In this document: positions 1 through 64,000 of the stretch, one piece after another
Layout: every line of letters begins with the position of its first letter
Position numbering within the stretch: the first letter of the stretch is position 1
Source: Massilia arenae
Lineage (GTDB): Bacteria; Pseudomonadota; Gammaproteobacteria; Burkholderiales; Burkholderiaceae_D
DNA: 64,000 bases
Assembly (NCBI RefSeq): GCF_008014745.1
Contig: NZ_VPFD01000004.1
Location: forward strand, 309,152-373,151
Direction of reading: 5' to 3'
The notes under the pieces: model-generated
The model's input: the letters and a program-made list of their open reading frames with translations, nothing else
Told to the model about the DNA's origin: nothing
The model's database searches: none
Made by a program: the position numbers and the translations under genes

Positions 1-1563
1 GCGAGCCTTGCGATCGATGTTGATGACCAGGGCTTCGACGCTGTCGCCCACTTTCAGGTGGGTGCCGGCATCTTCCACGCGGTCACGTGCGATTTCCGAA
101 GCGCGCAGGTAGCCTTCGACTTCTTCGGAGAGAGCGATCACGGCGCCTTTTGGCTCAACCGATTTCACGGTGCCGGTGACCAGGGTGCCCTTGTCGTTCA
201 GCGAAGCGAAGTTGTTGAACGGATCGCCTTCCAGCTGCTTCACGCCCAGCGAAACACGCTCGCGCTCGACGTCGATTGCCAGAACGACTGCTTCCAGCTC
301 GTCGCCCTTCTTGAAGCGACGCACGGCTTCTTCGCCGGCTTCGGTCCACGACAGGTCCGACAGGTGGACCAGGCCATCGATATTGCCTGGCAGGCCGATG
401 AAGACGCCGAAGTCGGTGATCGACTTGATCGAACCCTTGACCTTGTCGCCCTTCTTGTGGGTCATGCCGAAGTCGTCCCATGGGTTCGCTTTGCATTGCT
501 TCATGCCCAGCGAGATACGGCGACGCTCTTCGTCGATTTCCAGGACCATGACTTCCACTTCGTCGCCCAGCTGGACAACTTTGTTTGGCGCCACGTTCTT
601 GTTGGTCCAGTCCATTTCCGACACGTGGACCAGGCCTTCGATGCCTTGTTCCACTTCGACGAACGCGCCGTAGTCGGTGAGGTTGGTGACTTTACCGAAC
701 AGGCGGGTGCCTTGTGGGTAACGACGCGACAGACCGGTCCATGGGTCATCGCCCAGTTGCTTCACGCCCAGCGAAACACGGTTCTTCTCTTGATCGTATT
801 TCAGGACTTTAGCGGTGATCTCTTGGCCAACCGACAGGACTTCCGACGGGTGACGCACGCGACGCCATGCCAGGTCGGTGATGTGCAGCAGGCCATCGAT
901 GCCGCCCAGGTCAACGAACGCACCGTAGTCGGTGATGTTCTTGACGACGCCGGTAACCACGGTGCCTTCTTTCAGGGTTTCCATCAGCTTCTGGCGCTCT
1001 TCGCCCATCGATGCTTCGATGACGGCGCGGCGCGACAGCACGACGTTGTTACGCTTGCGGTCCAGCTTGATGACCTTGAATTCGAGGGTCTTGCCTTCGA
1101 ATGGGGTGGTGTCCTTGACTGGACGGGTGTCAACCAGCGAACCCGGCAGGAAGGCGCGGATGCCGTTGGTCAGGACGGTCAGGCCGCCTTTGACTTTACC
1201 ATTGACGGTACCGGTGACGATTTCGCCCGATTCCATCGCTTTTTCCAGTGCCAGCCACGAAGCCAGACGCTTGGCTTTGTCGCGCGACAGGATGGTGTCG
1301 CCGAAACCGTTTTCCAGCGACTCGATAGCCACGGAAACGAAATCGCCGATTTGAACTTCCAGTTCGCCCTGGTCGTTCTTGAATTCTTCGACCGGGATGA
1401 AGGCTTCCGATTTCAGACCTGCGTTGACGATCACGAAGTTGTGATCCAGGCGCACGACTTCAGCCGAGATGACTTCGCCCGAACGCATGTCTTGACGTTG
1501 CAGCGATTCCTCGAAGAGGGCTGCGAAGCTTTCCATACCGGTATCTTGAGTTGCAGTAGACAT
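1..1563 (-). CDS. rpsA: 30S ribosomal protein S1, 3' part cut by window edge
   Basis: Ribosomal protein S1 binds mRNA on the 30S subunit and helps initiation on transcripts with weak ribosome-binding sites. The reverse strand reads as an open frame of 521 codons from ATG at 1563 (start [20 protein letters not shown]) off the left edge. It contains successive S1/OB-fold repeats with the typical ends [40 protein letters not shown] and [20 protein letters not shown]. The family is usually about 560 residues, so only the last few dozen are missing. It lies downstream of cmk on the same strand, the classical cmk-rpsA order, with a 314-base spacer carrying a repeat pair. The start codon has no strong Shine-Dalgarno sequence, as is common for rpsA. 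Confidence 0.97.
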
Positions 1564-1685
1564 AAAAGTGGGATATTTCATGTTAACCAGCAGGCCGACA
1601 ATATGCGGACTGAACTGGGTTAGGGTTAAAACACGCCTGCAACATAAAAGCGCGTTGCAGACACCAAAGGACGGCGGCCGTAGCC

Positions 1686-1796
1686 GTCGTCCCCGCGAAG
1701 GCGGGGACCCAAGTTACTCAGCGCAGCCGCCACGGCGATGACTCGAGCCAACGGCGGCGTTACGGACTTGGATTCCCGCCTGCGCGGGAATGACGT
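1686..1796. repeat. Palindromic repeat pair (REP-like) in cmk-rpsA spacer
   Basis: Two inverted copies of a dispersed palindrome lie here. The first, 1686-1714, reads GTCGTCCCCGCGAAGGCGGG and continues to GACCCAAG. The second, about 1766-1796, is in opposite orientation and has diverged to ATTCCCGCCTGCGCGGGAAT. Each can fold into a GC-rich hairpin. The same unit recurs near 12.6, 17.9, 25.4 and 62.4 kb. The rest of the 1564-1877 spacer holds the rpsA leader; I see no gene in it. Confidence 0.85.
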
Positions 1797-1877
1797 TATG
1801 ACGCCAACGGCTTACGCCGAAAGCATCGAAACGCCATTCAAAGTCTTTAAAAACTCTTCTTGATTACTTTTGCCGGG

Positions 1878-2540
1878 CTACTTTTGCGAATACCAGGCCA
1901 TGACCTGTTCCACTGCCTGATCCACGCCCATTTCGGACGTGTCCAGCAGATGCGCATCGCTTGCCGGGGCTAGAGGGGCGACCGCGCGATTGGTGTCGCG
2001 CTCGTCTCTCGCCTGCAAATCTGCCAGGAGGTCGTTCATATTAGCAGAAAACCCTTTGTCAATCAATTGCTTATACCGGCGTTGCGCACGGGCCTCAACA
2101 CTTGCGGTCAAGAACACCTTCAGCTTGGCGGTGGGGAAGATCACGGTGCCCATATCGCGCCCGTCGGCCACCAGGCCCGGCGTCTGGCGAAAGCCCAGCT
2201 GCAGCCCGAACAGCGCCTGGCGCACGGTCGGCAGCGCCGCGATCTTCGACGCCATATTGCCCACCTCCTCGGCCCGGATCGCGTGCGTCACCTCTTCCTG
2301 CGCCAGGAAGATATGCTCGCCCTGGAAGCGCGCCGGCAGGTGCTCGGCCAGCTTGGCGATCGCGTGCTCGTCGCGCAGTTCGACCTCGCGCCGCAGCGCC
2401 TGCAGCGCCGTCAGGCGGTACAGCGCGCCCGAGTCGAGCAAATGAAAACTGAGGCGCTCGGCGACGCGGCTGGCGACCGTCCCCTTGCCGGATGCGGTGG
2501 GGCCGTCGATGGTGATGACTGGTACGTTCGAATTCGGCAT
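1878..2540 (-). CDS. cmk: Cytidylate kinase
   Basis: Phosphorylates CMP and dCMP to the diphosphates with ATP, in the cytosol. The 220-residue product has the expected length. It begins with the P-loop [13 protein letters not shown] (about residues 9-21), followed by the LDSGALYR stretch and the [20 protein letters not shown] segment typical of CMP kinases. The ATG at 2540 is preceded on its strand by AGGATCCGC, giving a usable ribosome-binding site. It sits 18 bases downstream of aroA and upstream of rpsA, so it belongs to the conserved gyrA-to-rpsA run. Confidence 0.97.
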
Positions 2541-2558
2541 GCGGATCCTGGCAATCGG

Positions 2559-3890
2559 TTAGAACAACTCGTCGCGCGCGATGCCCGCGAACGCTTCAAA
2601 ATAATCGGGGAAGGTCTTGGCGACGCATTTCGGATCGTTGATGCGCATCGCGTTGCCGCGGCGCGCCTTGCCGTCCAGCGAAGCGAGCGAGAAGCACATC
2701 GCCATGCGGTGGTCGTCGTAGGTGTCGATCGTAGCCGGCTTCAGTTCTTCCGGCGGGGTGATGCGGATGTAGTCCGGCCCCTCCTCCACCTCGGCGCCAA
2801 CCTTGCGCAGCTCGGTGGCCATCGCCGCCAGGCGGTCGGTTTCCTTCACGCGCCAGCTGGCGATATTGCGCAGCGTGCTCGGGCCGTCGGCGTACAGCGC
2901 CGCCACCGCGATCGTCATCGCCGCATCCGGGATGTGGTTGAAGTCGGCGTCGATGGCCTTCAACACGCCATTCGAACGCGCTTCGATCCAGTTGTCGCCG
3001 CGGGTAATGATGGCGCCCATGCGCTCCAGCGCATCGGCGAAGCGCACGTCGCCCTGGATGCTGTGTTCGCCCACACCCTCCACCCGCACCGGACCGCCGG
3101 CGATCGCACCGGCCGCCAGGAAGTAGGACGCCGACGAGGCGTCGCCCTCGACGTGGATGGTGCCGGGACTTTGGTAGCGCTGGCCCGGATGCACGGTGAA
3201 CGAGGACCAGCCGTTCTGCTCGACCTCGACGCCGAAGCGGCGCATCAGGTTCAGGGTGATCTCGATATAGGGCTTCGAAATGAGTTCGCCGACGACGTCG
3301 ATCGCCACCGGATGGGTCTTGGCCATCAGCGGCGCCGACATCAGGAGCGCGGTCAGGAACTGGCTCGACACATTGCCGCGCACGGCGATGCGCTGCGGAT
3401 TGACGCGGCCGCGGCGGATGCGCAGCGGCGGGAAGCCCTGCTCGCCCGTGTACTCGATCTGGGCGCCGACTTCGTTCAGCGCGTCGACCAGGTCCCCAAT
3501 CGGACGTTCGTGCATGCGCGAGACGCCGTGCAGTGTATAGTCGCCGCCGATCACGGCCAGCGCGGCCGTCAGCGGACGGATCGCGGTGCCGGCATTGCCC
3601 ATGAACAGATCGGCCTCATGGTTCGGCAGCTCGCCGCCATTGCCGTGCACGACCACGGTGCGCTCGTCGACTTCGTCCCACTGGATGCCCAGCGAGCGCA
3701 GCGCGCCCAGCATCACCATGGTGTCGTCCGAGGCCAGCAGGTCATGGATCGTGGTCGTGCCCTCGGACAGCGCCGCCAGCAGCAGCGTGCGGTTCGAGAT
3801 GGACTTGGAACCCGGCAGCCGCACCGTGCCATGCGCATGCAGCACGGGCTCGAGGTCGATATGCTGCGGGTAGTGTTTTTGCTGCGTCAT
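2559..3890 (-). CDS. aroA: 3-phosphoshikimate 1-carboxyvinyltransferase (EPSP synthase)
   Basis: Transfers enolpyruvate from PEP to shikimate-3-phosphate, the sixth step of the shikimate pathway. The frame stays open far upstream, but the protein with family similarity starts at ATG 3890 ([20 protein letters not shown]) and is 443 residues, the normal length. The PEP/S3P-binding [15 protein letters not shown] lies near residues 27-41; [27 protein letters not shown] and the late [15 protein letters not shown] are also present. The start overlaps the end of tyrA by four bases, implying translational coupling. In pseudomonads tyrA and aroA are fused; here they are separate. Confidence 0.96.
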
Positions 3891-4795
3891 GTGTTTTCCT
3901 GATTGGGCGAACGCCGTTCGGGCGAGCCGGCCTCGATGGCTTCTTGCCATTCGCGGCGGGCGCGCTGGGCGGTCGCGTAGATTCCTTGCAAACCGACGCC
4001 GTCTGCGGCCGCAAGCATGGCCCGCATCGACGTCAATTGTGCCAGATATGCATCCAGCTCGGTAAGCAGTGCGGCGCGGTTGGCCAGGCTGATGTCGCGC
4101 CACATCTCGGGCGACGAACCGGCGATGCGCGTGAAGTCGCGGAAGCCGCTGGCGGCGTACTGGAACAGCATGTCGGCATGCGGTTTGGCGGCGATGTCGT
4201 CCACCAGCGCATAGGCCAGCAGGTGCGGCAAATGGCTGACGGCGGCGAATACGCGGTCGTGGTCGGCCGGGCTGAGCGTGTGGATCACGGCGCCGCAGGC
4301 GCGCCAGGCGCCGGCGACTTTCTCGACGTCGTGCGCCGCATTCTCGGGCAGCGGCGTCAGCACGCACTTCTTGCCATGGTACAGGCCGGCCAGTGCGGCG
4401 TCGGGACCGTTCGATTCGCTGCCCGCGATCGGATGGCCCGGCACGAACTGGTGCACGCGGTCGCCCAGCACCGCACGGGCGGCCGCGACCACGTCGCACT
4501 TGGTGCTGCCGGCGTCGGTCACGACCGTCTGCGGCTCGAGGTGCGGCAGCAGCGCTGACAGGATGGCCCCGGTCTGGGCCACCGGGGCGGCCAGCAGCAC
4601 GAGATCCGCGCCGCGCAGCGCGTCGGCATAATCCTCGGTGATGCGGTCGACGATGCCCAGTTCCAGCGCACGCGCCAGTGCTTCCGGATGGCGGCCGATG
4701 CCGACCACCTCGCCCACCTGGCCGGCGTTCTTGAGCGCCAGCGCGAACGAGCCGCCGATCAGGCCGACGCCAACGATAACGACTTTACCGAGCAT
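3887..4795 (-). CDS. tyrA: Prephenate dehydrogenase
   Basis: NAD(P)-dependent oxidative decarboxylation of prephenate toward tyrosine. The 302-residue protein starts with the Rossmann motif [34 protein letters not shown] and [16 protein letters not shown] carry the conserved substrate-binding histidine region, and [20 protein letters not shown] carries the second conserved histidine segment. It starts directly after the hisC stop codon and overlaps aroA by four bases, so hisC-tyrA-aroA look co-translated. No ACT domain follows, so feedback control would need residues in the core. Confidence 0.95.
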
Positions 4796-5899
4796 TCAGC
4801 TGAGGGATTTCTTGAGGGCTGCGATGAAGGCTGCATTCTCTTCGGGCAGGCCGATCGAGATGCGCAGCCACTGCGGCAGGCCATAGGCGCCGACCGGACG
4901 CACGATCACGCCCTGCTTCAGGAGCGCCGTGTTCACGCGGGCGCCGGCCTGATCGTCATCGCCCACCTTCACCAGCACGAAGTTGCCGAACGACGGCACG
5001 TACTGGAGTTTGAGCTCTTCGAAGGCAGCGATCATCTGCTTGTAGCCTTCGGCGTTGTTTTTTGCACCCTTTTCCAGGAAAGGCTTGTCGTTCAGCGCGG
5101 CGATCGCGGCGGCCTGCGCCAGCGAGTTGACGTTGAACGGCTGGCGGATGCGGTTCATCAGGTCCGTCACTTCCGGTTGCGCGATGGCGAAGCCCACGCG
5201 CAGGCCGGCCAGGCCGTAGGCCTTGGAGAAGGTGCGCGAGACGATCAGGTTCGGGTATTTGCGCACCCAGGCGCTCGACTCGAACTGGTGTTCCGGCGCC
5301 AGGTATTCGTTATAGGCTTCGTCGAGCACCACGACCACATTGGCCGGGACTTTTTGCAGGAAGGCTTCGACCTGTGCGGCCGGGATGAAGGTGCCGGTCG
5401 GGTTGTTCGGATTGGCGACATAGACCAGGCGCGTGTCCGCATCGATGGCGGCGGCCATCGCATCCAGGTCGTGGCCATAGTCCACGCTCGGGACCACGAT
5501 GGCGCGTCCGCCCACGCCCTGCGTGGCCAGCGCGTACACCGCGAACGAATACTGCGAATAGACCACCGCCTCACCCTTCTGCACGAAGGCGTGGGCGGCG
5601 ATCTCCAGGATGTCGTTGCTGCCGTTGCCCAGGGTGATCCACTCGAGCGGCACGTCGTAGCGCTGCGACAGCGCGGTCTTGAGTTCGAAGCCGTTGGCGT
5701 CCGGGTAGCGGCCGAGATCGGCGGCGGCTTCGAGCATCGCGGCGCGGCTCGATTCCGGCAGGCCGAACGGGTTCTCGTTGGAGGCCAGCTTGACGATGGT
5801 CGCTTCGTCGAGGCCGAACTCGCGGGCGACTTCGGCGATGGGTTTGCCGGCCTGGTAAGGGGCGATGGCGCGGACGTATTCTGGACCGAATTTCGACAT
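4796..5899 (-). CDS. hisC: Histidinol-phosphate aminotransferase (HisC family)
   Basis: PLP-dependent class I/II aminotransferase of 367 residues. The PLP-binding lysine is in SRTFSKAYGLAGLRVG; NPNNPTGTFIP and the DEAYNEY aspartate that contacts the pyridine nitrogen are present. The family converts imidazole-acetol phosphate to histidinol phosphate. Copies in the gyrA-serC-pheA-tyrA-aroA neighbourhood often act also as aromatic aminotransferases (the hisC2 position in pseudomonads), so its main role may be phenylalanine or tyrosine transamination; that is inference. It lies 21 bases after pheA. Confidence 0.93.
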   Translation of the reverse strand: MSKFGPEYVRAIAPYQAGKPIAEVAREFGLDEATIVKLASNENPFGLPESSRAAMLEAAADLGRYPDANGFELKTALSQRYDVPLEWITLGNGSNDILEIAAHAFVQKGEAVVYSQYSFAVYALATQGVGGRAIVVPSVDYGHDLDAMAAAIDADTRLVYVANPNNPTGTFIPAAQVEAFLQKVPANVVVVLDEAYNEYLAPEHQFESSAWVRKYPNLIVSRTFSKAYGLAGLRVGFAIAQPEVTDLMNRIRQPFNVNSLAQAAAIAALNDKPFLEKGAKNNAEGYKQMIAAFEELKLQYVPSFGNFVLVKVGDDDQAGARVNTALLKQGVIVRPVGAYGLPQWLRISIGLPEENAAFIAALKKSLS

Positions 5900-5920
5900 G
5901 GTGTCTCTCTCTATCTTTAA

Positions 5921-6991
5921 TTAAAGGCTTTGCGGGTAGGACCCGAGCACCTTGAAGAAGGCGGCGTTGTCCTTGAGTTCCGCGAGCGCGCGCGCGACCG
6001 CGGCGTCATGCACATGGCCCTCGATATCGACGTAGAAGTAGTACTCCCAGGTGCCGATGCGCGCCGGGCGCGATTCGAAGCGGGTCATCGACACGCCATG
6101 CTTTTCGAGCGGCGCCAGCAGGTTGTAGACGGCGCCGGCCTTGTTCGGCACGGCCAGCACGATGCCGGTGCGGTCCTTGCCCGACGGGCCGGTCTGCAGC
6201 TGGCCGATCACCACGAAGCGGGTGCGGTTGTGCGGGTCGTCCTGGATGTGGGCTTGCACCACGCCCAGCTGGTACTGCTCGCCCGCCATCTCGCTGGCGA
6301 TCGCGGCGACCGTCGGATCCTGGCTTGCCAGCACCGCCGCCTCGGCATTCGAGGCCACTGCGCGGCGCTCGACGTCAGGGTGGTGCAGGTTGAGCCAGAC
6401 CTGGCACTGGGCCAGCGCCTGCGAATGCGCGCAGACGACTTTGACGCCGTCCATCGAACCGGTCTTGGTCATCAGGCTATGGTGCACGGCGATCGATACC
6501 TCGCCGCTGATGATGGTGGTGGTGGCCAGCAGCAGGTCGAGCGAGCGGTTGATCGCGCCTTCCGACGAGTTCTCGACCGGGACCACGCCGAAATCGGCGG
6601 TGCCGGCCTCGGTGGCGCGGAACACCTCGTCGATCGACACGCAAGGCAGCGTGTGAATGGCCGTGCCGAACTGCTGGAACACGGCCTGCTCGCTGAAGGT
6701 GCCGCTCGGCCCGAGGTAGGCGACCGTCACGCGCTTCTCGAGCGCGCGGCAGGACGACATGATCTCGCGGAAGATCGTTTGCACGTCCTTGTCCTTGAGC
6801 GGACCGGGATTGCGGTCGGCGACGCCGCGCAGCACTTGCGCTTCGCGCTCGGGACGGAATACGGGGGCGTTGGTTTCGGCCTTGACGTGGCCGACCTCTT
6901 GCGCGACCTTGCCGCGCTCGCTCAACAGCGAGAGGATTTGCGCGTCGATCGCATCGATGCGTTCGCGCAGGGGTTTGAGTTTGTCTGTCAT
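5921..6991 (-). CDS. pheA: Bifunctional chorismate mutase / prephenate dehydratase (P-protein)
   Basis: Converts chorismate to prephenate and then phenylpyruvate for phenylalanine synthesis. The 356 residues are three domains. The first is an AroQ-type chorismate mutase at about 1-90 (LRERIDAIDAQILSLLSERG). The second is prephenate dehydratase from about 95 (VAYLGPSGTFSEQAVFQQFG), with TRFVVIGQ near its end. The third is a C-terminal ACT domain containing SMTRFESRPARIG, the phenylalanine-binding feedback site. No attenuator is visible upstream. It lies between serC and hisC on the same strand. Confidence 0.96.
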   Translation of the reverse strand: MTDKLKPLRERIDAIDAQILSLLSERGKVAQEVGHVKAETNAPVFRPEREAQVLRGVADRNPGPLKDKDVQTIFREIMSSCRALEKRVTVAYLGPSGTFSEQAVFQQFGTAIHTLPCVSIDEVFRATEAGTADFGVVPVENSSEGAINRSLDLLLATTTIISGEVSIAVHHSLMTKTGSMDGVKVVCAHSQALAQCQVWLNLHHPDVERRAVASNAEAAVLASQDPTVAAIASEMAGEQYQLGVVQAHIQDDPHNRTRFVVIGQLQTGPSGKDRTGIVLAVPNKAGAVYNLLAPLEKHGVSMTRFESRPARIGTWEYYFYVDIEGHVHDAAVARALAELKDNAAFFKVLGSYPQSL

Positions 6992-7043
6992 CGTTATGCT
7001 GTGTGGTCGATTGGTTCGCCTGACCGCTGCTGCACGCCTGAAA

Positions 7044-7061
7044 GCCCCGGCATGCCGGGGC
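7044..7061 (-). terminator. Hairpin downstream of serC
   Basis: A perfect palindrome, GCCCCGGCATGCCGGGGC, lies just past the serC stop and is followed on the minus strand by only three T residues. It may weakly terminate or pause transcription between serC and pheA, or protect the 3' end of the serC message. Confidence 0.45.
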
Positions 7062-7066
7062 GGGTC

Positions 7067-8152
7067 TCAACGACCGGCGAACTCGTTCAAATAATCGACG
7101 AGGGCCTGTACGCCCTCGATCGGCATCGCGTTGTAGATCGATGCCCGCATGCCGCCGACGGACTTGTGGCCCTTCAGTTGCAGCAGACCGCGCGCTTGTG
7201 CGCCGGTCAGGAATAACTGGTTCAGCGATTCGTCGCGCAGGTAGAACGGCACATTCATGCGCGAACGGAATTCGGGCGCCACGCGGTTGACGTAGAAATC
7301 GTCGCGGTCGAACGCCTCGTACAGCAGACGCGCCTTCTCGATATTACGTTGCTCCATGGCGGCCACGCCGCCATTCGCCTTGAGCCAGGCGAACACCAGC
7401 CCGGCGATATAGATCGAGTAGGTCGGCGGCGTGTTGTACAGCGAGTCGTGCTCGGCGCAGGTCTTCCAGTTGAAGGCCGACGGGCACTGCGGCGACGCGT
7501 AGTCGAGCAGGTCTTCGCGCACGATCACCAGGGTCAGGCCGGCCGGGCCGATATTCTTCTGGGCGCCGGCGAAGATCACGCCATATTTCGAGATATCGAT
7601 CTTGCGCGACAGGATGTGCGAGGACATGTCGGCCACGATCGGCACGTCGGAATTGATCTCTGGCGCGTCGGGGTATTCGACGCCGTCGATGGTCTCGTTG
7701 GTGCAGATGTGCAGATAGGCCGCGTCCTGCGACAGTTTCCAGGACTCGCGCGCCGGCACGCGGGCGAACCCTTCGGCCTCGCTCGATGCGGCGACGTTGA
7801 CGCGCGCATAGCGCGCCGCTTCCTTGATCGACTTGCCCGACCATGAACCGGTGTGGACGAAGTCGACCACCGGATCGTTGCGGCGGCCGGCCAGGTTGAG
7901 GGGAACGATGGCGTTTTGCCCAAGCCCTCCGCCCTGCTGGAACAGGATTTTATAGTTGGCCGGCACGTCCAGCAGCTCGCGCAGGTCGTCGAGCGCCTGG
8001 CGGTGGATGCTGCTGAACTCTGGACCGCGATGGCTCATCTCCATCACCGACATGCCGCTGCCATGCCAGTCGAGCATCTCGCTCGCTGCCTGCAGCAGCA
8101 CTTCTTTCGGAAGGACGGCGGGGCCGGCCGAGAAATTGAAGACGTGGGTCAT
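7067..8152 (-). CDS. serC: Phosphoserine aminotransferase
   Basis: Transaminates 3-phosphohydroxypyruvate to phosphoserine and also serves pyridoxal-phosphate synthesis. The 361-residue protein has the family start [18 protein letters not shown] and the PLP lysine in [30 protein letters not shown] is at the C terminus. It is part of the gyrA-DUF2059-serC-pheA run on the minus strand and starts 18 bases after the DUF2059 gene. Confidence 0.97.
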
Positions 8153-8170
8153 GCGGTCCTTTCCAAGATG

Positions 8171-8734
8171 TTATTTAGCCTGGGCGTTCTGCATCACTTC
8201 CAGCATCAGGCCGTTCAGGCGTGGCGCGACGATCTTCTGGCCGACCGCCATGCTTTCGGCGGCCAGGCGCGGCGACAGGGCCAGCATCTTCTGGCCCAGC
8301 GGGGTGCGGTAGAAAGCGCTCAGCTGTTTCAGTTCAGCCACCGAATAGTTGCGGGCGTACAGCGGGCCGATCTCGGCCATCATCTCGTCGATCAGCGCCG
8401 GATCGCGGAACATGCGGTTGACCGCTTCGGCGGCGCCCGGCAAGACCTGTTCGATCTTCTCCAGCGCGGCCTTCTTCTTCTCGTCGCTGGCGGTCGGATC
8501 GGCATTGATCACCGCCGTGACCTGGGCGCGCATCATCTGCGGCAGCGCCTTTTCCATCTCGTTGAACGAGGCGGTCATCATCTTGCGCACGTCCATCGCG
8601 TCCATCAATTCCTTGACGGCGGCGCGTTCCTGCTCGCTCCCCTGGGTGCTCGGGGCGGCAGTTTGCGCCAGGGCGAACGCAGGGGCGCCGGCGAAAACGG
8701 CGGCACAGGTCACGGCGAGGAGGATTTTTTTCAT
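8171..8734 (-). CDS. DUF2059 domain protein, secreted
   Basis: A 187-residue protein starting at ATG 8734 with a clear signal peptide (MKKILLAVTCAAVFAGAPAF, cleavage probably after ALA). The mature part matches DUF2059: an alpha-helical segment around VKELMDAMDVRKMM, then LYARNYSVAELKQLSAFYRT and GQKMLALSPRLAAE near the C terminus. The reading frame extends 54 codons further upstream, but that part has no signal sequence or similarity and approaches gyrA. The function of DUF2059 is unknown; the protein is probably periplasmic. It is inserted between gyrA and serC. Confidence 0.85.
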   Translation of the reverse strand: MKKILLAVTCAAVFAGAPAFALAQTAAPSTQGSEQERAAVKELMDAMDVRKMMTASFNEMEKALPQMMRAQVTAVINADPTASDEKKKAALEKIEQVLPGAAEAVNRMFRDPALIDEMMAEIGPLYARNYSVAELKQLSAFYRTPLGQKMLALSPRLAAESMAVGQKIVAPRLNGLMLEVMQNAQAK

Positions 8735-8816
8735 TGGTTTTCCAAGCGGGCGCAGACGCCCATCGAATTGAACGAAGGGTGCAAGCGCACGATCGACGCT
8801 TGCACCCGGGGCGCCA

Positions 8817-11432
<2,616 letters not shown>

Positions 11433-11820
11433 TGGGCGGGTCGACTGCTTTCAGGCGATGGTTATAAGTTGCAACGGACGATTCTACCATGCGACAGATA
11501 GCAGATGCTCAATTCCGACCGGTCCACTCTGGATGCTGGAAATCACGGGCGGGACGATGGAATGCGCACCAAATTTCCAGCATTGTCGTCCCCAGCCCGC
11601 TCCGCTTGAGAAAATGTTGCGGCGAAACAACGTCAAGCAATTAATGCTTGATGTTTGATTTGGGTGCAGTCGTGCGATTTTGGTGCATGTGGCAAAATGG
11701 ACAGGAAGTCAATTGCTTGTTTCACAATACGAAACAGACGGAGCGGCCGCCGTGTTAATCTTATGACCACACATGGGAGCCCGTTTGAATCGCTACGGAA
11801 TTAACCGAAAGGAAAAGAAT
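11433..11820. promoter_or_regulatory. Divergent gyrA-ompA intergenic region
   Basis: A non-coding 388-base stretch separates gyrA (leftward) from the ompA-like gene (rightward) and must hold both promoters. A 7-bp dyad TCAAGCA/TGCTTGA spans 11633-11651. Two direct repeats GATTTGGGTGCA (11657-11668) and GATTTTGGTGCA (11676-11687) are spaced 19 bp. I could not assign convincing -35/-10 pairs. Confidence 0.5.
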
Positions 11821-12528
11821 ATGAAGAAACTGATCACTGTTCTGCTCGCAGCGTCGGCCGCGATTGCGGGCGTCGCCTCCGCCCAAAGCGCCCCACCCTA
11901 CGCGCCACTGACCACCGACATCCAGGCCCGTACCCCGTACAGCGCCTATGTACAGGACGCTCGCGGCGTGATCGCGCGCAATCCTTTCGGCCTGTGCTGG
12001 CGCACTGGCTACTGGACCCCGGCCGATGCGGTCCCAGGCTGCGATGCGCCGCTGTGCGTCGAGCCAGAGAAACTCGAAAACGGCAAGTGCGTCGCTCCGC
12101 CGCCACCGGCAGCGCCGGCACCGGCTCCAGCACCTGCGCCAGTCGTGGCCGCACCAGTGCCGACCTCGGAAAAAGTCAGCTACTCGGCCGACGCCTTCTT
12201 CGACTTCGACAAGGCGATCCTGAAGCCAGCCGGCAAGTCCTCGCTGGATGAGCTGAGCGCCAAGCTGGGCGACATGAACCTGGAAGTCATCATCGCCGTC
12301 GGACACACCGACTCGATCGGCACCGATGCCTACAACCACAAGCTGTCGATCCGCCGCGCCGAAGCTGTCAAAGCCTACCTGAAAGGCAAAGGCATCGAAG
12401 ACACCCGCATCTACACCGAAGGCAAGGGCGAAAGCCAGCCAAAAGCGGACAACAAGACCGCCGAAGGCCGCGCCCAGAACCGTCGCGTGGAAATCGAAGT
12501 CGTCGGTACCCGTACCGTCAACAAATAA
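11821..12528 (+). CDS. OmpA family outer-membrane lipid-free protein, short form
   Basis: 235 residues starting at ATG 11821 after a good ribosome-binding site (ACCGAAAGGAAAAG). A signal peptide MKKLITVLLAASAAIAGVAS is followed by a short N-terminal region with four cysteines, then an alanine/proline linker ([17 protein letters not shown]). From about residue 120 comes an OmpA/MotB peptidoglycan-binding domain: FFDFDKAILKP, VGHTDSIGTDAYNHKLSIRR and GRAQNRRVEIEV carry the conserved Asp and Arg that hold diaminopimelate. There is no 8-strand barrel of full-length OmpA size, so it is a small wall-linking protein. Residues encoded upstream of 11821 in the same frame lack a signal peptide. Confidence 0.9.
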   Translation: MKKLITVLLAASAAIAGVASAQSAPPYAPLTTDIQARTPYSAYVQDARGVIARNPFGLCWRTGYWTPADAVPGCDAPLCVEPEKLENGKCVAPPPPAAPAPAPAPAPVVAAPVPTSEKVSYSADAFFDFDKAILKPAGKSSLDELSAKLGDMNLEVIIAVGHTDSIGTDAYNHKLSIRRAEAVKAYLKGKGIEDTRIYTEGKGESQPKADNKTAEGRAQNRRVEIEVVGTRTVNK

Positions 12529-12554
12529 TCGGCTCCAAGCCACTGTCGTAAGCC

Positions 12555-12692
12555 GTCGTCCCCGCGCAGGCGGGGACCCAAGTTTGCAAGCGTTTCGATA
12601 GCGCATGCAGTACTTGGGTCCCCGCCTTCGCGGGGACGACGTTTTTGCGCCGGAGACAAGTACATTTGGATCCCCGCCTGCGCGGGGACGAC
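12555..12692. repeat. Three palindromic repeats, composite REP-like element
   Basis: The first unit is 12555-12582 (GTCGTCCCCGCGCAGGCGGG then GACCCAAG). The second, inverted, is 12612-12642, and a third, inverted, is 12666-12692. The 30-base spacer between the first two (starting TTTGCAAGCGTTTCGATAGC) is nearly identical to the spacer of the pair at 25405-25492, so the whole composite, not just the hairpin, is repeated. It fills the ompA-ubiG spacer. Confidence 0.9.
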
Positions 12693-12735
12693 CTTCGCCT
12701 GCCGGCGGAGATCGATTTCCGCTATTATTCGAGCC

Positions 12736-13440
12736 ATGACGACGACAAACGCAGACCCATTAGAAATCCAGAAGTTCAGCGAACTGGCCCACCGCTGGTG
12801 GGACCCGACCTCCGAATTCCGTCCGCTGCACGAAATCAACCCCTTGCGCCTCGAGTGGATCAACGCGCGCGCGCCGCTGGCCGGCAAGAACGTGATCGAC
12901 ATCGGTTGCGGCGGCGGCGTGCTGTCCGAATCGATGGCGCGCAAGGGCGCCAAGGTGACCGGCATCGACCTGTCGCAGAAGGCGCTCAAGGTCGCCGACC
13001 TGCACAGCCTGGAATCGGGCGTGGAGGTGCGCTATAAGCACATCGCGGCCGAAGAGATGGCCGAACAGGAAGCCGGCCAGTTCGACGTCGTCACCTGCAT
13101 GGAAATGCTGGAGCACGTGCCCGATCCGGCCTCGATCGTGCGCGCCGCCGCCAAGCTGGTCAAGCCGGGCGGCCACCTGTTCTTCTCGACCCTGAACCGC
13201 AATCCGAAGTCCTACCTGTTCGCCGTGATCGGCGCCGAGTACGTGCTGCGCATGCTGCCGCGCGGGACCCACGACTACGGCAAGTTCATCACGCCGGCCG
13301 AGCTGGCGCAGTTCGTCCGCCAGGCCGGCCTGCAGGTCGACGGCCTGAAAGGCCTGACCTACAACCCGTTGACCAAGATCTATTCGCTGAACAACGACAC
13401 CGATGTGAACTACATGGTGGCGTGCAGCAAACCGCTCTGA
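12736..13440 (+). CDS. ubiG: Ubiquinone biosynthesis O-methyltransferase UbiG
   Basis: SAM-dependent methyltransferase carrying out both O-methylations of ubiquinone synthesis. The 234 residues contain family segments [20 protein letters not shown] and [10 protein letters not shown], the SAM motif [21 protein letters not shown], and [33 protein letters not shown] follows, with [16 protein letters not shown] near the end. The next gene starts 5 bases after its stop. The gyrA-ubiG proximity matches pseudomonads. Confidence 0.96.
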
Positions 13441-13445
13441 ACGAC

Positions 13446-14153
13446 ATGACTTTTCCCACCGTGATGCCGGCACCGCGTGCCATCCTGTTCGACCTCGACG
13501 GCACGCTGGCCGACACCGCGCCCGACCTCGCCGCGGCCGTGAACTGGCTGCGCACCGAGCGCGGCCTGGACCCGACCCCGTACGAGGTGCTGCGCCCCAC
13601 CGCCTCGGCCGGCGCGCGCGGCATGATCGGCGCCGCCTTCGGCCTGGCGCCGGGCGACGAGGGCTACGAGGAGTTGCGCCTGGCCTGGTTCGAACGCTAC
13701 CAGTCCGCAATGTCGACCTATACAACCCTGTTCGACGGCATTCCCGAGCTGCTGGACGGCATCACGGACGCCGGCATGGCGTGGGGCATCGTGACCAATA
13801 AACCGTCGCGCTTCACCGATCCGCTGGTGCCGCAAATCGCGCTGGCGCACGCCGGCTGCATCGTGTCGGGCGACACCACGGGCTTCGCCAAACCGCACCC
13901 CGCCCCGCTGCTGGAAGGCGCGCGCCGGCTCGGCATTGCACCAGAACAGTGCTGGTACGTGGGCGACGACCTGCGCGATATCGAGGCGGGACACGCGGCC
14001 GGCATGGTCACCGTCGCCTGCGTCTGGGGTTATTGCGGCGCGATCGAGCCATCGACCTGGGGCGCGGACTACCTGCTCGAGACGCCGGCGCAGCTACTGG
14101 CGCTGCTGGGGCAGGTCTCTGAGGCGGCGCGGCAGGCCGAGCACGCGGCCTGA
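13446..14153 (+). CDS. HAD-family phosphatase, Gph or MupP-like
   Basis: 235 residues from ATG 13446, five bases after ubiG. HAD motif I is AILFDLDGTLADTAPDLAAA, motif II is GIVTNKPSRFTDPL, motif III/IV include FAKPHPAPLLEGARRL and YVGDDLRDIEAGHAAGM. It would normally be called phosphoglycolate phosphatase. In Pseudomonas, however, the HAD phosphatase beside ubiG in the gyrA-serC-pheA neighbourhood is MupP, which removes phosphate from MurNAc-6-P in peptidoglycan recycling. Given the same synteny here, MupP is at least as likely. Sequence alone does not separate the two. An in-frame GTG at 13422 would overlap ubiG and is less likely. Confidence 0.85.
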   Translation: MTFPTVMPAPRAILFDLDGTLADTAPDLAAAVNWLRTERGLDPTPYEVLRPTASAGARGMIGAAFGLAPGDEGYEELRLAWFERYQSAMSTYTTLFDGIPELLDGITDAGMAWGIVTNKPSRFTDPLVPQIALAHAGCIVSGDTTGFAKPHPAPLLEGARRLGIAPEQCWYVGDDLRDIEAGHAAGMVTVACVWGYCGAIEPSTWGADYLLETPAQLLALLGQVSEAARQAEHAA

Positions 14154-14172
14154 TCTCTTCAGGATCCCGTTC

Positions 14173-14205
14173 AAACGGCGCCTTCCACGGCGCCGTTTTC
14201 TTTTG
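14173..14205 (+). terminator. Rho-independent terminator after the HAD phosphatase gene
   Basis: Stem AAACGGCGCC (14173-14182) pairs with GGCGCCGTTT (14189-14198), followed by a T-rich run TTTTCTTTTG. It ends the ubiG operon. Confidence 0.85.
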
Positions 14206-14317
14206 TGCCGACATGCTTACATCTATTTACGATTGATACAGGGGCACGTCTATCTCTCCGTCCGGCTCGCCAGTAATCTACGTCCATACGAACACGCCAT
14301 ACCAAACGGAGCAGATC

Positions 14318-14938
14318 ATGGAAACCACGACCACCAACCGCATCCACCCACTGATGGCCGCTGCCGCCGCGTCGGTCATCGTCGTCAGCCTGACTGGCGC
14401 CGCCGCGATCACCGGCCTGCTGCCGACCTCGAACAGCGCGCCTGAGCCGAGCATGCCGCTGGCCGCTGCCTCGCCGTACGCGATGCCGCAGGCGGGTATG
14501 GTGCAGCCGAACGGCTATGTCGCCCAGCCTGGCCAGATGGCGCCGGTGGCAGCTAACGGTCAGCAACTGGTGCCGGCCATGGTTCCCGCGATGGTCCCGG
14601 CCCATCAGGTGGCATATGCCCAGCCCGTCGCCCAGGTGCAGCCTGAGCCGACTGTGATCATCAGGGAAAAACCGGTGGTGAAAGTGGTCGAGAAAACCCG
14701 CGTGGTGCACGCCAAGCCGCAGCCGGTGCGCTACGAAGAACCGCGTTACTCGCAGCCGGCGCCGGCGCCGGCACCGGCCCAGCAACCGAACTACGTCGGC
14801 ATCGGCACCGGCGCCGTGATCGGCGGCCTGATCGGTAACCAGATCGGCGGCGGCAACGGCAAGAAGCTGGCGACTGTCGCCGGCGTGATCGGCGGCGGCA
14901 TCATCGGCAACGAAATCGCCAACCGCAACGGCCGCTAA
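14318..14938 (+). CDS. Glycine-zipper 2TM domain protein
   Basis: A 206-residue envelope protein of unknown function. An N-terminal hydrophobic segment (LMAAAAASVIVVSLTGAAAI, about residues 12-31) is probably an uncleaved anchor or signal. A proline/glutamine/alanine-rich middle with a basic stretch (EKPVVKVVEKTRVVHAKPQP) follows. The C terminus is a glycine-zipper 2TM domain, GTGAVIGGLIGNQIGGGNGK with a second half GVIGGGIIGNEIANRNG, as in Rickettsia 17-kDa antigen-like proteins. A terminator follows at once, so it is monocistronic. Confidence 0.85.
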   Translation: METTTTNRIHPLMAAAAASVIVVSLTGAAAITGLLPTSNSAPEPSMPLAAASPYAMPQAGMVQPNGYVAQPGQMAPVAANGQQLVPAMVPAMVPAHQVAYAQPVAQVQPEPTVIIREKPVVKVVEKTRVVHAKPQPVRYEEPRYSQPAPAPAPAQQPNYVGIGTGAVIGGLIGNQIGGGNGKKLATVAGVIGGGIIGNEIANRNGR

Positions 14939-14969
14939 GCAAGCGCTAACTTACTTTCTCTCTCCCCTT

Positions 14970-15002
14970 GGCCGCGGACCTTCAGTCTGCGGCCTTTTTT
15001 TT
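14970..15002 (+). terminator. Terminator after glycine-zipper gene, overlapping the end of the opposing gene
   Basis: GGCCGC (14970-14975) pairs with GCGGCC (14989-14994), with additional pairs in the loop, followed by eight T residues. The hairpin covers the last codons and stop of the convergent methyltransferase gene. Confidence 0.8.
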
Positions 15003-15839
15003 GAACACGCCGACGATGATATCGCTCGGGAACATGCGCAGCACGGGGATCGCGCACATGATCGCCACGTACTGGAGATAGAGCGACATGGTCGGCACAT
15101 TGCCGGCGCAGCGCAGGCGCTCCAACAAGCCCTTGGCGCGCAGTGCCGGCAGCTCGGCCGCCTCGGCCAGTTCGAAGCCCTGCCCCACCACTAGTTGCTG
15201 CAGATTGCGCGGATTGAAATAATGGACGTGCGGCGAAGGCAGGTCTTTCTGCCACAGCCGTTCGAACGGCCCGCGCCAACCCAGACGCGCGATCAGCTTC
15301 GACAGCCGGTAGAAGAAGCCGCGGCTGTTCGGCAGGTTGAGGATCAGGATGCCGCCGTCGTGCAGGCGCGCATGGCAGGCGGCCAGCGCGCTGCGGATGT
15401 CGGGAATGTGTTCGATCACGTCGTTGAACACGATGACGTCAAAGCGCTCGCCTTCCCTGAGTACGTCGGGAAAGTAGCCGGAACGTACCGGCAAGCCGCG
15501 CGCGGCGGCGCGGGCGCCGACGACGGCATCCGGCTCCACGCCCAACACGTCGAATTGCTCGCGCGCCGTCTCGAGGAACCAACCGTGGGCGCTGCCGACG
15601 TCGAGCAGGCGCGGCCTGCTGACGCTGACGTGGCGCCGGGCCCAGGCGACGATGGTGCGGAAGTTTTCCAGACGCAGCGCCTTGAGGCCGGCCTCGCGCT
15701 CGGCTTCGTCCACGGCCGGGCCTTGATGGGCATTGATCGCCACGCTCAAGGCCGCGCTTTCGTAATCGCAAGCTGGACATCTCGCATGCCATCCAGCCAG
15801 GCCAGCCATCTGAGTACTGCCACAAACGATGCACGTCAT
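14982..15839 (-). CDS. Class I SAM-dependent methyltransferase with N-terminal zinc-ribbon
   Basis: About 285 residues. The N terminus has a Cys4-type ribbon (CIVCGS ... CPAC), then the SAM motif LLDVGSAHGWFLETAREQF, VIVFNDVIEHIPDIRSALAA and GGILILNLPNSRGFFYRLSK. This resembles methyltransferases with an N-terminal zinc-binding domain that act on sugars or lipid-linked substrates; the substrate here is unknown. Three in-frame ATGs (15875, 15857, 15839) are possible. I prefer 15839, six bases after GAGG and just before the ribbon. Its 3' end lies within the terminator of the convergent glycine-zipper gene. Confidence 0.85.
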   Translation of the reverse strand: MTCIVCGSTQMAGLAGWHARCPACDYESAALSVAINAHQGPAVDEAEREAGLKALRLENFRTIVAWARRHVSVSRPRLLDVGSAHGWFLETAREQFDVLGVEPDAVVGARAAARGLPVRSGYFPDVLREGERFDVIVFNDVIEHIPDIRSALAACHARLHDGGILILNLPNSRGFFYRLSKLIARLGWRGPFERLWQKDLPSPHVHYFNPRNLQQLVVGQGFELAEAAELPALRAKGLLERLRCAGNVPTMSLYLQYVAIMCAIPVLRMFPSDIIVGVFKKKAAD

Positions 15840-15989
15840 GTCGGACCTCGTCAGCATGTCGAATCCTGTTAGCATATTGCAATTAAGCTATGCATTGTAG
15901 GTTTTTTACGATGACAGACTTTAAGCAGGCGCTAAGGAACAGCGCTGTACATCCTTGACACTTGGAGTACAATAGAGTTTCTTGACGTT

Positions 15990-16348
15990 GGGGGCGACCT
16001 GGTTTCGACGTGGGTTGCAAAGCAGCGCAGGGCATACCGAGGACTGGTTACCTCGTAAATACATCCAGAAATCAATAACTGCAAACGATAACTCGTACGC
16101 ACAAGCAGCTTAATTGCTGCTAGCTCTACAACACCTCGCCTCTGGGGTGAGTCGCAAGACTAGTAGAGTCATTTACAGAGGCTAGGAATCAATCGGGTTA
16201 CTTGGTTGCTTCCGAAATTTAAGGTAACTCGCTTGTACAAAGGGTGCACATCCCCGTTGTATAGGTCAAATCAAATGATAGTGCTAAGTATGTAGAACTG
16301 TCTGTAGAGTGCTTGCGGACGCGGGTTCGATTCCCGCCGCCTCCACCA
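15990..16348 (+). ncRNA. ssrA: tmRNA (transfer-messenger RNA)
   Basis: Rescues stalled ribosomes together with SmpB. The 5' GGGGGCG at 15990-15996 pairs with CGCCTCC before the encoded ACCA end at 16345-16348, forming the tRNA-like acceptor. GGTTTCGACG and the T-arm GGTTCGATTCCCGCC are canonical. The tag reading frame starts at GCA 16081 and ends at TAA 16111-16113, encoding ANDNSYAQAA, with a helix GCAGC/GCTGC around the stop. Length 359 nt is normal. Upstream, TACAAT (15968-15973) may be the -10 box, with no clear -35 at the right distance. Confidence 0.97.
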
Positions 16349-16358
16349 ACCTCTTTTC

Positions 16359-16388
16359 AAAAAGCCGCTGATTCGTCAGCGGCTTTTT
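16359..16388 (+). terminator. ssrA terminator
   Basis: AAAAAGCCGCTGA and TCAGCGGCTTTTT form a perfect stem with a TTCG loop immediately after the tmRNA 3' end. Confidence 0.92.
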
Positions 16389-16413
16389 CATTTCCACCAT
16401 CGTCATTGGCATG

Positions 16414-16965
16414 TCAGTCCATGCCAGCAATTCCGTGCCGACGCGCCCCGCCTTCCCACGTAGAGGTACTGGGTCCAACTGTATGCATGCGCCGCTTCGC
16501 CGTGGGATCCGGCGCTGCAAACATCCTCGCCCTGCACACAATCCGCTCGCCGCAAGTCAGGGTCGCGTCATGCAGCATGACGCCATCGACCGAATCGTCC
16601 AGCATCACCTCCGCCACCAGCAATCGGCCGACACAGGCGGGCGCAAGGAACTGGGCGCTGCAGCGTGTCGGCGGGCGCGGCTGCGACACACCATCTTGCG
16701 TTGTGCGTGACAACATCGCGAGGAGGAAGGCCGACTGCTGCGCGAACTCGATCAGCAGTGATTCGCGCAAGACCTGCGCACCGCCCGGCACATGCGCGGC
16801 CACGAAAGCGTCGCCGGCTTCGATCCGGCGGCAGGTGCGGATATAGTCCGGCGGACGGCATTCGACGACCCGCTCGACCAGGATCCATCCCGGCGCAATC
16901 GGCAACAGGCGCTCGATTTCGATCCGCTTCAATGGGGCAATCGTCGCTGCGGCGGTGTCGCGCAC
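16414..16965 (-). CDS. FabZ/MaoC-like hotdog-fold protein
   Basis: 183 residues resembling 3-hydroxyacyl-ACP dehydratases. LLPIAPGWILVERVVE matches the FabZ start (LPHRYPFLLVDRV type). FVAAHVPGGAQVL carries the catalytic-histidine region, and LLIEFAQQSAFLLAML carries the partner acidic residue. The central proline-rich FabZ stretch is altered (GGAQVLRES instead of the usual RPVMPGV), so activity is uncertain. The stand-alone setting, between ssrA and mntP and away from fatty-acid genes, gives no pathway clue. The gene has no obvious partners; similar proteins occur in polyketide or aryl-polyene clusters, but none is seen here. Confidence 0.7.
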   Translation of the reverse strand: MRDTAAATIAPLKRIEIERLLPIAPGWILVERVVECRPPDYIRTCRRIEAGDAFVAAHVPGGAQVLRESLLIEFAQQSAFLLAMLSRTTQDGVSQPRPPTRCSAQFLAPACVGRLLVAEVMLDDSVDGVMLHDATLTCGERIVCRARMFAAPDPTAKRRMHTVGPSTSTWEGGARRHGIAGMD

Positions 16966-17091
16966 AATGAGTTCCTCTCAGCCAGCGCCTGGTAACTGGA
17001 AGACCCGCAAAATAAGGACGAGTTCAAAATCAACGCGATCCGCATGACATGGATTAAGGCAGGCGTCGGGACCCCAGGGCCTGTGCGTTTC

Positions 17092-17120
17092 TTGTCTCCA
17101 GGCCATTCTTGCGTTACCAT
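17092..17120 (+). promoter_or_regulatory. mntP promoter
   Basis: TTGTCT (17092-17097) and TACCAT (17115-17120) are separated by 17 bp. Initiation about seven bases later would place the 5' end right at the start of the manganese riboswitch. Confidence 0.6.
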
Positions 17121-17124
17121 GCCC

Positions 17125-17285
17125 CCGCCCTTGGGGAGTAGCCTACTTCCGCAACGGAAGTTCCCGTATCAACATACTTGACGTCTCCACGTCATGGTGC
17201 GGAAGCCTTCTGGTTGGCAAGACCATTGGCATGTTCGCGCGACGATCGGGCCGTGCGACATGCCTTGTGTCGTGCCCGATCGGAA
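17125..17285 (+). promoter_or_regulatory. yybP-ykoY manganese riboswitch
   Basis: The leader of mntP contains the diagnostic GGGGAGTAGCC (from 17133), a second conserved arm with ACATACTTGACG (from 17172), and the GGTTGGCAAGACC segment ending near 17223. These match the yybP-ykoY family that senses Mn2+ and controls mntP in many proteobacteria. Downstream, CGATCGGGC (17243-17251) pairs with GCCCGATCG (17274-17282), with inner CGACA/TGTCG. This hairpin abuts and partly covers the GGAAAG ribosome-binding site of mntP. A translational switch, opened by Mn2+ binding, is the likely mechanism (inference). Confidence 0.88.
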
Positions 17286-17292
17286 AGCTGTC

Positions 17293-17850
17293 ATGACTCT
17301 CGCTGCAATCATCATCCTCGCCCTCGCCATGTCCACCGACGCCTTCGCCGTCGCGATCGCCATGGGTTCACGCCGTGCCCACGTCCTGTTCAAGGATGCG
17401 CTCAAGGTCGGGCTGCTGTTCGGGATCATCGAGGGTGTGACGCCGCTGGTCGGCTGGGCCATGGGCAGCATCGCCGCGTCCTACGTCGAAAGCTGGGACC
17501 ACTGGATCGCCTTTGTCCTGCTCGGCGGCCTGGGGATTCGCATGATCGTCGAAGGCTGCGGCGAGCCGGATGACGACGCGGACGATCCCGCCCGCCCCTT
17601 TTGGCTGCTGGCGCTGACCGGCTTCGCCACCAGCATCGATGCGATGGTGGTCGGGGTCAGTTTGGCGTTTGCGGATACCGGCATCCTGTGGCCGGCGCTG
17701 GCGATTGGGCTGGCGACGCTGACGATGGTGACGTTGGGATTGTTGATCGGCCGCCGCATCGGGGCCGTGGTGGGCAAGCGGGCGGAGATCTTTGGTGGGC
17801 TGGTGTTGATTGCGGTGGGCTGCGTTACGCTGTATGAGCATTTGCAGTGA
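17293..17850 (+). CDS. mntP: Manganese efflux pump MntP
   Basis: Inner-membrane exporter of Mn2+, 185 residues, six predicted membrane helices in two related halves. Each half has an acidic motif: AMSTDAFAVAIAMG in the first and TSIDAMVVGVSLAF in the second. The start is ATG 17293 (MTLAAIIILALAMSTDAF), ten bases after the leader hairpin. The reading frame runs 33 codons further upstream, but that part lies in the riboswitch aptamer and is not protein-like. Manganese control by the leader fits the function. Confidence 0.94.
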   Translation: MTLAAIIILALAMSTDAFAVAIAMGSRRAHVLFKDALKVGLLFGIIEGVTPLVGWAMGSIAASYVESWDHWIAFVLLGGLGIRMIVEGCGEPDDDADDPARPFWLLALTGFATSIDAMVVGVSLAFADTGILWPALAIGLATLTMVTLGLLIGRRIGAVVGKRAEIFGGLVLIAVGCVTLYEHLQ

Positions 17851-17887
17851 TGCTGGTCCTTCAGGCGATCGGGCTTCGGTTGCAGAG

Positions 17888-17916
17888 CTTGGGTCCCCGC
17901 CTGCGCGGGGACGACG
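17888..17916. repeat. Single palindromic repeat between mntP and PfpI gene
   Basis: One unit CTTGGGTCCCCGCCTGCGCG continuing to GGGACGACGT, the inverted form of the dispersed repeat. This site has no partner copy. Confidence 0.85.
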
Positions 17917-17959
17917 TGCTTGGGCTAACTAGGGAAGACGTTCTCTCGACTCGACGAAA

Positions 17960-18589
17960 TCACGACGTCGGCCCCGGGTCGCTGCCCGCCTGCTGCAGCA
18001 CCATCAGCTGCTTCTGGATCGCCTCATTGAAGGCCGGGATGTCGTCCGGCTTGCGGCTCGTGATCAGCTTGCCGTCGACGACGACTTCTTCATCCGTCCA
18101 TTCCGCGCCCGCGTTGCGCAAGTCGTGCTGCAAGGTCGGCCAACTGGTCAAGTGCTTCGACTCGGCCACACCAGCATCGATCAGCGGCCAAGGCCCGTGG
18201 CAGATCGCGGCGATCGGCTTGTCCTCGTCGCCAAAGGCCTTGATGAAAGCGATGGACTCAGGGCTCAGGCGCAGGCTGTCCGGGTTGGCGACGCCGCCCG
18301 GCAACAGCAGCAGGTCGTAGTCGCCCGGCTTGGCGTCCTGCACGCTCAGTTCGACCTTGAATTTCTGGTCCGGCGTCAGGTGATTGAAACCCTGGATCTC
18401 CTCGCCGGCCTTCTTGGGCGAGACCAGGATCACCTTCACGCCCAGTCCCTCGAGGAAGCGGCGTGGTTCGGTGTATTCGACCTGCTCGACGCCGTCGGTC
18501 ATCAGGACCGCGACGCGCCGGCCCTGCAGGGATTGGGTGGCGGCCGGCTCGACGTGATCCGCCGGCTGCATATTCGCTACTTGTTGCAT
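17960..18589 (-). CDS. DJ-1/PfpI family protein
   Basis: 209 residues from ATG 18589, which follows a strong AAGGAGG ribosome-binding site. The DJ-1/PfpI core is RRVAVLMTDGVEQVEYTEPR, LLLLPGGVANPD and the nucleophile elbow AAICHGPWPLIDAG with its cysteine; GKLITSRKPDDIPAFNEA is near the C terminus. Members act as proteases, deglycases or glyoxalases on damaged proteins or methylglyoxal; which one cannot be told from sequence. Cytosolic and monocistronic, probably stress-related. Confidence 0.9.
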   Translation of the reverse strand: MQQVANMQPADHVEPAATQSLQGRRVAVLMTDGVEQVEYTEPRRFLEGLGVKVILVSPKKAGEEIQGFNHLTPDQKFKVELSVQDAKPGDYDLLLLPGGVANPDSLRLSPESIAFIKAFGDEDKPIAAICHGPWPLIDAGVAESKHLTSWPTLQHDLRNAGAEWTDEEVVVDGKLITSRKPDDIPAFNEAIQKQLMVLQQAGSDPGPTS

Positions 18590-18694
18590 AAAGCCTCCTT
18601 GTTCAATGCGGTTCATTCGCATCGATTGTAGGTCGGCTGCCGCGTCCGCGGCGCGCGCATGCCTGTCAGCACGTCGCGCCCGCTCATCCCGGAT

Positions 18695-19684
18695 TCAGTC
18701 CAGCAGATAGCACACGTCATCGCGGTCGCGTCCGCCTGTCTGGGTGCACAGGAAACCATCCAGCCCCAGCCGCACCGAGCCATCCAGGCAGGCGCCGTCG
18801 ACGTCCTCGCGCCGCAGCACCACCTGCAGCTCGCGGTACGGCACGTCGATCGCGAACCGATCCAGCAAGGCGGCCAACGCCCTCGCCCCTTCGGCGCCGG
18901 GCAGGAAGCGCTCGAAGGCATGCGCATCCACCGGCCCCAGCCGGATGCGCATGCCCAGCTCGGGCCGCAACAGCCGCGCGCCCGCGGTGGCGCCCTCCCC
19001 CAGCACGCAATTGCCGCACGCCAGCCGCGTGCGCTGCCCTGGCGCGAGCACGTCCCAGCGTCCGGTAAATTGTTCCACCCGCACCGGCACCCGGAAATAG
19101 GCGCGCAACACGCCCGCGATCGACTCCGCACTCACCACCCGGCTGCGCAGCGGCGCCGCGAACCAGGCCAGGCTAGCCGCCTCCACGCCGGGCATGTCTT
19201 GCGCGCGCGCCGGCACGCCGGCCAGCGCCAGCAGCAGCGGCAGGAAGCGGTCCACGTCCGGTTCCATCGCATGGCGCACCCGGTACTTGCACCAGGCCCG
19301 GTAGAACAGCGCCACCTGGCGGCTCGACAACAGGTCGAGGAAGGCGCGCGGCCCCTCGTCGCGCACCGCAAGCTCCCAGGCGGCGAAGCGTTCGGTGTAA
19401 TGCAGCGGCAGGGTTCCCATCACGCCCAGCAGACCCATCAGCGTGGGCGTGACGCTCACCGCCGGCACGCCCTCGGTGGTGGGCACGATGGTCTCGATCT
19501 CGCTGGCCGGAAAGGCCAGTGCCAGGCTGTTGCGAAAGCGGATCAGGCCGCCCAGCGCATGCTCGGGCGCGATGCCCTGGTGCGCCAGCCAGCACACCAG
19601 CAGCCGCACCGCCTGGAAGAATTCGTAGCGCTGCGGTTGCCGCAGCAGGTCGACCACGGCGCTCGTACGCCTGACAGCGCTCAC
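18695..19684 (-). CDS. tssG: Type VI secretion baseplate protein TssG
   Basis: 329 residues. TssG joins TssE, TssF and TssK to form wedges of the T6SS baseplate. Segments VVDLLRQPQRYEFFQAVRLL, RFRNSLALAFPASEI, SVTPTLMGLLGVMGTLPLHY and FYRAWCKYR are typical of the TssG/ImpH/VasB family. The preferred start is GTG 19684, whose last bases form the TGA stop of tssF (GTGA overlap), pointing to translational coupling. An ATG at 19717 would overlap tssF by 37 bases. The gene appears intact; no other T6SS gene follows. Confidence 0.9.
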   Translation of the reverse strand: MSAVRRTSAVVDLLRQPQRYEFFQAVRLLVCWLAHQGIAPEHALGGLIRFRNSLALAFPASEIETIVPTTEGVPAVSVTPTLMGLLGVMGTLPLHYTERFAAWELAVRDEGPRAFLDLLSSRQVALFYRAWCKYRVRHAMEPDVDRFLPLLLALAGVPARAQDMPGVEAASLAWFAAPLRSRVVSAESIAGVLRAYFRVPVRVEQFTGRWDVLAPGQRTRLACGNCVLGEGATAGARLLRPELGMRIRLGPVDAHAFERFLPGAEGARALAALLDRFAIDVPYRELQVVLRREDVDGACLDGSVRLGLDGFLCTQTGGRDRDDVCYLLD

Positions 19685-21516
19685 ACCAGCGCCAGGCTGC
19701 CGTTGCGGGGCTCGCATCGCAGCAACTCCTTATCGCTCTGCCCCGACACCAGCACCAGCCGGGTAAAGCTGTTCAGGTGCACATACAGGCCCAGGAAACG
19801 GCTCACGACCTGGGCGAACACGAACAGGCTACTGCCGGCGAAGGCTTCCTCATCCACCGTCATGCGCACCTCAATGCCGTGCACCAGGCTCGCGCCGTAG
19901 CGGTTGCGCAGCCAGGCCGTGGCCGGGATTGACGCCATCGCGCTGACGCCAGCGATCTGGCGCTGCGAGGCGCCAGACCGAGGCAGGTCGTACAGGGCCA
20001 GGGTCTCGCGGAAGGCATCGAGGTCGGCCAACGAGCGGTGGTTCAGCGCCAGTTGCGTCACCAGGCGCCAGTGGGTGCCGTTGCGGTTGCCGAAGCGCAG
20101 CGGCGCGGAGGGCTTGCGCAGCAGGCGGATCGGCAGGCCGCTGGTGGCGGTCTCGCTGGCCAGGTCGCCGCCCGGCGCCTTGATGCCGACGCCGCAGGCG
20201 GCTGCGCCGTTGCTGCAGGTGAGGTCGATCGAGGCCACGCTGGCATCCTCGCCCAGGAGCGAAAAGTCGTCGCCGGTGAAGGCGATCTTCATGCGGTGGC
20301 GGCTGTCGCCACGGTCGTCGCGGCGCGCGAACCAGTAGCGCTGGCCATGCTCGTCCCCTTCGCCATGGCGCAGGCCATAATAAGGCCGGTACTCGACGCT
20401 GGCGGTCTTGCCATCCTCGGTGCTGAGCACGTGCACCGCGTCGATGCTGTAGACCTCGACGCCCTCCTCGTGCCGGCTCGGCGCCACGTCGTACATCGCC
20501 GAACGGTGCGTGATGCGCACCGGCGCCGCCGCCTGGCGGAACAGGTTCACCACCGGCACGCAACCGGTAAGCAGGTTGGCGGCCGACAGCGCGCGCAGGA
20601 TGCGCGCCGGGCTGGCGTCGGCGTGCATGCCGGTGAGGAGGAAATGCAGGGTGAAGCGGCGCGCGCCGGCCGGCAGCAAGGGCGCCAGCCGGGCCAGGTC
20701 GAGGTCCAGGAAGTGGAATTTGTCGGGAAAGGCAAAGTACTCGGTCAGCAGCCGGTAGGCCGGATGCGCATGGTCTTGTTCCGGCACCAGCGCCTCGTCG
20801 GGCTCCAGGCCGCCCAGGTGCAGGGCAGCGCCGTCGAGGCGGCGCCAGCCCTCCATGCCCTCGGCCTCGACCCAGGTCTCGACCACGTTCATGCCCAGGG
20901 CGTCGATCAGCGCCGCCGCCAGTAGGCCGTCGCCGTCCACGTGCAGGCGCAGACGCGGCAGGCCGCGGCCGTACAACATGCGCGCCGGCAGCGCGCTGTC
21001 GAAGGCGATGCCGATGCGGCTCGCCGCACGCGGCGGCAGCCGGATTCGCGGCGGGACGTGGGCCACCGGCTCGAACCAGGCGCGCGCCACCCGCACCGGC
21101 GCCAGCGCCAGCTCGGCCGTGGTGCGAAACACGCAGGGCGCGCCGCGCGCCTTCAGCGAACTCATCTCGGTGCCGCGCGGCACCGCCTGCACGTGCTCGA
21201 CCTTCCCGACCCGGGCCAGCTGGTCGCCGCCGTCCACCTGCGCGATCGAGCAGCTCGGCAGACCATACAGGAAGTGCGGATACAGGCTGCCCAGCAAGGC
21301 TTCGGTCAGTTCGGGGTAGTCGTCGTCGAGCTTTTTCGCGGTGCGCGCATTGAGCAGCGCGCAGGCCTGGATCAGGCGCCGGATATGGGGGTCTTCGCTG
21401 CCTTCCGGCCCCAGCCCCAGCTCGGCCGCCAGGCGCGGATACTGGTGGGCGAGTTCGCGACCGACGGTGTTCAGGTAGACCAGTTCGCGCTCGAAATACG
21501 GCAACAGTTCTTCCAT
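19681..21516 (-). CDS. tssF: Type VI secretion baseplate protein TssF
   Basis: 611 residues, the usual TssF/ImpG/VasA size. The N terminus LLPYFERELVYLNTVGRELA, then YPRLAAELGLGPEGSEDPHI and GSLYPHFLYGLPSCSIAQVD, are diagnostic. SVEYRPYYGLRHG and the C-terminal SRFLGLYVHLNSFTRLVLVS also match the family. A good ribosome-binding site GAGGAGG precedes ATG 21516. It is the first gene of a two-gene unit with tssG. The usual neighbours tssE upstream and tssH downstream are absent; a MATE gene diverges from it instead. Probably a cytosolic baseplate component supplied in trans to a T6SS elsewhere, or a relic that is still intact. Confidence 0.93.
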   Translation of the reverse strand: MEELLPYFERELVYLNTVGRELAHQYPRLAAELGLGPEGSEDPHIRRLIQACALLNARTAKKLDDDYPELTEALLGSLYPHFLYGLPSCSIAQVDGGDQLARVGKVEHVQAVPRGTEMSSLKARGAPCVFRTTAELALAPVRVARAWFEPVAHVPPRIRLPPRAASRIGIAFDSALPARMLYGRGLPRLRLHVDGDGLLAAALIDALGMNVVETWVEAEGMEGWRRLDGAALHLGGLEPDEALVPEQDHAHPAYRLLTEYFAFPDKFHFLDLDLARLAPLLPAGARRFTLHFLLTGMHADASPARILRALSAANLLTGCVPVVNLFRQAAAPVRITHRSAMYDVAPSRHEEGVEVYSIDAVHVLSTEDGKTASVEYRPYYGLRHGEGDEHGQRYWFARRDDRGDSRHRMKIAFTGDDFSLLGEDASVASIDLTCSNGAAACGVGIKAPGGDLASETATSGLPIRLLRKPSAPLRFGNRNGTHWRLVTQLALNHRSLADLDAFRETLALYDLPRSGASQRQIAGVSAMASIPATAWLRNRYGASLVHGIEVRMTVDEEAFAGSSLFVFAQVVSRFLGLYVHLNSFTRLVLVSGQSDKELLRCEPRNGSLALV

Positions 21517-21690
21517 GAAAACCTCCTCGGGCTGTCGCTCTACGGTGGTGCAGATCGCGGCAAGTTGCCTTGCGACGGCGCAACATTAACGATGGGATAA
21601 AACTTGTTGCGCTAAAGAGATCGCGCCTCTTAATACCGGCCTTGACAATAAGTCAGTAAAATCACGGGTCCATCGACCTATCGCCGCATC

Positions 21691-23103
21691 ATGACCACCG
21701 CCACCACAGCCGCCGCCACCACCCCCGTACGCACCGAGATCGCCACCCTCTGGCGCCTGTCGTGGCCGGTGCTGGTCGGCCAATTGGCGACGGTCGGCAT
21801 GGGCGTGGTCGACGTCGCCCTCACCGGCCACGTCAGCGCCGACGAGCTGGCGGCGGTGTCGCTGGGCACGGCGGTGTGGTCGATCGTGCTGGTGACGGTG
21901 ATGGGCACCATGATGGCGATTAATACCGTGGTCGCCCACGAGATCGGCGCCGCGCGCCACGACCGGGTGCCGCACTCGGTGCGCCAGGCTATGTGGAAGG
22001 GCTTGCTGGTCGGCCTGGTCGGCTGCCTGTTCGCCAACCTGTGCACCTTGCTGTTCGACCATATCGGCATGGAGGCCCACGTGGCCGACCGTGCTTCGCT
22101 GTTCCTGCACGTGATCAGCATCGGCATGCCGGCCTTCGGCGTGTATCGCGCGCTGTATGGCTATACCACCAGCATCAACCAGACCAAGCCGATCATGTGG
22201 ATCGCCATCCTCGGCCTGGTGTTCAACACCGTGGTCGCCTGGGTACTGGTGTACGGCAAATTCGGCTTCCCGCAGCTGGGCGCGGTCGGCTGCGCGATCT
22301 CCACCGCCAGCGCGCTGTGGCTGATGCTGGGCGCCATGCTGTGGTGGGTCACGCGCGCGCCGGCCTACCGCCTCACTTACCCCTTCGACCGCTATGAAGG
22401 GCCGGATGCGCGCGAGATCGGCGCCCAGTTGCGCCTCGGCCTGCCGATCGGCGTTACTTATTTTGCCGAGGTCAGCGCCTTCGGACTGATCAGCCTGCTG
22501 GTGGCGCGCTATGGCGTGGTGCAGGTGTCCTCGCACCAGATCGCGCTCAATTTCGCCTCGCTGGTGTTCATGGTGCCGCTCAGCTTTGCGATCGGCATGC
22601 TGACCCGCGTCGGCCAGGCGATGGGCGAAGGCGATCCGGTGCGCGCGCGCTTCGTCGGCTGGGTCGGCGTGGGCGTCTCGGTCAGCTTCGGCGTGGTGGC
22701 GGCGCTCGGCATCGCCCTGTTCCGCTGGGAGATCGCGGCCATGTACACCTCGGATCCGGCGGTGCAGCAGGTGACCGCCAACCTGCTGCTGTTCGCCGCC
22801 CTGTTCCAGCTGTCGGATTCGACCCAGGTGGCGACCGCCTCGGCCATCCGCGGCTACCAGGTGACGCGCCCGCCGATGGTGATCCAGTTATTGTCGTTCT
22901 GGGGCCTGTCGCTGCCGCTCGGCTGCATCCTCGGCCTGGCGCCGGCCTGGTTCCCGTGGGCGCCTGCCGCGCCGATGGAAGCCACCGGCTTCTGGATCGG
23001 CCTGGTGGTGGCCCTGACGGTGGCGGCGGTCCTGCTGACCTGGCAGTTCGAGAAGCTGGCGCGCCAGCGTATCCGCGACGGCGCGATGGCGCAGCCCCGC
23101 TGA
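21691..23103 (+). CDS. MATE family multidrug efflux transporter (NorM-like)
   Basis: 470-residue integral membrane protein with about twelve hydrophobic segments in two halves. WRLSWPVLVGQLATVGMGVV with DVALTGHVS matches the MATE first helix, and GLPIGVTYFAEVSAFGLISL opens the second half. Family members export cationic drugs or dyes in exchange for Na+ or H+. It is transcribed away from tssF and is followed 52 bases later by a peptidase gene on the same strand; the link between them is unknown. Confidence 0.93.
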   Translation: MTTATTAAATTPVRTEIATLWRLSWPVLVGQLATVGMGVVDVALTGHVSADELAAVSLGTAVWSIVLVTVMGTMMAINTVVAHEIGAARHDRVPHSVRQAMWKGLLVGLVGCLFANLCTLLFDHIGMEAHVADRASLFLHVISIGMPAFGVYRALYGYTTSINQTKPIMWIAILGLVFNTVVAWVLVYGKFGFPQLGAVGCAISTASALWLMLGAMLWWVTRAPAYRLTYPFDRYEGPDAREIGAQLRLGLPIGVTYFAEVSAFGLISLLVARYGVVQVSSHQIALNFASLVFMVPLSFAIGMLTRVGQAMGEGDPVRARFVGWVGVGVSVSFGVVAALGIALFRWEIAAMYTSDPAVQQVTANLLLFAALFQLSDSTQVATASAIRGYQVTRPPMVIQLLSFWGLSLPLGCILGLAPAWFPWAPAAPMEATGFWIGLVVALTVAAVLLTWQFEKLARQRIRDGAMAQPR

Positions 23104-23155
23104 CTCTGGTATCGTCTCGCGATTGCTGTAAATTAATAATCCTCAAGAGACATCA

Positions 23156-25375
23156 ATGCGCCCTCTTCTCCTTCTCCTGGCCGCCCTCGCGGCCTCTCCC
23201 GCCATGGCCGAACGCCTGACACTGGACCGCATCTACGGTGAAGCCTCGCTGGCCGGCGCCAGCGTGCGCAATCTGCGCGTGTCGCCCGACGGCGAACGTG
23301 TGACCTTCCTGCGCCCGCGCGCCGACGACCAGTACCGTCTCGACCTGTGGGAATACAACACGAAAAGCAAGGCCACGCAGCGCCTGGTCGATTCCAAGCA
23401 ACTGGTGCCGAACGAGGAATTGTCGCTCGAGGAAAAAGCACGCCGCGAACGTGCGCGTACCGCCGGCCTGTCGGGCATCCTCAACTATTACTGGTCGCCC
23501 GACGGCAAGCGCCTGCTGGTGCCGATCGGCGGCGACCTGTATCTCGTCGATGCCGCCAAGCCGGAAGCCGCGCGCAAGGTCGCCTCAGGCAACGTCATCG
23601 ATCCGAAGATCTCGCCGCGCGGCCGCTATGTGTCCTTCGTGCGCAACCAGAACCTGGTGGTGATCGATCTGACCACCGGCGCCGAGCGTCAGCTGACGAC
23701 CGATGGCAAGGGCACCGTGCACAATGGCGAAGCGGAATTCATCGCCCAGGAAGAGATGGACCAGCACACCGGCTACTACTGGGCGCCGGACGATTCGCAC
23801 ATCGCCTACCGCCGCTACGACGACGCGCCGGTGCCGGTGGTGCGCCGCTTCGAGATCTTCGCCGACCGTACCGAAGTGATCGACCAGCACTACCCGGCCG
23901 CGGGCGATCCGAACGTGGCGATCGAGCTGATGATCGTCGATCCAGCCACCGGCGCGCAGCGCAAGATTGACCTCGGCCAGGACAAGGACATCTACCTGGT
24001 GCGCGCCGACTTCAGCGCCGACGCCAAGACCCTCGTCTACCAGCGCCAGACGCGCGACCAGAAGCGCCTCGACCTGGTGGCGGTCGACGTCGCCTCGCTG
24101 GCCCAGCGTCCGCTGTTCTCCGAAACCTCCAAGACCTGGGTCGAAGTCCATAACGACCTGCGCTTCCTCAAGAACCGCCAGGCCTTCGTCTGGGCGTCCG
24201 AGCGCAGCGGCCGCAAGCACCTGTATTTGTATGACCTGAACGGCAAGCTGCTGCACCCGATCTCGCGCGGCGACTGGGGCGTGGACAATATCCTGGCCGT
24301 CGATGAAGGCGCCGGCAAGATCTATGTGTCGTCGAACCGCGACGCCGTGATCGACAAGCAGACCTATGCGCTGTCGCTGGATGGCCGCGGCGCCGACAAG
24401 CCGGCCCGCATCACCCAGGGCGATGGCTGGCACGAGGCCTCGTTTGCCGGCAACGGTAAATTGTTCGTCGACACCTATTCGAATCCGAGCACCCCGCCGC
24501 AAGTGTCGATCCGCCGCGCCGATGGCAGCATGGTCGAGTGGATCGAGAAGAACGAACTCAACGCCAACCATCCATATACGCGTCATCTGGATTCGCACCT
24601 GCCGACCGAATACGGCACCCTGAAGGCGGCCGATGGCCAGACCCTGCACTATTCGATCATCAAGCCGGCCGGTTTCGATGCGAATAAACGTTACCCGGTG
24701 TTCCTGTTCACCTATGGCGGCCCGCACTCGCAGCGCGTGACCCGCGCCTGGGGCAATTATTTTGACCAGTACATGGCGCAGCAAGGCTTCGTGGTCTTCC
24801 GCCTCGACAACCGCGGCTCGGGCCGGCGCGAGCGCCAGTTCACCGACGTGCTGCACAACAACCTCGGCAAGCACGAGGTCGAAGACCAGGTGGCCGGCAT
24901 CGACTGGCTGGCCAAGCAGAGCTTCGTCGATCCGAAACGCGTGGGCGTGTTCGGCTGGAGCTATGGCGGCTTCATGACCCTGCGCCTGCTGTCGGCGGCA
25001 TCGGACAAGATCGCGATGGGCGTGTCGGTGGCGCCGGTGACCGACTGGGCGCTGTACGACACCCACTATACCGAGCGCTACGTCGGCGGCACGCCGAAGG
25101 GCGATCCGGAAGCGTACAAGCGCAGCGGCGTGTTCGCCCACCTGGACGGCATGAAATCGCACCTGCTGCTGATCCATGGCATGGCCGACGACAATGTGCT
25201 GTTCTCGAACACCACCCTGTTGATCGACGAGCTCGTGAAGCGCAATGTGCAGTTCGACCTGATGACCTATCCGGGCGCCAAGCACGGCATGTCGGGCCGC
25301 ACCAACCAGCGCCACGTGTATGGCCTGATCGAGTCCTACTTCAAGAAGCAGTTGGGCGGCACGCAGCCGAACTGA
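23156..25375 (+). CDS. S9 family peptidase, dipeptidyl-peptidase IV type
   Basis: 739 residues with a signal peptide (MRPLLLLLAALAASPAMA), so periplasmic. The N-terminal half is a beta-propeller (DPP IV N-terminal domain) containing the substrate N-terminus-binding glutamates in EFIAQEEMDQHTGYYWAPD. The C-terminal alpha/beta-hydrolase has the serine in FGWSYGGFMTLRLL (near residue 602), the aspartate in HGMADDNVLF and the histidine in GAKHGMSGR. It would release dipeptides from proline- or alanine-containing peptides. The ribosome-binding site is weak (AGAGA). Confidence 0.93.
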   Translation: MRPLLLLLAALAASPAMAERLTLDRIYGEASLAGASVRNLRVSPDGERVTFLRPRADDQYRLDLWEYNTKSKATQRLVDSKQLVPNEELSLEEKARRERARTAGLSGILNYYWSPDGKRLLVPIGGDLYLVDAAKPEAARKVASGNVIDPKISPRGRYVSFVRNQNLVVIDLTTGAERQLTTDGKGTVHNGEAEFIAQEEMDQHTGYYWAPDDSHIAYRRYDDAPVPVVRRFEIFADRTEVIDQHYPAAGDPNVAIELMIVDPATGAQRKIDLGQDKDIYLVRADFSADAKTLVYQRQTRDQKRLDLVAVDVASLAQRPLFSETSKTWVEVHNDLRFLKNRQAFVWASERSGRKHLYLYDLNGKLLHPISRGDWGVDNILAVDEGAGKIYVSSNRDAVIDKQTYALSLDGRGADKPARITQGDGWHEASFAGNGKLFVDTYSNPSTPPQVSIRRADGSMVEWIEKNELNANHPYTRHLDSHLPTEYGTLKAADGQTLHYSIIKPAGFDANKRYPVFLFTYGGPHSQRVTRAWGNYFDQYMAQQGFVVFRLDNRGSGRRERQFTDVLHNNLGKHEVEDQVAGIDWLAKQSFVDPKRVGVFGWSYGGFMTLRLLSAASDKIAMGVSVAPVTDWALYDTHYTERYVGGTPKGDPEAYKRSGVFAHLDGMKSHLLLIHGMADDNVLFSNTTLLIDELVKRNVQFDLMTYPGAKHGMSGRTNQRHVYGLIESYFKKQLGGTQPN

Positions 25376-25404
25376 TCAAGCTAGAAACTGCACGTCAAAT
25401 GCAC

Positions 25405-25492
25405 GTCGTCCCCGCGAAGGCGGGGACCCAAGCTTGCAAGCGTCTCGATAACGCAAGCAGTACTTGGGTCCCCGCCTGCGCGGGGACGACGT
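25405..25492. repeat. Composite palindromic repeat, inverted pair
   Basis: Unit one 25405-25432 and inverted unit two 25462-25492 are separated by a 30-base spacer (starting CTTGCAAGCGTCTCGATAAC). The spacer differs from the 12.6-kb copy at only a few positions. It sits between the convergent peptidase and csbD genes and could act as a bidirectional transcript end. Confidence 0.9.
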
Positions 25493-25511
25493 ATTTCAGC
25501 TAACTGAAAGC

Positions 25512-25718
25512 TTACGGACGTGGCGTTGGACGGTTCACTTCGTCCACGGCATCCTTCACGACTTCTTTCGCGTCGCCATAGGCTTCCTGGGTCTTGCCCT
25601 CAGCCTGGTTCGCCAGGCCCTTGGCCTGCTGTTCGGTGCTGCCCACCACTTTACCGGCGCCTTCTTGAATCTTGCCGCCGATGTCTTTCAGTTTGCCTTC
25701 GACTTGGTCTTTGTTCAT
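25512..25718 (-). CDS. CsbD family stress protein
   Basis: 68 residues, hydrophilic and without cysteine, starting at ATG 25718 after AAGGAGAACACC. MNKDQVEGKLKDIGGKIQEG and GSTEQQAKGLANQAEGKTQE are typical of CsbD, a small general-stress protein of unknown biochemical role. The longer in-frame extension upstream is not CsbD-like. A paralogue lies at 27102-27278, on the other side of the permease gene. Confidence 0.93.
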   Translation of the reverse strand: MNKDQVEGKLKDIGGKIQEGAGKVVGSTEQQAKGLANQAEGKTQEAYGDAKEVVKDAVDEVNRPTPRP

Positions 25719-25901
25719 GGTGTTCTCCTTGAGTAATGCATGCCTGAATGGCCATGCGATGGATACAGAATAGCCCTTTCGCGCCTGCTCATCTGTTAGC
25801 GCACGCACACAGTGATGCGACCCCATCCGCGCGACATTTTTATGGCTTAAATGCTAATCTTTTCTTGCAACGCGGCCCGCCGCTCAAGAAGAGAATCCTC
25901 C

Positions 25902-26999
25902 ATGAATAACAACAATAGCGACACCGTCCCGGCAACCCACGAAGCCACCCACGCCCAGCGCCGCCTGGCGCGCCGCGTGACCCTCGTCAATGGCATCGCC
26001 GTGCTGTTCATCCTCGGCCTGGCCGCCGTCGTGCTGGCGGCCGATGCGCTGTTGCTGGTGTTCGCCTGCGTGCTGTTCGCCATCCTGCTCTACAAATTGA
26101 GCGAGATCATGCATCGGCGCTTTCACATGCGACGCAAGCTCGCGCTCGGCATCGTCGTGCTGCTGCTCGGCGCCATCGTCGGCCTGGGCGGCTGGGCCAT
26201 GGCGCCGCAGATTTCCGAGCAGTCGACCCAGCTGGCGAAGGAAATCCCGGCCGCGATCGAACGCCTGCAAGGTGAAGTTGCACAGCATCCCCTGCTCAAG
26301 CGCGTCGTCGACGAACTGCCGCCGCCGGAAGACATCGTCAAGCAGATGAGTTCGATGGTGCCGAATGCCGGCCTGTTCTTCACGGGCGTGCTGGGCGCCC
26401 TCGGCAACGTCGTCATCATTATTTTCGTCGGCATTTATTTTGCCGCCACGCCGGGCGTGTACACCGGCGGCTTCATCCGCCTGATCCCGCAACACAAGCG
26501 CGGCCGCGCCCGCGAAGTCATCGACGAGATGGGCGATTCACTGGCCAGCTGGCTGCTCGGCAAGGCGCTGTCGATGCTGATCGTCGGCACCACCACCGCG
26601 ATCGGCCTCTCCCTGCTGGGCGTGCCGCTGGCGCTGATCCTGGGCATCATTGCCGGCCTGATGGACTTCATCCCCTACCTCGGCCCGATCATGGCTGGCA
26701 TCCCGGCGGTGCTGCTGGCGCTGTCGATCAGTCCGGAAATGGCGATGTATGCGCTGCTGCTGTTCGCGGCGATCAATATGCTCGAAGGTTATGTGCTGCA
26801 GCCGATGATCGAAGCCAAGGCGATCGATCTGCCGCCTGCGCTGGTGATCGTGATGCAGTTGATCTTCGGCACCCTGTTCGGCTTCGCCGGCGTCGCGCTG
26901 GCGACGCCGCTGGCGGCCGTCCTGTCGGTGCTGGTCAAGATGCTCTATATAGAAGACGTGCTGGGGGACAGACCGGCGAAGGGAGTTGGGTCCAGTTGA
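25902..26999 (+). CDS. AI-2E family transporter (PerM-like permease)
   Basis: 365 residues from ATG 25902. About eight membrane helices: two near residues 30-65, one near 80-100, and a C-terminal bundle with GVLGALGNVVIIIFVGIYFA, GLMDFIPYLGPIMAGIPAVL and GTLFGFAGVALATPLAAVLS, the AI-2E/PerM signature. Substrates are mostly unknown; some members export AI-2 or act as Na+/H+ antiporters. The region between helices three and four is a periplasmic-type coiled segment (QISEQSTQLAKEIPAAIERL). Two small csbD genes flank it on the opposite strand, suggesting a shared stress setting. Confidence 0.9.
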   Translation: MNNNNSDTVPATHEATHAQRRLARRVTLVNGIAVLFILGLAAVVLAADALLLVFACVLFAILLYKLSEIMHRRFHMRRKLALGIVVLLLGAIVGLGGWAMAPQISEQSTQLAKEIPAAIERLQGEVAQHPLLKRVVDELPPPEDIVKQMSSMVPNAGLFFTGVLGALGNVVIIIFVGIYFAATPGVYTGGFIRLIPQHKRGRAREVIDEMGDSLASWLLGKALSMLIVGTTTAIGLSLLGVPLALILGIIAGLMDFIPYLGPIMAGIPAVLLALSISPEMAMYALLLFAAINMLEGYVLQPMIEAKAIDLPPALVIVMQLIFGTLFGFAGVALATPLAAVLSVLVKMLYIEDVLGDRPAKGVGSS

Positions 27000-27057
27000 T
27001 CTGCCTCGCTTCTGGAATGCCGCGCCGTGGCATTCCAGAAAATGCCGGCCCAAAAAC

Positions 27058-27081
27058 AAAGCCGCGCGATTGCGCGGCTTT
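27058..27081. terminator. Bidirectional terminator between permease and second csbD
   Basis: AAAGCCGCGC and GCGCGGCTTT form a 10-bp stem with a GATT loop, with A and T runs on either side. A second perfect inverted repeat, TCTGGAATGCC/GGCATTCCAGA at 27011-27039, sits just before it. Confidence 0.8.
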
Positions 27082-27101
27082 GTCGTGGAGCAGAAGGCGG
27101 A

Positions 27102-27278
27102 TCAACGATTGCCTTTGGCGATTTCTTTCACGTCGCCGACTTTCTTCTGAACCTTGCCCTCAGCCTGGTTCGACAGGCCTTCGCTCTGTTGCTGGCGGCT
27201 GCCGACTGCTTCGCCGACCTTCTGCTGCACCTTGCCGCCGATTTCCTTCGCCTTGCCTTTGACTTGATCCTTGTTCAT
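27102..27278 (-). CDS. CsbD family stress protein, second copy
   Basis: A 58-residue frame from ATG 27278 to TGA 27102. The product starts MNKDQVKGKAKEIGGKVQQK and includes EGLSNQAEGKVQKKVGDVKE, clearly CsbD and paralogous to the protein at 25512-25718. An appropriately placed ribosome-binding site (GGAGA) precedes the start. Very lysine-rich, cytosolic, function unknown beyond stress association. Confidence 0.9.
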   Translation of the reverse strand: MNKDQVKGKAKEIGGKVQQKVGEAVGSRQQQSEGLSNQAEGKVQKKVGDVKEIAKGNR

Positions 27279-27350
27279 TGCAATCTCCTTGCCTGTTACG
27301 TGGATGAGCCTTAAGAATAGGATTAACTTCCAGGCGGTTCTGTTCGACGC

Positions 27351-27995
27351 TTAACAAACAGGCTTACGCCAGACGCTGGCCAGCCACGGTTGCTGGTCGC
27401 GCGGCAAGCCGGGCGGACGGTAGTAGTGATGCAGCGCCGTGAAGCCGGCCGCGAGCAGATAGCATTCCCACGTGGCGTAGTCGTAATAACTACCATAGCG
27501 CGCACCGTTCCAGCCTTCCTGGTTGTCGCCGCGTGGATTCGAACTGAACAGCACTCCGCCCGGCTTCAGTGCGGCGTGCAGATGTGTCAGCACCTGCGGC
27601 AAGGCGGCGCTCGGCACATGGAACAGCACGGCATTGGCAAAGATGCCATCAAAGGTCTCTTGAGGCAGATCAAGGTGCAGGAAATCCTGGTGCCATACCT
27701 CGCAGCCGCTGTAGTCGCGCGCCATGGCCACGAAGCGTTCGCTGCCGTCGACGCCGATGGCGCGGTGACCGAGCGCGCTGAAGGACTTGAGGTCGCGCCC
27801 CGGTCCGCAGCCCAGGTCGAGGATGGTGTAGGGCGCCGGGACCGCGATCGCGTCTAGCAGGGCGGCGATGTTCTGGCTGACGTCGTGGTCGATCGTGCCG
27901 GCGAAGAAGGATTCGGCATTATGCTCGTAATGCGCGAGCGTGCGGCGGGCGATGTCGTCGTGCGCGTCGTGCGTGTGATTGTTCTCATGATCCAT
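27351..27995 (-). CDS. Class I SAM-dependent methyltransferase
   Basis: 214 residues from ATG 27995. After a histidine-rich N terminus (MDHENNHTHDAHDD), TLAHYEHNAESFFAGTIDHD leads into motif I ILDLGCGPGRDLKSFSALGH, then FANAVLFHVPSAALPQVL and LKPGGVLFSSNPRGDNQEGW. This is a Methyltransf_11/25-type domain; the substrate is unknown. The upstream in-frame codons to 28037 lack support. Next to it on the minus strand is csbD; fliT diverges upstream. Confidence 0.85.
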   Translation of the reverse strand: MDHENNHTHDAHDDIARRTLAHYEHNAESFFAGTIDHDVSQNIAALLDAIAVPAPYTILDLGCGPGRDLKSFSALGHRAIGVDGSERFVAMARDYSGCEVWHQDFLHLDLPQETFDGIFANAVLFHVPSAALPQVLTHLHAALKPGGVLFSSNPRGDNQEGWNGARYGSYYDYATWECYLLAAGFTALHHYYRPPGLPRDQQPWLASVWRKPVC

Positions 27996-28134
27996 GACGA
28001 CAGTATGCCAGCTGGCGGCCCCAGAAAAAAAATTCAAAAAAAATTCAAAGAAACCCTAAAGTTCCCAAAATCCCTGCCGTAAAAGAACCAGACAACCGGC
28101 AATCCGGCCGGAGTTTCATTGTTTTGGTGGCAAC

Positions 28135-28416
28135 ATGAACGCAAACGAAGTCCTCTCGATGTACGAAAACCTGGCTGGCCTGACCCGTCAGATGTCGGAT
28201 GCCGCCAAGGCCGGAGACTGGAACGAGTTTGCCAACCTGAACGTCGAAGCCAAGGTCGAAGCGCGCAGCGCCACTGCCGGCATGCCGGCCCTGGAAGGCG
28301 CCCAGCGCCTTCGCAAGATCGACCTGCTCAAGCAGCTGATGGCCAACGACCGCGCGATCCGCGACGTGACCGAGCCATACGATGGCCAGCTGGAGCGCGC
28401 GCTGCAAGCGCACTGA
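28135..28416 (+). CDS. fliT: Flagellar FliT-like chaperone
   Basis: A 93-residue helical protein. MNANEVLSMYENLAGLTRQM and the late KQLMANDRAIRDVTEPYDGQ resemble betaproteobacterial FliT, the FliD export chaperone that also modulates FlhDC in enterobacteria. It ends shortly after the TEP segment, without the C-terminal tail seen in longer FliT proteins. No other flagellar operon genes are beside it, but a YjfB-type motility protein lies 4 kb away. The call rests on sequence pattern only. Confidence 0.7.
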   Translation: MNANEVLSMYENLAGLTRQMSDAAKAGDWNEFANLNVEAKVEARSATAGMPALEGAQRLRKIDLLKQLMANDRAIRDVTEPYDGQLERALQAH

Positions 28417-28436
28417 TTCCTGGCGAATCCTGAATC

Positions 28437-28461
28437 AAGGCACCTGCGGGTGCCTTTTTTG
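28437..28461 (+). terminator. fliT terminator
   Basis: AGGCACC and GGTGCCT pair around TGCG, followed by six T residues. Confidence 0.88.
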
Positions 28462-28507
28462 TTGCCGGAATAAGTAATAGTGGCGCGTGGGGCGGTCGAA
28501 GCGCCAA

Positions 28508-28755
28508 AGAAAAAAGCGCCCATCGGGCGCCTTGGCTGCCGCCGAGCCAGGGGCTCGACCGCGAATCGGGTGGAGGACGAACTCCAGCTATCTGCTGGCG
28601 TCGCCTCTTGCCGGTTGCTCCCGGCGTCCATTGCCACTGCAGGCAAGTGGACTGCTTCCGGTCACAGGCGTTTCATCAACGGTCGTCTGTTGTCGCGCCA
28701 CGCTATCGGTGGTGGCTGCGCAGACCCTGTGCCGTCTGTGACCTCGTCGATCACA
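28508..28755 (-). ncRNA. Candidate structured non-coding RNA
   Basis: About 250 bases with no convincing protein, bounded by a sigma70-like promoter and a strong terminator on the minus strand. The predicted RNA begins near 28755. A long-range stem joins GGTCACAG (28736-28743, minus sense) to CTGTGACC (28660-28667). Then come hairpins at 28626-28652 (GTCCA...TGGAC plus TTGCC/GGCAA), 28610-28625 (GCCGG/CCGGC), 28584-28598 (CCAGC/GCTGG) and 28543-28557 (CGAGCC/GGCTCG). It ends in GCGCCC-GAT-GGGCGC with six U residues (28510-28530). I do not recognise it as 6S, SRP, RNase P or a common riboswitch. Confidence 0.6.
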
Positions 28756-28760
28756 AATCC

Positions 28761-28789
28761 AGTATAACGCAAAATCAAACTTGTGTAGA
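28761..28789 (-). promoter_or_regulatory. Promoter of the candidate ncRNA
   Basis: On the minus strand TCTACA (28784-28789) and TATACT (28761-28766) are spaced by 17 bp. The -35 element lies inside the last codons of the FimV-like gene and the -10 just after its stop codon at 28775. Confidence 0.55.
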
Positions 28790-29920
28790 CATTTCCTGTT
28801 CAGCGTCGTCCAGCTTCGGCTCGACCGGCTCCTGGCTCGCTTTCTTGCGCCCGAAACGTTGGCGCAAGCGGGCCATCAAGGGCACGCCGGGCATGGGCTG
28901 GATCTGCCCTGCCCGCTTGCGACGACGAACCACCAGGATTGCAGCGCCGGCCAGCGCCAGCACGGCGCCAAGGCCGCCGGCGATCCAGCCCCAGGGCATC
29001 GACGCCTCCGGTTCGGGCGCCGGACGCCGCCGCGCCGGATGCGGCTTGCTCGGGTCGGCCGGCCGCGGCTTGCTGACGGCGGCCGGGCTGGCGCCCAACG
29101 CCACCTGCAATACTTTTACCTTGTCTTCCAGCTGGCCGATCTGTTCGCGCAACTGCGCATTCTTGTAATCCAGCGCGGCGCACACGGTCGAACGGTCGAC
29201 GTCGGGCGCAGGCGCGCAGGCGGCTGGGGTAGCCGGGGCAGCCAGCGGCAGGGGCAGTCCCTTGGGGGCCGGCTTCGGCTCGGCTGCAGGTGCTGGCTTG
29301 GCTTCCTGTTTCGGCTCCGACCTGGATTCGGGTTTGGGTTCCTGCGTCGGTGTCGGCGCGATCTTCGCGACCACCGGCTTGGTCGGCGGAGGCGGACGCG
29401 GCCTTGGCGGCGGCTTGGCCACGACGGGCGCGGGCGCGGGCGTGTCGACCACGACCGGCGCCGCGATCCTGACAGGCGCCGGCGGTGGCGGCGGATTCGG
29501 ATTCGGCGCCATCGACAAGGTCACCAGGCGAACGCCACGCTGGCCGCCATCGGCCAATTCCAGGTACAAATGCAGGCGGCTTGATTCGACCGGGGCCAGC
29601 GACGTCACGTGCAGGAACTGGCGGCCAGCACGCTGCGTCACAGTCATATTGAGTGTCGACAGCACGTGCGGCATACCGATATTGGCGCCGCGGTAGACGT
29701 TCGGGTTGGCCAGGCGCACCTGGACCGGAGTCGCGGGGGCGTCGAGCATGGTCAGTTCGATGTCGGCCGCGAGCTGCTGGCCGATATAGGAACGCACCTG
29801 CGCGTCGCCCAGTTCGGCTGCGCCAGCGGCGCCGGACAGCAGCGCGCATGTGATGATCAGGGGGAGGCGGCTAGCCATAAGGAATACCGAGAGTGAAGCC
29901 CAAGCATGATTAACGGACAT
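28775..29920 (-). CDS. FimV-like membrane protein
   Basis: About 380 residues. The N-terminal signal segment ([16 protein letters not shown]) is followed by [20 protein letters not shown], the FimV N-terminal domain start, and by a beta-rich region to about residue 135. A long proline/lysine-rich linker follows ([20 protein letters not shown]). Then come a short coiled coil ([20 protein letters not shown]), a second hydrophobic helix ([20 protein letters not shown]) and a basic cytosolic tail. FimV proteins scaffold polar pili and T2SS in pseudomonads; this one lacks a LysM motif and the TPR-like C terminus. Start ATG 29920 or 29878; the latter gives the cleaner signal peptide. Confidence 0.75.
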
Positions 29921-29966
29921 TGCGATAAACTCTTTAATCCCAGCCCCTTGCATAACAGGAATGTCT

Positions 29967-31361
29967 ATGGAAAACAGGATTGAGAAGGACAGCTTTGGCC
30001 CGATCGAGGTACCCGCCGATCGTCTATGGGGTGCGCAGACCCAGCGCTCGCTCCACCACTTCCACATCTCCACCGAGCGCATGGCGCCCGAGCTGGTCGC
30101 GGCGCTGGCCCAGGTCAAGCGCGCGGCGGCGGCGGTCAACCGCTCGCTCGGCAAGCTTTCCAGCGACAAGGCCGACGCCATCATCCGGGCTGCGGACGAA
30201 GTGCTCGATGGCCGCCATCCGGCCGAATTCCCGCTCGCCGTGTGGCAGACCGGCTCGGGCACGCAGAGCAATATGAACATGAACGAAGTGCTGGCCAACC
30301 GCGGCTCCGAGCTGCTGGGCGGCGAGCGCGGCGAAGGCCGCATGCTGCACCCGAACGACCACGTCAATATGGGCCAGTCGTCGAACGACATCTTCCCGAC
30401 CGCCATGCACGTGGCCGCCGCCTGGGCCCTGGCCAAAGAGGTACTACCGGCGCTGGCCCAGCTGCGCGGCACCCTGTTGCGCAAGTCGCGCGACTTCGAG
30501 CCGATCGTCAAGATCGGCCGCACCCACCTGCAAGATGCGACCCCGCTGACCCTGGGCCAGGAATTCTCCGGCTACGTGGCCCAGCTCGAGTATTCCGAGC
30601 AGCAGCTCAAGTCCGCCCTGCCCGGCCTGCTGCTGCTGGCCGCCGGCGGCACCGCCGTGGGCACCGGCCTGAACGCCCACCCCGAATTCGCCGCCCGCAT
30701 CGCGGCCGAGCTCGGCTCGCGCACCGGCCTGTCGTTCAAGACCGCGCCGAACAAGTTCATGGCCCTGGCCGCCCACGACGCCATGGTCGCCGCCCACGGC
30801 GCCTTCAAGACCCTGGCCACGGCCCTCATGAAGATCGCCAACGACGTGCGCTGGATGGCGTCCGGGCCCCGCTCCGGCCTGGGCGAGATCACCATCCCCG
30901 AGAACGAGCCGGGCAGCTCGATCATGCCGGGCAAGGTCAATCCGACCCAGTGCGAGGCCCTCACCATGCTGTGCTGCCAGGTGTTCGGCAACGACGTCGC
31001 CATCACGGTCGGCGGCTCCCAGGGCAATTTCGAGCTCAATGTGTTCAAGCCCATGATCGTGCACAACTTCCTGCAAAGCGCGCGCCTGCTGGCCGACGGC
31101 ATGCGCTCCTTCGACGAGCATTGCGCGCAGGGGATCGAGCCGAATCGCGCCCGCATCGGCGAGCTGATGGAGAAGTCGCTGATGCTGGTGACTGCACTGG
31201 CGCCGCACATCGGGTATGATCGCGCCGCGCAGATCGCCAAGAAGGCATCGACGGACGGCCTGACCTTGCGCCAGGCCGCCCTGCAAAGCGGCTTCGTCGA
31301 CGAACAGCAGTTCGACCAATGGATCGTGCCGATCGACATGACGCGTCCGGATCCAGCGTAA
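29967..31361 (+). CDS. fumC: Fumarate hydratase, class II
   Basis: Iron-independent fumarase interconverting fumarate and L-malate in the TCA cycle. About 464 residues. [20 protein letters not shown] starts the family domain; [55 protein letters not shown] and the signature [15 protein letters not shown] are all present. Start at ATG 29967 is preferred because AGGA lies six bases upstream; ATG 29961 directly abuts that site. It diverges from the FimV-like gene. Confidence 0.97.
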
Positions 31362-31478
31362 TCCGACGAGGGCGCGCAGGGTTGGCGCAGCCGCCAACCC
31401 ACGCGCATGCGCCTTCGCGCGCGCACATACTGAGCGGCCTCATCAATCGTACGCCGCCTTCACCAACCCGAGGATAGA

Positions 31479-31691
31479 ATGCAAAAAATAGTTTTCGATT
31501 TGACATCAGAATTCGTCGAGGTCAATCAGCTGCTGAAGCTGGTCGGCCTGGTCGACAGCGGCGGCGCCGGCAAGAACATGGTCGCCAGCGGCGTGGTGTC
31601 GGTCGATGGTAAACAGGAGCTGCGCAAGACGGCGAAGATCCGCACTGGCCAGACCGTCTCGGTCGGCGACGTGCGCATCACCGTGCAGTAA
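31479..31691 (+). CDS. S4-domain RNA-binding protein (YbcJ/RlbA family)
   Basis: 70 residues, a single S4-like RNA-binding domain: FVEVNQLLKLVGLVDSGGAG, KNMVASGVVSVDGKQELRKT and KIRTGQTVSVGDVRITVQ. This is the YbcJ/RlbA type, thought to bind structured RNA or ribosomes. The ribosome-binding site GAGGAT is close to ATG 31479. It follows fumC by 117 bases and may be a separate unit. Confidence 0.9.
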   Translation: MQKIVFDLTSEFVEVNQLLKLVGLVDSGGAGKNMVASGVVSVDGKQELRKTAKIRTGQTVSVGDVRITVQ

Positions 31692-31834
31692 GCTGTTGGG
31701 GGCCCAAGTCGGGCCTATAGTGCGAAGAAATGGGGCGCCAGAATGGCGTTCTTATGTTTGCGCGCTAACAAACAGAGCGGGGCTTCCTTGTTTATATTTT
31801 AAGACGTCACTCATACGGCTTAGAGGTGAAGGCG

Positions 31835-32119
31835 ATGGAAACCCCGGAACACCATGCACAATCGCAGGAGCAATTGATTGGCGACCTGCGCCTCGTGATC
31901 GAAAACGCGGAAGAACTGCTCAAGAATACCGATCACTATTCCAGCGCCCTGTACCAGAATGCGCGCGCCAAGCTGTCGCTCGCCCTGGAAGCGGCGAATG
32001 AAGAACTGTCGCGCTTCGAGGATGCGCAACTGGAGCGCATGATGGCCGCCACCCGCGCCGCCAACGATCGCTACCAGGACAGGTCCGGCGAAGACCGTAT
32101 CCTGCGTGCCTTCCACTGA
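31835..32119 (+). CDS. DUF883-like helical protein lacking the membrane anchor
   Basis: 94 residues from ATG 31835, preceded by GAGGTGAAGG. EQLIGDLRLVIENAEELLKN is the N-terminal pattern of the ElaB/YqjD/YgaM (DUF883) family, ribosome- and membrane-associated proteins. The usual C-terminal GxxxG-containing transmembrane helix is missing: the protein ends DRYQDRSGEDRILRAFH just before a terminator. It therefore looks soluble. No frameshift that would restore a helix is visible. Confidence 0.65.
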   Translation: METPEHHAQSQEQLIGDLRLVIENAEELLKNTDHYSSALYQNARAKLSLALEAANEELSRFEDAQLERMMAATRAANDRYQDRSGEDRILRAFH

Positions 32120-32134
32120 ACGACGAAAGCAAAA

Positions 32135-32157
32135 ACCCGGCATGCTAGCCGGGTTTC
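32135..32157. terminator. Terminator after DUF883-like gene
   Basis: AAACCCGGC and GCCGGGTTT form a symmetric stem around ATGCTA and could serve both the plus-strand gene and the convergent yjfB-type gene. Confidence 0.8.
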
Positions 32158-32234
32158 AACGGACGATAAACAATCCCGTGTGATCTTCGATCCGGCTTTC
32201 GCGCTTAAGTTCGCACCGGATGCCAGCCTTGGAT

Positions 32235-32426
32235 TCAGGCTTTGGTATTGATCGTATTGCCCAGGTGCGGCGGCAGGTTTTGCGGTTGCGGCAGCGCGTC
32301 GAGCAGCTGTGCGGCCGACACCGCCTGGATGTCCATGGATTTCTTGAGCATCGTAACGCCCACTTCCTGACGGATACCGGTTTCGGCCATGCTGGTTGCA
32401 AGCTTGGCAATGTTCGTGACGTCCAT
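32235..32426 (-). CDS. YjfB family putative motility protein
   Basis: 63 residues (MDVTNIAKLATSMAETGIRQ start, then EVGVTMLKKSMDIQAVSAAQ and LLDALPQPQNLPPHLGNTIN). This matches YjfB-type proteins annotated as putative motility proteins and placed in sigma-D or flagellar regulons in other bacteria; the biochemical role is unknown. A GGAGAGG ribosome-binding site precedes the start. It is downstream of mobB on the same strand. Confidence 0.85.
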   Translation of the reverse strand: MDVTNIAKLATSMAETGIRQEVGVTMLKKSMDIQAVSAAQLLDALPQPQNLPPHLGNTINTKA

Positions 32427-32449
32427 ACACCTCTCCAGAAAAAGACTTG

Positions 32450-33034
32450 TCAGTCTTTAACGGCCCCATCGACCAGAACTTGAGGGTGCGTCTTTAACCA
32501 TCCGCAAACCCAATCCACTACCCGGCCCAGATCGTTCAAGTCGAGCCAGGCGAGTCCGGCGCGCGCATCAAGCGGCCGCGCAACGTCCGAGACCACGGCC
32601 AGGATCGCGACATCGTCCCGGAACAGCGGCGGTTTGCCCAGGCTCGGGCGGTGCACTTCGAGCTTGGGCAGGGATTCCCATTTATAACCTTCGACCAGGG
32701 TCAGGTCGGCCGGCGACAGCCGCGCCAGCAGCTCGTCCAGTCCTGGCTCCGGCGCTGCGCGCAGCTCACGCATGATGGCAATGCGGTAAGGCGAGGCGAT
32801 CATCACCTCGGCCGCCCCGGCCAGGCGCAGGCGCGCGCTGTCCTTGCGCGGCGGCTCGAGTTCGATGTCGTGGTGGCTGTGCTTGACGATATTGACCCGC
32901 AAGCCATCCTGCGCCAGGCGCGCGACCAGCCCTTCCAGCAAGGTGGTCTTGCCGCTGCCCGACCAGCCCACCACGCCCAGGACCGGACCGGGTCTCTGCC
33001 CTTGCGTCGTACCCGGCACGTCAGTACGCGACAC
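32450..33034 (-). CDS. mobB: Molybdopterin-guanine dinucleotide biosynthesis protein B
   Basis: GTP-binding protein of 194 residues that assists MobA in adding GMP to molybdopterin. The Walker A is [40 protein letters not shown] is the family switch region, followed by [20 protein letters not shown]. It overlaps the end of gspB by 14 bases, so it is probably expressed from the gspAB unit, although the functions look unrelated. Confidence 0.93.
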
Positions 33035-33725
33035 GGTAGCGGGTTCCCCGGTAGTTCATCACCGCCGCCTTCGGCATCAGGCGCTCGAGCACCAGGCCGG
33101 GCGCCACTTCCTCGCCTTCGCGGCGCAGCATCTTGTCCACTAGCAGCAAGCTCTCGCCCGGCGTCGGCGAATAGATGTAGCCGCCGACGCTCACTTGCGG
33201 GATCTCGCGCCTGACCGCCTCGGGCAATTGCTGCAGGGTGCGCAGGTTTTCCTCGCCGGCCGGCTGGGCCGCCGCCACGGGCGCGGGTGCGACCGGCGGT
33301 GCGGAAACCGGCGCTTCGGCCACCCGCACCGGCAGCGGTGCTGGCGCAGCCACCTTGGCCGGAGCCGACGCCGGCTTCGCGGCCACCAGCGCAGCTTCGC
33401 GCGGTGCCGGTGCCGGTGCCGGTGTTGGTGCCGGGGCCGGCGCTGGGGCGACAGGCGGCACGACAGCCGCCGTCGGCGCGGGAGCCGGCACGTTCACCGG
33501 CGCCGTCGCCAGCCGCACCGGCTGTTCGCCCCCATGGCGCACCCACAGCAAGACGCCCGCCGCCACCAGCACGCCCAGGCCGAGGCCGATCACGAGATTG
33601 CGCCGGTTCCCGCCCTGGGCGCGGTCCGGCGCCGCATACATCGGCGGCGGCGCATGGATGGTCGGGGCGTTGCCCAGCTGGCGTTCGGCCTGGGCCTTCT
33701 TGAGTGCTTCGAGGATGTACGACAT
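33021..33725 (-). CDS. gspB: General secretion pathway protein GspB
   Basis: 234 residues. A short cytosolic N terminus ([20 protein letters not shown], the GspB/ExeB start), one transmembrane helix ([20 protein letters not shown], about 43-62), a long alanine/proline-rich periplasmic stretch ([17 protein letters not shown]), and the conserved C-terminal domain ([30 protein letters not shown]). GspB works with GspA to let the T2SS secretin assemble through the peptidoglycan. Start one base after gspA ends. Confidence 0.93.
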
Positions 33726-33726
33726 A

Positions 33727-35358
33727 TCAGTTTCCCGTCCCCTTCACTGGACCGGCCAGCAGGCGCGGCTCGACCACGCCGGACAGCTGGTTGAGACGCA
33801 TATAAGTACGCGGCCCGGCCACGCCGTCCGCCTTCAGGTCCTGGGCTGCCTGGAAGGCGCGCAGCCATTCCTGGGTGCGCGCATCGAGCGGCTGGTCGAG
33901 CGCTGGCGCGGTTGTCTTGTTCAGGCCGGCCAGGCGCTGGGCGATCCAGTCGACGTCGGGACCACGGTCGCCCTGCCCCACGACGTCGCGGAACGCCCCC
34001 GGCATGCGCCAGAAAGTCGTGAACTCGCCGCCGAAGCGCGCGACGAAGGCGGGAATGGCGACCCGCTCGCGGCGCCCGTCCACGGCCAGCAGCACGCTGT
34101 CCTCGTCCATCCCGGCCAGCACCGCATACCCGGTGCGCTGACCGTCGTGCAGGGTGACCACGGCCGGCCGGTCCAGCAGGCGCAGCTCGTACAGGCCGCC
34201 CCGCCCCCCGTGGCAGCGCAGGTTGGCGCGCTGGGCCGCCTCGCAGGTCGCCTTCGGGCTGGCGCCGGCAATGCCGGCGAACGACGGCCCCCACAGCGCA
34301 GCCAGCGCACGCAGCGCATCGTTCTCGCTCTTGCCAGCCGCGAAATCGGCGCCGGCCGCGGGCGCCGCCTTGATCGACGCAGGCGCCGGCCTGGCCGCCA
34401 CCTGCTTCACGGCCGGCGGCGCCGCTTGCGCGCTAGCCGGCTGCGCCTGCTGCTGAGGCAGCATCTGCCAGGCCGCGGCGCTGATCGCCACCCCGGCCAG
34501 CACCCCGCCCGCCAGCAGCGGCCAGCGCAGCGGCTTGCGTGCCGCCGGCTCGCCGGCAAACACTTCCTCGGCCGACTTGAGCAGGATGGCGCGCGTGACC
34601 TGCGGGCTGTTCTCGACGTAGGCGCCCAGCAGCGCACGGTCGCACAGCAGGTTGATCCGGCGCGGCACGCCATGCGTCAGGCGGTGCACCACAGGCGTCA
34701 GGCCCGCAGGGAACGGCATTCCGGCCGCCCCGGACACCGCCAGCCGGTGCGCGATATAGGCGCCGGTTTCCTGCTCGGACAGCGGCCCCAGGTGGTAGCG
34801 CGCAATCACGCGCTGGGCCAGCTGCTCCAGTTCCGGCCGTGCCAGCATCGTGCGCAGCTCGGGCTGGCCGATCAGGATGATCTGCAGCAGCTTGCGCTCG
34901 CTCGTCTCGAGATTGGTCAGCAGGCGCAGCTGCTCGAGCACTTCGCTCGACAGGTTCTGGGCCTCGTCGATCACCAGCACATTGTTCAGGCCCTGGGCAT
35001 GCGATTCGAGCAGGTGGCGGTTGATCGCATCTACATGGGATTTGACGCCGCTCACGCCTGGCGGCAATGCGATGTGCAGCTCGTCGCAAATCGTCTGCAA
35101 CAGCTCTTCGGCGTTCAGGCGCGGATTGAAAATATAGGCCAGGCGGCAGTTATCGGGAATCTGCTCGATGAAACAGCGGCACACGGTGGTCTTGCCGGCG
35201 CCGATCTCGCCGGTCAGCAGGACGAAGCCGCCGCCGCTGCCGATGCCGTACAGCAGGTGGGCCAGCGCCTCGCGGTGCCGCTCGCTCATGAACAGGTAGC
35301 GCGGATCGGGCGCGATCGAGAACGGGGCGTGCTTGAGCTGGAAATAGTGGTTGTACAT
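33727..35358 (-). CDS. gspA: General secretion pathway protein GspA (ExeA-like ATPase)
   Basis: 543 residues. The cytosolic AAA ATPase half starts MYNHYFQLKHAPFSIAPDPR and has Walker A LTGEIGAGKTTVCRCF and Walker B NVLVIDEAQNLS, with GVPRRINLLCDRALLGAY as the sensor region. A single transmembrane helix lies near residues 280-300 (WPLLAGGVLAGVAISAAAW). The periplasmic part ends in a peptidoglycan-binding-type domain (LDARTQEWLRAFQAAQDLKA, GVAGPRTYMRLN). With GspB it links T2SS assembly to the cell wall. The rest of the T2SS operon is not in the window. Confidence 0.94.
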   Translation of the reverse strand: MYNHYFQLKHAPFSIAPDPRYLFMSERHREALAHLLYGIGSGGGFVLLTGEIGAGKTTVCRCFIEQIPDNCRLAYIFNPRLNAEELLQTICDELHIALPPGVSGVKSHVDAINRHLLESHAQGLNNVLVIDEAQNLSSEVLEQLRLLTNLETSERKLLQIILIGQPELRTMLARPELEQLAQRVIARYHLGPLSEQETGAYIAHRLAVSGAAGMPFPAGLTPVVHRLTHGVPRRINLLCDRALLGAYVENSPQVTRAILLKSAEEVFAGEPAARKPLRWPLLAGGVLAGVAISAAAWQMLPQQQAQPASAQAAPPAVKQVAARPAPASIKAAPAAGADFAAGKSENDALRALAALWGPSFAGIAGASPKATCEAAQRANLRCHGGRGGLYELRLLDRPAVVTLHDGQRTGYAVLAGMDEDSVLLAVDGRRERVAIPAFVARFGGEFTTFWRMPGAFRDVVGQGDRGPDVDWIAQRLAGLNKTTAPALDQPLDARTQEWLRAFQAAQDLKADGVAGPRTYMRLNQLSGVVEPRLLAGPVKGTGN

Positions 35359-35384
35359 GCGTTGGACCGTACGATGTGGCGTGG

Positions 35385-35882
35385 CTAGCGGCCCGGAGGC
35401 TGGGGCTTGAACTTCGCGCAGTATATTTTGCTTTTGTCCCTGGCGTAGGCGATCGTGCTGCCCGGGTTGGATTTACGCAAAGGGTAGCGCGAGGCATCCA
35501 CCGGCTTGAAGGCGACGCCGGCGCCGTCGCGCACCGACTTCTCGAATTCCTCGGGCTTGCTGTCGACGATGGCGGCGACGAACACCAGATTGCTGCTATC
35601 GTCGCTGACCATCACCTCGCTCACCTGGGCGCCCCACAGCGAGGCCTCGGTCTTGAACCACCAAGCCCCGCCCTCGCGCTTGTAGGCCGGGCCGAAGGCC
35701 TGGGTCAGGTAGGCGTGGAAATAGGCGTTGTCCAGCTGGCTGCGGCACAGCAGCGCGCTGCCGATCACCGGGCCGAAGGTCGACGGCGCCGCCAGCGCGC
35801 CGGAGCAAGCGAGTCCTGCCAGCAGCGCCAAGGCGCGCAGCATGGACCGGGTCTTGCCCTGCAGCCCTGGGTGGCGAATCAT
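35385..35882 (-). CDS. Secreted hypothetical protein
   Basis: 165 residues, unrecognised. The start ATG 35882 has AAGG six bases upstream. A basic N terminus leads into a signal peptide (SMLRALALLAGLACSGALAA). The mature part includes STFGPVIGSALLCRSQLDNA, GGAWWFKTEASLWGAQVSEV and SNLVFVAAIVDSKPEEFEKS, with two cysteines that could form a disulfide. It starts a short distance upstream of gspA on the same strand and may share its transcript. Probably periplasmic. Confidence 0.7.
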   Translation of the reverse strand: MIRHPGLQGKTRSMLRALALLAGLACSGALAAPSTFGPVIGSALLCRSQLDNAYFHAYLTQAFGPAYKREGGAWWFKTEASLWGAQVSEVMVSDDSSNLVFVAAIVDSKPEEFEKSVRDGAGVAFKPVDASRYPLRKSNPGSTIAYARDKSKIYCAKFKPQPPGR

Positions 35883-36082
35883 GGACATCCTTTTTTCGAC
35901 GATCTCGACATTATGACATTCCACGCCGTGGCGGGCACCGCGGATTGTCGCAAACGACGCACGGTTCGTCGCCTGCAGGCGCAGTCGGGTCCCCGAATCC
36001 ACCGTTCCGTCGGTTTCGTCATACGCCGCGCGCGCCGCCGGCGTATCGTTCAGGCTCCCATCGACTCCAGGCCAGGAACACT

Positions 36083-37432
36083 ATGCACATCGTACAAAAG
36101 ACCACCCTGGTGGCCGTCGCCCTCGGCGCCGCCTTCCTATCGATCGACGACAGCCTGGCGGATACTCCGGCCAGGGCGGTCTCCGAACAGCGCAATGTCG
36201 CCGCCTTCAGCGCCATCGAGCTGAATGGTCCGTACGAGGTGGCCATCGACACCCAGGGCCGGGCCGGCCTGAGCCTGCGCGGCGAACGCCAGCAGCTGGA
36301 CGAGGTCGAGACCTTCGTGCGCGGCGACACCCTGGTGGTGCGGCCCAAAGGGGGCAAGCTGTTCAGCTTCGGCTTCGGCCAGCGGCGCGAGACCGTGGTC
36401 ATCCACATCGGCGCGCCGGCACTGAAAAGCCTCTCGATGTCGGGCAGCGGCGACACCACGCTGGGCCAGGTGAGCGGCGAGCGTTTCGCGCTCGACCTCA
36501 GTGGGCCGGGCGACCTGGAAGTCTCGGGTGCGGTGCGCGACCTGGCGCTCACCGTCAGCGGCAGCGGCGACGCCCAGCTGCAGCGACTGCGGGCCAGCAA
36601 TGTGGCGCTCACGCTGTCCGGTCCTGGCGACGTGCGGCTGGCCAATATCGACGGCTCCCTGCACGCCAACATCAGCGGCTCGGGCGACCTGGAGGCCGAC
36701 GGCCTGCGCCTGGGGCGCCTCGACGCGCGCCTGTCCGGCCCCGGCGACATGGTGCTGCGCGGCGCCAGCGGTGACGTGCGCGCCGAAGTGACCGGCTCGG
36801 GCTCCTTCGACGCCTGCGACCTGGCCGCCGGCCGTGCCAGCACCATGCAGAGCGGTCCCGGCGACGTCTGCCTGGGCGGCGCCATCGCCCAGCTCGACGC
36901 CGAGGTCGGCGGCTCGGGCAACCTGACCGCGCTCGGCCTGCGCGCGCAGGCGGCCACCTTGCGCATGCACGGTCCGGGTGATGTCCGGTTGGCCGGCACG
37001 GTGGGCGAGTTCAAGGCGCAGCTGTCGGGCTCGGGCGACCTCGATGCCGGCGGCCTCGCCGTCACCAAAGCCATGCTCAAGGCGCGCGGCCCGGGCGGCA
37101 TCGAACTGGCCCAGGTCTCGGACACGCTGGAGGCGGAACTGCGCGGCTCGGGCAGCCTGACGTCGGCGATCCAGGGCAAGCGCCTGGTCCTGACCTCGGA
37201 CGGCCCGGGCGGCGCCCGCATCAGCGGCCAGGTCGGGATGGTCCACGCCCGCCTGAGCGGCTCGGGCAGCCTGGATGGCAACCGCCTGAAGGCCGACCGC
37301 GCCGACATCGCGGTCAGCGGCCCCGGCACGGCCCGGGTGCACGTGGCCGAACGCGTGGGCAATGCGCCTGCGGGCGGCAACGGCCAGCTGCTGGTGGTCG
37401 ACCGTCGCGGCAGCAGCCACGCGCCGCAGTAG
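36083..37432 (+). CDS. GIN/DUF2807 domain protein with 16 alternating repeats
   Basis: 449 residues from ATG 36083 (AGGA upstream). Signal peptide (TTLVAVALGAAFLSIDDSLA), then a domain of the DUF2807 'head GIN' type: VAAFSAIELNGPYEVAIDTQ. From about residue 115 on come 16 repeats of 19-20 residues. Odd repeats carry SGSGD-type turns (VSGSGDAQL, ISGSGDLEA, LSGSGDLDA), and even ones SGPGD-type turns (LSGPGDLEV, LSGPGDVRL, LSGPGDMVL). The pattern drifts toward the end (LRGSGSL, SDGPGGA, VSGPGTA). A long beta-helix is predicted. Function unknown; an adhesin-like or envelope role is a guess. Confidence 0.85.
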   Translation: MHIVQKTTLVAVALGAAFLSIDDSLADTPARAVSEQRNVAAFSAIELNGPYEVAIDTQGRAGLSLRGERQQLDEVETFVRGDTLVVRPKGGKLFSFGFGQRRETVVIHIGAPALKSLSMSGSGDTTLGQVSGERFALDLSGPGDLEVSGAVRDLALTVSGSGDAQLQRLRASNVALTLSGPGDVRLANIDGSLHANISGSGDLEADGLRLGRLDARLSGPGDMVLRGASGDVRAEVTGSGSFDACDLAAGRASTMQSGPGDVCLGGAIAQLDAEVGGSGNLTALGLRAQAATLRMHGPGDVRLAGTVGEFKAQLSGSGDLDAGGLAVTKAMLKARGPGGIELAQVSDTLEAELRGSGSLTSAIQGKRLVLTSDGPGGARISGQVGMVHARLSGSGSLDGNRLKADRADIAVSGPGTARVHVAERVGNAPAGGNGQLLVVDRRGSSHAPQ

Positions 37433-37643
37433 ACCACAAACAACGGCCGCCACCTGCGGCGCGCCGTTCTGACCTTGCGCCGGGGCCAGCAGTACAGTCT
37501 CGGCGATACTTCTTCCGCCGCTCCTTCCACGTCCTCGCCCACGCTCCGCACAGTACCAATAACAATACCAATCCTACGTTCCATCACCAGACCGTTCGCC
37601 AGCATAAGCGCAAGCTATACCTGGCCTTTGGTCTGCATTGGCG

Positions 37644-37660
37644 AATACCAGTTAAATACC
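37644..37660 (+). promoter_or_regulatory. Candidate operator of the GlcNAc operon
   Basis: Two direct repeats AATACC (37644-37649 and 37655-37660, in AATACCAG and AATACCTG) are spaced 11 bp, one helical turn, and lie immediately upstream of the -35 box. They are a candidate site for the UTRA regulator at 46163-46921; this is inference. Confidence 0.4.
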
Positions 37661-37662
37661 TG

Positions 37663-37691
37663 TTGACATCGAGATAGGGCCTGCCTATAGT
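37663..37691 (+). promoter_or_regulatory. Promoter of the GlcNAc salvage operon
   Basis: TTGACA (37663-37668) and TATAGT (37686-37691) with a 17-bp spacer, nearly consensus sigma70. Initiation near 37698 would leave a leader of about 20 bases before ATG 37719. Confidence 0.8.
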
Positions 37692-37718
37692 GCCTTGACC
37701 CCATTTCCCTCACCTACC

Positions 37719-38597
37719 ATGATCGACTATCTCATCGGCGTCGACGGCGGCGGCACCAATACCCGCGTGCGCCTGGCCGGGCGCGACGGCGCCGAACTGG
37801 CCACCGGCCGCAGCGGCGCTTCAGGCCTCGTCCATGGCATCGACAAAGCCTGGCGCGCGGTCGAGGAAGCCGCCGCCATGGCTTTTGCCGCGATCGGCAT
37901 CGACACGATTCCCCGCCACGCGTGCGCTATCGGCCTGGGCATGGCGGGCGTGCACAACAAGGAATGGGCGGCCGCCTTTCGCTCCGCCAATCCGGGCTAC
38001 GCGGCCCTGGCGCTCGATACCGACGGCTTCTCGACCCTGATGGGCGCCCATGGAGGCCGCCCTGGCGCCATCGTCGCGATCGGCACCGGCAGCGTGGGCG
38101 AAGCCCTGCGCGAGGACGGCACACGGGTCGAGGTCGGCGGCTGGGGCTTCCCCTCCGGCGACGAAGCCGGCGGCGCCTGGATGGGCCTGCGCGCGATCGC
38201 CCATGTCCAGCAGGTGCTCGACGGCCGCGCCGAAGGCGGCGCGCTGGCGCGCGACGTCATCGCTGCCTGCGGCGGCGGGCGCGACGCGATCCAGGTCTGG
38301 CTCGGCAAGGCATCCCAGACCGATTACGCGAGCCTGGCGCGCTTCGTGGTCGAACATGGCGCGCTCGACCCGGTGGCCGGCGCGATCCTCGAACAGGCCG
38401 GCCGCGAAGTGGCCACCATGGCGCGCGCGCTCGACCCCAGGGAAACCCTGCCGCTGTCCCTGTGCGGCGGCCTGGGCGACACGCTGCGCCTTTACCTGCC
38501 GGCCGAGACGCTGGCGCGTTGCAGCCCGCCCCATGGCGATTCGGCCCTGGGCGCGCTGCGCATGATCGAACTGCACCTGAAAGACACCCCGGCATGA
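37719..38597 (+). CDS. BadF/BadG-type N-acetylglucosamine kinase
   Basis: 292 residues of the ASKHA fold. The phosphate-1 motif is YLIGVDGGGTNTRVRLAG, the adenosine/phosphate-2 region AIVAIGTGSVGEALREDG, and WGFPSGDEAGGAWMGLRAIA is the BcrAD/BadFG motif of NAGK-type kinases. Given the operon, it most likely phosphorylates free GlcNAc to GlcNAc-6-P in the cytosol; glucosamine or MurNAc are alternatives. ATG 37719 is chosen; an upstream TTG would overlap the transcription start. Its stop overlaps the nagA start (ATGA). Confidence 0.88.
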   Translation: MIDYLIGVDGGGTNTRVRLAGRDGAELATGRSGASGLVHGIDKAWRAVEEAAAMAFAAIGIDTIPRHACAIGLGMAGVHNKEWAAAFRSANPGYAALALDTDGFSTLMGAHGGRPGAIVAIGTGSVGEALREDGTRVEVGGWGFPSGDEAGGAWMGLRAIAHVQQVLDGRAEGGALARDVIAACGGGRDAIQVWLGKASQTDYASLARFVVEHGALDPVAGAILEQAGREVATMARALDPRETLPLSLCGGLGDTLRLYLPAETLARCSPPHGDSALGALRMIELHLKDTPA

Positions 38598-39691
38598 CCC
38601 GCTCAATCAACGGCAATATCCTCACTCCCGACGGCTGGGTGCGCGGCACGCTGCGCTACGGCGCCCACATCGACGCCATCGACGGCGCCGCCGCCGATCC
38701 CGCATCCAACGGCGACGACTACATCCTGCCCGGCTTCATCGACGTGCACGTGCACGGCGGCGCCGGACGCGACATGATGGAAGGCGGCGACGCGCCGCAC
38801 GTGATCGCCGCCCTGCACGCCAAGCACGGCACCACCAGCCTGCTGGCCACCACCATGACCGCGCCGGTCGAGGACATCGACCGCGCCCTCGCCGCCATCG
38901 GCCAGGCCTGCGCCGCGCGCGGCAAGGGCGAAGCGCGCATCCTGGGCGTGCACCTGGAAGGCCCGTACATCAATTCCGGCAAGCTGGGCGCCCAGCCGCC
39001 GTATGCGCGCGAAGCCAGCCTCGATGAAGTGAAACGCTTCGACGCCCAGGCGCCGATGAAGCTGATCACGGTGGCGCCCGAGATCGACGGCCACATGGAG
39101 CTGGTGCGGGTACTGGCCGACGCCGGCATCCGGGTCCAGGTCGGCCACACCACCGGCAGCTACGAAGTCGGCGTCGACGCCCTCGCGCATGGCGCGGCCG
39201 GCTTCACCCACCTGTTCAACGCCATGCCCGGCCTGCACCACCGCGATCCCGGCATGGTCGGCGCGGCGCTGGCGCATGCCGAGTACGCCGAGATCATCCC
39301 CGACCTGCTGCACGTGCATCCGGGCGCGATCAGGACCGCGCTGCGCTGCATCCCCAAGCTGTTCTGCGTGACCGATTCGACCGCCGCCGCCGGCATGCCC
39401 GATGGCGAATACATGCTCGGTCGCCAGGTGGTCCACAAATGCATGGGCGGCGTGCGCCTGGCCAACGGCAGCCTGGCGGGCAGCACGCTCACCATGGACC
39501 AGGCGCTGCGCAACCTGGTCAGCATCGGCCTGTCGATCGAAGACGCCAGCCGCCGCGTATCCACCAATGCCGCCGACTACCTCGGCGAAACCCTGCGTGG
39601 CCGCCTGGCGCCGGGCTGCCATGCCGACTTCGTGGTCCTGGACCGCGACCTGAACATCAAAGCCGTCCATATCGAAGGAGAAGTCCTGTGA
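38594..39691 (+). CDS. nagA: N-acetylglucosamine-6-phosphate deacetylase
   Basis: 365 residues. Deacetylates GlcNAc-6-P to GlcN-6-P. Amidohydrolase metal ligands are visible in GFIDVHVHGGAGRDMMEGGD, LGVHLEGPYIN (glutamate), VGHTTGSYE (histidine), FTHLFNAMPGLHHRDPGMVG (second histidine) and the catalytic aspartate in FCVTDSTAAAGMPDG. Overlaps both neighbours by four bases (ATGA and GTGA), so the three genes are translationally coupled. Confidence 0.96.
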   Translation: MTRSINGNILTPDGWVRGTLRYGAHIDAIDGAAADPASNGDDYILPGFIDVHVHGGAGRDMMEGGDAPHVIAALHAKHGTTSLLATTMTAPVEDIDRALAAIGQACAARGKGEARILGVHLEGPYINSGKLGAQPPYAREASLDEVKRFDAQAPMKLITVAPEIDGHMELVRVLADAGIRVQVGHTTGSYEVGVDALAHGAAGFTHLFNAMPGLHHRDPGMVGAALAHAEYAEIIPDLLHVHPGAIRTALRCIPKLFCVTDSTAAAGMPDGEYMLGRQVVHKCMGGVRLANGSLAGSTLTMDQALRNLVSIGLSIEDASRRVSTNAADYLGETLRGRLAPGCHADFVVLDRDLNIKAVHIEGEVL

Positions 39692-40725
39692 CCACCGCCA
39701 CCACCCCGTCACTCATGCTGCAGGAGGCCTTGTCGGCCGCCGATTGCATCGCCCACCAGCTGACCCAGGACGTGGAGCGCTACGCCGAGCTGGGCGCGAA
39801 GCTGCGCGCCACGCAGCTGCACAGCGCGGTGACGGTGGCGCGCGGCAGCTCGGACCACGCTTCCAACTACCTGGCCTACCTGATCATGGCGCGCATGGGC
39901 CGCCTGGTGACCTCGCTGCCGATGTCGCTCATCACCCTGTATAAATCGCCGATCGTCGCGCGCGACACGCTGGCGGTGGCGATCTCGCAATCGGGCCAGA
40001 GCCCCGACGTGGTCGAACCGATCCGCTACTTCCGCGATGGCGGCGCCACCACCGTGGCCCTGGTCAACGACCCCGCATCGCCGCTGGCCGACGCCGCCGA
40101 ATGGACCATGCCGCTGCATGCCGGTCCCGAGAAAAGCGTGGCCGCGACCAAGAGCTTCATCGCCAGCCTGGTGGCCGGCGCGCGCCTGGTCGCCGACTGG
40201 CAGGATGACAAAGAACTGAAAAACGGCATCGCCGCCCTGCCCGACGCGTTGCGCGCCGCCACCGAAGTGGACTGGTCGGCCGCGATCGAGGTGCTGGCGC
40301 CGGCCCGCAACATCATGGTCGTGGGTCGCGGCATCAGCTTCCCGCTGGCGCTCGAATCCTCGCTCAAGTTCAAGGAAACCTCGGCGCTGCAGGCCGAGGC
40401 CTTCTCCGGCGCCGAGATCAAGCACGGCCCGATGGCCCTGATCGAGGAAGGCTACCCGTTGCTGGTCTACGCCACCCGCGGCCCGACCCAGGCCGGCCTG
40501 GTGGCCCTGGCCGACGAGATGCGCGGGCGCGGCGCGCGCGTGCTGCTGGCGGCGCCCGCCGACGTCGCCAGCCGCGACCTGACGCTACCCACCGCCGCCA
40601 TCCCCGACCTCGACCCGATCGCGGCGGTGCAGGCCTTTTATACGATGGCGGCGAAGCTGTCGGCCACGCGCGGCATGAATCCGGACCAGCCACGCCACCT
40701 GAGCAAGGTCACCAAGACCAACTGA
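39688..40725 (+). CDS. SIS-domain glucosamine-6-phosphate deaminase (NagB-II type)
   Basis: 345 residues from GTG 39688, with AAGGAG upstream inside nagA. Two SIS domains: HSAVTVARGSSDHASNYLAY with AVAISQSGQSPDVVEPIRYF, and IMVVGRGISFPLALESSLKF with KETSALQAEAFSGAEIKHGP. It resembles the isomerase half of GlmS without the glutaminase domain, as in NagB-II of Shewanella-type pathways, which converts GlcN-6-P to fructose-6-P and ammonia. The operon setting supports this role. No classical NagB gene is in the window. Confidence 0.9.
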   Translation: MTTATTPSLMLQEALSAADCIAHQLTQDVERYAELGAKLRATQLHSAVTVARGSSDHASNYLAYLIMARMGRLVTSLPMSLITLYKSPIVARDTLAVAISQSGQSPDVVEPIRYFRDGGATTVALVNDPASPLADAAEWTMPLHAGPEKSVAATKSFIASLVAGARLVADWQDDKELKNGIAALPDALRAATEVDWSAAIEVLAPARNIMVVGRGISFPLALESSLKFKETSALQAEAFSGAEIKHGPMALIEEGYPLLVYATRGPTQAGLVALADEMRGRGARVLLAAPADVASRDLTLPTAAIPDLDPIAAVQAFYTMAAKLSATRGMNPDQPRHLSKVTKTN

Positions 40726-40736
40726 CGACGAATCTT

Positions 40737-42245
40737 ATGTCCCGCACCAAGACTGATTACCTCGGCCTGGCCGGCCAATTGATGATGGTGCGCCTGTTCG
40801 GCACCGAGCTCGATGCCGACACCGACGCCTTCCTGCGCAGCCACCAGATCGGCGGCGTGTGCCTGTTCCGCCAGAACATGGTGGACGCCGCCCAGTTAAC
40901 CGGCTTCACCGGCGCCCTGGTGGACGCGATGGGCCCGCGTGCGCTGGTCGCACTCGACCAGGAAGGCGGCGCCGTGGTGCGCTCGACCTGGGTGCCGGCG
41001 CCGCCGAGCGCGATGGCGCTGGGCGCCGCCAACGATCCGCAACTGGCGCGCGAAGTCGGCGCGGCGGTGGCGCGCGCGGTGCGCGCACTGGGCTTCAACT
41101 GGAACTTCGCGCCGGTGCTGGACCTGAACAACAACCCGGACAATCCCGTCATTGCCGAGCGCTCGTTCGGCGCCGACCCCGAGCAGGCCACCCGCATTGC
41201 GGTGGCCTGGATGGAAGGCAGCGAGAGCGAAGGCGTGGCCTGCTGCGTCAAGCACTTCCCCGGCCACGGCGACACCCACGTCGATTCGCACCGCGACCTG
41301 CCGCACGTGGACAAGCCGCGCGCGGAGCTGGAACGCTTCGAGTTCGCGCCGTTCCGTATCGCCGCCAGGGCGGCAACCCCGGCGCCGGCAGTCATGACGG
41401 CCCACATCGTCTATCCCGCACTGGACCCGGTCAATCCGGCCACGATGTCGCGCGCCATCCTCACCGGCGTGCTGCGCGAGGAATTCGGCTACGACGGCGT
41501 GATCATTACCGACGGCATGGACATGCATGCGATCGCGCACCGCTACGACGCCGGCCAGGCCGCCGTCAATGCGCTGGTGGCGGGCGCCGACATGGTGATG
41601 GCGATCGGCACCCGCGCGACCCAGGTCGACACCGTGCACGCGATCGCCGCGGCGATCCGCGACGGCGTGTTGCCGCTGCCTGAAGTCGAGGCCAAGCTGG
41701 CGCGTCTTGCCAGGCTGGCGGACGCGCATCCCGCGCGCGCCATCGCCTACGTCCGCGAACAGGACGACCGCGCATTGATGGCGCGCGCCTGGCGCGCCGG
41801 CCTGACCGAACTCGGCCGGCCGCAACGGCCCGCACGCGGCAGCCGCGTGCGCCTGGTCGCGCGCGCCGACGTGGTCAGCGACGGCATCTCGGAAGCCGGC
41901 GTGCCGGCGGACCGCATCGCCGAGGCGCTGGGGACCTTGTATGACGTCGAACTCGTCACCTTCGCCGACAGCGAAAACTTCGACTGGTCGGCCCTGCCGC
42001 AGGACGGGCGCTTCACGATCCTGGCCTCGACCGCGCGCCGCCGCTATGGTCCGAACGCGCGCGCCGGCTGGCGCCCCGACCTGCACCTGGCCCTGTGGAA
42101 CCCCTACCAGGCGCTGGATTTCCCGGCTCCGGCCCTGATGAGCTATGGCTTCGCTCCGCCCGCACTGGAGGCGGCCATGGCCTGGCTGGCTGGTGAGATC
42201 GGGGCGCCAGGCACCTGCCCGGTGCCCGGCTTCGACCGTGCCTGA
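40737..42245 (+). CDS. nagZ: Beta-N-acetylhexosaminidase, GH3 (NagZ-like)
   Basis: 502 residues, no signal peptide, so cytosolic. GH3 core: GGVCLFRQNMVDAAQLTGFT, DQEGGAVVRSTWVPAPPSAM, and the NagZ signature KHFPGHGDTHVDSHRDLPHV with the His-Asp-type acid/base loop; the nucleophile aspartate is in VIITDGMDMHAIAHRYD. It would release GlcNAc from GlcNAc-anhydromuropeptides. It is longer than E. coli NagZ (about 340) by a C-terminal GH3-C-like domain from about residue 350. Eleven bases after the deaminase gene, hence in the same operon. Confidence 0.93.
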   Translation: MSRTKTDYLGLAGQLMMVRLFGTELDADTDAFLRSHQIGGVCLFRQNMVDAAQLTGFTGALVDAMGPRALVALDQEGGAVVRSTWVPAPPSAMALGAANDPQLAREVGAAVARAVRALGFNWNFAPVLDLNNNPDNPVIAERSFGADPEQATRIAVAWMEGSESEGVACCVKHFPGHGDTHVDSHRDLPHVDKPRAELERFEFAPFRIAARAATPAPAVMTAHIVYPALDPVNPATMSRAILTGVLREEFGYDGVIITDGMDMHAIAHRYDAGQAAVNALVAGADMVMAIGTRATQVDTVHAIAAAIRDGVLPLPEVEAKLARLARLADAHPARAIAYVREQDDRALMARAWRAGLTELGRPQRPARGSRVRLVARADVVSDGISEAGVPADRIAEALGTLYDVELVTFADSENFDWSALPQDGRFTILASTARRRYGPNARAGWRPDLHLALWNPYQALDFPAPALMSYGFAPPALEAAMAWLAGEIGAPGTCPVPGFDRA

Positions 42246-42369
42246 CCTGGTAAACGACAGCACGCCGCCAACGACGAGGTAACGCGATGTAACGACGCTG
42301 GGCGCGCCCGCGGGCTCTACGGCACAATTGGCGAGCCAGAAAATGGCTGACTATGGGACAATGCACGCT

Positions 42370-42398
42370 TTGTCCGAGATTGGCATTTTTGCTATATT
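42370..42398 (+). promoter_or_regulatory. Promoter of the TPR protein gene
   Basis: TTGTCC (42370-42375) and TATATT (42393-42398) are spaced 17 bp, giving a leader of about 70 bases before ATG 42473. Confidence 0.6.
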
Positions 42399-42472
42399 GG
42401 TGAAAATGCGTAGCGAAAGAACGTGCCGAAAGCGCGCTTCGTCGATTTTTTGTCTAGATAGAAGGATACAGA

Positions 42473-43747
42473 ATGTCCCAACTCCGTCTTGCCCGCCTCT
42501 GCCTGATGCTGGCCGCCGTCGGCCTCTCGGCCCCGGCCCTGACCACCGCCGTCCATGCGCAAGAGAAGCCCGCCGCCGCCGCCGCGCCGGCGGACACCGT
42601 CCGCCCAGAGCTGTTCAAGCTGCTCGACCCGGCCGCGATCAAGCCGCTGATGGATGCAAAGAATTACGCCGAAGTGCAGAACCGCGTGCAGCAGGCCGAA
42701 GCTTTCCCGAACCGCACGCCATACGAAGACTACGTCGTCAACCGCATGAAGCTGTCGGTGGGCTCGGCGACCAACAATAACGAGATCGCCATGCCGGCGC
42801 TAGAAGCCGTGATCAATTCCGGCCGCCTGCAAGGCCAGGAACAGGCCGACTTCATCCTGGCCCTGGGCAATATGCACTACAACGCCAAGGACTACGCGAA
42901 GGCGATCGAGTGGTTCAAGCGCTACCAGAAGGAAAGCCCGACTCCTGAAAAAGTCACGTCTTCGCTGATCCGCGCCCATTACCTGGGCGGCGACTTCGCC
43001 AGCGCCAAGACGGCCCTGCTGCCGGCGATCGAAGCGACCGAGAAAGCCGGCCAGAAGCCAAGCGAGGAAGACCTGCGCCTGCTGGCCTCGTCGGCCAACA
43101 AGGTCAAGGATGACGCCGGCTACCTGGTCGCGCTGGAAAAACTGGTCGCCCACTACCCGAACGACGACTTCTGGACCGACGTCCTGAACCGCGGCGTGGC
43201 GCGCAAGTCCGGCTTCGATCCGCAGACCAATATGATCAACGTGTACCGCCTGGAAGCGGCCACCGTCAAGAAGATGGCGCCGGAAGAATACGTCGACCTG
43301 GCCGAGCTGGCGCTGCGCGACGGCTTCCCGACCGAAGCCAAGAAGGCCATGGACGCCGGCTACGCCGCCGGCGTGCTGGGCCAGGGTTCGAACGCGAAGT
43401 CCCACGCCGCCCTGCGCGACAAGGCGACCAAGGGCGCGGCCGACGATGCCAAGAACATCGCCGCCGGCGAAGCCTCGGCCTCAAAGGCGAAGACCGGCGC
43501 CGGCCTGGTCAACCTGGGCTGGGCTTACGCCACCATGGACCAGGGCGACAAGGGTGTCGGCTTCATCCAGCAAGGCATCGCCAAGGGCGGCCTGAAGAAC
43601 CCTGAAGAAGCCAAGCTGCGCCTGGGCATGGCGCAGGCGCTGGCCGGCAAGAAAGCCGAAGCCATCCAGACCTTCGGAACCGTCAAGGGCGGTGGCGGCG
43701 CCGGCGACCTGGCGAAATACTGGATCGTTCACCTGAACCAGAAGTAA
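42473..43747 (+). CDS. Periplasmic TPR-repeat protein
   Basis: 424 residues. Signal peptide (LCLMLAAVGLSAPALTTAVH, cleaved near AQ). Helical repeats of tetratricopeptide type, e.g. QADFILALGNMHYNAKDYAK followed by AIEWFKRYQKESPTPEKVTS, and GLVNLGWAYATMDQGDKGVG near the C terminus. RBS AAGGA precedes ATG 42473. Role unknown; such proteins often act as scaffolds in the periplasm. Strong terminator follows, and the IS lies directly after that terminator. Confidence 0.85.
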   Translation: MSQLRLARLCLMLAAVGLSAPALTTAVHAQEKPAAAAAPADTVRPELFKLLDPAAIKPLMDAKNYAEVQNRVQQAEAFPNRTPYEDYVVNRMKLSVGSATNNNEIAMPALEAVINSGRLQGQEQADFILALGNMHYNAKDYAKAIEWFKRYQKESPTPEKVTSSLIRAHYLGGDFASAKTALLPAIEATEKAGQKPSEEDLRLLASSANKVKDDAGYLVALEKLVAHYPNDDFWTDVLNRGVARKSGFDPQTNMINVYRLEAATVKKMAPEEYVDLAELALRDGFPTEAKKAMDAGYAAGVLGQGSNAKSHAALRDKATKGAADDAKNIAAGEASASKAKTGAGLVNLGWAYATMDQGDKGVGFIQQGIAKGGLKNPEEAKLRLGMAQALAGKKAEAIQTFGTVKGGGGAGDLAKYWIVHLNQK

Positions 43748-43775
43748 TCCCTCGTTTTACGATGGACCCGCGAAA

Positions 43776-43808
43776 GCGGGCCGGGCTCGCTGCCCGGCCC
43801 GCTTTTTT
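43776..43808 (+). terminator. Terminator of TPR protein gene
   Basis: GCGGGCCGGG pairs with CCCGGCCCGC, followed by six T residues (43803-43808). The left end of the IS begins five bases later. Confidence 0.93.
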
Positions 43809-43900
43809 CGTAGGCGCTGTCATCGTTAAATATGGATGAGCATTGAACTGCTGAGCTGATCCGCGGTCCAATCCCAGTCGCCATCGATCGGGAGCGCACG

Positions 43901-44902
43901 ATGAAAGCGCCGAACTTTGAGAAGCTGTTCGCGCAGCTGGCGCTGCTGAACCAGCCGCAGCGCCAGCAAGTACTCGCCGCTCTGCATCCGGCTGCCGGGC
44001 TCGACCGGGTGGTTGCCCTCATCGACGAGATCCGGTCGAAGGGGCGGCGCTGTCCGGATTGCGGCTACGAGCGTTGCCACCGGCATGGTCACGCTAATGA
44101 CCTGCAACGCTTTCGCTGTTGCGCATGCGGACGCACTTTCAATGACCTGACCGGTACGCCACTGGCGCGGCTCAGGCACAAGGGCAAGTGGCTCGATTAT
44201 CTGGACACGATCGTCGATTCGCGCACGGTCCGCTCTGCGGCCAAGCGGCTCGGCGTGCACCCCAACACCACTTTTCGCTGGCGCCACCGCTTTCTCGACC
44301 GGGTTAAGGACGACCGGCCCGAGCGCCTGCTCGGCATCGTCGAGGCCGACGAAACGTTCCTGCTCGAATCGCAGAAGGGTTCACGCAAGCTCGATCGCAA
44401 GCCGCGCAAGCGCGGCGGCAGGGCGGCCCTGCAGCCGCGCAAGCGCGGCGGCAGGGCGGCCCTGCGCGGAATTTCGCATCACCTCGACTGCATCCTGGTG
44501 GCGCGCGACCGCAGCGGGCAGACCATCGATGCCATCACCGGCCGCGGCGCCTTGAAGGTGGCCCAACTGGTCAAGCATCTGCTGCCGAAACTCGATCCCC
44601 AGGCGCTGCTGGTCACTGACGCCAACGCCGTCTATCCCCCCTTCGCCCGCGCCCATGGCATCGCCCACTAGGCTGTCAATCTCAGCGCTGGCGAGCGAGT
44701 CCGCAACGGCGCCGAGGCGGCCATCCACGTTCAAAATGTCAACGCCTATCACCGGCGCTTCAAGGAATGGCTGGCGCGTTTCCATGGCGTGGCGTCACGC
44801 TGGTTACTCAACTACCTGGGCTGGCATTGGGCGCTCGATGGCGGCCGAGTCACTTCCGTCGAGCAATTGCTGCGTATTGCATTCGGGGTCATCAACAGCT
44901 AA
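43901..44902 (+). pseudogene. IS1595-type transposase interrupted by a nonsense codon
   Basis: Intact transposase would be 333 residues. The N-terminal zinc ribbon (CPDCGYERC, CCACG) and helix-turn-helix lead to the ISXO2 DDE domain: EADETFLLESQKGS holds the first acidic residue and VTDANAVYPPF the second. An in-frame TAG at 44669-44671 cuts it at 257 codons; the frame then continues in family-like sequence ([31 protein letters not shown]) to TAA at 44900-44902. A single GAG-to-TAG change explains this. A 33-bp in-frame tandem duplication (PRKRGGRAALQ/PRKRGGRAALR, 44402-44467) lies in the middle. Probably inactive. Confidence 0.92.
44402..44467 (+). repeat. 33-bp tandem duplication inside the transposase gene
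   Basis: Two units, 44402-44434 and 44435-44467, identical except for the last two bases, encode PRKRGGRAALQ and PRKRGGRAALR. Recent slippage or duplication is likely. Confidence 0.9.
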
Positions 44903-45039
44903 CGATGACAGCGCCTTCTCGTATGGACGGTTCATCCTGTCCCGCTGCCGGCCGGCGGTTTTACCCGCCCAAGGTGCGCCCCCGTACATTAATGCCCCCG
45001 AGCCCGTCCGATAATTGCATTATTTGCATCGGAGGCAGC

Positions 45040-46110
45040 ATGACCACGGTACGCAAGGGCCAGGCGCCCGCCAAGCTGGGACGCAACGAATTCCACCTGC
45101 GCTTTCGCAAGGCCTTCCAGGACCCCGGCTACGAAACGCTCGACCGCGAACTGGCGGCAATCGAGGACGTGGCCTGGGACGCGTACCAGGACGGCCGCAA
45201 GGCCCCGCACACGGTCAAGGCCGGTCCCGGCTTCGCCGACCCCGGCTACGACCTGTCGGTCGAATGGAAAGAGGCGCGCGACCGCCTGCTCGGCGCCGAG
45301 CGGCACCAGAAGGATCCCGACTCGCGCAACCGCATCCTCCTCATCAACGCCTCGGCCCGCAACGACGGCACCTGTCCCGGCGAGATCTCCAAGAGCTGGC
45401 GCATGACGCAGATGGCCAAGGACGTGTTGATGGAACAGGGCTTCGAGGCCGACGTGCTCGACCTCTCCCTGCTCAATTCCGACTACGACCGCCACATCCA
45501 CCCGTGCAAGGGCTGCGTGTCGACCGCGATGCCGCTGTGCCACTGGCCGTGCAGCTGCTACCCGAACCACGCCGAGCGCCAGGTCAACGACTGGATGAAC
45601 GAGATCTACGAGCGCTGGGTGCTGGCCCATGGCGTCATCATCATCACCCCGGTCTACTGGTACCAGACCCCGGCGGTATTGAAACTGATGATCGACCGCC
45701 TGGTCTGCGCCGATGGCGGCAATCCCGACCCGACGTCGACCCACGGCAAGGACGCCGAAGCGGCCAAGCAGATCGAGCGCGACGGCTGGGATTATCCGAA
45801 ACACCTGGCCGGCCGCGCCTTCGGCCTGCTGGTGCACGGCGATGTGGCCGGCATCGAGGGCACGCGGCGCTCGCTGTCGGACTGGCTTGAATGGATGGGC
45901 CTGATCAACTCGGGCAGTTTCGGCCAGCTCGACCGCTACATCGGCTATTACGAATCGTATGCCGACAGCCACGAGACCTTCGACAAGGACACCGCGGTGC
46001 AGGAAGAGACGCGCAACGTGGCGCGCGCGGTGGCCACCGCCGTGCGCGAAGTGCGCGCGGGCCGGGTCGCCGTGGTCAGCCAGCCCTTGAAGGATCCGCG
46101 TCCGAAATGA
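45040..46110 (+). CDS. Flavodoxin-fold NAD(P)H-dependent oxidoreductase
   Basis: 356 residues from ATG 45040 with GGAGG six bases upstream. The first about 100 residues are an uncharacterised extension (LGRNEFHLRFRKAFQDPGYE, then VEWKEARDRLLGAERHQKDP). The flavodoxin-like domain follows: ILLINASARNDGTCPGEISK is the FMN phosphate loop, and IIITPVYWYQTPAVLKLMID is the second FMN-contact segment. A cysteine-rich stretch, HPCKGCVSTAMPLCHWPCSC, lies between them and could bind metal or an Fe-S cluster. Role unknown, perhaps quinone or nitro reduction. It follows the IS directly. Confidence 0.8.
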   Translation: MTTVRKGQAPAKLGRNEFHLRFRKAFQDPGYETLDRELAAIEDVAWDAYQDGRKAPHTVKAGPGFADPGYDLSVEWKEARDRLLGAERHQKDPDSRNRILLINASARNDGTCPGEISKSWRMTQMAKDVLMEQGFEADVLDLSLLNSDYDRHIHPCKGCVSTAMPLCHWPCSCYPNHAERQVNDWMNEIYERWVLAHGVIIITPVYWYQTPAVLKLMIDRLVCADGGNPDPTSTHGKDAEAAKQIERDGWDYPKHLAGRAFGLLVHGDVAGIEGTRRSLSDWLEWMGLINSGSFGQLDRYIGYYESYADSHETFDKDTAVQEETRNVARAVATAVREVRAGRVAVVSQPLKDPRPK

Positions 46111-46162
46111 CCGCCGGCCCGGCCTGCGGTATCATTTCCGGTCCACTGACTCTGCCCGCCGC

Positions 46163-46921
46163 ATGAATCCCCTCGTCCAGCTGATGCACGACGCCGCCAA
46201 GGCCAGCCTCGCCGCCGGCGCCGGCAAGCTGCCGCTCTACCAGCAACTACAGCGTGCGCTGCGCCAGGCGATCGACAACGGCGTCTACGGCCCCTCGAGC
46301 GCCCTGCCCGCCGAGCGCCAGCTGGCGCTGGAGCTGGGCATCTCGCGCATCACGGTGCGCAAGGCGATCGACAGCCTGGTCGACGACGGTCTATTGGTGC
46401 GGCGCGCCGGTTCCGGCAATTTTCTCAACACGCGCATCGAAAAGAATTTCGCCAAGCTGAGTTCGTTCTCGGAAGACATACGCGCCCGTGGGCGAGTGCC
46501 GAAAAGCAATTGGCTCAAGCGCTCGGAAGGCCTGGTCACGCCCGAGGAAGCGCTGCGCCTGCGGCTGTCGCCGGGCACGCCGGTGTACCGCTTCAACCGC
46601 CTGCGCTACGCCGACGATGCGCCAATGTGCCTGGAGTACGCGACCATCGCCGCCTTCGCCCTGCCCTCGCTCGACGCGGTGGGCGACTCGATGTACGAGG
46701 CGCTCGAGGCGACCGGCAACCGTCCGGTGCGCGCGCTGCAGCGCCTGTCGGCCCTGCTGCTGGGCGCCGAACAGGCGCGCCTGCTCGATGCGCGCGAGGG
46801 TGACGCCGGCCTGTGCGTGGAACGGCTGGGCTTCTTGCGCGACGGGCGCGCGGTGGAGTTTTGCCGCTCGTATTTTCGCGGCGATACCTATGATTTCGTG
46901 GCCGAGCTCACTGCAGCCTGA
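46163..46921 (+). CDS. GntR-family regulator with UTRA domain (HutC/NagR-like)
   Basis: 252 residues. Winged helix at about 25-90: LPLYQQLQRALRQAIDNGVY, LPAERQLALELGISRITVRK and DDGLLVRRAGSGNFLN. UTRA ligand domain from about 100 (FSEDIRARGRVPKSNWLKRS, VYRFNRLRYADDAPMCLEYA), with CRSYFRGDTYDFVAEL at the end. Members of this subfamily sense GlcNAc-6-P or GlcN-6-P (NagR, DasR), urocanate and others. The GlcNAc operon 4 kb upstream makes it a plausible NagR; the gene stands alone, with an IS and an oxidoreductase in between. Confidence 0.9.
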   Translation: MNPLVQLMHDAAKASLAAGAGKLPLYQQLQRALRQAIDNGVYGPSSALPAERQLALELGISRITVRKAIDSLVDDGLLVRRAGSGNFLNTRIEKNFAKLSSFSEDIRARGRVPKSNWLKRSEGLVTPEEALRLRLSPGTPVYRFNRLRYADDAPMCLEYATIAAFALPSLDAVGDSMYEALEATGNRPVRALQRLSALLLGAEQARLLDAREGDAGLCVERLGFLRDGRAVEFCRSYFRGDTYDFVAELTAA

Positions 46922-46980
46922 TGCGTACAGCCTGATGAAATGATGCTAATCTGACCTTTTTTCACCACACGAGGACGATC

Positions 46981-47589
46981 ATGTTCAAGAGAATGGCGGC
47001 GGAAGCATTGGGGTTGAGCGATATCGGTGTCATCGTCGGACCGGCGGACTATAGCAAGGTCGATGCTGACGACTACCTGTTCACCGAGGACGGTGAGCAG
47101 ATCTTCTTCCTGATCAAGAGCAAGAAGGACGAGTACTGCTTCACCAACCTGGCCCTGATCCACGTCGACGGCGATTCGGCCGTGTCCTCGAAGCGTTCGA
47201 TCAAGCGCTACGAGTATTCGTCGAACCTTATCACCAACGTCAGCATCGAAACCGCCGGCACGCTGGACATGGACATCGAGCTGAAGTTCAACGTGAACGA
47301 CACGAAGTTCTCGATCGACGTTAAAAAATCCTTCATCGAACAGCTGAAGGACATCTACAAGGCCTTGACCACCATCGGCAAGCTGCAACGACGCGATGCC
47401 GTGTGCCGCGACAATGCGCTGCGCACGCTGGACGCCACCGCCTCGGTCCACAAGCTCAATATCGCGCCCGGCGCGGGCAGCCTGGTCAGCCAGTACGGCG
47501 AATTGCTGGAAGCGCTGAACACGGCCATGCTCGATACGCACACCAAACGCGATTTCAGCGACGTGTTCGCCAAGTACATCCACAACTGA
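46981..47589 (+). CDS. PH-domain protein (YvbH type)
   Basis: 202 residues, cytosolic, no signal peptide. MFKRMAAEALGLSDIGVIVG, DADDYLFTEDGEQIFFLIKS and KKDEYCFTNLALIHVDGDSA closely follow the YvbH-like bacterial PH-domain family, whose function is not known. A C-terminal helical part (TASVHKLNIAPGAGSLVSQY ... RDFSDVFAKYIHN) follows. Codon use looks slightly more relaxed and lysine-rich than in neighbours. Ends at its own terminator, so monocistronic. Confidence 0.85.
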   Translation: MFKRMAAEALGLSDIGVIVGPADYSKVDADDYLFTEDGEQIFFLIKSKKDEYCFTNLALIHVDGDSAVSSKRSIKRYEYSSNLITNVSIETAGTLDMDIELKFNVNDTKFSIDVKKSFIEQLKDIYKALTTIGKLQRRDAVCRDNALRTLDATASVHKLNIAPGAGSLVSQYGELLEALNTAMLDTHTKRDFSDVFAKYIHN

Positions 47590-47603
47590 AGCGGCGCTTC
47601 ATG

Positions 47604-47641
47604 AAAAAACCGTCATGCCGGGGTAGGCAATGACGGTTTTT
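47604..47641. terminator. Terminator after YvbH-type gene
   Basis: AAAAACCGTCAT and ATGACGGTTTTT flank an inner GCC/GGC pairing; symmetric A and T runs allow use from both sides. Confidence 0.88.
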
Positions 47642-47675
47642 CCGCAGCCGGCAGCGCGCTGCGCGCGTGTCGGGA

Positions 47676-48290
47676 TTACGCCTTGTTGCTTTGGCGGCGG
47701 CGGCGCACGGCGCCGATCAGGCCGAGGCCGGCGAGCATGGTCGCCAGCGTGGCTGGTTCCGGGACTTCGGCAAATGGGGTGTAGTCATACGTGACCTGCA
47801 CCGCGCCGGATGCGTACGTGTCGAATCCGGTCATCACGTTGCCTGGCCCCTTCGCGAACGAGGTGCCCAGCGCGCTCAGGCCGAGCTCGATGAAACCTTT
47901 ACCCGAGAACAGGGCGAAATCGCTGGCGCTGCTGCTCAGGAACGATTCGGCCTTGCTTGCCTCGACCGTCCCGGTATTGACGCCGGAGGTGCCACCGAAG
48001 TCAAGAACTCGGTCATAGCGGCCAAGGTTGTAAAGCTGGTCGAATACAGGGTTGGCCACGACCAGCGTGCTGCCATCCGGGCGGGTCAGCTCGATGGTCG
48101 AACCCAGTGTCAGGGTGACCTTCGCCGCGCTGCTGCCCCGGTTTTCGGCAAAGCCGGCGCCGCTGACCAAGCCACTCAAGTCGAACTTGATCGAATTGAG
48201 GGTGCCGAGCTTGGTGTTGAACTTGCTGAAACGTAGCGTCTCGGACCAATCCGTTTCCGTGACTCCGATACTGTCGTTGAAGCTGATCAC
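47676..48290 (-). CDS. PEP-CTERM sorting-domain protein, 5' end disrupted
   Basis: The C terminus FAEVPEPATLATMLAGLGLI followed by GAVRRRRQ is a PEP-CTERM signal: VPEP motif, hydrophobic helix, basic tail. Such proteins are processed by exosortase and linked to exopolysaccharide export. The body, IGVTETDWSETLRFSKFNTK to ASGAVQVTYDY, resembles 'choice-of-anchor E' domains. The frame before the GTG at 48290 encodes a signal peptide (TFAALALAAALIPVAGAQAA) back to about 48350 but finds no start codon. TTG 48358 is one base out of frame, in a run of four A residues. An indel or sequencing error is likely; see findings. Confidence 0.75.
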   Translation of the reverse strand: MISFNDSIGVTETDWSETLRFSKFNTKLGTLNSIKFDLSGLVSGAGFAENRGSSAAKVTLTLGSTIELTRPDGSTLVVANPVFDQLYNLGRYDRVLDFGGTSGVNTGTVEASKAESFLSSSASDFALFSGKGFIELGLSALGTSFAKGPGNVMTGFDTYASGAVQVTYDYTPFAEVPEPATLATMLAGLGLIGAVRRRRQSNKA

Positions 48291-48520
48291 GGCGGCCTGA
48301 GCGCCTGCGACGGGAATCAGAGCGGCGGCAAGCGCCAGTGCGGCAAAAGTCTTTTCAAGTTGGTCTCACTAGATGGAAATGCGTTAGTTACATGCGGCGA
48401 CATGCAACCAATAAGCATAATTTATGCCACTAGGAAATACTTGATTAAAAACAAGGACTTGGGATTTCCCGCCTCGTATATACGCGGCGCACTGTAAAGA
48501 TTTCCGACAAGAAAACTCGC

Positions 48521-49309
48521 TCAAACGGCGGTGAAACCACCGTCGACCACCATCTCGTGGCCGTTCACGTAGGACGCCATGTCCGAGCACAGCCACAGTG
48601 CAGCCTGCGCCACCTCGCCCGCCTCGGCGAAGCGCCCCATCGGATGCGCTGCCTTGAGCTTCTTCTCGATGCCCGGATCGCGCTCGAAAGCGCGCGCCAG
48701 CATCGGCGTCTTGACCGCGGCCGGGCACAGCACGTTGACGCGGATGCCCTCGCGCGCGTACTCGGCGGCGGCGCTCTTGGTCAGGCCGACCACCGCGTGC
48801 TTGCTGGCGCCGTAGATCGCATGGTTAGGGCTGCCGACCAGGCCGGCGATGCCAGCCATATTGACGATCGCGCCATGGCCCTGCTTCTGCATCTGGCGCA
48901 GCTGGTATTTCATGCACAGCCAGACGCCCTTGACGTTGACGTTCATGATGCGGTCGAACTGCTCGTCGTCGGCGTCGGCCAGCGGCTGGCGCTCTTCCTC
49001 GACCGCGGCATTGTTGATCGCGAAGTCGAGACGGCCATAGTAATTGATGGTCTTCTCGACCAGTGCTTCGACGTCGCCGGCGCGGGTGACGTTGCTTTGC
49101 ACGAACAGCGCCTTGCCGCCATTTTCGACGATCATCGCCGCGGTGGCGTGCCCACCGTCGATCGACACGTCGGCCACGACCACGCTGGCGCCGGCACGGC
49201 CGAACGCCAGGGCGATGGCGCGACCGATGCCACTGGCGGCTCCGGTAACCAAAACGACCTTGCCGGTGAACGACAAACCGCCTGGCTGCTGCTTGCTGAT
49301 GGCCTTCAT
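48521..49309 (-). CDS. SDR family oxidoreductase
   Basis: Classical short-chain dehydrogenase of 262 residues. Cofactor motif VVLVTGAASGIGRAIALAFG, NNAAVEEE, catalytic serine region IVNMAGIAGLVGSP, and YGASKHAVVGLTK with the Tyr-x3-Lys pair; CPAAVKTPM follows. An acidic residue after the second strand (VVADVSIDGG) suggests NAD+ preference. Substrate unknown. Neighbours give no pathway hint. Confidence 0.92.
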   Translation of the reverse strand: MKAISKQQPGGLSFTGKVVLVTGAASGIGRAIALAFGRAGASVVVADVSIDGGHATAAMIVENGGKALFVQSNVTRAGDVEALVEKTINYYGRLDFAINNAAVEEERQPLADADDEQFDRIMNVNVKGVWLCMKYQLRQMQKQGHGAIVNMAGIAGLVGSPNHAIYGASKHAVVGLTKSAAAEYAREGIRVNVLCPAAVKTPMLARAFERDPGIEKKLKAAHPMGRFAEAGEVAQAALWLCSDMASYVNGHEMVVDGGFTAV

Positions 49310-49412
49310 GATGCTCCCTGGATGAAACTTTTGCTTCCGAAAAGAAACATTTTAACGCATGGCTTCGTGCATTGTCACAATCCAGAGAGTTTTTGTCAGG
49401 AAACTGTTGTAG

Positions 49413-52208
<2,796 letters not shown>

Positions 52209-52354
52209 GGTGTCCCGTCTGTTCGGCGGGACGCCAGCCGTCCCGCTTGAACCTGCGATGGTAGCAGACGGGGACGCTACTTGTTGCCTATCCGCATACG
52301 GGGTTGACAGGCCGAGGTCGCATCGTTCAATACTTTGCAGCAACTAACGAACAG

Positions 52355-52804
52355 CTATTGGCGCACCCGGCGTTCGTGCGATTGCTGCCAGGAGCCGATC
52401 CGTGACAGCTCGCTCATCTCTTCGGCGAGGAACTCGAGGAGGTCGTCGGCGCTGACGATGCCGCAGAGGTTGCCCTGGGCATCCACGACCGGCACCCGGC
52501 GGATGCCGCGCAGCCGCATGTGCTCGATGGTCTCGTAGACATCGTCGGACTCGCCCGCAGTGAGCAGGTCGTCGCTCATGATGTCGCCCGCCAGCAGGCT
52601 GGCCGGGTCGAGCCCGGGGGCGATGACGGCCAGCACGATGTCGCGATCGGTCAGGATGCCGAGCGGGACGTTACCGCCGCCGTCGGTATCGACCACGACC
52701 AGGTCGCCGACGTGGTGACGGCGCATCAGCATGGCGGCGCCCTGCACGGTCTCGTCGCGGGTGCAGCAGATGGTGTCAGTGGTACAGATTTCGCCGATGC
52801 GCAT
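52355..52804 (-). CDS. CBS-domain pair protein
   Basis: 149 residues made of two CBS domains: ETVQGAAMLMRRHHVGDLVV with PLGILTDRDIVLAVI, and VYETIEHMRLRGIRRVPVVD with LCGIVSADDLLEFLAEEMSE. Such stand-alone pairs bind adenosine nucleotides and sense energy state. Starts 146 bases after M16 in the opposite reading order, downstream of the DUF3579 gene and its terminator. Confidence 0.93.
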   Translation of the reverse strand: MRIGEICTTDTICCTRDETVQGAAMLMRRHHVGDLVVVDTDGGGNVPLGILTDRDIVLAVIAPGLDPASLLAGDIMSDDLLTAGESDDVYETIEHMRLRGIRRVPVVDAQGNLCGIVSADDLLEFLAEEMSELSRIGSWQQSHERRVRQ

Positions 52805-52848
52805 AATGGCCCCCTCCCTTGATCCGGGTGAGGCTAGGCCAAAACAAA

Positions 52849-52880
52849 ATTGGCGCTTTGATTTCGATCAAAGCGCCAAT
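52849..52880 (-). terminator. Terminator after DUF3579 gene
   Basis: A perfect 14-bp inverted repeat ATTGGCGCTTTGAT/ATCAAAGCGCCAAT around a TTCG loop, followed on the minus strand by TTTTGTTTT. Confidence 0.9.
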
Positions 52881-52902
52881 GGCTGCTAGCTTGCGGGGAT
52901 GT

Positions 52903-53256
52903 TCAGGCGGCGCCTGGTTTCTTTTCGCCCGGCAAGGGCACGAAACAGGCATCGACCACCTGCATATCATTGTCCTTGGCGAAACTGATCACAAAGTGAT
53001 AGGCCATCGGCTCGATCTTTTGCAGGCTGCGGTTGACCACGACGGCCTTGGTGCCGTTGACCACGGTCGGGTAGACGTAGGGGGAGAATTTCAGGTGGGC
53101 ATTGGGGCCGCCAGAACCGGGGCAATAGCAGGCCATAACGCCGCACAGGCGCTCGGCCCAGTCGCTGGGGCGGAACGTCTTGCCTTTATTCGTGATGCCC
53201 AGGATGAAAAACTCGCCAGAGAGTTCATCATCCTTGGGTGGCGCTTGGTCGGTCAT
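52903..53256 (-). CDS. DUF3579 domain protein
   Basis: 117 residues. EFFILGITNKGKTFRPSDWA and ERLCGVMACYCPGS are the DUF3579 hallmark, a family found mainly in Betaproteobacteria; function unknown. Three cysteines are clustered in the first half (LCGVMACYC), then VVNGTKAVVVNRSLQKIEPM. A -10-like TATAAT lies upstream on the minus strand (53342-53347). Cytosolic; ends at a strong terminator. Confidence 0.88.
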   Translation of the reverse strand: MTDQAPPKDDELSGEFFILGITNKGKTFRPSDWAERLCGVMACYCPGSGGPNAHLKFSPYVYPTVVNGTKAVVVNRSLQKIEPMAYHFVISFAKDNDMQVVDACFVPLPGEKKPGAA

Positions 53257-53387
53257 AGTCCTACGGGCTCAGACAGAAAATACTGCGTGGGTGAGAGCAA
53301 ATTCGGCTCAGTGCAATACGGCTTTGCTCGGTACAGGCAGTATTATATCTTATAGAAGACTTGAGGACGAGACCCGGCGCGCCACAC

Positions 53388-54347
53388 TCAGCGCAGCCAG
53401 GCCACGCTCGACGTCAGCAACAGCAGGATCATCCACAAGATCAGGGCACGCCACACCAGTCCAACCGTGCTCTGCAGGGCGCGGACGTTCGGCTCCTCGC
53501 CCGGCATCACATCCACGTCGCTTTCGCTCAAGTCCACCGTGGCGGCGTCCGCCGGTAGCAATTGTGGCGCATTTTCGTTCGGCGTGCCGAGGCGCACACC
53601 CATCGCGCCGCCGCCGGCCGACAGGATGATGCCGCGCGCCTCGTCGGTCCAGCGGTTGGCAAAGTTGCGCCAGGCATAGACGGCGTCCTCGAAATTGCCG
53701 ACGACGGCAAAGGCCACCGCCGTCAGGCGCACCGGCACCCAATCGATCCAGTAGAAGGCCTTGGCGGCGAACTGGCCGAAGGCTTCGTTGCGCATATGGT
53801 CGGGCTCGTTCCAGGCGCGCGACAGGTATTCGGACACGCGGTACATCACGGCGCCCGCCGGCCCCAGCGGCATCAGGAACCAGAAGAACACACCGAACAC
53901 ATTGCGGTGGGTCGTGATCAAGGCCTTCTCGACCGCGATGCGGGTGATCTCGGTGCTATCCATCCCGACGGTGTCGAGCCTCGTCCATTCGGCCAGGAGG
54001 GTGCGCGCCCGCGGTTCGTCGCCCGAATTGAGCGCGAACTGGATCGAGGTGAAGTAATGGCTGTAGTGACGGAAACCGAGGGTCAAGTAGACGATCAGGA
54101 CATTCCAGGCAAAGGCCAGGAACACCAGGTTGTAATGCATGAAGAACCAGTAGACGAGCCAGGTCGGCAGCATCAGGGCGCTCATCATCAGGATCCAGCC
54201 CATGCGCCCATTCTTTTGCTCGCCGGCATTGAACCAGGTCTCGATGCGCACGGCGAGCGACTTGACGCCGCCATACACCTGGTTATCGGCGCGCAGCGGT
54301 TTCAGTTGCTCGATGAGCAGTGCGCACAAGATGGAAAAGAATGTCAT
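53388..54347 (-). CDS. CobD/CbiB family membrane protein
   Basis: 319 residues with about five membrane segments (MTFFSILCALLIEQLKPLRA start, LMLPTWLVYWFFMHYNLVFL, NVFGVFFWFLMPLGPAGAVM, WIDWVPVRLTAVAFAVVGNF, LVWRALILWMILLLLTSSVA). Annotated in Betaproteobacteria as CobD/CbiB-like, related to adenosylcobinamide-phosphate synthase and AmpE. No cobalamin genes are near, so a different role is likely. It follows the Nudix gene by 91 bases on the same strand. Confidence 0.85.
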   Translation of the reverse strand: MTFFSILCALLIEQLKPLRADNQVYGGVKSLAVRIETWFNAGEQKNGRMGWILMMSALMLPTWLVYWFFMHYNLVFLAFAWNVLIVYLTLGFRHYSHYFTSIQFALNSGDEPRARTLLAEWTRLDTVGMDSTEITRIAVEKALITTHRNVFGVFFWFLMPLGPAGAVMYRVSEYLSRAWNEPDHMRNEAFGQFAAKAFYWIDWVPVRLTAVAFAVVGNFEDAVYAWRNFANRWTDEARGIILSAGGGAMGVRLGTPNENAPQLLPADAATVDLSESDVDVMPGEEPNVRALQSTVGLVWRALILWMILLLLTSSVAWLR

Positions 54348-54438
54348 TCAGGAACCCTTTTTTGTTATGGCAATACGACTGCCCCGTTACGATAGCGGAG
54401 AAGCCTGCCAGAATCAAATCCCTGAGTGTAAGTAAGCT

Positions 54439-55107
54439 CTAAGCGCGAAGGAAATGGAAGAGGTTGCGCAGCATGGCGGCCGTCGCGCCCCAGATAAAAT
54501 ATTGCTCGTACGGCATCGTATAAAAGGCACGCCGCCCCGCTCCTTGCGGCAATTCGAATACCCGGCGCTGGTGGTTCAGGCCGTCCATCAGGAAGCTCAG
54601 GGGCACTTCGAACGCCTCGGCCACTTCGCCCGGATCGGGCTGCAGCTCGAATGGCGGCTGGACCAGGGCCACCACCGGCGTCACGCGATAGGCGCTGACG
54701 GTGGTGTAATCGGGCAGTACGCCGATGATCTCGATATGGCGGCGGTGCAGGCCGACTTCTTCTTCGGTTTCGCGCAGCGCCGTTTCGATCGGGGACGAAT
54801 CGAGTTCTTCGGCCCGGCCGCCGGGAAAACTGATCTGGCCGGCATGGCTGGACAAATGGTCGGTGCGCAAGGTCAGCAGCACGGTTACCCCCTCGGGGCG
54901 CGCCACCAGCGGCACCAGCACGGATGCACGGCGCAAGGTAGCGCCCGTCATGCCGCGGCCTTCGTCCGACGCTTCCTCTTCCCATGGCAGGGTTTGCGCA
55001 AAGCGTGCGCGCAGCGCGGCAGGGATCAGGCGCGCGGGCGCCACCGGCGCCTCGCCGGCCAGGCTGGTCACCGGCAACTGGGTCGGATCGAAAATGAATT
55101 TGGCCAA
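54439..55107 (-). CDS. Nudix CoA pyrophosphatase (NudL-like)
   Basis: 222 residues. Nudix box GGRAEELDSSPIETALRETE continuing EEVGL carries the REUxEExGU metal-binding residues; SSHAGQISFPGG before it is the UPF0035/CoA-pyrophosphatase signature. It would hydrolyse CoA or acyl-CoA to phosphopantetheine and 3',5'-ADP. The best start is TTG 55107 (AAGGA six bases upstream; product MAKFIFDPTQLPV). The upstream in-frame ATG lies inside the rplS terminator and is rejected. Confidence 0.9.
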   Translation of the reverse strand: MAKFIFDPTQLPVTSLAGEAPVAPARLIPAALRARFAQTLPWEEEASDEGRGMTGATLRRASVLVPLVARPEGVTVLLTLRTDHLSSHAGQISFPGGRAEELDSSPIETALRETEEEVGLHRRHIEIIGVLPDYTTVSAYRVTPVVALVQPPFELQPDPGEVAEAFEVPLSFLMDGLNHQRRVFELPQGAGRRAFYTMPYEQYFIWGATAAMLRNLFHFLRA

Positions 55108-55139
55108 ACTGAATCCTTTGCAATACTGCGCCAGAATAG

Positions 55140-55167
55140 AAAAAGGCATCCTTGCGGATGCCTTTTT
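55140..55167 (-). terminator. rplS operon terminator
   Basis: A 12-bp stem AAAAAGGCATCC/GGATGCCTTTTT with a TTGC loop immediately downstream of rplS. Confidence 0.93.
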
Positions 55168-55183
55168 CTGAGCACGAGTAAGA

Positions 55184-55570
55184 TTACTCGGCAGCAGCGA
55201 CGGTCTTGACGCGACGCTGTGGCAGTTTTTCTTTGATACGTGCCGACTTGCCCGAACGTTCGCGCAGGTAGTACAGCTTCGCACGACGGACGTCACCACG
55301 ACGCTTCACTTCGATCGAAGCGATCAGCGGCGAGTACAGCTGGAACGTACGCTCGACGCCTTCGCCGGACGAGATCTTACGAACGATGAAGTTCGAGTTC
55401 AGGCCACGGTTACGACGCGAAATCACGACGCCTTCGTATGCCTGGGCGCGCTTGCGGTTGCCTTCGACGACGTTGACGCTGACGATAACGGTATCGCCAG
55501 GTGCGAAATCAGGAATCGAACGGCCGAGGCGCGCGATTTCTTCTTGCTCGAGTTGTTGAATCAGATTCAT
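55184..55570 (-). CDS. rplS: 50S ribosomal protein L19
   Basis: 128 residues. Located at the 30S-50S interface. [40 protein letters not shown] and [20 protein letters not shown] are canonical L19. Last gene of rpsP-rimM-trmD-rplS, with a 116-base gap after trmD. Confidence 0.98.
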
Positions 55571-55686
55571 TTTTTTATGACTCCAAAAACCATCTTGCTG
55601 GCACTACCTTCGCCCAGTAGAGGATGGGGTTGAACGACGGACAACGCGTCCGCCGTTGCATGCACCTGTATTACCGGCACATATTC

Positions 55687-56448
55687 TTAACTTGCAGGTT
55701 CGACCAACCCTGCCAAAAACTGTTCATCTTTCTTGCTCAGCTGACCGGCGGCGCGCGCCTTGTCCAGCAGATCGGGCCGCTTCGCCGCGGTCGCTTCCAG
55801 CATGCGCTGGCGGCGCCACTTGACGATCTCGGCATGGTTGCCGCCCATCAGGACCGGCGGCACCGGCACGTCTTCGTACATTTCCGGCCGCGTGTAATGC
55901 GGCGAATCGAGCAGGCCGTTGACGAAGCTGTCTTCGACCGCCGAGGCATCGTCGCCCAGCACGCCGGGAATCAGGCGCACCACTGCATCCATCAAGGCCA
56001 TGGCCGGCAATTCACCGCCCGACAGCACGAAGTCGCCGAGAGAAATTTCCTCATCGACGCAGCGGTCCAGCAGGCGCTGGTCCACCGCTTCGTAGCGGCC
56101 GCATAAAATCACCAGGCCGGGCTCGTCCTTGAGCGCCATCGCGCGTTCGTGGGTCAATGGCTTGCCTTGCGGCGACATGAACACCACGCGCGGACTTGGC
56201 AGGCCGAGCTCGATTTGTCTTTGCTTTGCTGCATTGATCGTCGCTTCGAGCGGCTTGGCCATCATCACCATGCCGGGACCGCCGCCATAAGGGCGATCGT
56301 CCACGGTGCGGTGGCGGTCCTGCGTGAAATCGCGTGGATTCCAGATCTGCAGGCCCCAGCGTTGCTGCTCGAAGGCGCGCCGGGTGACTCCCGACTGCGT
56401 CAATGCGGCGAACATTTCAGGGAACAAGCTGACGACGTCAAACTGCAT
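55687..56448 (-). CDS. trmD: tRNA (guanine-N1)-methyltransferase
   Basis: 253 residues. Forms m1G37 in tRNAs reading CNN and some other codons, preventing +1 frameshifts. SPOUT knot features: [52 protein letters not shown] and [20 protein letters not shown]. Starts 27 bases after rimM. Confidence 0.97.
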
Positions 56449-56475
56449 CGCGACTTGCTCCTCTAACGGACGGGC

Positions 56476-57033
56476 TCAAAAATCGAGACCCCAATCCAGC
56501 GTAATCAGTTGTTGCTCGAGGCTGACGGTCTTGACGAACTGGTCCACGAACGGCACGAGGCGCTCTTGCGCCTTGCCTTCGGACGCTGGATCAGCGACCG
56601 GAGTGATGCGCAAAATCGATTGCGCGCCGTTGTGCATCATGTCGGTCACCTTGCCCAGGGCTTCACCCTGCAGGTTGACCACATCCAGGCCGATCAGATC
56701 GGACCAGTAGAACTCGCCCTCTTCGAGCGCTGGAAACTCGCTGCGCGCGACCTGCACCGTTGCGCCCTTGAGCGCCTCGGCTTCATCGCGGTCACGCATG
56801 CCGACCAGGGTAGCGACAACATCGCCACCGTGCAGCCTTGCACTCCGTACCGAAACGGCGTGCAGGGTCGGCTTGTCGAGCCACCAGGTTTTCACGCTCA
56901 GCAGCGCATCGGCCTCGGGCGAATGCGGGGAGACACGAATGCCGCCCACAATGCCATACGCACCGGAAACATAACCGACCGGAGTCAGGTCATCGGGGAT
57001 TTGCACCCCGCTCATTACTGCTGAATCGTTCAC
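56476..57033 (-). CDS. rimM: 16S rRNA processing protein RimM
   Basis: 185 residues; assembly factor for the 30S head, binding S19. PVGYVSGAYGIVGGIRVSPH is the RimM N-terminal start; EGEFYWSDLIGLDVVNLQGE leads into the PRC-barrel C-terminal domain ending LVPFVDQFVKTVSLEQQLIT. Between rpsP and trmD. Confidence 0.97.
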   Translation of the reverse strand: MNDSAVMSGVQIPDDLTPVGYVSGAYGIVGGIRVSPHSPEADALLSVKTWWLDKPTLHAVSVRSARLHGGDVVATLVGMRDRDEAEALKGATVQVARSEFPALEEGEFYWSDLIGLDVVNLQGEALGKVTDMMHNGAQSILRITPVADPASEGKAQERLVPFVDQFVKTVSLEQQLITLDWGLDF

Positions 57034-57054
57034 TACAAGTTTGCCTGCTTAAGA

Positions 57055-57303
57055 TTAAGCAGCTGGCTTTTGCTGGGCGACCAGGCGAGCGACGGTTGGC
57101 GACAGTTGTGCGCCAACGCCTTGCCAGTGAGCCAGACGGTCAGCAGCGATACGCAGGCCGACTTCGGCGCCCGAAGCCATCGGGTTGTAGAAACCGATGC
57201 GCTCGATGAAACGACCATCGCGACGGTTGCGCGAATCGGTTGCAACGATATTGAAGAACGGACGCTTTTTAGCGCCACCACGAGCCAAACGAATAACGAC
57301 CAT
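57055..57303 (-). CDS. rpsP: 30S ribosomal protein S16
   Basis: 82 residues. [40 protein letters not shown] and [20 protein letters not shown] are canonical S16. First gene of the rpsP-rimM-trmD-rplS operon. Confidence 0.98.
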
Positions 57304-57344
57304 AATATTTCCGAAAAAGTTGTTCTGGACGGAGAAAGTCGACG

Positions 57345-57374
57345 ATTATAGCGCGCGACACCGAACAGCAGCAA
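57345..57374 (-). promoter_or_regulatory. Promoter of the rpsP operon
   Basis: On the minus strand TTGCTG (57369-57374) and a perfect TATAAT (57345-57350) are spaced 18 bp, 40 bases upstream of rpsP. Confidence 0.75.
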
Positions 57375-57543
57375 GCGTTAATGACAACGGGCGCGCAGTC
57401 CCAGAAGAATCAGCCATTATCGCTGATTTTTCAACACACCGCCACCGGCCATCCGCCCAAATCCGCAGCTTGTCGCGTGAAACGTGCCATTCCTGCAAAT
57501 CTCGACCATACTCTTGCTGTCCTGAACTAATGAACAACATGAC

Positions 57544-57957
57544 ATGGCCGCTGCCCACAAGAACAAGACCGTCGCCACCCTGCTCGCCCTGCTGCTGGGC
57601 GGGATCGGCGCGCACCGCTTCTACCTCAAGCCGGGCGCCGACCGGATCGGGCTGCTGCACCTGTGCGCGCTGCCCGTCACCGGCATCCTGTGGGGCGCGG
57701 TCAAGCCGCACCCCTTCTATGTGATCCTGCCGCTGCTGGTGTCGTGCATCGCCGGCTTCATTGAAGCGCTGGTGATCGGGCTGACGCCCGACGAGAAGTG
57801 GGATGCGAAATACAATGCCGGCAGCGGCCGGCAATCGCGCTCGAACTGGATCTTGCCGGTGCTGCTGGTGATCACGATGCTGACCGGCGCCATCGTCCTG
57901 ATCGGGACGATGGCGCGGCTGTTCGACATCCTGTTTACCGGCGGCGCCTACGGTTAA
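57544..57957 (+). CDS. TM2-domain membrane protein
   Basis: 137 residues. NKTVATLLALLLGGIGAHRF (with the Ala-His-Arg-Phe-Tyr turn) is a TM2 domain start; further helices ILPLLVSCIAGFIEALVIGL and WILPVLLVITMLTGAIVLIG give about four segments. Function unknown. It overlaps the convergent acyl-CoA dehydrogenase stop by four bases. Confidence 0.85.
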   Translation: MAAAHKNKTVATLLALLLGGIGAHRFYLKPGADRIGLLHLCALPVTGILWGAVKPHPFYVILPLLVSCIAGFIEALVIGLTPDEKWDAKYNAGSGRQSRSNWILPVLLVITMLTGAIVLIGTMARLFDILFTGGAYG

Positions 57958-59744
57958 AACTGCTCGACGTCCAGCGCCAGCACACCCGCCGCGCCGTCGA
58001 CGATCGACGTGCGCAGCCCCGGCGCCTGCGACAGGATGTGATCGGCGAAGAAGCGCGCGGTGGCGATCTTGGCGCGATAGAAGGCGGCATCGCCCTCGCC
58101 CGCATCGAGCTTGCCTTGCGCGACCAGCGCCGCGCGCGCCATCTGCCAGCCACCCAGCACGATCCCGGCCAGTTTCAGGTACGTCACGCTGCCGGCAAAC
58201 ACGGCGCGCACGTCCGATTTGACGTTGGCGACCACGTAGTCGACCACCTGCTCCAGCGCGGCCGCACCCTCCCGCAGGCTGCGCGCGATCGCGGCGTAGT
58301 CTTCTCCCTGCACCTCGCCCAGTTGGGCTTCGACCGCGCGGATCTGCGCGATCAGCGCCTTGGCCACCGCACCGCCATCGCGCACCGTCTTGCGCCCCAC
58401 CAGGTCGTTGGCCTGGATCGCCGTCGTGCCCTCATAAATGGTGAGGATCTTGGCGTCGCGGTAATGCTGGGCCGCACCGGTCTCTTCAATGAAGCCCATG
58501 CCGCCATGCACCTGCACGCCGTCGCGCGCGACGTTTTCACTCATCTCGGTCGACCAGCCCTTGATGACCGGGACCAGGTATTCATACATGGCCAGGTTCG
58601 CCTGGCGGGTCGCCTCATCGGGATGGTGATGCGCCAGGTCCGAGATGCCGGCGCCGACGTAGGCCAGCGCACGCGCGGCCTCGGTCTGCGCGCGCATCGA
58701 CATCAGCATGCGGCGCACGTCCGGGTGGTTGATGATCGCCACGGGAGCGCTTGATCCCGACACTTCGCGCGACTGGATGCGGTCTTTTGCAAACGCCACC
58801 GCCTGCTGGTAGGCGTGTTCGGCCAGGCCGACGCCCTGCATGCCGACGCCGAAGCGGGCCGCGTTCATCATGATGAACATGTATTCCAGGCCGCGGTTCT
58901 CTTCGCCCACCAGGGTGCCGATCGCGCCGCCGCCGTCGCCGAACTGCAGCACGGCCGTCGGGCTGGCCTTGATGCCCAGCTTGTGCTCGATCGAGACGCA
59001 GTGCACGTCGTTGCGGCTCCCTAATGAACCATCGTCGTTGATCAGGAATTTCGGCACGATGAACAGCGAGATGCCCTTCACGCCCGGCGGCGCATCGGGT
59101 GTGCGCGCCAGCACCAGGTGGACGATGTTCTCGGTCATGTCGTGATCGCCATAGGTGATGAAGATCTTGGTGCCGAAGATTTTATAGGTGCCATCACCCT
59201 GCGGCTCGGCGCGGGTGCGCACGGCCGCCAGGTCGGAACCGGCCTGCGGCTCGGTCAGGTTCATGGTGCCGGTCCACTGGCCCGAGATCAGCGGTTCGAG
59301 GAAGCGTGCTTTCTGTTCGTCGGAACCGGCGGTGAGCAGCGCCTCGATGGCGCCGTCGGACAGCAGCGCGACCAGCGCGAACGACAGGTTGGCGCCGTGC
59401 AGCATCTCCATGCAGGGCGTGGCCACCAGCTTGGGCAAGCCCTGGCCGCCGAATTCCTGCGGGTGCTGAACGCCCTGCCAGCCAGCGTCGGCGTAGGCGC
59501 GGAAGGCTTCCTTGAAACCCTTGGTCGTGGTGACCGCGCCATCCTTCCAGAAGCTGGGCTCCTTGTCGCCGGCATGGTTCAGCGGGGCGATCACTTCGCC
59601 GCAGAATTTCGCGTTTTCTTCCAGCACCGCTTCCACGGTGTCGGGCGTCGCGTCCTCGCAGCCGGGCAGCGCATTGACCTCGGCGAGGTTGGCCAGTTCA
59701 TTGAGGACGAACTGCATGTCTTTCAGCGGGGCGTTATAGCTCAC
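57954..59744 (-). CDS. Acyl-CoA dehydrogenase, DmdC-like subfamily
   Basis: 596 residues from GTG 59744 with AGGAG upstream. FAD-dependent alpha,beta-dehydrogenation of an acyl-CoA. LSDGAIEALLTAGSDEQKAR, TMNLTEPQAGSDLAAVRTRA (substrate/FAD loop), the C-terminal helical domain with EYLVPVIKGWSTEMSENVAR and the GGMGFIEETGAAQHYRDAKI glutamate region, then an extra C-terminal domain (about 470-596) typical of 3-methylthiopropanoyl-CoA dehydrogenase-like enzymes. Length about 600 matches this subgroup. The etfBA genes next door would supply its electron acceptor. Confidence 0.92.
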   Translation of the reverse strand: MSYNAPLKDMQFVLNELANLAEVNALPGCEDATPDTVEAVLEENAKFCGEVIAPLNHAGDKEPSFWKDGAVTTTKGFKEAFRAYADAGWQGVQHPQEFGGQGLPKLVATPCMEMLHGANLSFALVALLSDGAIEALLTAGSDEQKARFLEPLISGQWTGTMNLTEPQAGSDLAAVRTRAEPQGDGTYKIFGTKIFITYGDHDMTENIVHLVLARTPDAPPGVKGISLFIVPKFLINDDGSLGSRNDVHCVSIEHKLGIKASPTAVLQFGDGGGAIGTLVGEENRGLEYMFIMMNAARFGVGMQGVGLAEHAYQQAVAFAKDRIQSREVSGSSAPVAIINHPDVRRMLMSMRAQTEAARALAYVGAGISDLAHHHPDEATRQANLAMYEYLVPVIKGWSTEMSENVARDGVQVHGGMGFIEETGAAQHYRDAKILTIYEGTTAIQANDLVGRKTVRDGGAVAKALIAQIRAVEAQLGEVQGEDYAAIARSLREGAAALEQVVDYVVANVKSDVRAVFAGSVTYLKLAGIVLGGWQMARAALVAQGKLDAGEGDAAFYRAKIATARFFADHILSQAPGLRTSIVDGAAGVLALDVEQF

Positions 59745-59771
59745 CTATTGTCTCCTGATGGTCTCTCGTGC

Positions 59772-59807
59772 AAAAAAAACGCCGTTCCTGCGCGGGCGGG
59801 AACGGCG
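59772..59807 (-). terminator. etfBA terminator
   Basis: CGCCGTTCC and GGAACGGCG pair across a 10-base loop, followed on the minus strand by eight T residues. Confidence 0.9.
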
Positions 59808-59856
59808 TGTGCGGGTGCCTGTGGCGCGCGTCAGTCTCGATGAGCGCGCCGGCCGG

Positions 59857-60798
59857 TCAGCCCAGTTCCTTGACCAGCTCCGGCACGACCTCGAACAGGT
59901 CGCCCACCAGGCCGTAGTCGGCGACCGAGAAGATCGGCGCTTCCGGATCCTTGTTGATGGCGACGATGGTCTTCGAATCCTTCATGCCGGCCAAGTGCTG
60001 GATCGCGCCTGAAATGCCGACCGCGATGTACAGGGTCGGAGCGACGATCTTGCCGGTCTGGCCAACCTGCCAGTCGTTCGGCACGAAGCCGGCGTCGACC
60101 GCGGCGCGCGAAGCGCCCATGGCGGCGCCCAGCTTGTCGGCCAGCGGCTCCAGGATCTTGAAGTTGTCGGCCGAGCCGATGCCGCGACCACCAGAGACGA
60201 TCACCTTGGCGGCGGTCAGCTCGGGACGGTCCGACTTGGCCAGCTCGCGACCCACGAAGGTCGAGGTGCCCGAGTCGGCGACGGCAGTCACGTTTTCGAT
60301 GGCGGCCGAACCGCCGCCGGCTGCCGAATCGAAGGCGGTGCCGCGCACGGTGATGACCTTGACCTTGTCGCTCGACTGCACGGTGGCGATGGCATTGCCG
60401 GCGTAGATCGGACGCTCGAAGGTGTCGGGCGAGTCGACCTTGGTGATCTCGGAGATCTGCGCCACGTCCAGCTTGGCGGCCACGCGCGGCAGGATGTTCT
60501 TGCCGTAGGCGGTGGCCGGGGCCAGGATGTGCGAGTAGTCGCCGGCGATGGCCAGGATCTGCTCGGCCACGTTCTCGGCCAGGCCGTCGGCGAAGTGCGG
60601 CGCGTCGGCGACCAGCACCTTGGCCACGCCGGCGATCTGGGCGGCGGCTTCGGCGGCGGCCCCGCAGTTGCTGCCGGCAACCAGGATGTGGACCTCATTT
60701 GCACCACCTGCGCCGCACTGGGCGGCCGCGGTCACGGTGTGGTGGGTAGCGCCCTTCAGGGAGCCGTTGTCGTGTTCAGCAATGACTAATGCGACCAT
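59857..60798 (-). CDS. etfA: Electron transfer flavoprotein alpha subunit
   Basis: 313 residues. Binds FAD and, with EtfB, passes electrons from acyl-CoA dehydrogenases to ETF-quinone oxidoreductase. The C-terminal FAD domain has [60 protein letters not shown] and [11 protein letters not shown]. 34 bases after etfB. Confidence 0.97.
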
Positions 60799-60832
60799 GT
60801 TGATTCCTATGTATTAAGTAACGACAGACGGC

Positions 60833-61582
60833 TCAGATGACTTTGGCTTCGGTGCGCAGCTTCTGCACCAGGGTCGCCACGTCCGGCACCTTGACGCCGG
60901 CCGAACGCTTGGCCGGCTCGACGACCTTCAGGGTCTTCAGGCGCGGCGCGACGTCGACGCCCAGGTCTTCTGGCTTGATGGTCTCGAGCGGCTTCTTCTT
61001 TGCCTTCATGATGTTCGGCAGCGTCACGTAGCGCGGCTCGTTCAGGCGCAGGTCGGTGGTGATGATGGCGGGCAGGGTCAGGGCCACGGTTTCCAGGCCG
61101 CCGTCGACTTCGCGCGTCACGGTCACTTTACCGTCTTCCAGCACGACTTTCGACGCGAACGTGGCTTGCGGCCAGCCCAGCAGCGCAGCCAGCATCTGGC
61201 CGGTCTGGTTCGAATCGTCGTCGATCGCCTGCTTGCCCAGGATGATCAGCTGCGGCTGCTCCTTGTCGGCCAGCGCCTTGACGATCTTGGCCACGGCCAG
61301 CGGCTCGGTGTCGCCGGCGGTTTCCACCAGGATGCCGCGGTCGGCGCCGATCGCCATGCCGGTACGCAGGGTTTCCTGGCACTGGGCCACGCCCACCGAG
61401 ACCGCCACCACTTCGGTGACCTTGCCGCCCTCTTTCAGGCGGGTTGCCTCTTCGAGTGCGATCTCGTCGAACGGGTTCATCGACATCTTGACGTTGGCGA
61501 CATCGACGCCGCTATTGTCGGACTTGACGCGAACCTTGACGTTGTAGTCGACCACGCGTTTGACGGGTACCAGGACTTTCAT
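60833..61582 (-). CDS. etfB: Electron transfer flavoprotein beta subunit
   Basis: 249 residues. [40 protein letters not shown] and the signature [20 protein letters not shown] are typical of EtfB; it binds AMP. First gene of etfBA. Confidence 0.97.
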
Positions 61583-61625
61583 AGGGTGCCTTTAAAAATG
61601 GGATGGATCGAAATAAGTGGCATAG

Positions 61626-61673
61626 ATTATATGAGAAATCGACGCTCCGGGCCAAATTAAAGCACGATCGTGC
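61626..61673 (-). promoter_or_regulatory. etfBA promoter with upstream palindrome
   Basis: On the minus strand TTGGCC (61650-61655) and TATAAT (61626-61631) with an 18-bp spacer. Six bases upstream of the -35 lies the perfect 12-bp palindrome GCACGATCGTGC (61662-61673), a probable regulator site. Transcription would start about 40 bases before etfB. Confidence 0.65.
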
Positions 61674-61796
61674 GATTTTTAGTTAGAGGAAAACACCTAA
61701 TCGGCCCATTTCGGTTTTTACAAGGGGAGCGAACGGGGCTGGATGCCCCGTCTCAGGGTACGCACGCGGCCGCAGCATCGGCTGCAGCCTGTCACA

Positions 61797-62054
61797 TTAT
61801 TTGCGGCGCATCAGGAAGGTGAACTCGCCATTCTCATGGGTATGAGCCAGCAAGGCATTGCCGGTTTGTTTGGCGAAGGCCTGAAAGTCGCGCACGGAGC
61901 CGGTATCGGTGGCAACGATGCGCAGCACCTGGCCGGTTTCCATCTCGGCGAGCGCCTTCTTGGCTTTGAGGATGGGCAGCGGGCAGTTCAGTCCGCGTGC
62001 ATCCAGGTCTCTCTGGAATTCCATGGTGTCGGTTTCAAAAGTAATATCGCTCAT
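61797..62054 (-). CDS. TusA/SirA-family sulfur carrier protein
   Basis: 85 residues from ATG 62054. RDLDARGLNCPLPILKAKKA has the conserved sulfur-accepting cysteine of the CPxP motif, followed by LAEMETGQVLRIVATDTGSV. Members relay sulfur to tRNA thiolation or molybdenum cofactor pathways, or act in redox regulation; which one is not evident. An upstream in-frame ATG (62096) would add 14 non-conserved residues. No tusBCD nearby. Confidence 0.88.
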   Translation of the reverse strand: MSDITFETDTMEFQRDLDARGLNCPLPILKAKKALAEMETGQVLRIVATDTGSVRDFQAFAKQTGNALLAHTHENGEFTFLMRRK

Positions 62055-62521
62055 CGCATTACCTGCTTTGATTAAGTGGTCCAACTTCAGTCGCATACTA
62101 CTCCAATTCGGGCAGTATGACGCACCGCACCAAAATAGTCACACATTGTTGCAGGATTGCAACCGCAATGTGAATTGCTTGACCGTATTACATTGAGTGT
62201 GTACTGGATGCTCACGAATCGGCACTGCAGCGGTGCAGCATGCCCTCTAGATGCGGTCCGAATTGGGGCGCGCAATAGTCCGAATGACCATGAAAACAAA
62301 GTGTTACCACTTTCGGTCGGGATCGGGGCTACACATTGCCACCACCCCAAACGCGTCGTCCCCGCGCAGGCGGGGACCCAAGTTTTCATGCGCTGAGCCT
62401 ACGTAAATCGTAGTGGCTGCGCAAAGGACTTGGGTCCCCGCCTGCGCGGGGACGACGTGGTAAAGCTGATTGCAGGGACGACGTGTTGAAGCTAGATTCT
62501 AAAGGTGACGTTTGCTAAAGA
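62055..62521. other. Non-coding stretch between the TusA-like gene and alaS
   Basis: No convincing gene in 467 bases. A nested dyad CACATTGTTGC ... GCAA ... CAATGTG spans 62142-62172, upstream of the TusA-like gene. A palindromic repeat pair follows at 62355-62458 and a decayed fragment (AGGGACGACGTG) near 62475. On the minus strand CATACT around 62112 could be a -10 box for the TusA-like gene. Confidence 0.6.
62355..62458. repeat. Palindromic repeat pair downstream of alaS
   Basis: Unit one 62355-62382 and inverted unit two 62428-62458 share the GTCGTCCCCGCGCAGGCGGG core. Their spacer differs from that at 12.6 and 25.4 kb. Confidence 0.9.
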
Positions 62522-64000
62522 TCAGGCGCGTTCGCCGACCCAGCCAGCCACACCAGCCAGCGCTGCCGGCAGGCCCGAAGGATCGGTGCCGCCTGCTTGC
62601 GCCATATCAGGACGGCCGCCGCCCTTGCCGCCTACCTGCTGTGCGACGAAGTTCACCAGCTCGCCGGCTTTGACTTTACCGATGGCATCCTTGGTCACGC
62701 CCGCGATCAGGCTGACCTTGCCATCGACCACACTGGCCAACACGATGGCGGCCGTGCCCAGCTTGTCCTTCAGCTTGTCCATGGCTTCGCGCAGGGTGGC
62801 GACGTCGGCGCCTTCCATCGTTGCCGCCAGCACCTTGATGCCATTGACGTCGACTGCCTTGCCCAGCAGCTCGTCGCCCTGGCCGGCCGCCAGCTTCGAT
62901 TTCAGCGCGGCGACTTCTTTTTCCAGGGTCTTGACCTGGTCCTGCACCTGGGCGATGCGGGTGGTCAGCTCGTCCGGGCTGGTCTTGAGCGCGCCGGCCG
63001 CTTCGACCAGCTTGCGGTTGATCGACTGCACCAGCGCCAGGGCGCCCTCGCCCGTCACCGCTTCCACGCGGCGAATGCCGGCGGCGACGCCGCCTTCCGA
63101 CACGATCTTGAACAGGCCGATGTCGCCGGTGCGGGTCACGTGGACGCCGCCGCACAGCTCTTTCGAGGTGCCGATGTCCAGCACGCGCACGGTGTCGCCA
63201 TACTTCTCGCCGAACAGCGCCATCGCGCCATGCTTGACGGCGTCGTCGAAGGACATGTGGTGCGACTGGGTCGGGTGGTTCTCCAGGATTTCGCGGTTGA
63301 CGATGGCTTCCACTTGCGCGATTTCGTCGGCGGTCAGGGCTTGCGGGTGGCTGAAGTCGAAGCGGGTCTTGTCCGGATCGACCAGCGAACCCTTTTGCTG
63401 CACGTGGCTGCCCAGCACTTCGCGCAAGGCCTTGTGCATCAGGTGGGTCGCCGAGTGGTTGCGGATGGTGCGGCCGCGCTTGCCGGTATCGACCTGCGCG
63501 TCGACAGTGTCGCCGACCTTCAGCGAACCCTCGCGCAGCACGCCGTGGTGGCCGAACACGTCGGCCTGGATCTTGAGCGTGTCTTCCACGTCGAACTGCA
63601 TGCCGGCAGTACCGATGACGCCCTGGTCGCCGACCTGGCCGCCCGATTCGGCATAGAACGGGGTGGTGTCGAGCACGACGATGCCGGCCTGGCCGGCCTT
63701 GAGCTCGTCGACCTTCACGCCGTCGGCGTACAGCGCCAGCACGTGGGTGTTGTGGGCCAGCGAGTCGTAGCCGACGAACTTGGTCTTCTCGCCTGCGTAC
63801 TCGACGTTGGCGGCCATCTTGAACTTGCCGGCGGCGCGCGCGGTCTTCTTCTGCTGTTCCATGGCGGCGGCGAAGCCGGCCTCGTCGAGCGTCACGTTGC
63901 GCTCGCGGCAGATGTCGGCGGTCAGGTCGAGCGGGAAGCCGTAGGTGTCGTACAGGGTAAAGGCGGTGGCGCCATCGAGGTTCTTCGGATCCTTGGCCAG
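62522..64000 (-). CDS. alaS: Alanyl-tRNA synthetase, 3' part cut by window edge
   Basis: Charges tRNA-Ala. 492 C-terminal residues are present; the frame runs open off the right edge, so the aminoacylation core is mostly outside. Visible: [20 protein letters not shown], the editing-domain zinc motif [16 protein letters not shown] (HxxxH), the [20 protein letters not shown] segment with the third and fourth ligands, and the C-terminal coiled coil and DHHA1-like domain ([15 protein letters not shown]). The canonical CGGTH is CGGVH here. Full-length proteins are about 870 residues. Confidence 0.96.

Follow-up and report, generated by a model that had tools for sequence, protein, structure and literature searches.

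A stretch of 64,000 nucleotides of the Massilia arenae genome (hereafter the window; contig NZ_VPFD01000004.1, positions 309,152 to 373,151, from an assembly of 5,974,536 bases in 80 contigs) carries a candidate non-coding RNA gene of about 248 nt on its minus strand, at 28507-28755. On comparison with homologous sequences, we regard the locus as almost certainly a real ncRNA gene, and that comparison supports its existence, its strand, its fold and its retention in the lineage. The best reading of these sequences is that the RNA represents a new lineage-specific structured family. We propose that it is a stand-alone gene whose folded core acts mainly through a protein, a statement to which, taken as a whole, we assign a probability of about 0.5. 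Along the RNA, a sigma-70-type promoter is followed by a 5' hairpin, a 163-nt core with seven helices, an AUUC tail and an intrinsic terminator.

The promoter, which the first-pass annotation had read as TCTACA-17-TATACT on the minus strand, is indeed present at 28789-28761, with its -35 box at 28789-28784 and its -10 box at 28766-28761, separated by a 17-nt spacer. It is one of two promoter-like sites between 28000 and 29960, where shuffled sequences contain 0.2 on average. A -10-like box (at least five of six positions matching) lies no more than 70 nt upstream in all 75 homologues that could be scored, as against 26.1 expected from shuffles, and its sequence is TATACT in 64 of them, TATGAT in nine, and TATAAT and TACAAT in one each. 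TCTACA is found 16-18 nt upstream of this box in 43 of the 75. Transcription would begin near 28755, as judged from the position of the -10 box, which is about where a 5' hairpin (28737-28755, minus strand) begins. Within the genus this hairpin has six pairs, five of them changed on both sides, with 88.5% of cells paired; it is shorter or absent in some relatives. The distance from the -10 box to the core is 7 to 43 nt in 74/75 homologues (it is 51 in locus L124, where the box call is doubtful), and the hairpin cannot fit in 11 of the 75, where a mere 7-14 nt separate the box from the core. These counts exclude loci L149, L164, L165 and L180, whose flanks are too short, as well as L121, which is cut at the end of its stretch.

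At the other end of the gene, the terminator (28507-28533, minus strand) consists of a GC-rich hairpin at 28533-28513 followed by a U run, as originally annotated, and its stem sequence differs by clade, for example between GGCGCC-type and CCCGCG-type stems. A simple rule recovers a terminator in 61/75 homologues, against 1.35 expected from mononucleotide shuffles, and finds none in 14; among these misses, L137 has a mismatched hairpin and a U run that the rule rejects. An extra hairpin predicted just before the terminator (28538-28562, minus strand) is missing from many relatives. Comparison of homologues thus bears out, at the level of sequence, the earlier claim that the RNA has both its own promoter and its own terminator, with the -10 box retained in 75/75 and the terminator in 61/75.

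The 249-nt strand has a predicted folding energy of -119.6 kcal/mol, compared with a mean of -95.3 (sd 4.8) for dinucleotide shuffles (z = -5.04), and none of 200 such shuffles is as stable. The conserved core occupies 163 nt of the minus strand, 28573-28735. A covariance model of this core, R1, scores it at 174.3 bits in the window, the only other match among those listed scoring 11.1 bits. Helices 1, 2 and 4 form a junction domain in which helix 3 caps helix 2 and helix 4 lies beside it, while helices 5, 6 and 7 follow as successive hairpins. Helix 1 (28734-28727 with 28667-28659) closes the junction; five of its seven pairs are changed on both sides within the genus, with 95.8% of cells paired, and three of seven across genera, with 89.2% paired. 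Three of the five model pairs of helix 2 (28725-28722 with 28688-28685) are changed on both sides, and helix 4 (28681-28678 with 28672-28669) is paired in 100% of cells, with UA-CG and CG-GC exchanges. Helix 3 (28720-28712 with 28701-28694) is near invariant, seven of its eight pairs being unchanged over 77 distinct rows, and it presents the conserved loop CANCGAURG.

Beyond the junction lies the unpaired linker GAAGC (28654-28658), in which all five positions are conserved at 97% or more. It leads into the helix 5 hairpin (28626-28652), which varies in length and has six of nine pairs changed on both sides; into the near-invariant helix 6 hairpin, GCCGG-NNGCAA-CCGGC (28610-28625); and into helix 7 (28573-28607), a long hairpin with the loop AGAUA and 14 pairs, 97.4% of cells being paired and four pairs changed on both sides. 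The compact hairpins described in the first-pass annotation are present, and they are conserved among relatives. The AUUC tail that follows (28561-28572) is predicted to be mostly unpaired in the window's fold, and ATTC occurs within the first 22 nt past helix 7 in 63/78 homologues, as opposed to 3/78 for the following 22 nt (one locus dropped for a short flank, and L121 left out). The GAA of the linker, which hardly varies, could pair with the UUC of this tail, judging from the two motifs. Over the whole core, positions conserved at 97% or more comprise 53 of 104 paired and 22 of 62 unpaired ones, the latter in short patches (L121 and L180 left out).

An 8-bp long-range stem had also been described. 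It came without coordinates and is probably the pairing of GGUCACAG with CUGUGACC (28743-28736 with 28667-28660). This stem does exist in the window's sequence, but it is not conserved: across 59 relatives it pairs in 57.1% of cells, compared with 56.2% in shuffles, and it shows no covariation. Its 3' arm (CUGUGACC, 28667-28660) belongs instead to the conserved helix 1.

Several lines of comparison bear on whether the proposed pairs have been maintained. RNAalifold, applied to 59 relatives aligned by sequence alone (set A1, from which the duplicates L001, L026 and L031, the chance match L062, and L004, in which the script found no U run, were dropped; L021 and L028 had their 3' ends assigned manually), proposed 46 pairs, 18 of them changed on both sides. 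This proposal was refined by hand into a 52-pair structure, which is thus derived from the same sequences on which it was then scored. On 41 of the 59 relatives (set A2), 97.1% of cells are paired and pairs with two-sided changes number 21, compared with 8.6 in shuffles; versions of the structure slid along the alignment give 33-42% pairing and 5-10 such pairs. Across genera, with 77 distinct rows, there are 24 two-sided pairs covering 268 cells, compared with 12.7 and 77.0 in shuffled and at most 10 and 70 in slid controls, in an alignment that was fitted to the covariance model and so leans toward it. For 76 distinct cores aligned by MAFFT from sequence alone (L121 and L180 left out, identical cores merged), parsimony on a maximum-likelihood tree counts 56 compensatory events over 20 of 51 pairs, where slid controls give 1-8, together with 80 one-sided changes that keep the pair and 85 non-pair events, against 250-314 in the slid controls. 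Eight of the 15 strongest covarying column pairs, of 13,530 possible, fall within the structure. The excess of G-U cells (195) over A-C cells (19) suggests that it is the minus strand that folds. The first-pass annotation had proposed a search for compensatory changes among relatives, and they are found in the pair counts within and across genera as well as in the tree-event counts; a per-pair G-test with APC correction against 100 tree-simulated alignments gives no pair at E <= 0.05, a test that may have little power here on a tree with deep splits.

The RNA is widely retained within the genus and narrowly distributed outside it. A blastn search with 291 nt matched 62/101 genomes at E <= 0.01, among them 60 of the 61 of the window's genus; two other-family genomes gave short matches of about 33-44 nt, which we treat as chance. 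The matched stretches in the other genomes of the genus, some of them partial, are 70-96% identical. The sole genome of these 61 in which neither blastn nor the model search detects a copy, G046, has a single FliT match, 34% identical and lying 833 bases short of the end of a contig (L251), and since this match is weak and so near the end, the locus may be missing or unassembled there. In 294 genomes of the family, R1 gives 80 matches at E <= 0.01, of which 79 are strong (88-190 bits), in five of 44 genera, namely the window's own and four more; G297, of genus g80, has a weak match of 25.5 bits. When R2 was run on 40 family genomes from 39 genera, nothing scored above 26.0 bits outside the known genera.

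In a collection of 84,980 species with a single genome apiece, an exact degenerate pattern for helix 3 has 92 matching stretches. The contig titles of 86 name Massilia, Telluria, Duganella, Pseudoduganella, Rugamonas or Janthinobacterium, and what is left are 'Herbaspirillum sp. SJZ107' and five metagenome bins with broad labels. R1 was applied to 80 of the 92 stretches and matched 79; the exception is a bin labelled Deltaproteobacteria (L189), which scores 17.9 bits with R2 over helix 3 only and is treated as chance. Among 399 genomes of the order, R1 matched eight: five of the window's genus, its own included, one of the family, and G423 and G521. G423, assigned to family f3, gives the sole strong match outside the family (167.3 bits), on a metagenome contig only 11,859 bases long (JAQGMJ010000038.1) with fumC-, FimV- and FliT-like neighbours; for these reasons the contig is likely, if not proven, to be misplaced. 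In 369 genomes of the class, R2 matched only the window's own. The R1 searches of the family (294 genomes) and order (399) and the R2 search of the class (369) used stricter filters, under which weak matches are lost. Matches of 22-28 bits at L099, L118, L119, L214 and L215 look like chance. The match at L099 (1501-1630, 27.8 bits), which comes from another family of the order, looks like the linker plus helices 5 and 6, and its helix 6-like hairpin precedes a U run and could be a plain terminator. No copy of the RNA was found at the FliT-bearing loci L231 and L232. The exact pattern has no match in viral contigs, and a phage origin is rejected as far as that shows and no further.

In the window, the RNA lies between a gene for a FimV_N-domain protein (28775-29878, minus strand), upstream, and a convergent gene for a FliT-like protein (28135-28416, plus strand) that passes the Pfam cut-off and is accompanied by a terminator-like site at 28437-28456. 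The last codons of the FimV-like gene overlap the -35 box, in agreement with the earlier description of this gene as directly upstream with its end running into the promoter. The FimV_N domain is found in the upstream protein at six of seven loci tested, from several genera. At 30 loci of the genus (L002-L031) flanked by about 1.5 kb on either side, tblastn finds a FimV-like gene at 30, a FliT-like gene at 28 and fumC at 28; all three are found less often at loci with less flank. In some species the next gene on the same strand encodes an aminotransferase, with no terminator found between it and the RNA, so that the RNA's downstream neighbour is not always the same. In a Massilia aquatica-like group (L130, L148, L155, L181 and L191), a second TATACT box stands between the RNA and the aminotransferase gene, whose identity Pfam confirms at L148. 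The window's genome has two FliT-like genes, one beside the RNA and a second, 39% identical, on a different contig, and in a 60-genome sample all nine genomes with a strong RNA match have two FliT matches. Short minus-strand open reading frames lie at 25512-25826 and 27160-27357, the first of which we take to read like a CsbD-type stress protein. It is gene order alone that suggests the regulatory link to envelope or motility genes raised in the first-pass annotation.

No catalogued RNA accounts for these observations. Rfam 15 gives seven matches in the window region 27000-30500 and ten in 16 relatives, none at the gathering cut-off, so that the covariance search proposed with the first-pass annotation yields no credible family in either set. 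A sub-threshold Leu_leader appears on both strands at 27000-27149 (32.1 and 24.3 bits against a cut-off of 50) and is probably chance. Neither ARAGORN nor Rfam reports a tRNA or tmRNA, and 6S RNA (RF00013) has no match at the locus or in the 16 relatives, the genome's 6S RNA lying on another contig (72 bits, over the cut-off); the opinion that the RNA is neither tmRNA nor 6S RNA thus stands. 6S RNA is likewise a stand-alone, heavily folded RNA of a similar size order, but its architecture is one long rod with a central bubble, whereas the Massilia RNA has a junction and three hairpins. RNAs of the CsrB/RsmZ type, which sequester CsrA through hairpins in a row with repeated GGA, share with it several hairpins in a row and some GGA triplets. 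We reject a CsrA sponge of this kind: CsrA (PF02599) has no match at E <= 0.001 in the window's genome, while being found in three of 14 control genomes, and GGA is not conserved in the loops, that of helix 6 being NNGCAA and the GGA at helix 7 being lost in some clades. The Burkholderia sRNA Bp2_287 (RF02424) is an intergenic sRNA from the same order, but its one match, in 1/16 relatives, scores 27.7 bits against a cut-off of 70 and lies on the opposite strand. A further parallel in kind is with the structured RNAs, confined to particular lineages and without an assigned function, that comparative genomics has brought to light, which are likewise defined by covariation without a known partner; the RNA differs from these in that no Rfam 15 family matches it at the cut-off. 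In the parts of the open-licence literature covered, including PMC6337395 and PMC3521395, no description of the RNA was found, which is not proof of absence, and none of six taxon names searched for is present in PMC8632094.

A protein-coding reading is rejected as well. No frame is open in all 78 homologues, the core lengths fall into all three classes modulo 3 (32, 23 and 23), and of 75 aligned homologues only one keeps the window's phase along more than 90% of its core (L121 and L180 left out of these counts). Stop-free frames do span the core, at least one in each of the 78, and in 71/78 the same antisense frame is open, a pattern that we read as an effect of GC-rich, conserved sequence. 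The view that the gap holds no plausible protein is upheld.

Two explanations would deny the RNA a gene of its own. GC-rich DNA folds easily, and a spacer with chance hairpins and no functional RNA would also be consistent with the absence of any single significant pair in the tree-simulated covariation test. The stability of the fold (z = -5.04), its conservation across genera, the excess of compensatory events over slid controls and the retention of promoter and terminator make this account very improbable. Barely more credible is the view that the RNA is an sRNA derived from the 3' UTR of the FimV-like gene, as first suggested, or the leader of a downstream gene. Its position behind a FimV_N gene at six of seven loci, and the same-strand aminotransferase gene that follows in some species with no terminator between, would fit such an origin. 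Against it stand the -10 box upstream in 75/75 homologues and the terminator downstream in 61/75, as well as the convergent orientation of the downstream gene in the window. In L064 and some other relatives, moreover, the FimV-like stop codon, as read, precedes the -10 box and the box is retained; the proposal of a 3'-UTR origin in the first-pass annotation is thus not supported, while its reading of the locus as a structured RNA with its own promoter and terminator, unassigned in Rfam at the cut-off, is sustained. The points that weigh against a stand-alone gene are the failure of the terminator rule in 14/75 homologues, the lack of a copy in G046 with a score of only 25.5 bits in G297, and the zero pairs significant in the tree-simulated test.

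How the RNA acts is a closer matter. That it works mainly through a protein partner is a tentative proposal, which we would put at slightly below an even chance; we favor it because conservation falls mainly in helices and short loops. Weighing against it, no CsrA was detected in the genome, a ProQ-domain protein that is merely encoded there is no evidence of binding, and the AUUC tail could be an antisense seed. Almost as likely is an antisense sRNA that acts in trans, with ProQ or Hfq perhaps assisting, in which the AUUC tail or the helix 3 loop would pair with mRNAs and the core would protect and present the seed. The promoter and terminator are typical sRNA anatomy, the short unpaired tail and the loop CANCGAURG are conserved, and the genome encodes a ProQ-domain protein (84.4 bits), all of which would suit such a role; the conserved unpaired stretches, on the other hand, are short.

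Based on the above data, we propose that the RNA would be transcribed from the promoter at 28789-28761, on the minus strand, as far as its own terminator, the end of which is near 28510. Function would reside in the folded core (28735-28573) with its conserved loops, probably together with the AUUC tail, whereas the 5' hairpin, the pre-terminator hairpin and the terminator sequence would be replaceable parts. The product may be pictured as a folded and probably protein-bound RNA, a scaffold or a decoy, rather than one acting through a long open antisense seed.

A bolder and, in our judgment, unlikely extension is that this undescribed family, restricted to the Massilia-Duganella-Janthinobacterium group, is the core of a ribonucleoprotein whose global role, specific to the lineage, would resemble that of 6S RNA in kind. 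Lastly, the RNA is present once in nearly every sampled genome of the genus and in related genera, with some parts that hardly vary and with no catalogued family matched; the covariance model can be used to annotate it in these genomes, and the RNA is a clear target for experiment.
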